NCBI GenBank assembly: GCA_902761655.1
Contig: CACWLD010000011.1
Span: 1 to 35,561, forward strand
Origin: an uncultured Bacteroidia bacterium
Lineage (GTDB): Bacteria; Bacteroidota; Bacteroidia; Bacteroidales; UBA932
Length of the DNA stretch: 35,561 nucleotides
Direction of reading: 5' to 3'
The notes beneath the pieces were generated by a model that was given only the letters and a program-made list of their open reading frames with translations, was not told the origin of the DNA and did not search any database. The position numbers were made by a program, and so were the translations under genes. Of the stretch, positions 1 to 35,561 are shown one piece after another; position 1 is the first letter of the stretch; every line of letters starts with the position of its first letter.

Positions 1-750
1 TGCCTGGAGACCCAGCATTACCCGGACTCTCCCAACCATCCCGAGTTCCCCGGCAACGCAACTCTCCGCCCCGGAGAAACCTACAGCCATACCGTAATTT
101 ACAGGTTCCCTGGATTCCCTAACGCCGATGCTTCCGCACCCGCAGCAGGAACAAAGAAAGTATCCATCCTGGGAGATTCTTACTCTACATACCAAGGAAT
201 CATCCCGGCCAGTTACGCCACATTCTATCCTAACAACGACAATGATGTCAAGAGAGTGGATCAGACCTGGTGGGACCTCTTCATCAAGGCCAAGGGATAT
301 CAATTGGAGAAGAACGATTCCTGGGGCGGAACCACAATCTGCGGCACAGGATACGGCGGAAGGGATGCTTCGGCAAGCGCCTTCACTACCCGCATAGACT
401 TGCTGGGCAATCCTGACATCATATTCATATTCGGCGGCACCAACGACGCCTGGGCAAACTCCCCCGTGGGCGAATACAAGTATTCAAACTGGACCGAGGA
501 AGACTGCAAGTATTTCAGGCCCGCTCTTGCATTCCTGCTGGATTCCCTGAAGAAGCGCTACCCCAACGCCGAGATATACTCCATACTGAACTCTGAACTC
601 CGCGAAGAGATCAACGAGTCCAGCCGCGAGGTATGCCGTCATTACAACATACCTCTGGTAGAACTTCACGATATCGAGAAGCAGAACGGACACCCTTCAA
701 TCAGCGGAATGAAGAGCATCTGCGAGCAGCTTATGGCTGTTACAAAATAG
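1..750 (+). CDS. Aldose 1-epimerase C-terminus fused to SGNH/GDSL hydrolase (5' partial)
   Basis: The frame is open from base 1 to the stop at 748-750, so the gene starts upstream of the window. The first ~36 residues ([18 protein letters not shown], then [15 protein letters not shown]) match the C-terminal end of GalM-type aldose 1-epimerases. After a short Ala/Pro linker comes an SGNH hydrolase: block I SILGDSYS with the nucleophile Ser, block III GGTNDAW, and a C-terminal NGHPSISGM supplying the catalytic His. SGNH enzymes are often carbohydrate esterases, so the protein may pair sugar epimerisation with deacylation. The first ATG inside the window (256) lies inside the SGNH domain and is not a real start. 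The fusion is read directly; substrate and export are unknown because the N-terminus is missing. Confidence 0.85.
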
Positions 751-751
751 A

Positions 752-765
752 AATAAGCGCTTATT
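752..765. terminator. Palindrome between convergent genes, possible bidirectional terminator
   Basis: AATAAGCGCTTATT is a perfect 14-bp palindrome in the 15-bp gap between the convergent SGNH and flavodoxin stop codons. With one bulged base the stem extends through ATAG/CTAT. There is no strong T-run and the loop would be only GCGC, so a terminator role is inferred mainly from position. Confidence 0.35.
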
Positions 766-1557
766 CTATCTTAATACCTGCGTGAAGACAGGGTCTCCGG
801 AGGTGGGGTCGATGACGTACACCTGGATGGTGCCACCCTGGGCTTCGCGTGCGGTGAAGAGATACTCCTTGCCTGCGGGGATGTCGCGCACGCCCACGGT
901 CTCGGCCTCGGCCCGAATCATTCCGTAGCTGTCAACGGCTGCGTGGAAGAGGGCTTTCTGCTCGTCCGTAGCGGGAGCCTGGGCGGAGAAGTCGGCATAC
1001 GGGGTGAAGTCTCCCTTGATGAATCCGCCTGCCTTGAGGAAGTAATCCACCTCAGAGGGGATTGCGTCCAGACGCGCCGCCCTGACGCCGTAGCCGGGGA
1101 GGATTTCGCTGTCCGGCAATGCCTTCTTGAGGTCGTTCACGCTGGTGTTCAGGCCACCGCTTCCAAAGGAACAGAACGGTACTATCTTCTTGCCGGCCAG
1201 GTTGGCGTTCTTAAGGAATGTCATCATTGGCGTAGCGTATGTTCCAAACCAGATAGGGTATCCAAGGAATATGACGTCATAGTCTTCCAACTTCACGTTA
1301 AGTGGCTTGATCTCAGGGAGTTCACCGGCCATTTCCTTCTGGCCGCGCTGGATGGTGGCGTTGAAGTCATCGTCATACGGAACCACCGGTTCTATTGAGA
1401 CGATTGGGATGTCCATCTTAGTGGCGATCTGCTCCGCCACCGCCTTGGTGGAATTGAGCTGAGAATAATAAACAACGATAGCTTTTGGGGCCGCTCCCTT
1501 GCCTGCGCAGGAAGCGAGAGCCATAACTGAAAGCATAGCAAAAAACAATTTTTTCAT
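766..1557 (-). CDS. Flavodoxin-domain lipoprotein
   Basis: The N-terminus MKKLFFAMLSVMALASC is a lipoprotein signal with Cys17 as the lipidated residue. A flavodoxin fold follows: VYYSQLNSTKAVAEQIA is the FMN phosphate-binding loop, and IFLGYPIWFGTYATPM and FCSFGSGG are the later flavin-contact loops. After ~190 residues a C-terminal extension of about 60 residues has no recognised domain. Exported flavodoxin-like lipoproteins are common in Bacteroidota, where they may act in envelope electron transfer; the partner is unknown. ATG at 1557 is preferred over an in-frame TTG at 1563 because it begins the canonical MKK signal peptide. The gene converges on the SGNH gene and diverges from the hydrogenase operon. 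Confidence 0.85.
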   Translation of the reverse strand: MKKLFFAMLSVMALASCAGKGAAPKAIVVYYSQLNSTKAVAEQIATKMDIPIVSIEPVVPYDDDFNATIQRGQKEMAGELPEIKPLNVKLEDYDVIFLGYPIWFGTYATPMMTFLKNANLAGKKIVPFCSFGSGGLNTSVNDLKKALPDSEILPGYGVRAARLDAIPSEVDYFLKAGGFIKGDFTPYADFSAQAPATDEQKALFHAAVDSYGMIRAEAETVGVRDIPAGKEYLFTAREAQGGTIQVYVIDPTSGDPVFTQVLR

Positions 1558-1622
1558 ATTCAAAAATCTATTTCGCTGTAAAATTAATCAATTAATACAA
1601 ATGATAATATATAGCTATTTAC

Positions 1623-1653
1623 TTTGCTCTTTAAAAGGATTTCCGTATCTTTG
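1623..1653 (+). promoter_or_regulatory. Bacteroidota-type promoter of the hydrogenase operon
   Basis: TTTG at 1623-1626, a 19-base spacer, then TATCTTTG at 1646-1653. This matches the Bacteroides sigma-70 pattern (-33 TTTG, -7 TAnnTTTG) in both elements and spacing. Transcription would start near 1660, leaving an ~80-base AT-rich leader before the first gene, whose strong GGAGG site lies at 1729-1733. Confidence 0.7.
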
Positions 1654-1739
1654 GGGACTTATTGAAAAGTGCGCTCATTAACCGCAAACAACAACAATCA
1701 ATATTAATATTTTTTATCTCAAAACATTGGAGGAAACCC

Positions 1740-2129
1740 ATGAACAAAATTAAGAATCTCGCGGAACTCCGCAAGGTCAAAGAAGGTATGCAGAGCAGGA
1801 TGTCTATGCGTGAAAAAGCAGACTCCACCGAAGCTATCATCCAGATCAAGGTCGGAATGGCCACAAGCGGTATTGCCTCGGGTGCTAAGGAGACCATGAA
1901 CTATCTGATCACCGAACTTGACAAGCGCCAGATCAAAGCTCTGGTAATGCAGGTTGGCGATATGGGCTACAGCTATGCTGAGCCTACGGTAGAGGTCACC
2001 ATCCCCGGCAAAGACCCCGTCGTTTTCGGCGACGTTAAAATCCCACGTGCAAAGGAAATCATCGAGAAGTACATCGTTGGCGGTGAGCTGATCGAGGGAA
2101 TCCTGCCGGCAAATTACAGATCAATCTAA
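1740..2129 (+). CDS. NuoE/ferredoxin-fold protein lacking all cluster cysteines, hyd operon leader
   Basis: This 129-residue protein has the shape of the small thioredoxin-like [2Fe-2S] ferredoxins encoded next to HydB in trimeric hydrogenase operons, but contains no cysteine at all. Where relatives have a GMxTCGIAAGA-type motif it reads GMATSGIASGAKETM, and where they have TGCxGxCxxEPxVEV it reads VGDMGYSYAEPTVEV. The fold-defining surroundings remain intact, so it is not a decayed gene. It probably cannot bind a [2Fe-2S] cluster and may be structural or regulatory in the Hyd complex. ATG at 1740 follows GGAGG by 6 bases. hydB starts 18 bases downstream, consistent with co-transcription. The family match is from memory; the loss of cysteine is seen directly. 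Confidence 0.8.
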   Translation: MNKIKNLAELRKVKEGMQSRMSMREKADSTEAIIQIKVGMATSGIASGAKETMNYLITELDKRQIKALVMQVGDMGYSYAEPTVEVTIPGKDPVVFGDVKIPRAKEIIEKYIVGGELIEGILPANYRSI

Positions 2130-2147
2130 CCACCAAAGAAAGCGAAC

Positions 2148-3941
2148 ATGGCAGTTAAAATGCATATTTTGGTTTGCGGTGGTACAGGTTGCTCCGCATC
2201 CGCTAGTCACGAGGTCGTTACCGAACTCAACAAGGAACTCGTGGCTCACGACCTGACCGACTTCGCCAAGGTAGTCGTTACCGGCTGCTTCGGATTCTGC
2301 GAAAGAGGTCCTATCGTCAAGATCATTCCTGACAATACTTTCTACACAAGGGTTCAGCCCTCTGATGCAAAGGAAATCATCGAGGAACACATCATCAAGG
2401 GACGTAAAGTACAGCGCCTCCTCTATGTAGCCCCTGACACAAACCAGAGCGTATCTGACTCCAAGCATATGGAGTTCTACAAGAAGCAGCTCCGTATCGC
2501 CCTCCGCAACTGCGGTTTCATCGATCCTGAGAACATCGAGGAGTCAATCGCACGCGACGGCTACGCTGCCCTCGGAAAGTGTCTTACTGAAATGACCCCT
2601 GCACAGGTTATCGAAGAGATCAAGAAGTCAGGTCTCCGCGGACGCGGCGGCGCCGGCTTCCCCACGGGACTCAAGTGGGAGATCGCTTCCAAGAGCCGCG
2701 TAGGCGAGCAGAAATACGTTGTCTGCAACGCCGACGAGGGTGACCCGGGTGCATTTATGGACCGTTCACTCCTTGAAGGAGACCCTCACTCAATCCTTGA
2801 GGCAATGGCCATCTGCGGTTATTGCATCGGTGCAAGCAAGGGACTTATCTATATCCGTGCAGAGTATCCTCTGGCAATCCACCGTCTCCAGGTAGCCATC
2901 AAGCAGGCTGAGGAATACGGCCTTCTTGGCAAGGACATCCTGGGCACCGGATTCGACTTCGAGATCGAGCTCCGCTACGGCGCGGGCGCATTCGTCTGCG
3001 GAGAGGAGACCGCCCTCATCCACTCAATGGAAGGAAAGCGCGGTGAGCCTACATTCAAACCACCGTTCCCTGCTCAGTCCGGTTATCTTGAGAAGCCTAC
3101 CAACGTGAACAACGTTGAGACTTACGCCAACATCCCTGTAATCATCAACAAGGGCGCTGACTGGTTCTCAAGCATCGGAACAGAGAAGTCAAAGGGTACA
3201 AAGGTATTCGCCCTCGCAGGAAAGATCAACAACGTGGGACTTATCGAGGTTCCTATGGGAATCACCCTTCGTGAGATCATCTACGAGATTGGCGGCGGAA
3301 TCAGGGGAGGCAAGAAGTTCAAGGCCGTACAGACCGGAGGACCTTCCGGCGGATGCCTTACTGAAAAGCACCTCGACACCCCTATCGATTACGACAGCCT
3401 TGTAGCTGCAGGTTCAATGATGGGATCCGGCGGTATGATCGTAATGGACGAGGACGACTGTATGGTTGCCATCGCCAAGTTCTACCTTGGATTCACCGTT
3501 GACGAGTCCTGCGGTAAGTGCACCCCGTGCCGCGTAGGTAACAAGCGTCTCCTTGAGATCCTTACCAAGATCACCGACGGCAAGGGCACAATGCAGGATC
3601 TTGACGAGCTCAAGAACCTCTCCAACGTCATCAAGGACACCGCCCTCTGCGGACTTGGACAGACCTCACCTAACCCGGTACTCTCCACAATCAACAACTT
3701 CTGGGACGAGTACGTGGAGCACGTAACAGAGAAGAAGTGCCGTGCCGGCCAGTGCAAGGCCCTCAAGAAGTACTACATCGATCCTGAGAAGTGTAAAGGA
3801 TGCACCGCTTGTGCAAGGGCTTGCCCCGTTGGTGCCATCACCGGAACCCTCAAGAACCCTCACACAATCGATCAGGACAAGTGTATCAAGTGCGGTACCT
3901 GCTACGAGAAGTGCCGCTTTGGAGCTATCAGCATTAAATAA
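2148..3941 (+). CDS. hydB: [FeFe]-hydrogenase subunit HydB (NuoF-like, NAD/FMN)
   Basis: This is the diaphorase subunit that exchanges electrons between NAD(H) and the hydrogenase. In order: an N-terminal thioredoxin-like [2Fe-2S] domain (Cys10, 15, 47, 51); the NuoF core with glycine-rich FMN/NADH loop GLRGRGGAGFPTGLKW (163-177) and GAGAFVCGEETALIHSMEG (278-296); an SLBB region; the [4Fe-4S] motif ESCGKCTPCR (Cys455, 458, 461) with Cys501; and a C-terminal pair of [4Fe-4S] ferredoxin motifs (Cys549-559 and 579-589). The 597-residue length and domain order match HydB of electron-bifurcating A3-type hydrogenases. hydA starts 14 bases downstream behind AGGGAGG. Bifurcation with ferredoxin is inferred from architecture. 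Confidence 0.96.
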   Translation: MAVKMHILVCGGTGCSASASHEVVTELNKELVAHDLTDFAKVVVTGCFGFCERGPIVKIIPDNTFYTRVQPSDAKEIIEEHIIKGRKVQRLLYVAPDTNQSVSDSKHMEFYKKQLRIALRNCGFIDPENIEESIARDGYAALGKCLTEMTPAQVIEEIKKSGLRGRGGAGFPTGLKWEIASKSRVGEQKYVVCNADEGDPGAFMDRSLLEGDPHSILEAMAICGYCIGASKGLIYIRAEYPLAIHRLQVAIKQAEEYGLLGKDILGTGFDFEIELRYGAGAFVCGEETALIHSMEGKRGEPTFKPPFPAQSGYLEKPTNVNNVETYANIPVIINKGADWFSSIGTEKSKGTKVFALAGKINNVGLIEVPMGITLREIIYEIGGGIRGGKKFKAVQTGGPSGGCLTEKHLDTPIDYDSLVAAGSMMGSGGMIVMDEDDCMVAIAKFYLGFTVDESCGKCTPCRVGNKRLLEILTKITDGKGTMQDLDELKNLSNVIKDTALCGLGQTSPNPVLSTINNFWDEYVEHVTEKKCRAGQCKALKKYYIDPEKCKGCTACARACPVGAITGTLKNPHTIDQDKCIKCGTCYEKCRFGAISIK

Positions 3942-3955
3942 GGGAGGAATAATAT

Positions 3956-5731
3956 ATGGATACTATCAAATTGACTATAGACAACAGAGCAGTAGAAGTG
4001 CCAAAAGGTACTACTATCTTGAAAGCTGCCGAGCAGATGGGTATCAAGATTCCTACCCTCTGTAATTTCGAACTCGAAGGCCTCGCCCTCAAGAACCATC
4101 CGGGCGGATGCCGTATCTGCGTAGTTGAGGTTGCAGGCCGCAGGAACCTTGCTCCGGCCTGTATCACAGAGTGTATGCAGGATATGGTTGTGAAGACCAA
4201 CTCTCCTCGCGCCATCAACGCACGCAAGACCGTCCTTGAGCTTATGCTCAGCGACCACCCCAACGACTGTCTCCAGTGCCCCAAGAACGGCAAGTGCGAA
4301 CTTCAGTCCCTTGCTGCCGATATGGGCATCCGCGAGATCCCTTACAAGGGCGAGCAGTCAGAATACCCCATCGAGCTTTCACCGTCCATCGTACGCGACG
4401 CCAACAAGTGTATTATGTGCCGCCGCTGCGAGTCCGTATGCCACGAATACCAGAGCGTAGGCGCAATTGGAGCTGTTGAAAGAGGCTTCCCTGCAGTGGT
4501 TGCTCCTGCCTTCGGCAAGAATCTCATCGAGACCAACTGCGTATTCTGCGGCCAGTGTATCGCTGTCTGCCCTGTAGGCGCCCTCTCAGAGGTTGACCAT
4601 ACAGGAAAGGTTCTGCGCGACATTGCCAACCCTGATGTCAAGACCGCCGTACAGGTTGCACCTGCAGTGCGCGTCGCCCTTGGCGAGGAGTTTGGAATGC
4701 CTGCCGGAAGCATCGTTACCGGAAAGATCGCAGCCGCCCTCAAGGCTATTGGCTTCGACTATGTATTTGACACTGACTGGTCAGCTGACCTCACCATTAT
4801 GGAAGAGGGCACAGAGGCCATAGGCCGCTTCAAGGCCTTCCTGTCAGGCGACAAGAACGTCAAGATCCCTATTATGACTTCCTGCTGCCCTGCCTGGGTC
4901 AACTTCTACGAGAAGTTCTATCCTGAACTCCGCGAGTATCCTTCAACGGCCAAGTCCCCTCAGGGTATGTTCGGAGCAACGGTCAAGACATACTTCGCAG
5001 ACAAGATTGGCATTCCTCGCGAGAAACTCATCTCCGTATCAGTAATGCCTTGCGTTGCCAAGAAGTACGAGTGCGAGCGTGAGGAACTGGGAGCCAACGG
5101 CAACCCTGACGTTGATTACTCAATCACCACCCGCGAGCTTGCACGCCTCATCAAGATGTGCAACATTGACTTCAACAACCTTCCTGAGGCCAAGTTCGAC
5201 TCTCCTCTCGGCGAGTCTACAGGTGCTGCCGTAATCTTCGGCGTTACCGGAGGCGTTATGGAGGCTGCTCTCCGTACAGCTGCCGAGATCCTTACCGGAC
5301 AGACCCTTCCAAAGGTTGACTTCGAGGAAGTCCGCGGTCTGGAGGGCGTACGCGAAGCCACCATTCCTATCCCGGGAGTGATAGACCTGAAGGTAGCAGT
5401 AGTTTACGGACTCAAGAACGCACGTATGATAATGGAGCAGATAAAGGCCGGCAACTGCCCTTATCACTTCGTTGAGGTAATGGCCTGCCCTGGCGGATGT
5501 ATCGACGGCGCCGGACAGCCTTTCCACCACGGAGACGCTTCCATCATCAGGGCACGTCACGCTGCCATCTACAAGGCTGACAGGGATATGCCTCTGCGCA
5601 AGTCTCACGAGAATCCTGAGATCATCTCCATCTACAAGGAGTTCTACGGAGAGCCCGGCTCAGAGAAAGCACATCACCTGCTTCACACTCAATACTTCGA
5701 CAAGAAAAAACAGTTTGACCTTGAAAAATAA
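3956..5731 (+). CDS. hydA: [FeFe]-hydrogenase catalytic subunit HydA
   Basis: The catalytic subunit for reversible H2 formation. The N-terminal [2Fe-2S] domain has Cys36, 52, 55 and 69. A His-ligated [4Fe-4S] site has His101 with Cys105, 108 and 114. Two ferredoxin-type [4Fe-4S] motifs are at Cys152-162 and 195-205. The H-domain has all three signatures: L1 TSCCPAW (Cys310, 311), L2 MPCVAKKYE (Cys366) and L3 EVMACPGGC (Cys511, 515). The proton-relay Cys310 and all four H-cluster cysteines are therefore present, so it should be active. The small-subunit-like tail (EFYGEPGSEKAHHLLH) is complete, and there is no extra C-terminal [2Fe-2S] domain. A strong AGGGAGG at 3941-3947 fixes the ATG at 3956. 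It sits between hydB and hydC, as expected for a trimeric NAD-dependent enzyme. Confidence 0.97.
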   Translation: MDTIKLTIDNRAVEVPKGTTILKAAEQMGIKIPTLCNFELEGLALKNHPGGCRICVVEVAGRRNLAPACITECMQDMVVKTNSPRAINARKTVLELMLSDHPNDCLQCPKNGKCELQSLAADMGIREIPYKGEQSEYPIELSPSIVRDANKCIMCRRCESVCHEYQSVGAIGAVERGFPAVVAPAFGKNLIETNCVFCGQCIAVCPVGALSEVDHTGKVLRDIANPDVKTAVQVAPAVRVALGEEFGMPAGSIVTGKIAAALKAIGFDYVFDTDWSADLTIMEEGTEAIGRFKAFLSGDKNVKIPIMTSCCPAWVNFYEKFYPELREYPSTAKSPQGMFGATVKTYFADKIGIPREKLISVSVMPCVAKKYECEREELGANGNPDVDYSITTRELARLIKMCNIDFNNLPEAKFDSPLGESTGAAVIFGVTGGVMEAALRTAAEILTGQTLPKVDFEEVRGLEGVREATIPIPGVIDLKVAVVYGLKNARMIMEQIKAGNCPYHFVEVMACPGGCIDGAGQPFHHGDASIIRARHAAIYKADRDMPLRKSHENPEIISIYKEFYGEPGSEKAHHLLHTQYFDKKKQFDLEK

Positions 5732-5738
5732 TTGAACA

Positions 5739-6224
5739 ATGTGTGGACCCAAGATAAAAATCAGTGAAGCCAATTACCTTAAGATCAAGGAGATTTGCGC
5801 TTCTTTCAACAACAACCCGGGTGAGCTGATCAATGTGCTGCACAAGACTCAGGAGCACTTTGGCTATCTTCCTGAGGAAGTCCAGCAGGTTGTGGCAGAC
5901 TGCCTCGGAATCCCTGTAGGAAAAGTGTACGGCGTTGTATCCTTCTACAGCTTCTTCACAATGAAGCCTAAGGGAAAATACGCTATCTCCGTATGTCTCG
6001 GAACTGCCTGCTACGTCAAGGGCGCTGAGAAGATCCTGGACGCTCTCAAGAGCGAGCTCAAGATCTCCGAAGGCGGCGTTACCGACGACGGCAAGTTCTC
6101 CCTGGACGTACTGCGCTGCGTGGGCGCCTGCGGTCTGGCTCCGGTTATGACCATCAACGGCAAGACCTACGGACGTCTCGTTCCCGAGCAGGTTAAGAGC
6201 ATCCTTGCCGAGTACGCTGACTAA
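5739..6224 (+). CDS. hydC: [FeFe]-hydrogenase subunit HydC (NuoE-like)
   Basis: A 161-residue NuoE-family subunit carrying one [2Fe-2S] cluster that relays electrons between HydB flavin and HydA. The helical N-terminus (GYLPEEVQQVVADCLGI) is followed by the thioredoxin-like ferredoxin fold with Cys86 and Cys91 (SVCLGTACYVKG) and Cys127 and Cys131 (LRCVGACGLAPV). All four ligands are present, unlike the cysteine-free relative at the head of the operon. The gene begins 7 bases after the hydA stop. A strong hairpin follows, so this looks like the last structural subunit gene. Confidence 0.95.
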   Translation: MCGPKIKISEANYLKIKEICASFNNNPGELINVLHKTQEHFGYLPEEVQQVVADCLGIPVGKVYGVVSFYSFFTMKPKGKYAISVCLGTACYVKGAEKILDALKSELKISEGGVTDDGKFSLDVLRCVGACGLAPVMTINGKTYGRLVPEQVKSILAEYAD

Positions 6225-6243
6225 GACATACTTCCAATAACGC

Positions 6244-6275
6244 TTCGGGCCGGTTTCTGTCAAAGCCGGCCCGAA
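6244..6275 (+). terminator. GC-rich hairpin after hydC (terminator or attenuator)
   Basis: TTCGGGCCGG (6244-6253) and CCGGCCCGAA (6266-6275) form a perfect 10-bp stem, extendable by two A-T pairs, around a short loop. Only TCTAATT follows, so a classical U-tract is missing. It sits in the 69-base gap between the structural and accessory hyd genes and could partly terminate transcription or protect the hydBAC mRNA 3' end. Confidence 0.5.
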
Positions 6276-6293
6276 TCTAATTACAGCATAAAA

Positions 6294-6638
6294 ATGACTA
6301 TTAAGGAAATTGCAAGACTTGTAGAAGGCGAGATCGTTGGCGCACCTGCCGACGACACCTATGATGTGGAAAAGGCCTTTGCCTCTGACCTGATGAGCGA
6401 CGTCCTCCGTTTCTCTATGGACGAGACCGTCCTCATCACCGGACTTTGCAACAACCAGACTATGCGTACCAGCGAGATGGCTGACCTGCGCGTAGTGGTT
6501 ATCGGGCGTGACAAGCAGCCTGACGAGGATATGCTTGAACTGGCCCAGGACCTGGACATCACTTTGATCAAGTCTAAATTCAGTATATTCAAAATCAGCG
6601 GCATTTTGTACCAAGCCGGAATCAAACCACTTTATTGA
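6294..6638 (+). CDS. DRTGG-domain protein (first copy)
   Basis: A 114-residue single-domain protein resembling DRTGG domains, which occur near CBS and phosphotransacetylase-type proteins and are thought to bind small ligands. The segment KAFASDLMSDVLRF recurs in the second DRTGG gene of the locus as GAYASDLLSDVMGN, followed in both by a hydrophobic strand, a VVIxR-type strand and a PDxDMLxxA helix. No catalytic motif is visible. It opens the six-gene accessory block, and its TGA is 2 bases before the next ATG. Such proteins are found beside hydrogenase-like sensors in Clostridia, but their role there is not established to my knowledge. Confidence 0.75.
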   Translation: MTIKEIARLVEGEIVGAPADDTYDVEKAFASDLMSDVLRFSMDETVLITGLCNNQTMRTSEMADLRVVVIGRDKQPDEDMLELAQDLDITLIKSKFSIFKISGILYQAGIKPLY

Positions 6639-6640
6639 TA

Positions 6641-7054
6641 ATGCATTATACATTTGAAATAGAGCGCGGTAATTTTACCGATGCAGGACAGGCATCCAGC
6701 AGCGTCAAGCGCACCCTGAAGCATCTGGGCGTGGCTCCCGCCAACATCAAGCGCACCGTAGTTGCGCTCTTCGAGGCGGAGATCAACGCCATCGCCCACG
6801 CTTATGGAGGAACCATTGACGTTGACATCGATGACGAGAAGATTGTAATGGTGGTGGCCGACTCCGGCCCCGGCATCCCCAATCTTGACCTCGCAATGCA
6901 GGAAGGCTGGTCAACCGCATCCGCTGAAGTTCGCGAGATGGGTTACGGAGCCGGGATGGGCCTGCCAAACATCAAGAAGAATACCGACGACCTTAAAATT
7001 GAATCCACAGTGGGAGTCGGAACCACAGTAACAATGACAGTATTTTTTGCCTAA
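6641..7054 (+). CDS. RsbW-like GHKL ATPase (anti-sigma-factor/serine kinase family)
   Basis: A 137-residue HATPase_c protein of the short anti-sigma-factor kinase type. The N-box is EAEINAIAHA (Glu45, Asn49), the G1 box is DSGPGIP (Asp74) and the G2 box is GYGAGMGLPNIKKN (101-114). All residues needed for ATP and Mg binding appear intact. RsbW/SpoIIAB proteins bind sigma factors or phosphorylate anti-anti-sigma proteins; no partner of that kind is encoded here, so its target is unknown. ATG at 6641 is preferred to an in-frame TTG at 6635, which overlaps the upstream stop. The next gene follows after 3 bases, indicating tight coupling. Confidence 0.85.
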   Translation: MHYTFEIERGNFTDAGQASSSVKRTLKHLGVAPANIKRTVVALFEAEINAIAHAYGGTIDVDIDDEKIVMVVADSGPGIPNLDLAMQEGWSTASAEVREMGYGAGMGLPNIKKNTDDLKIESTVGVGTTVTMTVFFA

Positions 7055-7057
7055 ACT

Positions 7058-8413
7058 ATGGCTGCACAAGAGACCTTCTTTGGTCATTCACTCAAGGTTG
7101 ACAAGAACCGATGCCTGGGCTGCACCACCTGTATGCGCTCGTGCCCTACCGGGGCCATCCGCATACGTGGCGGCAAAGCGGAGATGAACGACAACAAATG
7201 CGTGGACTGCGGAAACTGTATGAAAGTATGTCCGCACAAGGCCATCTATATCCAGCAGGACGACTTTGCCCTGATACATAACTATAAATATAGGGTATGC
7301 CTTGTACCTACCACTTTCATTGGCCAGTTCGAGGAAAAGTTCAAGACCAGGGAAATCTACGCCTGCCTCAAGAAACTGGGATTCACCCATATCTACGAGG
7401 TTGAGCACGAGGTTGAATACATTGTGGAACTCTACAACAAGTACATAGCCAAGCACCCTGAGATCCAAACGTTCATTTCTCCGTATTGCCCGGCCGTGAT
7501 ACGTCTCATCCAGGTGAGATTCCCATCTCTGGTGGACAACATTATCAAGATCAGGGCGCCGTTTGAGCTGGCAGCCCTCATAATGACAAACCGCCTGATG
7601 GACGAAGGAGCGGACCGCGAGGACATAGGAGTCTTCTACGTAACCCCGTGCGCGGCCAAGATAGCCGCTGTCAAATATCCAGTCAGCAACAAGGAGACCT
7701 GCATTACCGGCGTCATCAATATGGACTTCCTGTACAACAAGGTGCAGCTGATGCTTCGCGAATCAAAGAAAGACGCAGAGGCCATCAACCACTCCCTCAC
7801 TTCCAGGGATGTTCTATGGCCCCTTCCGGGAGGAGAAGCCTCCCTGTTCAACGGCTCGCATTATGCGGTTGACGGCCTTCAGAACGTGCTGAATTTCCTT
7901 GAGAGGCTTGAGGATGAAGCCATTGACGCCCAAGGACTTGTGGAGATGCGTATGTGTGACCAGGGCTGTGTCGGAGGCGTCCTTGCCACCAACAACCGCT
8001 TTGTAGCCCGCAAGAGGCTGGAGGACCGCGCCCGCGTTCTGGACAAACCGGACCGTCCCCTGAACCGTTACACCCGCTACAACAATCCGGAGTTCTGCAA
8101 ATGGATAGACGGGATGATGGAGATTGACGAGATCACCCCTCACTCCATCTACAAGTTGGACGACAACTTCTCAGAAGCCATCAAGATGGCCGAGAGGATG
8201 AAAAAGATAGAGAAGGCCCTTCCAGGCGTGAACTGCTCCGCCTGCGGCGCGCCTTCCTGCGCCGCCCTTGCGGAGGACATAGTGCGCGGAGATGCCGACA
8301 TCAGTTCCTGTATGTTCATCAACCGCCACACACAGGCCTCTGAAGATGCCATCCGCAATATCTGGGGAGACCGCATCAAGACAAAGACAATCAATAACGA
8401 CAAAACAGAATAA
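7058..8413 (+). CDS. HydS-like protein: ferredoxin, degenerate Fe-hydrogenase domain and Fe-S domain
   Basis: 451 residues. Two N-terminal [4Fe-4S] motifs (Cys19-29 and 48-58) lead into an Fe-hydrogenase large-subunit fold, then a C-terminal four-Cys Fe-S domain of PF04060 type (Cys393, 396, 401, 418). The H-domain is altered: L1 reads SPYCP, so the proton-relay Cys is Tyr143 while Cys144 remains; L2 reads TPCAAK instead of MPCxxK (Cys198); L3 reads RMCDQGC (Cys300, 304). The four cubane ligands therefore survive but the proton path does not. This resembles sensory group C hydrogenases (HydS), but the PAS and phosphatase domains common there are absent. Flanking GHKL ATPases suggest a separately encoded signalling output. 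A sensory role is inferred. Confidence 0.85.
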   Translation: MAAQETFFGHSLKVDKNRCLGCTTCMRSCPTGAIRIRGGKAEMNDNKCVDCGNCMKVCPHKAIYIQQDDFALIHNYKYRVCLVPTTFIGQFEEKFKTREIYACLKKLGFTHIYEVEHEVEYIVELYNKYIAKHPEIQTFISPYCPAVIRLIQVRFPSLVDNIIKIRAPFELAALIMTNRLMDEGADREDIGVFYVTPCAAKIAAVKYPVSNKETCITGVINMDFLYNKVQLMLRESKKDAEAINHSLTSRDVLWPLPGGEASLFNGSHYAVDGLQNVLNFLERLEDEAIDAQGLVEMRMCDQGCVGGVLATNNRFVARKRLEDRARVLDKPDRPLNRYTRYNNPEFCKWIDGMMEIDEITPHSIYKLDDNFSEAIKMAERMKKIEKALPGVNCSACGAPSCAALAEDIVRGDADISSCMFINRHTQASEDAIRNIWGDRIKTKTINNDKTE

Positions 8414-8418
8414 CCAAT

Positions 8419-8748
8419 ATGACAGTAAAGGATATCATTGAAAAACTCCAGCTCGAGTGCCTCAACGAGGCCAATCTGGATGCTGAAGTAAACGGTGCGT
8501 ACGCATCGGACCTTCTCAGCGACGTTATGGGCAATGCCCGCAGCGGACAGGTATGGGTAACAATGCAGACCCACAAGAACGTCACCGCAATCGCTTCCCT
8601 GAGGGACCTTCCCGCAGTGATCATAGTTCGCGGCGGCGTGCCTGACCAGGATATGCTGGATCACGCCAAGGACGAGGACATCTGCATCCTGGTAAGCCAG
8701 GAGCCCACTTTCCAAGTCTGCGGAAAGCTCTACGAAATTCTCAAGTAG
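8419..8748 (+). CDS. DRTGG-domain protein (second copy)
   Basis: A 109-residue paralogue of the first DRTGG protein, sharing the ASDLLSDVM segment, the central LPAVIIVRGG strand and PDQDMLDHAKDEDICIL. It starts 5 bases after the hydrogenase-like sensor and ends 6 bases before the PHP gene. The two copies flank the ATPase-sensor pair, so they may form a heterodimeric ligand-binding unit. No enzymatic residues are visible, and function is inferred only from context. Confidence 0.75.
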   Translation: MTVKDIIEKLQLECLNEANLDAEVNGAYASDLLSDVMGNARSGQVWVTMQTHKNVTAIASLRDLPAVIIVRGGVPDQDMLDHAKDEDICILVSQEPTFQVCGKLYEILK

Positions 8749-8754
8749 AATCCC

Positions 8755-9489
8755 GTGAAATTCAAGGCCGATATGCACATCCACTCGGTGCTGTCCCCCT
8801 GCGGCGACATCGAGATGAGCCCCTCCGTCATTGTATCGACGGCAAAGGAGCGCGGGCTTGACATAATTGGCCTGACAGACCATAACTCCACCCTGAACGC
8901 CGCGGTTGCACAGCGGCTTGGAGAGAAAGTGGGCCTGCACGTGATGATGGGTGCGGAGGTGACCACAAAGGAAGAGGTCCACTGCGTCTGCTTTATGCCC
9001 ACCGTGGAAAAGCTGGCTGAATTCCAGGCATTTCTGGACTCGCGCGTCATTTTCTTTGAGAACGACGTGGACAAGTTCGGATACCAGTTTGTGGTTGACG
9101 AGGACGAGAACGTCCTGGACGAAGTGCCCCACCTGCTGATAAACGCCCTGGACCTTCCTATGCTGGAACTCCAGCAGAAGGTGTATGAGATGGGCGGTAT
9201 CTTCATCCCTGCGCACATAGACAGGCCAACCTTCAGCCTTTCATCCCAGTTGGGATTCGTCCCTGACAAGCTCAAGTTCCACGCAATGGAACTAAGCTAC
9301 TACTGCAAGCGGAACAACTACAAGTTCCTGGAGGACTGCCCCTGGTTCAGTGACTTCAACTTCATCCAGAGCAGCGACGCCCATTATATAGAAGACATCG
9401 GCAAGATATACAGCGTGCTGGAGATGCCTTCTTTCAGTTTTGACAATTTCAAGGAAGCCCTCCGCCCGGGAGAGCCTGTAATCCTGTAA
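8755..9489 (+). CDS. PHP-domain metal-dependent phosphoesterase
   Basis: A 244-residue PHP-superfamily protein with a full set of metal ligands: ADMHIHS (His8, His10), GLTDHN (Asp42, His43), MGAEVT (Glu68), EVHCVCF (His76), IPAHIDRP (His154) and SSDAHY (Asp208, His210). Family members hydrolyse phosphoesters such as nucleotides or histidinol phosphate. No extra domain points to a substrate. The start is GTG at 8755, 6 bases after the previous stop; no ATG upstream gives a better fit. Its place among the regulatory genes suggests it makes or degrades a phosphorylated signal or protein modification, but that is speculation. Confidence 0.85.
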   Translation: MKFKADMHIHSVLSPCGDIEMSPSVIVSTAKERGLDIIGLTDHNSTLNAAVAQRLGEKVGLHVMMGAEVTTKEEVHCVCFMPTVEKLAEFQAFLDSRVIFFENDVDKFGYQFVVDEDENVLDEVPHLLINALDLPMLELQQKVYEMGGIFIPAHIDRPTFSLSSQLGFVPDKLKFHAMELSYYCKRNNYKFLEDCPWFSDFNFIQSSDAHYIEDIGKIYSVLEMPSFSFDNFKEALRPGEPVIL

Positions 9490-9490
9490 T

Positions 9491-10024
9491 ATGAAAAGTC
9501 TTGACCTTCACATTATTGACATAACCCACAATTCCATCCGTGCGGGTGCAACCCAGATAACCATTGAGATGGAAGACAGCGTAAAGCGCGACCTGCTCTC
9601 CATAAAGATCATAGACAATGGGTGCGGAATGCCGGAGGATATGATAGCAGCCATCAACGACCGCTTCTATTCCTGCCGCAAGGAACGCAAGATTGGAATG
9701 GGAATAGCGCTGCTGAAGTTCCATTCCCAGATGTGCAACGGCAATTTCTACCTCAAGTCAAAGGTGGGCGAAGGGACAGAGATCTATGCTTCCTACCAGC
9801 GCTCGCACATAGACCTGCAGCCCAAGGGAGACCTGTCAGGATGCTTTGCAAACTTCATCTGCCAGTACCAGGACATCAATTTCATTATCCGTTACATAAC
9901 GGACGATGACACCTTTGAGCTGAGCACGGCGGATGTCAAGGAGGTGTTCGAGGGAATGAACCTCAACGACTATGAGATAATCAAGAGCCTGACGGAACTG
10001 ATTCACGAGAACATAGGAAGTTAA
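9491..10024 (+). CDS. Second GHKL ATPase with C-terminal extension
   Basis: A 177-residue protein. Its first ~100 residues form an ATP-binding GHKL fold: an N-box-like DITHNSIRAGA with Asn14 (the usual Glu is Asp10), G1 IDNGCGMP (Asp42) and G2 KIGMGIALLK (68-76). The fold has little N-terminal sequence before the N-box, so it lacks a dimerisation helix pair. About 75 residues of C-terminal extension have no recognised domain. The ATG is one base after the PHP stop and hydE begins 3 bases after its stop, so it belongs to the same transcript as the H-cluster maturase. It may be a kinase or ATP-dependent switch; the partner is unknown. Confidence 0.8.
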   Translation: MKSLDLHIIDITHNSIRAGATQITIEMEDSVKRDLLSIKIIDNGCGMPEDMIAAINDRFYSCRKERKIGMGIALLKFHSQMCNGNFYLKSKVGEGTEIYASYQRSHIDLQPKGDLSGCFANFICQYQDINFIIRYITDDDTFELSTADVKEVFEGMNLNDYEIIKSLTELIHENIGS

Positions 10025-10027
10025 GCG

Positions 10028-11074
10028 ATGGACAGGGAAGAAATCAAGGTCCTGCTTGCATCCGAAGGGCCTGCGATGAAAAGCCTCCTGCAGCGCGCGC
10101 AGGATGTCAAGTTCAAATATCTGGACAACTATGTCCATCTGAGGGGTCTTATCGAATACGGCAATGTATGCGAGAAGAATTGCCTGTACTGCGGTCTGAG
10201 GAGTGGGAACGGCAAGGTGGAGCGCTACTGCCTCAGCGACGAGGAAGTGCTGGAATGCGCCCGCCTGGCCCACGAACTGGGTTACGGTTCTGTAGCCCTG
10301 CAAAGCGGTGAGCGCAGCGATCCGGAGTTCATAGACAAGATAGAGTATCTGGTAAGGGAAATCAAGAAGATAGACGGTGGAAGCCTTGGCATCACCCTTT
10401 CGCTGGGTGAACAGAGCGAGGAAACCTACAGGCGTTGGTTCCAGGCCGGAGCCCACCGCTATCTGTTAAGGATAGAGTCTTCGTCCGAGGAACTATATTA
10501 CAAGATCCACCCAAAGAACGCCAAGCACAGCTTCCAGCACCGGCTGGATTGCCTGGAGAGCCTCAAAAGCATTGGCTACCAGACGGGAACCGGAGTAATG
10601 GTAGGTCTTCCATTCCAGACCCTGGACCATCTTGCGGACGACCTTCTGTTCTTCCAGAAGATGGATGTGGCAATGGTAGGAATAGGCCCCTACATCCCCC
10701 ATCCCGACACTCCCCTGTACCGGTTCAAGGACCTTGTACCTTCTGCAAAAGAGCGTATGGATATGACTCTCAAGATGATAGCCGTCCTGCGGATTATGAT
10801 GCCGGAGATCAATATGGTGGCGGCCACGGCCAACCAGACCGTGGATCCACAGGGAAGGGAGAAGGCGATTGCGGCTGGAGCCAATGTCATAATGCCTAAC
10901 CTAACGCCCGGAGAATACCGCGAGAGTTATTTCATCTACCCTGACAAGGCCTGCGTAAAGGATATGCCGGACCAGTGCAAGTCCTGCCTGGACATTCGTC
11001 TTGCAGCCATAGGGCACAAGATTCTATACAATGCCTGGGGAGATTCTGTAGCCTTCACAAAGAAGGCCCGCTGA
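10028..11074 (+). CDS. hydE: [FeFe]-hydrogenase maturase HydE (radical SAM)
   Basis: HydE is a radical SAM enzyme that helps build the organometallic precursor of the H-cluster. The SAM cluster motif VCEKNCLYCGL supplies Cys48, 52 and 55 (CX3CX2C). The auxiliary CX7CX2C motif near the C-terminus is also present (Cys309, 317, 320; ACVKDMPDQCKSC). LGYGSVALQSGE and the TGVMVGLPFQT region fit the radical SAM barrel, and the 348-residue length is typical. It is the last gene of the plus-strand hyd transcription unit, 3 bases after the ATPase gene. It ends 7 bases from the convergent hydF stop. Confidence 0.95.
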   Translation: MDREEIKVLLASEGPAMKSLLQRAQDVKFKYLDNYVHLRGLIEYGNVCEKNCLYCGLRSGNGKVERYCLSDEEVLECARLAHELGYGSVALQSGERSDPEFIDKIEYLVREIKKIDGGSLGITLSLGEQSEETYRRWFQAGAHRYLLRIESSSEELYYKIHPKNAKHSFQHRLDCLESLKSIGYQTGTGVMVGLPFQTLDHLADDLLFFQKMDVAMVGIGPYIPHPDTPLYRFKDLVPSAKERMDMTLKMIAVLRIMMPEINMVAATANQTVDPQGREKAIAAGANVIMPNLTPGEYRESYFIYPDKACVKDMPDQCKSCLDIRLAAIGHKILYNAWGDSVAFTKKAR

Positions 11075-11081
11075 CAAAATA

Positions 11082-12149
11082 TTATGGCAATGATATGCGG
11101 GGCAGGATGCCCTGCAGGTAAGCTATAGCAAGGCCGTAGTTGGTAATGGGGACGCCCGCCGCTGCGGCTTTCCTTATGCGTGAGCGCACAAGGCGGGCGT
11201 TTGCCACGCACGTGCCGCAATGGATGATGAGGCTGTACGGGGACAGGTCCTCCGGGAAATTGTTCCCGGCGGCAATGTCCACGTCCAGCTCCCCTGTCCG
11301 TTTGCGGAGGAGGGCGGGGATTTTCACGCGGCCGATGTCCTCCGTGTCAGGCACGTGAGTGCAGGCCTCGGCAATGAGGACGCGGGCGCCGGGGCGCAGC
11401 GCGTCAATTGCCTTTGCGCCTGCAACGAAAGCGCGCAGGTCACCCTTGGCCGCGGCCAGCAGCACTGAGAACGATGTGAGCGACCAGTCCCGGGGGATGG
11501 CCTTGTTAACCAGGCCGAAGACCTGGGAATCAGTGATTACCAGGTCCGGCTTGTTTCCAAGGCTGTCCATTGCCGCCTGGAGCGAATCCGGCGTGCAGCA
11601 GTGCGGCACGCAGCCGCGGTCCAGCAGTTCCCTGAGGATCTGCACCTGCGGCAGTATCAGGCGGCCTTTTGGCGCCTCCTTGTCCTGGGGCATCACCAGC
11701 AGCACGTTGCTGCCGGGGCCAACCAGGTTCCCTGTAAGGTATTTGCTCTCTTCCTTGGGCGCCACGGCCGCAATCCTTTGCAGCAACGATTCCACGCTCT
11801 GGCCGCGCTGATAGATTACGGAGGGGATGCCGGCGCCGTCCAGCGTGGACTGCAGTTCCGCCATTGCGGCGGAATCGCTGTCCAGCAGGACGGCCACATC
11901 CGTCTCGTCCATCACCGCGCGGGTGAGCCGCTGCCTTTCCGCGCCAAGGGTGCCGTTGTCATCGATGCCCGCGGTGTCTATCAACACGCAGGGGCCAAGG
12001 TCCGGCAGTTCCGCAATCTTGCGGACAGGATCCGTGGTGGTTCCCGGTACGGGGCTCACCAGCGACACCTCCTGGCCGCAGATTGCGTTGACCAGGGTGG
12101 ACTTGCCGCTGTTGGTGGGCCCGAAGAAAGCAATGTGGAGGCGTTCCAT
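11082..12149 (-). CDS. hydF: [FeFe]-hydrogenase maturation GTPase HydF
   Basis: HydF is the scaffold GTPase on which the diiron subcluster is loaded and passed to HydA. P-loop GPTNSGKST (10-18), switch I PGTTTDP (36-42) and G3 DTAGIDD (58-64) are clear. The C-terminal cluster-binding motif is complete: CTH (Cys263, His265) and HCGTC (His310, Cys311, Cys314). The usual G4 motif NKxD is not found; the expected place reads PSVIYQRGQS (109-118). At 355 residues the protein is shorter than the ~400 usual, largely in this G4-G5 stretch. It starts 3 bases after hydG, with which it forms an operon. Confidence 0.93.
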   Translation of the reverse strand: MERLHIAFFGPTNSGKSTLVNAICGQEVSLVSPVPGTTTDPVRKIAELPDLGPCVLIDTAGIDDNGTLGAERQRLTRAVMDETDVAVLLDSDSAAMAELQSTLDGAGIPSVIYQRGQSVESLLQRIAAVAPKEESKYLTGNLVGPGSNVLLVMPQDKEAPKGRLILPQVQILRELLDRGCVPHCCTPDSLQAAMDSLGNKPDLVITDSQVFGLVNKAIPRDWSLTSFSVLLAAAKGDLRAFVAGAKAIDALRPGARVLIAEACTHVPDTEDIGRVKIPALLRKRTGELDVDIAAGNNFPEDLSPYSLIIHCGTCVANARLVRSRIRKAAAAGVPITNYGLAIAYLQGILPRISLP

Positions 12150-12152
12150 ATG

Positions 12153-13568
12153 CTAGAATCTGAAATCCCTTGCGCCACCTTCGATGGCTTTGAGGCGCTG
12201 CTCGGTGATCTCGCGTGTCCTGCCTTCAGGAATATCGAATATGCTCTTGGCTATGAGGGCCTCGCCCACTGCCTTGGTCTCAGGAGAAGCATAGTCCATC
12301 AGATATTCTTTCAGGGTCATAAGTGCATTTGGCGTGCAGCAGAGGCTTATCTTGCCGCTCTTGCAGAGGCTCATAAAGCGGTCTCCGGTACGGCCCTCGC
12401 GGTAGCAGGCGGTGCAGAAACTTGGGATATGGTCGTTCTGCAGGAGCCATCTCACAACCTCGTCAAGCGTACGGGTGTCGGAGACGTCAAACTGGGACGT
12501 CTCGTCGTGCCTTTCCACTGTGGTATAGCCGCCCACGCTGGTGCGTGAGCCGCCGCTGATCTGGGAAACGCCGCAGTGCAGCAGCTGCTCCCTCATCCTT
12601 GCGGATTCCCTGGTGGAGATGATCATTCCGGTGTAAGGCACCGCTACGCGGAGCACTGCAACCAGCTTGCGGAAGATGGAGTCCGGAAGGGCATCAGGGA
12701 AATCTTCTGTAGATATGTCTTCGGCAGGGCATATACGCGGGACGCTGATGGTGTGGGGGCCTACGCCAAAGCGGGCCTCGAGATGCTCGGCGTGCATAAG
12801 CATTCCCACCAACTCGTACATATAGTTGTTAAGGCCAAAGAGGACACCGATTCCAACATCGTCGCAGCCGCCTTCCTGGGCGCGGTCCATTGCCTCTGTA
12901 TGCCAGTCATAGTCGCTCTTGGGTCCTGTAGGGTGCAGGGCCTTGTACTGCTCCTTGTTGTAGGTTTCCTGGAATAGGATGTATGTTCCAATGCCGGCTG
13001 CCTTAAGCTTGCGGTAGGAATCCACATCCGTTGCCGCAATGTTCACGTTCACCCTGCGGATGGAGTTGCCTCCCTCCCTTACGGAATAGATGGTCTTGAT
13101 GGAATCCAGGATGTATTCCAGCGGATTGTAGACCGGATGCTCGCCGGACTCTACGGCAAGACGCTTGTGGCCTATGCGTATGAGGGCGCGCACCTCAGCC
13201 TCGATCTCCTCCTGTGTAAGCTTCTTGCGGGGGATGGTCTTGTTCTTGAGGTGGTAAGGGCAGTAAACACAACCGTTCACACAGTAGTTGGAAAGGTACA
13301 GGGGCGCAAAAAGCACTATCCTGTTTCCGTAAAACTTATGCTTGATATCTGAAGCAAGATTATAGATACGCTCTTCTGTCTCAGGGTCGTTGCAGGCCAT
13401 GAGGATAGCTGCTTCCCTGTGGGTGATGCCTTTATATTTGGCTGCCTTCTCAAGGATTTCCTGGATTCGGGCCTTGTTTCCGCACTCGCGGGAGGCTTCT
13501 GCAATGCTCTCTAATATTTCGTCGTGATTTATGAAATCGTCGGCGTGAATTGATGATGGGTTGTACAT
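12153..13568 (-). CDS. hydG: [FeFe]-hydrogenase maturase HydG (tyrosine lyase, radical SAM)
   Basis: HydG cleaves tyrosine to make the CO and CN ligands of the H-cluster. The radical SAM motif NYCVNGCVYCPYH supplies Cys96, 100 and 103. The C-terminal auxiliary cluster motif CX2CX22C is present at Cys385, 388 and 411, as needed for synthon formation. The 471-residue length is standard. It is the promoter-proximal gene of a hydG-hydF minus-strand operon that converges on hydE. Upstream (13591-13598) the minus strand reads TAAATTAG, one mismatch from the -7 consensus, but no -33 element was found. ATG at 13568 begins a typical N-terminus (IHADDFINHDEI). Confidence 0.96.
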   Translation of the reverse strand: MYNPSSIHADDFINHDEILESIAEASRECGNKARIQEILEKAAKYKGITHREAAILMACNDPETEERIYNLASDIKHKFYGNRIVLFAPLYLSNYCVNGCVYCPYHLKNKTIPRKKLTQEEIEAEVRALIRIGHKRLAVESGEHPVYNPLEYILDSIKTIYSVREGGNSIRRVNVNIAATDVDSYRKLKAAGIGTYILFQETYNKEQYKALHPTGPKSDYDWHTEAMDRAQEGGCDDVGIGVLFGLNNYMYELVGMLMHAEHLEARFGVGPHTISVPRICPAEDISTEDFPDALPDSIFRKLVAVLRVAVPYTGMIISTRESARMREQLLHCGVSQISGGSRTSVGGYTTVERHDETSQFDVSDTRTLDEVVRWLLQNDHIPSFCTACYREGRTGDRFMSLCKSGKISLCCTPNALMTLKEYLMDYASPETKAVGEALIAKSIFDIPEGRTREITEQRLKAIEGGARDFRF

Positions 13569-13631
13569 TTCCTTGGTTTTTTTGGAACCTCTAATTTACG
13601 CTTTTCCACCAACATTAACAATCTTTTATCG

Positions 13632-13988
13632 ATGTATTATTATATTTACGAAACACAAAAAACTATGCGCCACAGGGACATCATATTACAAAGGCAACGG
13701 ATAATAATTCTCCTGAACGACTGCCTCTGGTACGGGCACGCGGACTGCGCCCAAGGGTCCGTGTCCGTCCCGGACACCGGCCCCCGGGCGCGCCGCGTCC
13801 GCACCATCCGCAGACTGAACCGCAAACTGTGGGGGCGGCTCACATCAAAGGGCTGGACTGTTGTCATCAACTGGAAATGTGAACTCCCAGGAGGTGCTCA
13901 AAGTAACACCGGCAAACTCACTTTACCACATTTTTTGATTATCTTGTTGAAAGAAATCTCAAGACTAAAACTATTACTGCTGAAATGA
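13632..13988 (+). pseudogene. Vsr-like mismatch endonuclease remnant, N-terminally truncated
   Basis: This occupies the 416-base gap between hydG and the transglycosylase. Residues 14-87 resemble the core of very-short-patch-repair endonucleases: HRDIIL (catalytic-type Asp16, as in RPDxVL), a hydrophobic strand, DCLWYGHADC (compare GCFWHxHxxC), and GWTVVINWKCEL (compare GWRVLVVWECEL). The ~40-residue N-terminus of normal Vsr (the SxxMxxIxxKxT region) is missing, one active-site His is Tyr34, and the middle has been replaced by Arg-rich GC-rich sequence. The last 30 codons look non-native and overlap the next gene's ATG by 4 bases. No cytosine methylase gene is nearby. The reading frame is intact, so a very divergent functional protein cannot be excluded. 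Confidence 0.5.
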
Positions 13989-14824
13989 AAAGATACTTAC
14001 TGATTGTCTTTGCCGCCTTCCTGGCAATCCAAAGCCTTGACGCCCAGCCTCCACGTGTTCCCGAGAGCATTGTATTCGCAGGCCAGACCATTACCTTCGA
14101 CCGCCCTGACCTATACGAGAGGATGGACCGCGAGCTCATCACCTTCACCTATATGCACACCAACTCCACCCTTATGCTCAAGCGCTCAAAGCGCATCTTT
14201 GAAGAGGTGGAGCCCATCCTGGAGGAATACGGCATCCCTAACGATCTCAAGTACCTTATGGCAATAGAAAGCAACCTGGACCCCGCCAGCGTCTCCCCGG
14301 CCGGAGCGGCTGGCCTGTGGCAGTTTATGACTGCCACCGGCCGCCAGTACGGCCTGGAGGTCAACTCCAACATTGACGAGAGGTACAACACCAAGAAAGC
14401 CACCGAAGCCGCCTGCAAATATCTCCAGGACGCTTACAAGCGCTACGGAGACTGGATGACCGTGGCCGCCAGCTACAACGCCGGAATGGGCGGCATCAGT
14501 TCCAAGCTGGAAGCCCAAAGGCAGGAAAGCGCCCTGGACTTGTGGCTCGTGACCGAAACCAGCCGCTATATGTTCCGCATCCTCGCCGCCAAGATGATGT
14601 TCGAGGACCCCATCAGTTTCGGTTTCAACGTCCTGGATTACGATATGTACCCCTATTATCCTCCAAAAGAGGTGGTTACGGTCACCGATCCCATCCCTGA
14701 CCTGGTCCTCTTCGCCGGCCAGCACCACGTAAGCTACGCCCGTCTCAAAGAAGCCAACCTGTGGCTCAGGGAAGACAAGCTCAACAACTCTTCCCACCGC
14801 ACCTATTACGTAACAATCCCTTAG
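13985..14824 (+). CDS. Lytic transglycosylase (SLT domain, MltD-like)
   Basis: A secreted peptidoglycan-cleaving enzyme. A signal peptide (MKRYLLIVFAAFLAIQSLDA) is followed by ~55 residues and then a family-1 lytic transglycosylase domain: LMAIESNLDP with catalytic Glu95, SPAGAAGLWQFMTATGRQYG (104-123), and AASYNAGMGG (161-170). The order of the three motifs is as in Slt70/MltD. No LysM repeats follow; the ~90-residue C-terminal part is unassigned. The ATG overlaps the end of the Vsr-like frame, which I regard as accidental. It appears to be a single gene with its own leader. Confidence 0.9.
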   Translation: MKRYLLIVFAAFLAIQSLDAQPPRVPESIVFAGQTITFDRPDLYERMDRELITFTYMHTNSTLMLKRSKRIFEEVEPILEEYGIPNDLKYLMAIESNLDPASVSPAGAAGLWQFMTATGRQYGLEVNSNIDERYNTKKATEAACKYLQDAYKRYGDWMTVAASYNAGMGGISSKLEAQRQESALDLWLVTETSRYMFRILAAKMMFEDPISFGFNVLDYDMYPYYPPKEVVTVTDPIPDLVLFAGQHHVSYARLKEANLWLREDKLNNSSHRTYYVTIP

Positions 14825-14850
14825 ACTATTTTATTCTAAAATAATTTTAT

Positions 14851-14858
14851 TATATTTG
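14851..14858 (+). promoter_or_regulatory. Probable -7 element of the acid phosphatase gene
   Basis: TATATTTG matches TAnnTTTG 34 bases before the phosphatase ATG, in a strongly AT-rich 68-base gap. No good TTTG -33 box is present at the right distance. Confidence 0.45.
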
Positions 14859-14892
14859 GATATTGAATATTCAAAATAAGACATAGCTAGTT

Positions 14893-16266
14893 ATGAAAAA
14901 ATTTTTCTTTCTATCCTTGCTGATGATCTTCAGCTTTAACGTCTTCGCACAGGAAGAGGCGCTGAGGCTCATAGCAGAGAACCCTGACAGGGCCGCAAAC
15001 AATATGCACTCCTACGAGTTCAATCCCATAGAGGATACTCCGGCCCCCAAGGGATTCAAACCCTTCTATATTTCACATTACGGACGCCACGGCTCAAGAT
15101 ACGAGCAGAACTCCACCTTTGCGCGCACCGCTCAGCAGGCCTTCGCATTCCTTGACAGGATGGGACTCCTCACCCAGGAAGGAAAGGACCTGTACGAGAT
15201 GGTCAACACAGTTGTTGACGCTCACAAGGGAATGGAAGGTTCTCTGACCCCGCGTGGAGCACGCGAGCACAAGACACTGGCTGCCAGGATGTTCCAGAGG
15301 TTCCCCGATGCCTTCAAGAACAAGGACCGTTATGAGGTTGACAGCTTCTCCAGCACTAACTTCCGCTGCATTGTAAGTATGTGCAACTTCACCAACAGCC
15401 TCAAGGAGAAGTTCCCCAAGGGAGACTTCACCTTCACCAGCACGGAGAAGTATATGTCCTATATCAACCCCAGCCTCAGCATCCGCAGGCCGACAGACCC
15501 GCCGGCAGCACCAAGGATGCCGTCTTCTTCTTCATTTTCAAGCTCCAGGTCTGCAAATCCTGTAGTTCCCCCGTTCAGGGCAGCTACCGGAACCCCGGGA
15601 TATGATTTCACCCGCTTCCTGACCCCTCTGTTCACAGACCTCGACCAGGCGCTCAAGGTGCTCGGAAACCCTGAGTCCTTTGTACGCGCCATCTATACCA
15701 CCGGCAGCTACTGCCAGGACGTAGACTTCCTTGGAATTGACATCTTCAGGAAGTACTTCACCCCTGAGGAGCTCGTTTACTTCTGGGCCAGCGGCAATGA
15801 CAACATCTACCGTATGTGGGCAGGTTCAGTTGAGCAGGGAGACGTTATACGCTACGCCATCATCCCTCTTATGAAAGACTTCATAGAGAAGGCTGACGCG
15901 GCCATCCAGCCCGGCAGCCACAGGGTGGCTGACCTCCGCTTTGGTCACGACACCTCCATCCTTCCTCTCTTTGCGCTTATGGGAGTTGATGACACACAAC
16001 ACCGCAACTTCCCTTACCGCGAGGCTCACAACAACGGCTGGTACGCATTCTTCCAGGTTCCTATGGCAACAAACTGCCAGATGATATTCTACAAGAACAA
16101 GAAGGACGAAGTTCTCACCAAGGTCCTCTACAATGAGAAAGAGATCACCTTTGAGAACATCCAGCCGGTTTCCGGTCCTTACTACAAGTGGGAAGACCTC
16201 AAGGCATACTTCCAGGGTCTCTGCGACCAGGCCGCCAAGCCTTGGGTATCCCGCAGGGTATTCTAG
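14893..16266 (+). CDS. Secreted histidine acid phosphatase (MINPP/phytase-like)
   Basis: A 457-residue histidine acid phosphatase with a Sec signal ending NVFAQ. Catalytic motif SHYGRHGSRY gives Arg65, His66 and Arg69; RFGHDTS (His352, Asp353) supplies the proton donor. These phosphatases in Bacteroidota are often inositol-phosphate (phytate) hydrolases; substrate here is inferred. Residues 196-238 (codons 15478-15606) are Pro/Ser-rich, unlike the rest, and use codons the neighbours avoid. The +1-shifted frame over the same bases uses the favoured GCC, GAC, AAG and TTC codons, suggesting two compensating frameshifts that leave the gene open. Whether the enzyme still folds depends on this loop. 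A DUF4380 gene follows after 47 bases. Confidence 0.88.
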   Translation: MKKFFFLSLLMIFSFNVFAQEEALRLIAENPDRAANNMHSYEFNPIEDTPAPKGFKPFYISHYGRHGSRYEQNSTFARTAQQAFAFLDRMGLLTQEGKDLYEMVNTVVDAHKGMEGSLTPRGAREHKTLAARMFQRFPDAFKNKDRYEVDSFSSTNFRCIVSMCNFTNSLKEKFPKGDFTFTSTEKYMSYINPSLSIRRPTDPPAAPRMPSSSSFSSSRSANPVVPPFRAATGTPGYDFTRFLTPLFTDLDQALKVLGNPESFVRAIYTTGSYCQDVDFLGIDIFRKYFTPEELVYFWASGNDNIYRMWAGSVEQGDVIRYAIIPLMKDFIEKADAAIQPGSHRVADLRFGHDTSILPLFALMGVDDTQHRNFPYREAHNNGWYAFFQVPMATNCQMIFYKNKKDEVLTKVLYNEKEITFENIQPVSGPYYKWEDLKAYFQGLCDQAAKPWVSRRVF

Positions 16267-16313
16267 TAACGATTGACACCTATCTTAACTTTTCTATCTA
16301 AAATTTATAGAAT

Positions 16314-17309
16314 ATGAAAACTCTATTTACGGCTGTAACCGCTTTATTGTTCAGCTGCGCAACAATGCTCGCAGCACCGGCAATTGAGCCTCTCGAGGAA
16401 GGTCAGTACAAGATTTCCGTGGGAGAGGTATCAATGATAGTGGATGCCGCCCACGGAGGAAAGATCCTTTCCTTCAAATATGGCGATGCCGAGGCTATCT
16501 CCCAGATCCAGATGCCCAACGCATTTGGAAGCACCTTCTGGACCAGTCCCCAGAAGGAGTGGAACTGGCCTCCCGTACCGGAGTATGACACAATGCCGTT
16601 CACGGCAACCGAGGACGGTGGGGTGCTCAGGCTTCACGGACCCGTTTCCGAGAGGTTCAAATACAGCATCAGCAAGGAATTCGCAACGGACCCTTCTGAC
16701 AACTCAATCCTTGTCACCTACACCATTACCAATGAGGGAGACACTGAGAGAAGCGTAGCTCCTTGGGAGATTACCCGCGTTCCTAATGCAGGCGCAGTCA
16801 TTTTCCAGGCTCCGTTCGAGTCAATCACCCCGGCTGGCCTGCTTCCATTCAAGGAGCAGAACGGAATTGCCATATACGAGGCTGACACAGCTCCCCAGAA
16901 CCGTAAGGTTAACGCCAACGGAAAGGGATGGTACACATTCATCAACCACGGCCTTATGCTTATGAAGCGCTTCCAGGACCTTGAAGAAGGACAGGAAGCT
17001 CCTGGCGAGGCGGAAATCCAGGTTTACGTCAATGTAGGCAAGACCTTTATGGAACTTGAGTGCCAGGGTCCATACACCACCCTCAAACCGGGCGAGTCAT
17101 TGCACTGGACTGTTAAATGGAACCTTGTTCCACAGGCAGGCCCAGGCCCCGGAGCATTCCCGGGCGGAGCCCCTGGACAGAGACCTCAGGGCGCACCGGG
17201 CCAGAGGCCGCAAGGTGCACCCGGTCAGAGACCCCAGGGCGCGCCGGGTGGATTCCCGGGCGGTTTCCCTGGAGGATTCCCGGGCGGAGCGCCTCAGAGG
17301 CAGCAGTAA
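16314..17309 (+). CDS. Secreted DUF4380-like protein with Gly/Pro-rich collagen-like tail
   Basis: 331 residues. The signal peptide ends near MLAAP, and a beta-sandwich-like domain of the DUF4380 type spans ~25-272 (AAHGGKILSFKYG, FGSTFWTSPQKEWNWPP, PWEITRVPN, LKPGESLHWTVKWNLVP). This fold is related to galactose-mutarotase-like carbohydrate-binding domains; no function is proven. Residues 274-331 form a low-complexity tail of three GAPGQRPQ units followed by GGFP repeats and AAs QRQQ at the end. The tail probably stays unfolded and may tether the protein or bind glycans. Likely co-transcribed with the phosphatase. It ends 15 bases before the convergent esterase stop. Confidence 0.8.
   Translation: MKTLFTAVTALLFSCATMLAAPAIEPLEEGQYKISVGEVSMIVDAAHGGKILSFKYGDAEAISQIQMPNAFGSTFWTSPQKEWNWPPVPEYDTMPFTATEDGGVLRLHGPVSERFKYSISKEFATDPSDNSILVTYTITNEGDTERSVAPWEITRVPNAGAVIFQAPFESITPAGLLPFKEQNGIAIYEADTAPQNRKVNANGKGWYTFINHGLMLMKRFQDLEEGQEAPGEAEIQVYVNVGKTFMELECQGPYTTLKPGESLHWTVKWNLVPQAGPGPGAFPGGAPGQRPQGAPGQRPQGAPGQRPQGAPGGFPGGFPGGFPGGAPQRQQ
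17166..17303 (+). repeat. In-frame 24-bp tandem repeats encoding GAPGQRPQ, then GGFP units
   Basis: Three 24-base units (17166-17189, 17190-17213, 17214-17237) encode the same eight residues with different synonymous codons, followed by Gly-Gly-Phe-Pro units. Protein-level conservation with third-base divergence shows selection on the peptide rather than recent slippage. Confidence 0.85.
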
Positions 17310-17324
17310 AAACAGCTGAAAATA

Positions 17325-18293
17325 TCAGCGCTTGGAAGCGCGGACCACGTTTACAAATTCAACCATCTCTGAAAGCCAAGGCTTCACGAAAAGGTTGATT
17401 CCGTGGCCCGCGCCTTCTACTAGATAGAGCATTGTGGGTATTCCGCAGTTCTTCCAGGCATCGTACAGTTCTACTCCCTGGCAGTGCGGAACCACATTGT
17501 CTTTTGTACCGTGGAACATTATTGCCGGAGGATCTGAAGGATCCAGATAGGTGATTGGGCTGATGGTGCGGAAAAGGTCGTCCTGGCCGTTGTATTCCAC
17601 GCCAAGGAGAGCCTCTTCAGGGGTGCCGCCCCAAGGGCGCTCCCACTCGCATTCCATATTCAGGAGGTCGATAGGGCCGGACCAGTCGCAAACGCAGTCA
17701 ACTGCGCTGCTGTAAGAGGTGTAGGGTCCAACAGAACCTTCAAGGTCCACATCGTACTCCCCTACCTTTGCTTTCTTGATGTTGCTGGTTGCTCCGGCAA
17801 GTGAGGACAGGTGTCCTCCGGAAGAGAAGCCGGAGATTGCAATGAAAGAAGTGTCGAACTTATATTCCGCCGCCTTGGCCCTTACAAAGCGGATGACGGC
17901 CTTGATGTCGTTTATCTGTGCGGGGAACTTGGCGTCGGCGCTGGAGCGGTGGTTGGGAGCCACAACGGCGTAGCCGGCGTCCAGCAGGGCCTGGCCAATG
18001 CTGTCAAGGTTGGCCATTCCCTTGGAATTGTTTGAGAACCAAGCACTTCCGTAAATGTGAATTACAACCGGATAGGACGCCTTGACTTCCTTGGGAAGGT
18101 AGATGTCCAGATTGTGGTATACCTCTCCGTCATTGGCATAGTTGATATCCTTGAACTGCTGTCCGCACTGGATTTCCGGCATACGGAAGGAAAAACCGGC
18201 CAACTGGGCGGAAGTCATACCGGCGGGAGCCTGGGCGCTCAAGGAAAGCGCCGCGCAAAGGATGAATGCAATTGCAAATGAAGCTTTTCTCAT
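17325..18293 (-). CDS. Secreted alpha/beta-hydrolase esterase (BD-FAE-like)
   Basis: A 322-residue exported esterase. The signal peptide ends ALSLSAQ. The hydrolase core has VVIHIYGSAWF (78-86), in the oxyanion-hole position, the nucleophile elbow GFSSG (Ser157), an acidic HGTKDNVVPH and the catalytic His in GAGHGIN. The layout matches the carboxylesterase/feruloyl esterase-like family (hormone-sensitive-lipase related) found beside glycoside hydrolases. Its substrate is probably an acylated sugar. It converges on the DUF4380 gene and diverges from the GH3 gene; the 121-base divergent gap contains only weak promoter-like words (TATCTTAG at 18354 on the plus strand). Confidence 0.88.
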   Translation of the reverse strand: MRKASFAIAFILCAALSLSAQAPAGMTSAQLAGFSFRMPEIQCGQQFKDINYANDGEVYHNLDIYLPKEVKASYPVVIHIYGSAWFSNNSKGMANLDSIGQALLDAGYAVVAPNHRSSADAKFPAQINDIKAVIRFVRAKAAEYKFDTSFIAISGFSSGGHLSSLAGATSNIKKAKVGEYDVDLEGSVGPYTSYSSAVDCVCDWSGPIDLLNMECEWERPWGGTPEEALLGVEYNGQDDLFRTISPITYLDPSDPPAIMFHGTKDNVVPHCQGVELYDAWKNCGIPTMLYLVEGAGHGINLFVKPWLSEMVEFVNVVRASKR

Positions 18294-18414
18294 AATTCTA
18301 TCATTTTTGTTGGTTTTAGCATTTAAATGTAGTCATTATTTTTGGCAAATTGCTATCTTAGAGGTTACAATGGTTGGATTTCACAGATTAATAACAATTA
18401 CAAAATACCCACTT

Positions 18415-20730
18415 ATGAAAAAACTAATGATTGCCCTGGGCGCCTTTTTCTGCGCCCTTCCCCTCTTTGCTCAGCCAATCCTCACAAAGGATAACATAGA
18501 GCAGGTTCTCAAGGCAATGACCCTTGAGGAGAAAGCCACCCTCTGCGTGGGCGGAGCCCGCGCCGCCGTAGTGAACGGCGTTACCTCCGGACAGGCCGTA
18601 GGCCCTGTACAGGGAGCCGCCGGAAACACCCGTCCCCTTGCAAGGTTCGGCATTCCTACAACCTACCTGGCCGACGGCCCCGCCGGCCTCCGCATCAATC
18701 CTACCCGCCAGGGAACGACAGAGACTTTCTATTGCACAGGATTCCCTATCGGAACCCTTCTGGCATCTTCCTGGGACGTTGACCTGGTGGAGAAAGTGAC
18801 CACCGCAATGGGAAACGAGGTCCTGGAGTACGGAGTAGACGTTCTTCTTGCACCTGGCGTAAACCTGCACAGAAACCCGCTCAACGGCCGTAACTTCGAG
18901 TATTTCTCAGAGGATCCCGTCCTCTCCGGAAATATGGCCGCCGCTTACATCAAGGGTGTTCAGTCCAACAACGTAGGAACCTCAATCAAGCACTACGCCG
19001 CCAACAACCAGGAGACCAACCGTAACGAAGACGATGCCATAATCAGCGCCCGCGCCCTCCGCGAACTCTATCTCAAGAACTTCGAGATTGCCATCAAGAA
19101 GGCAAAGCCCTGGACGGTTATGTCTTCCTACAACAAACTTGACGGCAAATACACCCAACAGAGCGAAGACCTCCTCACCAAGGTCCTTCGTGACGACTGG
19201 GGATATGAAGGAATAGTTATGACTGACTGGGGCAGCAAGGCAGCAACTGCCGACGCCACAGCCGCAGGAAACGACCTTATGGAGCCGGGCAACGAGACCG
19301 AGATCCAGCGCATCGTTGACGCCGTTAAAAACGGCACCCTCTCCGAGGCCGACCTTGACAGGAACGTCCGCAATATGCTCAACTACATTGTAAAGACCCC
19401 TGCCTTCCGCAAATACAACTACTCCAACAAGCCGGACCTCAAGGCCCACGCCAAGGTTGCACGCGACGCCGCGGCAGAGGCAATTGTGCTTCTGCGAAAC
19501 GAGCAGAACACCCTGCCTCTGAAGGGCGGCGAGAACGTTGCCCTGTATGGAATAGGCGCACTTGAATTCGTAGCCGGAGGAACAGGTTCAGGAAACGTGA
19601 ACAAGGCTTACGTGGTAAATATGAAGGAAGGCCTTGAGAACGCCGGATTCAGGGTAGACCAGTCCCTCATCAACTACTACCAGGCATACATCGACTTCCA
19701 GAACGCAACAAGGCAGCTCACCGCTACCAACAACCGCGGATTCGGAGGATTCGGAGGCTCAGTCCTTGCCAACATAGAGGTTCCCGCAGCCGCTGTAACA
19801 GCAGAGGCCGGCCGCAATGACGTTGCCGTCATCGTGATCACCCGCAACGCAGGTGAGGGCGCGGACCGCAAGGTTCCGGACGACTTCAACCTCTCCCAGA
19901 ACGAGCAGGAACTCATTAACAACGTTTCCACCGCATTCCATAAGGCAGGCAAGAAGGTAATAGTTGTCCTTAACGTGGGCGGCGTTGTGGAGACCAACTC
20001 CTGGAAGTATCTCGTAGACGCCATCATCCTCCCTTGGTCTCCCGGCCAGGAAGGCGCAAACGCAGTTGGAGACATCATCGCCGGCAAGGTCAACCCTTCA
20101 GGAAAGCTCCCTATGACTTTCCCTATGTCATACTTTGACCATCCGTCCTCAATGAACTTCCCTTACGACTATGTCAGGGGCAACCAGGGCAACAACCGCA
20201 ACCCTGTCAAGGATGTGGATTACACCAACTATGAGGAAGGAATCTGGGTTGGATACCGCTACTTTGAGAAGGCAGACCGCGCTGTTTCATATCCGTTCGG
20301 ATTCGGCCTCAGCTACACCACCTTCTCTTACAGCAAGCCTACCGTAAAGGCCACCGCTGACGGATTCATCGCAACCGTTACCGTCACCAATACAGGAAAG
20401 GTTGCAGGAAAAGAGGCAGTAGAGCTTTATGTATCCGCTCCTGCAGGAGGAATGGTAAAGCCTGAGAAGGAACTCAAGGCATTTGCCAAGACCGGAATGC
20501 TCCAGCCGGGCCAGAGCCAGGTTCTCACATTTACCGTTTCCAACTACGAGCTCGCCTCATTCAACCAGGATGTAAACCGCTGGGAGGCCGCTCCTGGAAC
20601 ATATACCGTAAAGTTCGGCGCCAGCTCAGCAAACATCCCCGCAAGCGCAACATACAAGCTTGGAAAGCAGCAGACCTGGAATGTCAGCGACGCCTTCCTG
20701 AACGTAGCAATAAAGGATATGACATTCTAG
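18415..20730 (+). CDS. GH3 glycoside hydrolase (beta-glucosidase/xylosidase type)
   Basis: 771 residues with signal MKKLMIALGAFFCALPLFAQ. The GH3 N-domain contains KHYAANNQETNRN (192-204) and the nucleophile motif IVMTDWGS with Asp271. The C-domain begins around 345, and a C-terminal Fn3-like domain (SYPFGFGLSYTTF onward, ~620-750) completes the standard three-domain plan. The family removes terminal beta-linked glucose or xylose; specificity cannot be set by eye. A Gly-rich insert, NNRGFGGFGG, lies in the second domain. I use ATG 18415, which starts the signal peptide; the frame is open for 91 codons upstream, but these overlap the divergent esterase. The TAG stop shares CTAG with the convergent comF stop. 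Confidence 0.93.
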   Translation: MKKLMIALGAFFCALPLFAQPILTKDNIEQVLKAMTLEEKATLCVGGARAAVVNGVTSGQAVGPVQGAAGNTRPLARFGIPTTYLADGPAGLRINPTRQGTTETFYCTGFPIGTLLASSWDVDLVEKVTTAMGNEVLEYGVDVLLAPGVNLHRNPLNGRNFEYFSEDPVLSGNMAAAYIKGVQSNNVGTSIKHYAANNQETNRNEDDAIISARALRELYLKNFEIAIKKAKPWTVMSSYNKLDGKYTQQSEDLLTKVLRDDWGYEGIVMTDWGSKAATADATAAGNDLMEPGNETEIQRIVDAVKNGTLSEADLDRNVRNMLNYIVKTPAFRKYNYSNKPDLKAHAKVARDAAAEAIVLLRNEQNTLPLKGGENVALYGIGALEFVAGGTGSGNVNKAYVVNMKEGLENAGFRVDQSLINYYQAYIDFQNATRQLTATNNRGFGGFGGSVLANIEVPAAAVTAEAGRNDVAVIVITRNAGEGADRKVPDDFNLSQNEQELINNVSTAFHKAGKKVIVVLNVGGVVETNSWKYLVDAIILPWSPGQEGANAVGDIIAGKVNPSGKLPMTFPMSYFDHPSSMNFPYDYVRGNQGNNRNPVKDVDYTNYEEGIWVGYRYFEKADRAVSYPFGFGLSYTTFSYSKPTVKATADGFIATVTVTNTGKVAGKEAVELYVSAPAGGMVKPEKELKAFAKTGMLQPGQSQVLTFTVSNYELASFNQDVNRWEAAPGTYTVKFGASSANIPASATYKLGKQQTWNVSDAFLNVAIKDMTF

Positions 20731-21473
20731 CGGTTCCTTACGAATGCAAGGGTGGCCGCGCTTATGCGCACGTCCCCAGGGACGCATTCGCGCAGCGCGG
20801 CGTGACAAGCCGCAAGCGTGGAACCCGTAGTGAAAGTATCGTCAACAAGCAGGATGTGCCGGATGCCCTCCGGCACATTCGCTTTGAATGCCCCGGAGAT
20901 GTTGGTGCCGCGCGCCTGCGCGTTGGAGCGCACCTGGGAAGACCTGCGGCGTGGCTTGGAAAGGATGTCAGTGCGCAGGGGCGCGCCCAGCGCAGCGGCA
21001 ACCTCCCGGGCTATTATCTCCGCCTGGTTGTAGCCTCTTTTCCAGCGCCGCGTCCAGTGCAGGGGCACCGGGACTACGGCGTCCACATCGGCAAAATGCT
21101 CAGCGCCCGCAAGCGCTTCGCCCAGGCGTCGGGCAAACACCTTCCCCTGCGCAATCCTGAAATTGTATTTCAGTTCACGCGCAATGTTCCTGTATCCGGA
21201 TTGGGAATTGTAGAAGAACAGCGCAGCCGCATAGCAGTAGCGCTCGCGCACGCCATCGGGCACAACGATGCGGGAGTTGAATTCATCCGCCATAGCGTTG
21301 TGGGTGCTCTCCCAGAAACGGGTGTAGGGGAAATCCATCTCGCAGCCAAGGCAGATATGCTCCTCGCGCAGGTTCAGGGGACGGCCGCAGACTATGCACA
21401 AACGGGGCATCAGCAAATCTGCCAATGCCCTGCAAGAAGTTTTCAAGTCAAGCTTAGCGAAAAGGGGGTTCAT
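20727..21473 (-). CDS. ComF-family phosphoribosyltransferase-like protein
   Basis: A 248-residue ComF/GntX-type protein. The N-terminal zinc ribbon has Cys26, 29, 41 and 44 (LCIVCGRPL and ICLGC). The core phosphoribosyltransferase fold has VVPVPLHWTRRWKRGYNQAE and the PRPP loop ILLVDDTFTTGST. ComF proteins are linked to DNA uptake and repair, but the exact activity is unsettled. The start at 21473 overlaps the preceding stop as TGATG, a translational-coupling arrangement; an ATG at 21494 would lie inside the upstream gene. It is third in a minus-strand operon with the M24 peptidase and reductase. Confidence 0.88.
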   Translation of the reverse strand: MNPLFAKLDLKTSCRALADLLMPRLCIVCGRPLNLREEHICLGCEMDFPYTRFWESTHNAMADEFNSRIVVPDGVRERYCYAAALFFYNSQSGYRNIARELKYNFRIAQGKVFARRLGEALAGAEHFADVDAVVPVPLHWTRRWKRGYNQAEIIAREVAAALGAPLRTDILSKPRRRSSQVRSNAQARGTNISGAFKANVPEGIRHILLVDDTFTTGSTLAACHAALRECVPGDVRISAATLAFVRNR

Positions 21474-22219
21474 CAACAAGCCATAGCTCCGCAACAGTTG
21501 ATTACCTGACCGCTGACATAAGAAGAGAGGTCGCTTGCCAGGAAGAGAGCCACATTGGCAACGTCTTCAGGAGTGCCGCCGCGCCTCAGGGGGATGGTCT
21601 TCACCCACTGGTCGCGGACTTCCTGAGGCAGGGCCCCGGTCATCTCAGTGATGATGAAGCCCGGCGCTATGGCGTTAGCCCTGATTCCGCGCGGACCCAT
21701 TTCCTTTGCGATTGACTTTGTGAGGCCTATGAGACCCGCCTTGGAGGCGGAGTAGTTGCACTGGCCGGCGTTGCCGGACACTCCCACTACGGAAGACATA
21801 TTGATTATGCTGCCGCCACGCTGCTTTGCCATTACAGGGGTAAGCGCGTGTATGAAGTTGAAAGCGGACTTGAGGTTCACTGTGAGAACCGCATCCCACT
21901 GCTTCTCCTCCATACGGAGCATAAGGCCGTCGCGTGTGATGCCGGCGTTGTTCACCAGGATGTCTATGCGGCCGAATTCCTTGAGAATCTCTTCCACCAC
22001 CTGATGTGTCTGCTCAAAGTCTGCGGCGTTGGAGGCATATGCCTTAACCTTGTGGCCACAGGCCTCGAGTTCCTCTATTGTCTGCTTTGCTACATCGTTA
22101 ATTTCAAGATCGGTGAACGCTATGTCAGCGCCCTCCTGGGCGAATTTAAGGGCTATCGCCTTACCTATTCCTCTGGCTGCTCCCGTGATAAGGGCAACCT
22201 TTCCATCTAAAAGACCCAT
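21473..22219 (-). CDS. fabG: SDR-family 3-oxoacyl-ACP reductase (FabG-like)
   Basis: A 248-residue classical short-chain dehydrogenase. The NADP-binding TGAARGIG (12-19), NNAG (90-93), Asn115 and the triad Ser143, Tyr156, Lys160 (YSASK) are all in place. LVNNAGITRDGLMLRM and APGFIITEMTGALP are characteristic of FabG, which reduces 3-oxoacyl-ACP in fatty-acid elongation. An FabG name is likely, though other SDR ketoreductases look similar. The gene begins 2 bases after the peptidase stop and its own stop overlaps the comF start. The C-terminus ends in GAMAC rather than the usual GGMxM. Confidence 0.87.
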   Translation of the reverse strand: MGLLDGKVALITGAARGIGKAIALKFAQEGADIAFTDLEINDVAKQTIEELEACGHKVKAYASNAADFEQTHQVVEEILKEFGRIDILVNNAGITRDGLMLRMEEKQWDAVLTVNLKSAFNFIHALTPVMAKQRGGSIINMSSVVGVSGNAGQCNYSASKAGLIGLTKSIAKEMGPRGIRANAIAPGFIITEMTGALPQEVRDQWVKTIPLRRGGTPEDVANVALFLASDLSSYVSGQVINCCGAMAC

Positions 22220-22221
22220 AA

Positions 22222-23601
22222 TTATTCTTGATTCATTACTGTTTCTATGTCATCGGGGGCAATCGGAAGCCTGTTGGGGCCCAGCCTGCGGGCTCCGTCA
22301 GGGGTTACCAGAACGTCGTCTTCCAGGCGGATTCCGCCAAAGTTGTAGTAAGACTCCAGTTTGGAGTAATTGACAACGGCCTTTGCCTTGCCGTCGTTCT
22401 TCCATTTCTCTATGAGGGCGGGAATGAAATAGATACCGGGCTCGTCCGTAACCACATTGCCCGGAACCAGGCGCCTTGCCATACGGAGGCTGCCCAGGCC
22501 AAGCTGGGTGGAACGCTTCTGGTCAGGATCGTATCCTACATAATCCTCTCCAAGGTCCTCCATATCGTGTACGTCCATTCCCATATTGTGGCCGAGGCCG
22601 TGAGGCATAAAAAGGCCGGCAATTCCGTCTGCAACCATCTGGGGAACGTCTCCGCGCACAAGGTCAAGGGCCTTGAGGCTCTCAAGCATATGGGCGGCCA
22701 CTGCAAGGTGGACGTCCCTGTATGCGGTTCCCGGCTTGGTCAGGGAGAACGCCAGCTCGTTGCACTCGTAGACTATCTGGTAGATTTCCCTCTGCTTTGT
22801 GGTGAATTTTCCTCCGGTTGGATATGTCCTGGTGAAGTCTGAAGCGTAGTGGTTGTTGTTCTCCACTCCGGCATCGATCACCAGAAGCTTGCCGGGCTCT
22901 ATTACATTGTCGTGAGCGTGGCAGTGGAAGATTTCTCCGTGCTGGGTGAGGATGGTGGGGAAAGAAACGCCCCAGCCCTTGCACAGCGACAGCCCTTCCA
23001 TATTGCCTACTATCTCCTGCTCTATGACGCCGGGCTTGATGCCCTTCCTTCCAATGGTGTGCATCTGCTGGCCAAGGTCGCAGGCATCGTCCAGTTCCGC
23101 AATCTCAAAGTCTTCCTTGACGAGCCTCATTGAGACTATGGCGCGGATGAGCGCCTCTGAAGGCTGGGTGATGCCAAGCTGCTGCATCTTGAGCTTGTTG
23201 TAATACCTGTACTGGGGGATGATGTGTATCTTGCGGCCTTTGACGATGGCTTCTGAAACAACCCAGTCCAGCTTGGAGTATGGGGCGCTGTTATCCACAC
23301 CCGCTCCGGCGGCGAGGCTTGCCACGGAAGGCATTGGGCCCATCCAAATGATGTCGTCTACCTCAAAGTCATCGGCAAAGATGGTTTCCTTGCCGCTGTC
23401 CAGGTCGATGACCGCGGCAAAGCGCGGCTCGTCAATCCCGAAGTAATACAGCCAGGTGCTGTTCTGGCGCCATTTGTAGCAGTTGTCGCCATACTGCGCC
23501 GGAGCCTCCACGTTGCCCAGAAAAACTGCTATTCCGCCTTCTCCTGCCATCTTTGCGGCAAGTTCGCGGCGCCTCTTGAGGTAAATTTCCTTGGAAAACA
23601 T
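22222..23601 (-). CDS. M24 metallopeptidase, aminopeptidase P family
   Basis: A 459-residue Xaa-Pro aminopeptidase-type enzyme. The N-terminal domain (1-160) includes FGIDEPRFAAVIDL. The pita-bread catalytic domain has metal ligands Asp243 (VIDAGVE), Asp255 (SDFTRT), His338 (PHGLGH) and two late Glu residues (TDEPGIYF and GIRLEDDVLV). It removes N-terminal residues preceding proline and is probably cytoplasmic, as no signal peptide is present. It is the first gene of the minus-strand operon, preceded at 23633-23640 by a TATATTTG element on the minus strand. Confidence 0.92.
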   Translation of the reverse strand: MFSKEIYLKRRRELAAKMAGEGGIAVFLGNVEAPAQYGDNCYKWRQNSTWLYYFGIDEPRFAAVIDLDSGKETIFADDFEVDDIIWMGPMPSVASLAAGAGVDNSAPYSKLDWVVSEAIVKGRKIHIIPQYRYYNKLKMQQLGITQPSEALIRAIVSMRLVKEDFEIAELDDACDLGQQMHTIGRKGIKPGVIEQEIVGNMEGLSLCKGWGVSFPTILTQHGEIFHCHAHDNVIEPGKLLVIDAGVENNNHYASDFTRTYPTGGKFTTKQREIYQIVYECNELAFSLTKPGTAYRDVHLAVAAHMLESLKALDLVRGDVPQMVADGIAGLFMPHGLGHNMGMDVHDMEDLGEDYVGYDPDQKRSTQLGLGSLRMARRLVPGNVVTDEPGIYFIPALIEKWKNDGKAKAVVNYSKLESYYNFGGIRLEDDVLVTPDGARRLGPNRLPIAPDDIETVMNQE

Positions 23602-23624
23602 ATCCCTATTCTTTATTCTTTGGT

Positions 23625-23640
23625 TATCTTTACAAATATA
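23625..23640. promoter_or_regulatory. Abutting divergent -7 elements
   Basis: On the plus strand TATCTTTA (23625-23632) precedes the DUF456 gene. Directly beside it CAAATATA (23633-23640) reads TATATTTG on the minus strand toward the M24 peptidase. Both resemble TAnnTTTG; neither has a clear TTTG -33 box. The two start sites would face each other's DNA, so initiation may be mutually exclusive. Confidence 0.45.
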
Positions 23641-23656
23641 CTAAGAAATTGCGATT

Positions 23657-24139
23657 ATGTTAGTTTTGGCAATCCTTGCCGTGGTTGCGGGAGTAGTGGG
23701 AATAATAGGAAGCCTGTTCCCGGGCATTCCCGGACCTCCTCTCAGCTGGCTTGGCGTCCTGCTGATGTACTTTTATGGGCGTGCGGGAAAAGGAGATCCC
23801 ATAAGCACCAAATTGCTCTTGATATGGCTGGCCATAGTGATAGTGGTGGCCGTTGTGGGATATATAATACCTTCTTATACCACAAAACTCACCGGGGGCA
23901 GCAAATATGCTTCCAGGGGAGCCATCATAGGCCTGTTTGCAGGACTGTTCATACCGCCTGTGGGAATGATAGTGGGCAGCCTCCTGGGCGCCTTCCTGGC
24001 AGATTTCATATTTGAGGACAAGGGCGTGTGGGCGTCTTTCAAGGCTTCCATTGGTGCGTTTGCCGGATTTATGTGTACCACCGGGCTGAACATAATCTGT
24101 TCCGGCCTTATGATGTACTATATCATTGCAGCATTCTAA
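23657..24139 (+). CDS. DUF456 membrane protein
   Basis: A 160-residue very hydrophobic protein with about four or five membrane helices and the family signature PGIPGPPLSWLGVLLMYF near the N-terminus. The glycine-rich repeat ASRGAIIGLFAGLFIPPVG with IVGSLLGAFLADFIFE fits the DUF456 internal glycine-zipper helices. The function of the family is not known. The carboxylesterase gene begins 18 bases after its stop, so the two may be co-transcribed. Confidence 0.88.
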   Translation: MLVLAILAVVAGVVGIIGSLFPGIPGPPLSWLGVLLMYFYGRAGKGDPISTKLLLIWLAIVIVVAVVGYIIPSYTTKLTGGSKYASRGAIIGLFAGLFIPPVGMIVGSLLGAFLADFIFEDKGVWASFKASIGAFAGFMCTTGLNIICSGLMMYYIIAAF

Positions 24140-24157
24140 TTCAAAATAAATCATATT

Positions 24158-25699
24158 ATGAAAAAACTGTTGTTATTTGCCCTGGCCATTGGAGCGCTGT
24201 GCTCCTGTGCCAAATCCCAGCCGGGTCTGGTAAAAGTGGAAGGAGGACTCATCCAGGGCGTTGTAAATGAAGAAATGGCAATTTATAAGGGTATCCCGTT
24301 TGCCGCACCTCCTGTGGGTGACCTCAGGTGGAAGGCTCCGCAGCCGGTGATTCCCTGGGACGGCGTACGTGACGCCTCACAGTTCTCAAAGGGCCCTATC
24401 CAGGGTGGCCGCAATATGGACGAATACAGCGAGGACTGCCTGTACCTTAATATCTGGAGTCCTGCAAAGACGCCAAAGGACAAGATGCCTGTAATGGTAT
24501 GGATATACGGAGGCGGATTCAGCGGAGGCAACGCCGCACAGTTTGACGGAGCGCCGCTGGCACGCAAGGGCGTGGTGCTGGTCACCATCAACTACCGCGT
24601 TGGCTGGCTGGGTTACCTGGCGCTGCCGGAGCTGAGCAAGGAGAATCCTGAGGGTGTTTCCGGAAACTACGGAATCCTGGACCAGATTGCGGCTCTCAAG
24701 TGGGTGCAGAACAATATTGAGAAGTTTGGCGGAGACCCCGGCAACGTAACAATTTTTGGCGAATCTGCCGGAGGTATTTCTGTAAGTATGCTGTGTGCAT
24801 CTCCGCTGGCCAAGGGGCTGTTCCGCAGTGCAATATCACAGAGCGGCGGATCGTTCGGCCCATACAGGCCAACTTCCTATCCGGGAGAGAATATGAAACT
24901 GTTGAGCGTGGCGGAGAAGGACGGAGAGGCCTTTGCCGCGGCAATGGGAGCAAGCTCGCTTGCGGACCTGCGCGCGGTTGACGCCTCAAAGTTCGTGGGC
25001 GGTCCCGTTACGGGAGGCGCCTGGCCTATAGTGGACGGCTACGTAATCCCTGACGACCAGTACCGTATGTACGAGAACGGAAACTTCAACGACGTGAACA
25101 TCCTGGTTGGATACAACTCTGACGAGGGCGCAAGCTTCTCTCGTGAGAGGGATCCCAAGCTGCACAGGGCTTCCATAGAGCAGAGGTTCGGTCCTTTCAC
25201 GGACAAGCTGCTGGAGGCATATCCCGTTACGGAAACCACGGTTCCAAAGTCCGGACGCGACCTTATGCGCGACGCCGCATTTGGATGGCATACCTGGATC
25301 TGGTGCCGCCTGCAGGCGCAGAAGGGCAAGTCCAACGTGTTCCTGTATTACTTTGACCAGCATCCTGACTATCCGGAGGATTCTCCAAGATACGGCCAGG
25401 GATCGCCTCACGGCCAGGACGTTGCGTTCGTATTCCAGAATCCGGACGAGTCAATGCCCACAAACAAGGCCCTGTCTGACATTATTGGAGACTACTGGAC
25501 AAACTTTGCAAAGTACGGAGACCCTAATGGAGAAGGACTGCCCCAGTGGCCGGAATTCACACTGGAGAACTCCCAAGCAATGTACCTGAGCGGAGACAAG
25601 CCGTTTGCCGGACCTGTCCCTGACGAGAAGTCACTCTGGGTTATGGATTCATACTTCGCCTGGAGAAGGACTCCGGAAGGAGCCGCCTGGGCCAAATAG
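24158..25699 (+). CDS. Type-B carboxylesterase lipoprotein
   Basis: 513 residues. The N-terminus MKKLLLFALAIGALCSC is a lipoprotein signal (Cys15 or Cys17). The carboxylesterase signatures EDCLYLNIW (92-100), YGGGFSGG (oxyanion hole, 117-124) and GESAGG (Ser203) are present, followed by the acid NSDEGASF and a His in GSPHGQDVAFVF. It hydrolyses carboxylic esters at the cell surface; in this neighbourhood an acyl-glycan substrate is plausible. The last 51 bases overlap the 3' end of the convergent glycerate kinase gene, and its terminator lies inside that gene at 25766-25794. Confidence 0.92.
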   Translation: MKKLLLFALAIGALCSCAKSQPGLVKVEGGLIQGVVNEEMAIYKGIPFAAPPVGDLRWKAPQPVIPWDGVRDASQFSKGPIQGGRNMDEYSEDCLYLNIWSPAKTPKDKMPVMVWIYGGGFSGGNAAQFDGAPLARKGVVLVTINYRVGWLGYLALPELSKENPEGVSGNYGILDQIAALKWVQNNIEKFGGDPGNVTIFGESAGGISVSMLCASPLAKGLFRSAISQSGGSFGPYRPTSYPGENMKLLSVAEKDGEAFAAAMGASSLADLRAVDASKFVGGPVTGGAWPIVDGYVIPDDQYRMYENGNFNDVNILVGYNSDEGASFSRERDPKLHRASIEQRFGPFTDKLLEAYPVTETTVPKSGRDLMRDAAFGWHTWIWCRLQAQKGKSNVFLYYFDQHPDYPEDSPRYGQGSPHGQDVAFVFQNPDESMPTNKALSDIIGDYWTNFAKYGDPNGEGLPQWPEFTLENSQAMYLSGDKPFAGPVPDEKSLWVMDSYFAWRRTPEGAAWAK

Positions 25700-26800
25700 A
25701 TTCAAGACGGCGGCGCGGATGTTGGCAAGGGCCACATCCCTGCGCATAGCCTCTTCCAATGACTGTCCTCCCGGTTTGACCGGGAGGATTTTTTCAAATC
25801 CAAGGGAGGAAAGGGCGTCGGGGTCCTTGGCTATGCCGCAGATGGCGACGGCCGGAACGGCCAGGCTGCGGCAGTGCTCCAGCACTGCAAAGCAGGCCTT
25901 GCCGTGAAGGCTCTGGGCGTCAAGGCAGCCCTCGCCGGTGATGACCAGGTCAGCGCCGGCGGCCAAGGAGTCGAAGCCCAGGGCGGAAAGGACCAGGTGG
26001 GCGCCCGGGAGGAGCGGCGCGGCCAGGAATGCGCTCAAAGCACCGCCCACGCCTCCGGCCGCGCCGCTTCCTGGCACCGCCTGGAGGTCCTGGCCTGCCA
26101 TCCCGCGAACGATGTGCGCGAAATTGCGCAGACCCCGGTCAAGGGCCTCAACCTGCCGCGGGTCCGCCCCCTTCTGAGAGGCGAAGACCGCAGCGGCACC
26201 TTCCGGCCCGTAGAGCGGGTTGTCCACGTCGCACGCAACCCTGAAGCGGGCTTCGCGCAACCGCGCATCGGCATTTGATCCATCTATGGACACGACTCTT
26301 TCAAGGGAGGCGCCCTTTGGGCTTAACTCCTTTCCTGCGGCATCAAAGAACCGCCAGCCAAGAGCGTGAAGCATACCCATTCCTGCGTCATTGGTGGCGC
26401 TCCCACCTATCCCTATCAGGAAATCCCTGCATCCGCGGTCCAGCGCGTCCAGGATCAGTTCTCCCAGTCCCCTGCTGTCCGCATTCATCACATCCAGTTC
26501 GTCCGGCTTGAGCAGTTCAAGACCGCTTGCCGCCGCCATTTCAATGATCGCCAACTCACCTTTCACCGCATAGGCGGCGCTTGTCATCCTTCCAAGCGGC
26601 CCGTGTACCTGCGCTCTGACAAAGGCGGCTCCAAGCGCGGGTGCGAGCGCCTGCACCAGCCCTTCTCCTCCGTCGGAGACGGGCAGGCAGTGCACCTCGC
26701 ACCCAGGCATCGCCTGTGCCAAGGCGGCGCTTACAGCCTCCGCCACTTCCGCCGCAGTCAGCGACCCTTTGAACGAATCCGGTGCAACTATTATTTTCAC
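25649..26800 (-). CDS. Glycerate kinase (GlxK/GarK family)
   Basis: A 383-residue glycerate 2-kinase-type enzyme that phosphorylates D-glycerate to feed glycolysis. Markers: IIVAPDSFKGSLTA at the N-terminus, PVSDGGEG (42-49), IGIGGSATNDAGMGMLHALG and VITGEGCLDAQS. The family domain should end near NIRAAVLNL; the following FGPGGSFRSPSPGEV runs on into the antisense of the carboxylesterase gene, as if an earlier stop had been lost. The gene is more GC-rich at third positions than its neighbours. The start at 26800 lies 57 bases from the divergent tyrosine phosphatase ATG. Confidence 0.93.
   Translation of the reverse strand: MKIIVAPDSFKGSLTAAEVAEAVSAALAQAMPGCEVHCLPVSDGGEGLVQALAPALGAAFVRAQVHGPLGRMTSAAYAVKGELAIIEMAAASGLELLKPDELDVMNADSRGLGELILDALDRGCRDFLIGIGGSATNDAGMGMLHALGWRFFDAAGKELSPKGASLERVVSIDGSNADARLREARFRVACDVDNPLYGPEGAAAVFASQKGADPRQVEALDRGLRNFAHIVRGMAGQDLQAVPGSGAAGGVGGALSAFLAAPLLPGAHLVLSALGFDSLAAGADLVITGEGCLDAQSLHGKACFAVLEHCRSLAVPAVAICGIAKDPDALSSLGFEKILPVKPGGQSLEEAMRRDVALANIRAAVLNLFGPGGSFRSPSPGEV
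25766..25794 (+). terminator. Intrinsic terminator of the carboxylesterase, inside the antisense glycerate kinase gene
   Basis: TCCTCCCGGT and ACCGGGAGGA make a perfect 10-bp stem with a TTG loop, followed directly by six T. It lies 67 bases beyond the carboxylesterase stop and reads on the plus strand. On the minus strand the same bases encode KILPVKPGGQ of glycerate kinase. Confidence 0.85.
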
Positions 26801-26823
26801 GACTGTAATTTAGTGATTTTTCT

Positions 26824-26831
26824 TATCTTTG
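26824..26831 (+). promoter_or_regulatory. -7 element of the tyrosine phosphatase gene
   Basis: TATCTTTG, identical to the hyd operon -7 box, 26 bases before the ATG. No clear TTTG -33 box was found upstream. Confidence 0.5.
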
Positions 26832-26857
26832 AGTAATCACATAAGCATAATAATCCT

Positions 26858-28099
26858 ATGACCAGACGATTCCTCCCCCTCCTGGCATCGCTTCCGCTGA
26901 TGCTCCTTGGCATCTGCAAGACTTCATTTGCCCAGAAGATTCCTGTGGTGAACCTTGAAAACCAGGTTGTCCAGAAATATATGTCCCACGGCCCGTACAG
27001 CGGGTTCGGCACGCAGGCCAGCTATTTTGACAACAAAGAGGAATTCCCTGAGAGATTCGCCTGGGACAAGCCCACAACCGTTGAAATCAACTGGCAGGGC
27101 ACGCCTGACGGCACCTACACCGTAATCCTGTCGGAAAGCCGCAAGGCCAGGAAGAAAGGGACTGTGGTCCTCACGGAAACCGTCAAAGGCACCAAATTCC
27201 TTATGACCAACCTCATCCCCCAAAGGTATTACACCTATCAGGTTAAAGACGGTTCCAAGACCGTCCTCAAAGGCACTTTCAAGACGGAAGGCCTTGTACG
27301 TATGCTAAACATCAGGGACTGTGTCAACGCCCGCGACATTGGCGGCTGGCCCACCATAGACGGCCGCAGGGTAAAATACGGCCTGCTCTTCCGCACCGGC
27401 AGCATTGACGGGGAATACCACGGCGCCTACGGCGACAACTGCGGCGGCGACCGCTGCCGCAATCCCCTCCACCAGGCCGCCCAGAGCCAGATTGGAGACC
27501 CCGCCCGCTACACCCTTTACGACGAATCCGTAAAAGCCCTCCAATTCATTGGCATAGATGCCGATATGGACCTCCGCGGCGTCACCAACGAGGGTCTCTG
27601 GGGCAACCAGTGTATGACCCACACCCGTTCCCTGGGCCTCACCAAGATCCCCGGAGCAGACTACTGCCAGATAATGACAGACATCGCCCTCCACAATCCA
27701 TTCGACGACCCCGCCATTGTCCGTGACGTGGCCTGGATTATCCAGGAACTCAAGAAAGGCCGCCACGTGGCGTTCCACTGCCGTTCCGGCGCAGACCGCA
27801 CCGGCGGCGTGGCAATGATCATCGAGGCCCTTCTTGGAATGAAAGGCGGCGACATAGCCCTTGATTACGAACTCACATCCCTCTCTTCAGAGGGCACGGG
27901 CCAGACCCGCAGCGCCAAGAACGTCCTCACCTCCGGTTACGGATTCTACGGCCGCGGCTTCACAACCCTGGAGGTTGACGAACCGGACCCGGACAAACGC
28001 CTCCAGAAACAGGCATACAAATACCTCAACACCGCTTTCCCTGAATACGCCATTTCCACCGCCGACCTGGATTGGTTTATTAATTTTATGCTTGAATAA
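26858..28099 (+). CDS. Secreted tyrosine-protein phosphatase family protein
   Basis: 413 residues. A signal peptide (ending TSFAQ) and an N-terminal Fn3-like domain (~60-140; DGTYTVILSES, YYTYQVKDGS) precede a dual-specificity/tyrosine phosphatase domain. NIRDCVNARDIGGWPTIDG is the typical start of the Y_phosphatase3 family, and the P-loop HCRSGADRTGG gives Cys308 and Arg314. Exported members act on phosphoproteins or phosphosugars outside the cytoplasm; the substrate is unknown. The gene stands alone between promoter-like elements at its 5' end and that of the following lipoprotein. Confidence 0.88.
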   Translation: MTRRFLPLLASLPLMLLGICKTSFAQKIPVVNLENQVVQKYMSHGPYSGFGTQASYFDNKEEFPERFAWDKPTTVEINWQGTPDGTYTVILSESRKARKKGTVVLTETVKGTKFLMTNLIPQRYYTYQVKDGSKTVLKGTFKTEGLVRMLNIRDCVNARDIGGWPTIDGRRVKYGLLFRTGSIDGEYHGAYGDNCGGDRCRNPLHQAAQSQIGDPARYTLYDESVKALQFIGIDADMDLRGVTNEGLWGNQCMTHTRSLGLTKIPGADYCQIMTDIALHNPFDDPAIVRDVAWIIQELKKGRHVAFHCRSGADRTGGVAMIIEALLGMKGGDIALDYELTSLSSEGTGQTRSAKNVLTSGYGFYGRGFTTLEVDEPDPDKRLQKQAYKYLNTAFPEYAISTADLDWFINFMLE

Positions 28100-28124
28100 C
28101 GCCGCCGTATCTCAATTATTTTAG

Positions 28125-28132
28125 TATATTTG
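28125..28132 (+). promoter_or_regulatory. Probable -7 element before the frameshifted lipoprotein and GH29
   Basis: TATATTTG lies 31 bases before the lipoprotein ATG. This is the only such element found before the lipoprotein-GH29-GH43-CE1 series, so it may drive all four. Confidence 0.5.
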
Positions 28133-28163
28133 AGAAACTAACTGACCGCAAATAATTTCTGCG

Positions 28164-28393
28164 ATGAATAGACGGTTCCTATTGATTGCGGCTCTTGCCG
28201 CATTCGTCTTCTCGTGTGCACCCTTAAGCCCCACCAATGACAAGGCTGCCGGATCGAACACCCGCCTGAGGAATTTCAGGGCATCCATCAACTGGTATAC
28301 AACTGGGCCACAACCCGACACTCGCCAGACGTGGATCCCCTTACCGCTGAAGAAATCGCGCTGCTGCGCCAATACCTAATAAAAAAGAATTGA
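28164..28393 (+). pseudogene. Small lipoprotein gene with a probable frameshift
   Basis: The start MNRRFLLIAALAAFVFSC is a clear lipoprotein signal. In that frame the sequence drifts to a Trp/Pro/Cys-rich end and stops at 28379. In the -1 frame, open from about 28239, the bases encode RIEHPPEEFQGIHQLVYN, then WATTRHSPDVDPLTAEEIAL and LRQYLIKKN, a normal-looking helical tail. It stops at 28391-28393, just before the GH29 ATG (28396). A single indel around 28240-28275 would join both halves into a ~75-residue lipoprotein. It may be a real mutation or a sequencing or assembly error. The family was not recognised. Confidence 0.6.
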
Positions 28394-28395
28394 TT

Positions 28396-29901
28396 ATGAA
28401 AACACCAGCCCGCTTGATCTTAGGCCTGTGCCTCCTGTGTTTCTGCCCTGTGCTCCTGGCGCAGAACGAGGCTTTACCTTACAGGACAGGTCAGTTTAAC
28501 TCTTCAGAAGAGTCATTGCAGCAATACACGGTTCCTGAGTGGTTCCGCGACGCTAAATTCGGCATCTGGTCCCACTGGGGGCCTCAGGCCGTTCCCCGCG
28601 AGGGAGACTGGTACGCAAAGAATATGTACGTGGAGGGCTCAAGGCAGAACAAGTACCACGTGGCCACCTACGGCCATCCGTCCGAGTTCGGATACAAGGA
28701 CATCGTGGAACTGTGGAAAGCCGAGCGCTGGGACCCTGAAGCACTGATGAAGCTTTATAAGAGGGTAGGCGCCAAGTACTTTGTAAGTATGGGTACCCAC
28801 CACGACAACTTCTTCCTCTGGGATTCCAAACTGAACAAGTGGAACTCCGTGAACAAAGGTCCGGAGAAAGACGTAGTTGGACTGTGGCAGCAGGCAGCCA
28901 AGAAGGAAGGCCTGTACTTTGGCGTTTCTGAGCACCTGGGAGCAAGCTACACCTGGTTCCAGTCCGCCCATAAGGCCGATACCGCCGGAGTCTACGCCGG
29001 CGTCCCCTACGACGGTAACGACCCCGTATATGCCGACCTCTATCACCAGAAGGCCGACAAGTCCGATACTGAATGGTTGACAAAGAACCCTGCCTGGCAG
29101 GTTGACTGGTACTACAAGATCAAGGAACTTGTGGATATGTATCATCCGGACCTGCTCTATTCAGACAGCGGCTTCCCGTTCGACTACGTTGGAAGATGCC
29201 AGGTGGCCAACCTGTACAATTCCGTGACCGATTTCAACGGCAACACCCAGGCCGTATACACCTGCAAGCACGATTCGCAGGGAATGGGCGTCCTTGACGT
29301 TGAAAGAGGCGCCGTGGCCGATATCAGCCCCGATCCCTGGCAGACTGACACCTCCATTGGAGACTGGTACTACCGCCGCGGCCAGAGGTATATGACTTCC
29401 GACCAGGTCATCCAGATGCTCATAGACGTGGTCAGCAAGAACGGCAACCTCCTGCTGAACATTGTCCAGACTCCGGAAGGTGACCTTGAGGACGATGTGC
29501 TCGCCATCCTGGAAGGCATAGGCCGATGGATTGACGACAATGGCCAGGCCATCTACGGCTCCCGTCCCTGGAAGATCTACGGAGAAGGCCCTTCTATGGA
29601 GAACCAGGCCAGAGGCACATTTGGAGGCGTAAGGGACGTCCGCGCCTATCAGGCCGGCGACGTGCGCTTCACCACAAAGGACGGAAAGCTTTACGTCTTC
29701 TGTATGGAACCAACTGCCGGGAGCCTCAATGTAAAGGCCCTTGGCAAATCATCTCCTTACTATCAGCAGATATCCTCCATAAGGATGCTCGGCAGCAAGG
29801 AAAAGGTAAAGTGGACCCAGGGTGCGGACGCGCTTGAGATAAAGAGCCCCGCCAGCCACCCTGAGTACGCGGCAACAGTATACGAAGTTCTCTTTAAATA
29901 A
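28396..29901 (+). CDS. GH29 alpha-L-fucosidase
   Basis: A 501-residue secreted alpha-L-fucosidase, signal ending VLLAQ. GH29 hallmarks are WFRDAKFGIWSHWGP (49-63), YFVSMGTHHDNFFLWDS (128-144), FGVSEHLGASYTW and the nucleophile strand HPDLLYSDSGFPFD with Asp257. NGNLLLNIVQTPEG closes the barrel, and the C-terminal ~100 residues are a beta-sandwich. It releases terminal fucose from glycans such as xyloglucan or host mucin. ATG 28396 is chosen; an in-frame TTG at 28390 overlaps the preceding gene's stop. The GH43 gene begins 7 bases after its stop. Confidence 0.93.
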   Translation: MKTPARLILGLCLLCFCPVLLAQNEALPYRTGQFNSSEESLQQYTVPEWFRDAKFGIWSHWGPQAVPREGDWYAKNMYVEGSRQNKYHVATYGHPSEFGYKDIVELWKAERWDPEALMKLYKRVGAKYFVSMGTHHDNFFLWDSKLNKWNSVNKGPEKDVVGLWQQAAKKEGLYFGVSEHLGASYTWFQSAHKADTAGVYAGVPYDGNDPVYADLYHQKADKSDTEWLTKNPAWQVDWYYKIKELVDMYHPDLLYSDSGFPFDYVGRCQVANLYNSVTDFNGNTQAVYTCKHDSQGMGVLDVERGAVADISPDPWQTDTSIGDWYYRRGQRYMTSDQVIQMLIDVVSKNGNLLLNIVQTPEGDLEDDVLAILEGIGRWIDDNGQAIYGSRPWKIYGEGPSMENQARGTFGGVRDVRAYQAGDVRFTTKDGKLYVFCMEPTAGSLNVKALGKSSPYYQQISSIRMLGSKEKVKWTQGADALEIKSPASHPEYAATVYEVLFK

Positions 29902-29908
29902 CGATATT

Positions 29909-31432
29909 ATGAAAAAACTTATCCTTCTTGCAGCCGCCGTACTGTTCTCGGCCGGCCTGCTCAATGCCCAGACACTGGGTAAGGATGCACGCTACTGCAA
30001 CCCTCTTCCTATGGAAATAGGACAGGGCAGCGCCTCCGGAGACGTAAGCGTCTTCCAATGGGAAGGCAAATACTACATGTTCTGCACAGGTGGCGGCGCC
30101 TGGGTTTCTTCCGATATGCTCAACTGGGAATACCACTATGTTGCCGGAGTCCCCGTTGCTCCTGACGTCTGCCCCTACAACGGCAAATTCTATATGACCG
30201 GTAACAGTATGAACGTATGGGTGGCCGACAATCCCCTTGGACCGTACACGGTACTGGGCCAGTGGAAAGGCACCCCTGACCGCGAGCACGGCTGGAGCCA
30301 GGGTTTTGACCCGCACATCTATGTAGATGAGAACAACCAGCCTTACCTGTTCTGGCCGGGAATGGCAATCAGCGGTATCTATTCCGTCAAGCTTGATCCC
30401 AATGACATCACCCAGTTCGTAGGCCCCATCACCCATCATTTCAGCTTCAACCCTGACCACGTATGGGAGCGCCAGGGAGAGCAGAACGAGTTCCCCGATG
30501 TGGCTTGGATAGAGGGACCGTGGATCTACAAGCACAACGGAACCTATTACCTGCAGTATTCTGCATCAGGAACCCAGTGGAGAACCTATGCCGAGGGTTA
30601 CTACAAGTCAAAGAACGTACAGGGACCCTATGAGTACGCATCCAACAACCCTCTGCTCCGCCGCACTGAAGGCATAGTTACCGGACCTGCGCACGGAAGT
30701 ATGGTCACGGGACCGGACGGCAACATCTGGCAGTTCTATACAGTGGTTCTCCGCAGCGGCGGACGCCGCATCGGTATGGACCGAGTTACCGTTGACAAGG
30801 ACGGCAACCTTGTCTGCAACGTTACCGACACTCCCCAGTGGGCTCCGGGTGTAGTAAAGGATCCTACAAAGGGAGATTCCGGATCACTGATCGTATCCAT
30901 TGGCAAGACAACCAGGAGCACCGGCGGCGGATCCCCGGGAGCCGCAAAGGTAGCTTCCAGCGAGAAGCCCGGAAGAGGCCCTGAATACGCCCTTGACAAC
31001 TCCACCGCAACCTGGTGGGAGCCTGCCGATGACGACGCCAATCCAACCCTCACAATCAGCCTGTCCCCTGCTGTAGACCGCGACAGGGTGCAGACATTCA
31101 AGATTGACGGCTCCAGGCTGCTGTTCGGCGGCGGCGGAAGAGGCTTCGGCTTTGGCGGCGGCGCTACTGCTCTTCCTATCTACAAATACAAGATCGAGGT
31201 TTCAATGGACGGCGAGAACTTCACCACAGTGCTCGACACCTCCAACAACAAGGTGCCAAGGAACGTGATATTTGACGAGATCCCTCCTGTAGAGTGCCGC
31301 TTCGTCCGCCTGACAATGCTTGACTGGCCAAAGAACAGCCCTCTGAGCATCCTTGATTTCTCAGTATTTGGCAAGGCTACGGGTTATTCACCTTCCCAGG
31401 TTCCCGTTCCCACACCCAAGAAAATGAACTGA
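29909..31432 (+). CDS. GH43-type glycosidase with C-terminal discoidin (F5/8C) domain
   Basis: 507 residues, signal ending GLLNAQ. The five-blade propeller shows the GH43 acid set: Asp45 (SASGDVSVFQ, base), Asp134 (GFDPHIYVDE) and Glu202 (WIEGPWIYKHNGTYYLQYS, acid). GH43 enzymes remove arabinose, xylose or galactose. From ~345 to 490 there is a discoidin-like carbohydrate-binding domain (ALDNSTATWWEP and ECRFVRLTMLDWPKNSPLSI). A Gly-rich loop FGGGGRGFGFGGG interrupts it. It is in an operon-like series with GH29 and the CE1-like esterase (31-base gap), pointing to stepwise trimming of a branched polysaccharide. Confidence 0.9.
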   Translation: MKKLILLAAAVLFSAGLLNAQTLGKDARYCNPLPMEIGQGSASGDVSVFQWEGKYYMFCTGGGAWVSSDMLNWEYHYVAGVPVAPDVCPYNGKFYMTGNSMNVWVADNPLGPYTVLGQWKGTPDREHGWSQGFDPHIYVDENNQPYLFWPGMAISGIYSVKLDPNDITQFVGPITHHFSFNPDHVWERQGEQNEFPDVAWIEGPWIYKHNGTYYLQYSASGTQWRTYAEGYYKSKNVQGPYEYASNNPLLRRTEGIVTGPAHGSMVTGPDGNIWQFYTVVLRSGGRRIGMDRVTVDKDGNLVCNVTDTPQWAPGVVKDPTKGDSGSLIVSIGKTTRSTGGGSPGAAKVASSEKPGRGPEYALDNSTATWWEPADDDANPTLTISLSPAVDRDRVQTFKIDGSRLLFGGGGRGFGFGGGATALPIYKYKIEVSMDGENFTTVLDTSNNKVPRNVIFDEIPPVECRFVRLTMLDWPKNSPLSILDFSVFGKATGYSPSQVPVPTPKKMN

Positions 31433-31459
31433 TACTTCAATAACACTAACACTCTATAA

Positions 31460-32644
<1,185 letters not shown>

Positions 32645-32648
32645 GCGA

Positions 32649-33167
32649 CTATTTTACTCTCCAGACATCAAGATTGATTCCTCCTGCAGGGCCCATACCG
32701 GGCTGGCAAAGGAACAGGCTCTCGTTCATCCAGGCATACTTGCTGTCCATAGGAGCTTCAAACTTGGGGGCACAGCGGAAATACATACCGCTGTTGCCTC
32801 CCATTTTTATAATGCCGCAATTGCGGACGTGGATATTCACTCCGTCATCGGTGCGTATACAATAGATGGCTTCTATTTCCGTTCGGCCATCGCATTGCAT
32901 TTGATAGTCTGCACCGCCGGGCAGGACTTCTCCTTTGAGACTCGGGCCCTCAAATGTTCCTCCGGTGATGGGAATGACCGTACGGGTTCCCTTTCCAGTA
33001 TCTCCAACAGTGAAGGCTTGGTCCAGAGTCACGTGCAGACGTACCACATACTCCAATTCCGGGGCTTTGGGCTCGCTTCCCTGCTGGGGTGCGCTGAAGG
33101 AAACTTGAGCATTCGCACTGAGAAAGGCGATGAAAGATAAGCATAGAGATAGAAGTGTCCTTTTCAT
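32649..33167 (-). CDS. Secreted DUF3237 family protein
   Basis: 172 residues with a signal peptide (MKRTLLSLCLSFIAFLSANAQ). The remainder matches the DUF3237 beta-barrel plan: LEYVVRLHVTLDQ, GTRTVIPITGGTFEGP, LPGGADYQMQ, DGRTEIEAIYCIRTDDG and the C-terminal YAWMNESLFLC. Most family members I know of are cytoplasmic; this one is exported, like its neighbours. The function is unknown. It lies between the two inverted CE1-like esterase genes, transcribed toward copy A. Confidence 0.85.
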   Translation of the reverse strand: MKRTLLSLCLSFIAFLSANAQVSFSAPQQGSEPKAPELEYVVRLHVTLDQAFTVGDTGKGTRTVIPITGGTFEGPSLKGEVLPGGADYQMQCDGRTEIEAIYCIRTDDGVNIHVRNCGIIKMGGNSGMYFRCAPKFEAPMDSKYAWMNESLFLCQPGMGPAGGINLDVWRVK

Positions 33168-33221
33168 ATTTCTTGATTATTAGGTCAATTTAATGTTGAT
33201 TTAAAAATAGCTATTTTTTCC

Positions 33222-33229
33222 TATCTTTG
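33222..33229 (+). promoter_or_regulatory. -7 element of the 271-residue lipoprotein gene
   Basis: TATCTTTG, identical to the hyd operon -7 box, 27 bases before the ATG in an AT-rich gap. The nearest -33-like word, GTTG at 33195, is a few bases too far. Confidence 0.5.
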
Positions 33230-33255
33230 AAAAGTGTACTCCAATTCCAAACCTT

Positions 33256-34071
33256 ATGAAAAAACCCCTTCTTTTATTCAGCATTATCTTAAGCCTTGTT
33301 GCGGGCAGCCTTGTTGTTGGTTGTAACCCTAAGGAACCAAAGGAGGAAGAGTTAAAAGCCCCTCCCGTTGTCTACCAGTCCCCACCTCCGGGGAGAGAAG
33401 ACAACATTCCCATAGTGGGAAGCACTCCTGGAGAAGACAATATAGCCATAGTGGGTGCGGCTCCTCCTGAACCGGGTATCAATCCGGAAGCATACAACGT
33501 GGATCTGGACATTGCTCCTGATATGAAGAAAGACAAGGAATACCTTATGCAGGTTAAGGTTGTCCTTCCCCAATATGATTCGGAACCTTCCCCGGGTATG
33601 GTTCGCGGTTCTAAGGTCTTCTATGCCGATGCAGTTAATTATGTGCACGTTACTCCCATCGCTCCCGGTTTTGATGTAGATCCTGCGGAGTCAAAGATAA
33701 TTGATTTCGACCCAACCGGCACGGAGATCCAGTTCAAGATCACTCCCAGGGAGAAAGGGCCCAAAATGATCAGCGCAGAGGTTGAGTTGCTTGAGAATGC
33801 TGATGGCTCCGGTAACGTGAGATTAAAATCATCCGGCCAGGTTTCCGTAGTAGTGAAGGTGGACGGATGGGGCATAATTGAAGGGGGCCTTGTGGAACTC
33901 TTTAAAGTAGTATGGGATATATTCAAGAAATACTGGCCCGCTTTTGTTACTCTGGTCTTTGGTGCCCTTCTCTTTGTCGCCCGCAAATACATAAAGAAGA
34001 AAACCGGTTACGGTGGAGACGGAGAGAGTGAAGAAAGCGTAGGCGAAGAGAGCGAGAATGCTGATGAATAA
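33256..34071 (+). CDS. Lipoprotein with C-terminal transmembrane helix, family not recognised
   Basis: 271 residues. A lipoprotein signal ends LVVGC (Cys23). A Pro/Glu-rich stretch carries two copies of a short repeat, DNIPIVGSTPGE (49-60) and DNIAIVGAAPPE (61-72). Residues ~80-205 look like a beta-sandwich (EYLMQVKVVLPQYD, VHVTPIAPGFDVDP, GTEIQFKITPREKGPKM, GQVSVVVKVDGW). A membrane helix lies at ~227-244 (YWPAFVTLVFGALLFVARK), followed by a basic stretch and an acidic Glu/Ser/Gly tail. Lipid anchor plus C-terminal helix implies inner-membrane retention with a periplasmic domain. It has its own promoter element and a strong terminator, so it is a one-gene unit. I cannot assign a function. 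Confidence 0.8.
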   Translation: MKKPLLLFSIILSLVAGSLVVGCNPKEPKEEELKAPPVVYQSPPPGREDNIPIVGSTPGEDNIAIVGAAPPEPGINPEAYNVDLDIAPDMKKDKEYLMQVKVVLPQYDSEPSPGMVRGSKVFYADAVNYVHVTPIAPGFDVDPAESKIIDFDPTGTEIQFKITPREKGPKMISAEVELLENADGSGNVRLKSSGQVSVVVKVDGWGIIEGGLVELFKVVWDIFKKYWPAFVTLVFGALLFVARKYIKKKTGYGGDGESEESVGEESENADE

Positions 34072-34079
34072 CATACAAT

Positions 34080-34107
34080 GAACCCCGGAAATAATCTTCC
34101 GGGGTTC
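34080..34107. terminator. Strong hairpin between convergent genes, bidirectional terminator
   Basis: GAACCCCGGAA (34080-34090) and TTCCGGGGTTC (34097-34107) form a perfect 11-bp stem with a 6-base loop. ATACA/TGTAT extend it beyond a 2x2 internal loop. TATTTATTT follows on the plus side. It separates the lipoprotein stop (34071) from the CE1 copy B stop (34134). Confidence 0.85.
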
Positions 34108-34133
34108 GCTGTATTTATTTGCCAGGCCAGGCT

Positions 34134-35324
<1,191 letters not shown>

Positions 35325-35341
35325 TTAAGTCCAATGACTCC

Positions 35342-35372
35342 TAAAGATAAGTATTTTTTTTTCGTATCTTTA
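35342..35372. promoter_or_regulatory. Divergent promoter-like elements between CE1 copy B and purT
   Basis: TAAAGATA (35342-35349) reads TATCTTTA toward the esterase on the minus strand. TATCTTTA (35365-35372) points to purT on the plus strand, 22 bases before its ATG. Each differs from TAnnTTTG only in the last base. The short spacing suggests shared control. Confidence 0.4.
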
Positions 35373-35393
35373 CTATATCAATCTAATCAAGCT

Positions 35394-35561
35394 ATGGTAA
35401 AAATTGGAACGCCCCTCACAAAGGTGGCCAAGAAGGCGCTGCTGTGCGGCTCCGGGGAATTGGGCAAGGAGGTTGCCATTGAATTGCAACGTTATGGGGT
35501 TGAGGTAATTGCACTCGACCGCTATGAGAACGCACCTGCAATGCAGGTGGCTCACCGCAGT
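35394..35561 (+). CDS. purT: Formate-dependent phosphoribosylglycinamide formyltransferase (PurT), 3' partial
   Basis: Only the first 56 codons are in the window. [20 protein letters not shown], then [20 protein letters not shown] and [12 protein letters not shown], match the N-terminal dinucleotide-like ATP-grasp pre-domain of PurT very closely. PurT uses formate and ATP to make formyl-GAR in purine synthesis. Using formate rather than formyl-THF fits an anaerobe. The gene continues beyond the window end. Confidence 0.93.

Follow-up and report, generated by a model that had tools for sequence, protein, structure and literature searches.

Group D sensory hydrogenases

TamHydS of Thermoanaerobacter mathranii is a putative sensory [FeFe] hydrogenase of group D (M2e). 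The available parts of the group D literature describe a type of locus in which a sensor lacking a PAS domain lies beside a kinase and a bifurcating hydrogenase. They also report that the position of C299 is mostly occupied by Ala, a feature that is typical and is not stated there as defining. A C-terminal Cx2Cx4Cx16C motif was reported for the group (PMC8163306), and the C-terminal cluster of TamHydS was found to give no response to H2 (PMC13104023). In the accessible text of both papers, the way in which group D sensory hydrogenases relay their signal is an open question.

The locus and its genes

The window analysed here is a stretch of 35,561 nucleotides from an uncultured Bacteroidia bacterium (contig CACWLD010000011.1). 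Six small open reading frames on one strand (6294-10024) were confirmed as real genes, and the region contains the following features.

2148..6224, + strand: hydB, hydA and hydC, the bifurcating-type hydrogenase accompanied by the module (open reading frames and family matches)
6244..6275, + strand: predicted hairpin in the hydC-DRT1 interval, found in 17 of the 20 rumen loci compared
6294..6638, + strand: DRT1 (DRTGG-1), DRTGG-fold protein by its model, 114 aa (Pfam DRTGG 20.8 bits, below cut-off; TM 0.83 to 2ioj; Ser35 in 64/64 rows)
6641..7054, + strand: AtpW, RsbW/SpoIIAB-like ATPase (HATPase_c_2, PF13581, 54.7 bits; SpoIIAB 1til, E 1e-5; kinase-type N-box residues E45 and N49 in 65/65 rows)
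7058..8413, + strand: HydS, group D [FeFe]-hydrogenase-like iron-sulfur protein, 451 aa (PF02906, Fe_hyd_lg_C, 75.1 bits; ligand Cys, Cx2Cx4Cx16C, putative proton-path residues)
8419..8748, + strand: DRT2 (DRTGG-2), DRTGG/Hpr_kinase_N-like protein, 109 aa (PF02603 26.4 bits; Ser34 in 63/63 rows)
8755..9489, + strand: PHP metallo-phosphoesterase, 244 aa (PF02811 32.0 bits; putative metal ligands in 98-100% of 63 rows)
9491..10024, + strand: GHKL ATPase with an additional C-terminal region, 177 aa (HATPase_c, PF02518, 49.7 bits; DxGxG 100% and N-box Asp/Asn 98% of 60 rows)

AtpW starts with ATG at 6641, the longest open reading frame beginning with TTG at 6635, and PHP starts with GTG. The intergenic gaps from DRT1 through hydE, which starts at 10028, are 2, 3, 5, 6, 1 and 3 nt, so that the tight packing described in a first-pass annotation is borne out by the coordinates. 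The stop codon of hydC ends at 6224 and is separated from DRT1 by 69 nt, inside which the predicted hairpin lies. Scanning for promoters and terminators yielded 5 and 4 sites, respectively, versus 3.3 and 3.9 in shuffled sequence. The same annotation had the genes running straight into hydE; this holds in the window, but since hydE directly follows the last gene in only three of 23 rumen relatives (L009, L014 and L019), it was rejected as a member of the module.

The DRTGG name stands by fold for one of the two small proteins. Both remain under the PF07085 cut-off (DRT2 with 15.5 bits versus 25.2), and DRT2 passes that of Hpr_kinase_N (24 bits). The structure model of DRT1 (mean pLDDT 86.8) has a TM score of 0.76 to 3l31, and because it fits the DRTGG structure 2ioj still better, the predicted fold is that of DRTGG and the name is kept. 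A P-loop kinase domain was absent from both proteins in Pfam profile searches. Neither ATPase showed a phosphoacceptor domain (HisKA/DHp) in a Pfam search, and a two-component system was rejected on this ground. The AlphaFold2 model of the GHKL ATPase (mean pLDDT 53.6) was left out of the structural comparison. PHP exceeds the PF02811 cut-off of 26.4 bits, with an additional PHP_C match of 27.0 bits, and its conserved ligand positions are those which we take to bind metal. The intact ATPase and PHP residues would fit either of the outputs proposed earlier, phosphorylation of proteins or a signal carried by a small phosphorylated molecule.

Comparison with known systems

The HydS of the module resembles TamHydS and group D in its N-terminal [4Fe-4S] motifs, ligand Cys, Cx2Cx4Cx16C motif, lack of PAS and putative proton-path residues; unlike these, it has Phe or Tyr at the C299 position and Arg at the M497 position. 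It shares the H-domain and a proposed sensing role with group C (M2f) HydS, but group C proteins carry PAS, whereas module HydS lacks it, falls into a separate clade in the tree and has other partners; membership of group C was therefore rejected. HydS-like genes also adjoin SpoIIE phosphatases, for example those of group C in Ruminococcus albus and Monoglobus.

AtpW is similar to RsbW/SpoIIAB in sequence and N-box residues, and in both cases a small partner gene adjoins the ATPase. In the module this partner is a DRTGG protein rather than a STAS protein, and when the neighbours in 82 loci were clustered, the 30 most frequent clusters (7 of them checked with Pfam) included no STAS protein or sigma factor, so a classical RsbW/STAS/sigma system was rejected. 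No output gene was recognised there. As in HprK, a DRTGG/Hpr_kinase_N-like domain is coupled to a kinase-like domain; in the module, however, the ATPase is of the GHKL type and mostly a separate protein, with neither a P-loop kinase domain nor HPr. The complexes accompanied by the module resemble the bifurcating BfuABC family with its exchangeable A subunits, for which the available part of the source describes no such cassette (PMC9304861).

It had been proposed that the output is split into separate proteins, and the architecture agrees with this, HydS having no PAS domain and the ATPases and PHP being encoded separately. The split architecture is not itself new, since published loci of the group D type already combine a PAS-less sensor with an adjoining kinase and bifurcating hydrogenase. 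The accessible parts of the group D literature found mention neither the DRTGG, PHP and second-ATPase partners nor the forms that adjoin non-hydrogenase complexes. No description of DRTGG or PHP together with bifurcating hydrogenases was found in the open-licence PMC literature. One DRTGG/hydrogenase paper in that literature concerns another protein.

Features of HydS

In addition to its hydrogenase domain, HydS contains ferredoxin motifs and a PF04060 FeS match (47.2 bits). Two N-terminal [4Fe-4S] motifs (CCCC/CCCC) are found in module-type rows, and the C-terminal Cx2Cx4Cx16C motif is formed with exact spacing by C393, C396, C401 and C418. PAS was absent in a Pfam search. Conservation was counted over 77 rows, 24 of which are the window and close rumen relatives; HydA had been removed beforehand, as had 20 rows that were truncated, HydA-like, of group C or of the non-hydrogenase-linked form. 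The four Cys of the [4Fe-4S]H cluster are present in 77/77, Lys at CpI position 358 in 76/77, and Thr or Ser at HydS residue 196 (the M353 position) in 77/77. E260, E296 and D272 of the putative proton path, corresponding to TamHydS E252, E289 and D265 by motif context and offset rather than by alignment with the TamHydS sequence, are likewise kept in all rows. The C299 position holds Phe in 48 and Tyr in 29, with Ala in a Clostridia record (L151), and Arg is found at the M497 position in 77/77, giving an unusual pair near the diiron site. Judged by these residues, HydS carries the group D marks tested, except for the Ala at the C299 position; the changes of C299 to Phe/Tyr and of M497 to Arg might exclude the diiron cluster.

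Conservation and co-occurrence

The order DRTGG-ATPase-HydS-DRTGG-PHP-ATPase on one strand was found in 23/23 rumen relatives with HydS (in L011 DRTGG-1 is cut by the contig end) and in 42/54 loci from diverse families of the order, one further locus showing the two halves in reverse order. In 34 of those 42 loci, CD or HydB of HydABC lies directly downstream. Six loci contain the HydS half only, and in all six the genes of the PHP half lie elsewhere in the genome. The six genes are real, conserved and collinear, and fall into two halves, [DRTGG-ATPase-HydS] and [DRTGG-PHP-ATPase]. A DRTGG-ATPase fusion protein occurs in L144 and L145. In the Clostridia record, DRT1-ATPase-HydS-DRT2-PHP is divergent from HydC-GHKL-HydB-HydA.

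Across 198 genomes, HydS and PHP were both found in 56, HydS alone in 3, PHP alone in 4 and neither in 135. The 59 genomes with a HydS hit include two with the non-hydrogenase-linked form (G266 and G342), one with a truncated protein (G374) and one with a group C-like hit (G268, L146), whose PHP lies at a contig start; on a strict count, module-type HydS and PHP occur together in 55 genomes, HydS without PHP in one (G374) and PHP without HydS in five, G268 being added. HydA of the NF040763 kind was detected in 58 of the 59, which agrees with the earlier claim of a conserved module tied to the hydrogenase cluster. No HydG was found in 9/59; because nearly all HydS genomes have HydA, HydG does not discriminate H-cluster use in this set. 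Most genomes resemble draft or metagenome assemblies, so that absences may be assembly gaps, as in G180, which has HydA and in which HydE, HydF and HydG were not found.

Recurrent neighbours in the 82 loci were a SpoIIE phosphatase (7), a PAS hybrid histidine kinase (6) and a response regulator (5), which are too rare to be constant partners. On comparing module-linked with module-free HydABC, no separating column was found in HydA or HydC; HydB has ten, mostly in its N-terminal part, and CD two (R25 and E26), with kinship not corrected for. The N-terminal part of HydB is present in 47/47 module-linked proteins and has gaps in up to 5/14 module-free ones. These columns may be regarded as a weak lead towards docking.

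The module where no hydrogenase was detected

In four loci (L155-L158) the other five genes are retained without HydS, with their catalytic residues kept, which speaks against the six-gene H2-sensing module as proposed earlier. All six genes also occur on bifurcating operons where the A subunit is of a non-hydrogenase kind; these are L171-L173 and ten of 17 further regions. Two such genomes, G172 and G532 (98-99% complete), carry the whole set on a bifurcating operon without a hydrogenase domain, the finding named beforehand as one that would refute the earlier proposal; besides the HydS relative no PF02906 protein was detected in them, nor a HydE or HydG match, nor a HydF over the cut-off. 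In this non-hydrogenase-linked clade the residues at the E252 and D265 positions of HydS are absent in 22/22 (three of these, L199-L201, are on contigs that stop short of the A subunit) and kept in 77/77 HydS of hydrogenase genomes, and the ATPase, PHP and DRTGG Ser residues are intact in the rows covering them. So far as tested, HydS appears to have changed only once in evolution, the first five of the 22 grouping in a single clade of a tree with unsettled bootstrap and a long-branched L173.

Because of the loci lacking HydS, and of the six genes on non-hydrogenase operons, including genomes without another hydrogenase-domain protein or maturase, a reading in terms of H2 only fails. Instead of sensing H2 alone, the set is probably involved in controlling energy-sharing enzymes as an entire class, as it also adjoins related enzymes in bacteria without detectable hydrogenase.

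Proposed function and alternatives

With a probability of roughly 0.58, the module is a cassette of two halves dedicated to regulating electron-bifurcating complexes (NAD(H)/ferredoxin, HydABC/BfuABC type), with HydS as an exchangeable input. In the hydrogenase-linked form, as in the window, the putative proton path is kept and HydS would probably hold an H-cluster, as is also suggested for G198 (see below), that responds to H2 or redox state; beside other bifurcating complexes, with these residues lost, it would probably be a plain iron-sulfur redox sensor; and in a few genomes this input is missing. As RsbW does with its STAS partner, or on the pattern of HPr kinase, each ATPase would form a pair with one of the small DRTGG proteins and would phosphorylate or switch either this protein (candidate sites Ser35 of DRT1 and Ser34 of DRT2) or the complex itself. 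PHP may act as the opposing metallo-phosphatase on a protein, and the target would be the bifurcating core (HydBC) or its expression. A broader proposition, to which we would not quite give even odds, is that of a common, hitherto unrecognised cassette for flavin-based electron bifurcation, in which two DRTGG-ATPase pairs and PHP read an iron-sulfur sensor derived from a hydrogenase. Depending on the adjoining complex (hydrogenase, molybdopterin-type or HdrA-like), the active site of this sensor would be retained, deprived of its H2 chemistry or lost altogether.

A small-molecule circuit, in which PHP hydrolyses a phosphorylated nucleotide-like signal bound by the DRTGG pair and so gates the ATPases, is unlikely. 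DRTGG domains of CBS-pyrophosphatases (3l31) bind nucleotides, and PHP shows weak sequence similarity to models of 3',5'-nucleoside bisphosphate phosphatase and of CehA/McbA, as well as to 3e0f, a putative phosphoesterase; its scores on those curated models are, however, far under the cut-offs (38.5 versus 400 and 40.3 versus 80), and no signal-making gene was recognised within the module.

That the H-cluster of HydS is a dedicated reader of H2, with the five partners relaying this one signal to the hydrogenase genes, is a narrower form of the earlier proposal and is improbable. The near-constant presence of HydA in genomes with HydS and the group D marks, including the putative proton-path residues, agree with it, and so does G198, where HydE, HydF and HydG are all over the cut-off and HydS is the sole PF02906 protein found; since the maturases are present without another such protein, HydS of G198 is suggested to take the cofactor. 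Against it stand the full set in G172 and G532, the persistence of five genes without HydS, and the 68/126 HydA genomes lacking HydS at the threshold used.

It is very unlikely that the module is an assembly or repair set, in which chaperone-like GHKL ATPases build or mend the iron-sulfur-rich complex and HydS donates electrons or clusters. The genes of the complex are indeed the constant companions, and HydABC-free regulators were not recognised, but about half of the HydA genomes (64/126) lack both HydS and PHP, and AtpW retains a kinase-type N-box. Clustering by chance or confined to a lineage, with no shared function, for which nothing speaks beyond shared ancestry and moderate, non-discriminating gene-distance correlations (r 0.33-0.83), was rejected as practically negligible, given an order that spans many families and a Clostridia record and a co-occurrence in the genome survey that holds even with the halves apart.

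Implications

For the regulatory cassette proposed here, the five conserved partner genes, the DRTGG-ATPase fusion and the natural deletion variants are candidates for studying the signal relay of group D, and the HydS relatives without detectable H-cluster maturases offer natural controls by which the sensing of H2 can be told apart from that of redox state in general. Judging from published locus tags, tractable clostridia such as C. thermocellum seem to share this arrangement, with a group D HydS (Cthe_0335) and, inside Cthe_0338-0342, a histidine kinase (Cthe_0339). Parabacteroides distasonis (L150) also seems to have the set. If the proposal is true, bifurcating enzymes, which set the split of electrons between H2, NADH and ferredoxin in anaerobes of the rumen, gut and digesters, would be under a shared control. 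On the broader proposition, the group D 'sensory hydrogenases' would form a single branch within a larger family, to which pseudo-hydrogenase redox sensors of hydrogenase-free organisms would also belong.

Gene organization in the window

The window corresponds to contig C11 in a draft genome of 2.0 Mb (63 contigs, completeness 93.7%) that encodes a single HydS, and its close relatives are Bacteroidales metagenome-assembled genomes from rumen and gut. On the forward strand, the gene for a small protein ("CD") is followed by hydB, hydA, hydC, six further genes (the module) and hydE, after which hydF and hydG lie on the reverse strand. The hydA product is an NADH-dependent [FeFe] hydrogenase (NF040763, 858 bits). 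The features are:

2148-6224, forward, hydB, hydA and hydC, encoding HydABC, a bifurcating-type hydrogenase
6244-6275, predicted GC-rich hairpin (GGGCCGG..CCGGCCC type) in the 69-nt gap between hydC and DRT1
6294-6638, forward, DRT1, DRTGG protein
6641-7054, forward, AtpW, ATPase
7058-8413, forward, HydS
8419-8748, forward, DRT2, second DRTGG protein
8755-9489, forward, PHP
9491-10024, forward, GHKL, second ATPase

The hairpin was predicted in 17 of the 20 rumen loci examined among L009-L031, being missing in the three with a 4-5 nt gap; it is perhaps a processing or attenuation site setting module levels below those of HydABC.

Conservation and two-half structure

The 23 relatives from the HydS search all share the six genes, with order and strand unchanged (DRT1 is cut in L011). 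The tight packing described in the first-pass annotation, with spacing of 1-6 nt, is borne out; the straight run into hydE holds for the window, but hydE lies directly 3' of GHKL in only three of the 23 relatives. Across the taxonomic order, 198 genomes were sampled evenly and 59 of them gave a HydS match; 54 loci with module-type HydS (L079, L091-L143) were retrieved. With all six genes in order in 42 of these loci, the proposed module is real and conserved. The halves are swapped in one locus (L123), GHKL is missing in another (L130), four are cut by contig ends and six have the DRT1-AtpW-HydS half alone (the DRT1 side is cut in L137). Since all six half-module genomes have the PHP-half genes elsewhere, the module is built of two halves, DRTGG-ATPase-HydS and DRTGG-PHP-ATPase. 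Of this PHP half, DRT2 and PHP alone are visible in L164 before the contig end.

CD or HydB directly follows the module in 34 of the 42 full-order loci; hence, the usual position is upstream of HydABC, and the order in the window is a rearrangement. No HydABC follows in the other eight within the 5.6 to 7.7 kb visible. Among the 198 genomes, HydS and PHP occur together in 56, HydS only in 3, PHP only in 4 and neither in 135 (Fisher p 1.4e-40, with no correction for relatedness). Of the 59 HydS genomes, 58 have an NF040763-type HydA, and 64 of 126 HydA genomes have neither HydS nor PHP: the module is nearly always found with HydABC, HydABC often without the module.

A Parabacteroides distasonis record (L150, NZ_OY725779.1) has all six genes, with no HydABC within 12 kb on either side; this 375-kb record is labelled a plasmid, has gyrA and resembles part of a chromosome. 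In a Subdoligranulum variabile record (Clostridia), DRT1, ATPase, HydS, DRT2 and PHP are divergent from HydC, GHKL, HydB and HydA. In five clostridial genomes of a published table, the bifurcating hydrogenase comes five locus tags after group D HydS (PMC3561251), and another paper names the histidine kinase Cthe_0339 inside Cthe_0338-0342 (PMC3990059). The two tags in between may be DRTGG and PHP.

HydS as a putative sensor

HydS of the window type carries the marks of group D: two N-terminal clusters, four [4Fe-4S]H cysteines and a C-terminal Cx2Cx4Cx16C motif, with no PAS domain, as in group D. Residues matching E252, E289 and D265 of TamHydS, the group D sensory [FeFe] hydrogenase of Thermoanaerobacter mathranii, are present (mapped by motif context), and the M353 position holds a hydroxyl residue. 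Over 77 rows, the C299 position is aromatic (Phe 48, Tyr 29) and the M497 position is always Arg, 24 rows being the window and near relatives, whereas the Clostridia record has Ala and Asp, respectively. The Phe/Tyr plus Arg pocket, unlike that of the record and of TamHydS, is seen in HydS of the window, L009-L031, L079 and L091-L142; no such H-cluster pocket was described in the literature seen. In G198 (99% complete, ~140 contigs), HydS is the sole PF02906 protein found and HydE, HydF and HydG are present, a pointer that HydS may hold the diiron cluster, although a HydA may be hidden in an assembly gap, a same-genus species (G317) having one. Longer group C-like HydS (~550-680 aa) were seen in genomes of the phylum and order; this side observation, with that on SpoIIE, covers L042, L043, L046-L049, L054, L055, L094, L117, L130, L131 and L148.

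Modules without HydS or without a hydrogenase

The module had been proposed to sense redox state or H2. Several kinds of loci speak against a role in H2 sensing only. DRT1-AtpW-DRT2-PHP-GHKL stands without HydS in L155-L158 with catalytic residues kept; the four genomes have HydG and no HydS match genome-wide at the threshold of the order-wide search. This five-gene set leads into HydABC in L157 and L158 and into HydB with a molybdopterin-type A subunit in L156; L155 ends after GHKL and has another HydABC set upstream. L144 and L145 have a HydC-HydB-molybdopterin operon that includes a DRTGG-ATPase fusion along with one DRTGG and one HydS-like gene, but no PHP. In L171-L173, the six genes (the first scoring best as DRT2 in L173) run into HydC-CD-HydB and a ~590 aa A subunit that has ferredoxin domains but lacks a hydrogenase domain. 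From visual inspection of its motifs, we take this subunit to be HdrA-like; its ferredoxin parts are all that Pfam identifies.

The HydS form of G172 was found in 20/245 genomes of its class. Among 17 further regions with this form, the operon is full in ten, L194 and L195 have a molybdopterin-type A subunit, L199-L201 end before the A subunit, and several of the six genes are missing from L198 and L202. In the genus of the latter two (G683, G702), HydS and GHKL are kept and PHP, DRT1 and AtpW were not seen; the HdrA-like operon there apparently carries a cassette that is breaking up. G172 and G532 (99% and 98% complete, ~10 and 20 contigs) have no PF02906 protein besides the HydS relative. 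In these genomes, searches for HydG and HydE found nothing and the best HydF score was below cut-off (96 bits vs 325.6); HydS of this type can hardly carry an H-cluster.

The non-hydrogenase-linked clade comprises 22 HydS. An A subunit is visible in 19 of the 22 loci; 13 were Pfam-checked and have no hydrogenase domain, and six were judged from weak HydA-profile scores and motif match. The E252 position is never Glu and the D265 position never Asp in 22/22, whereas both acidic residues are kept in 77/77 HydS of hydrogenase genomes. The first N-terminal cluster has lost its second cysteine in 20/22, and His replaces the first cysteine of the third H-domain motif in L194 and L195. Active-site residues of AtpW, GHKL and PHP, together with DRT1 Ser35 and DRT2 Ser34, are kept in the rows covering them (L144, L145, L194 and L195 left out, two PHP rows cut by contig ends). 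An 84-row tree groups the first five of these 22 sequences in a single clade (100/99), separate from both group C and the hydrogenase-linked clade; hence, the sequences point to one change of role rather than many, going with the partner complex.

Parts and proposed mechanism

The closest solved structure to AtpW is SpoIIAB (1til, E 1e-5), and the kinase Glu/Asn box is retained. GHKL resembles histidine kinases but has no phosphoacceptor domain, PHP retains putative metal ligands, and DRT1 is modelled with a DRTGG fold in which the invariant Ser35 starts a helix. The natural reading would be two ATPase/partner switches and a phosphatase, each chemical step being presumptive; HydS would be the input feeding the switches, and their target may be the bifurcating complex or its genes. 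Neither a STAS protein nor a sigma factor was recognized in the 30 most frequent neighbour clusters of 82 module loci; SpoIIE phosphatase (7), PAS hybrid histidine kinase (6) and response regulator (5) recur.

The N-terminal part of HydB (residues 1 to ~115; 2148-2492 in the window) is present in 47/47 module-linked HydB, and several of its conserved columns are gapped in 5/14 module-free HydB (kinship not corrected). It is possibly a docking site.

Group D HydS next to a kinase and bifurcating HydABC is already known from earlier work; in the openly licensed literature searched, no description was found of the DRTGG/PHP/second-ATPase set or of its forms on non-hydrogenase complexes. The six genes form a candidate cassette that would regulate electron-bifurcating complexes, and the reach of the module is wider than first proposed, the hydrogenase-linked form in the window being one branch.
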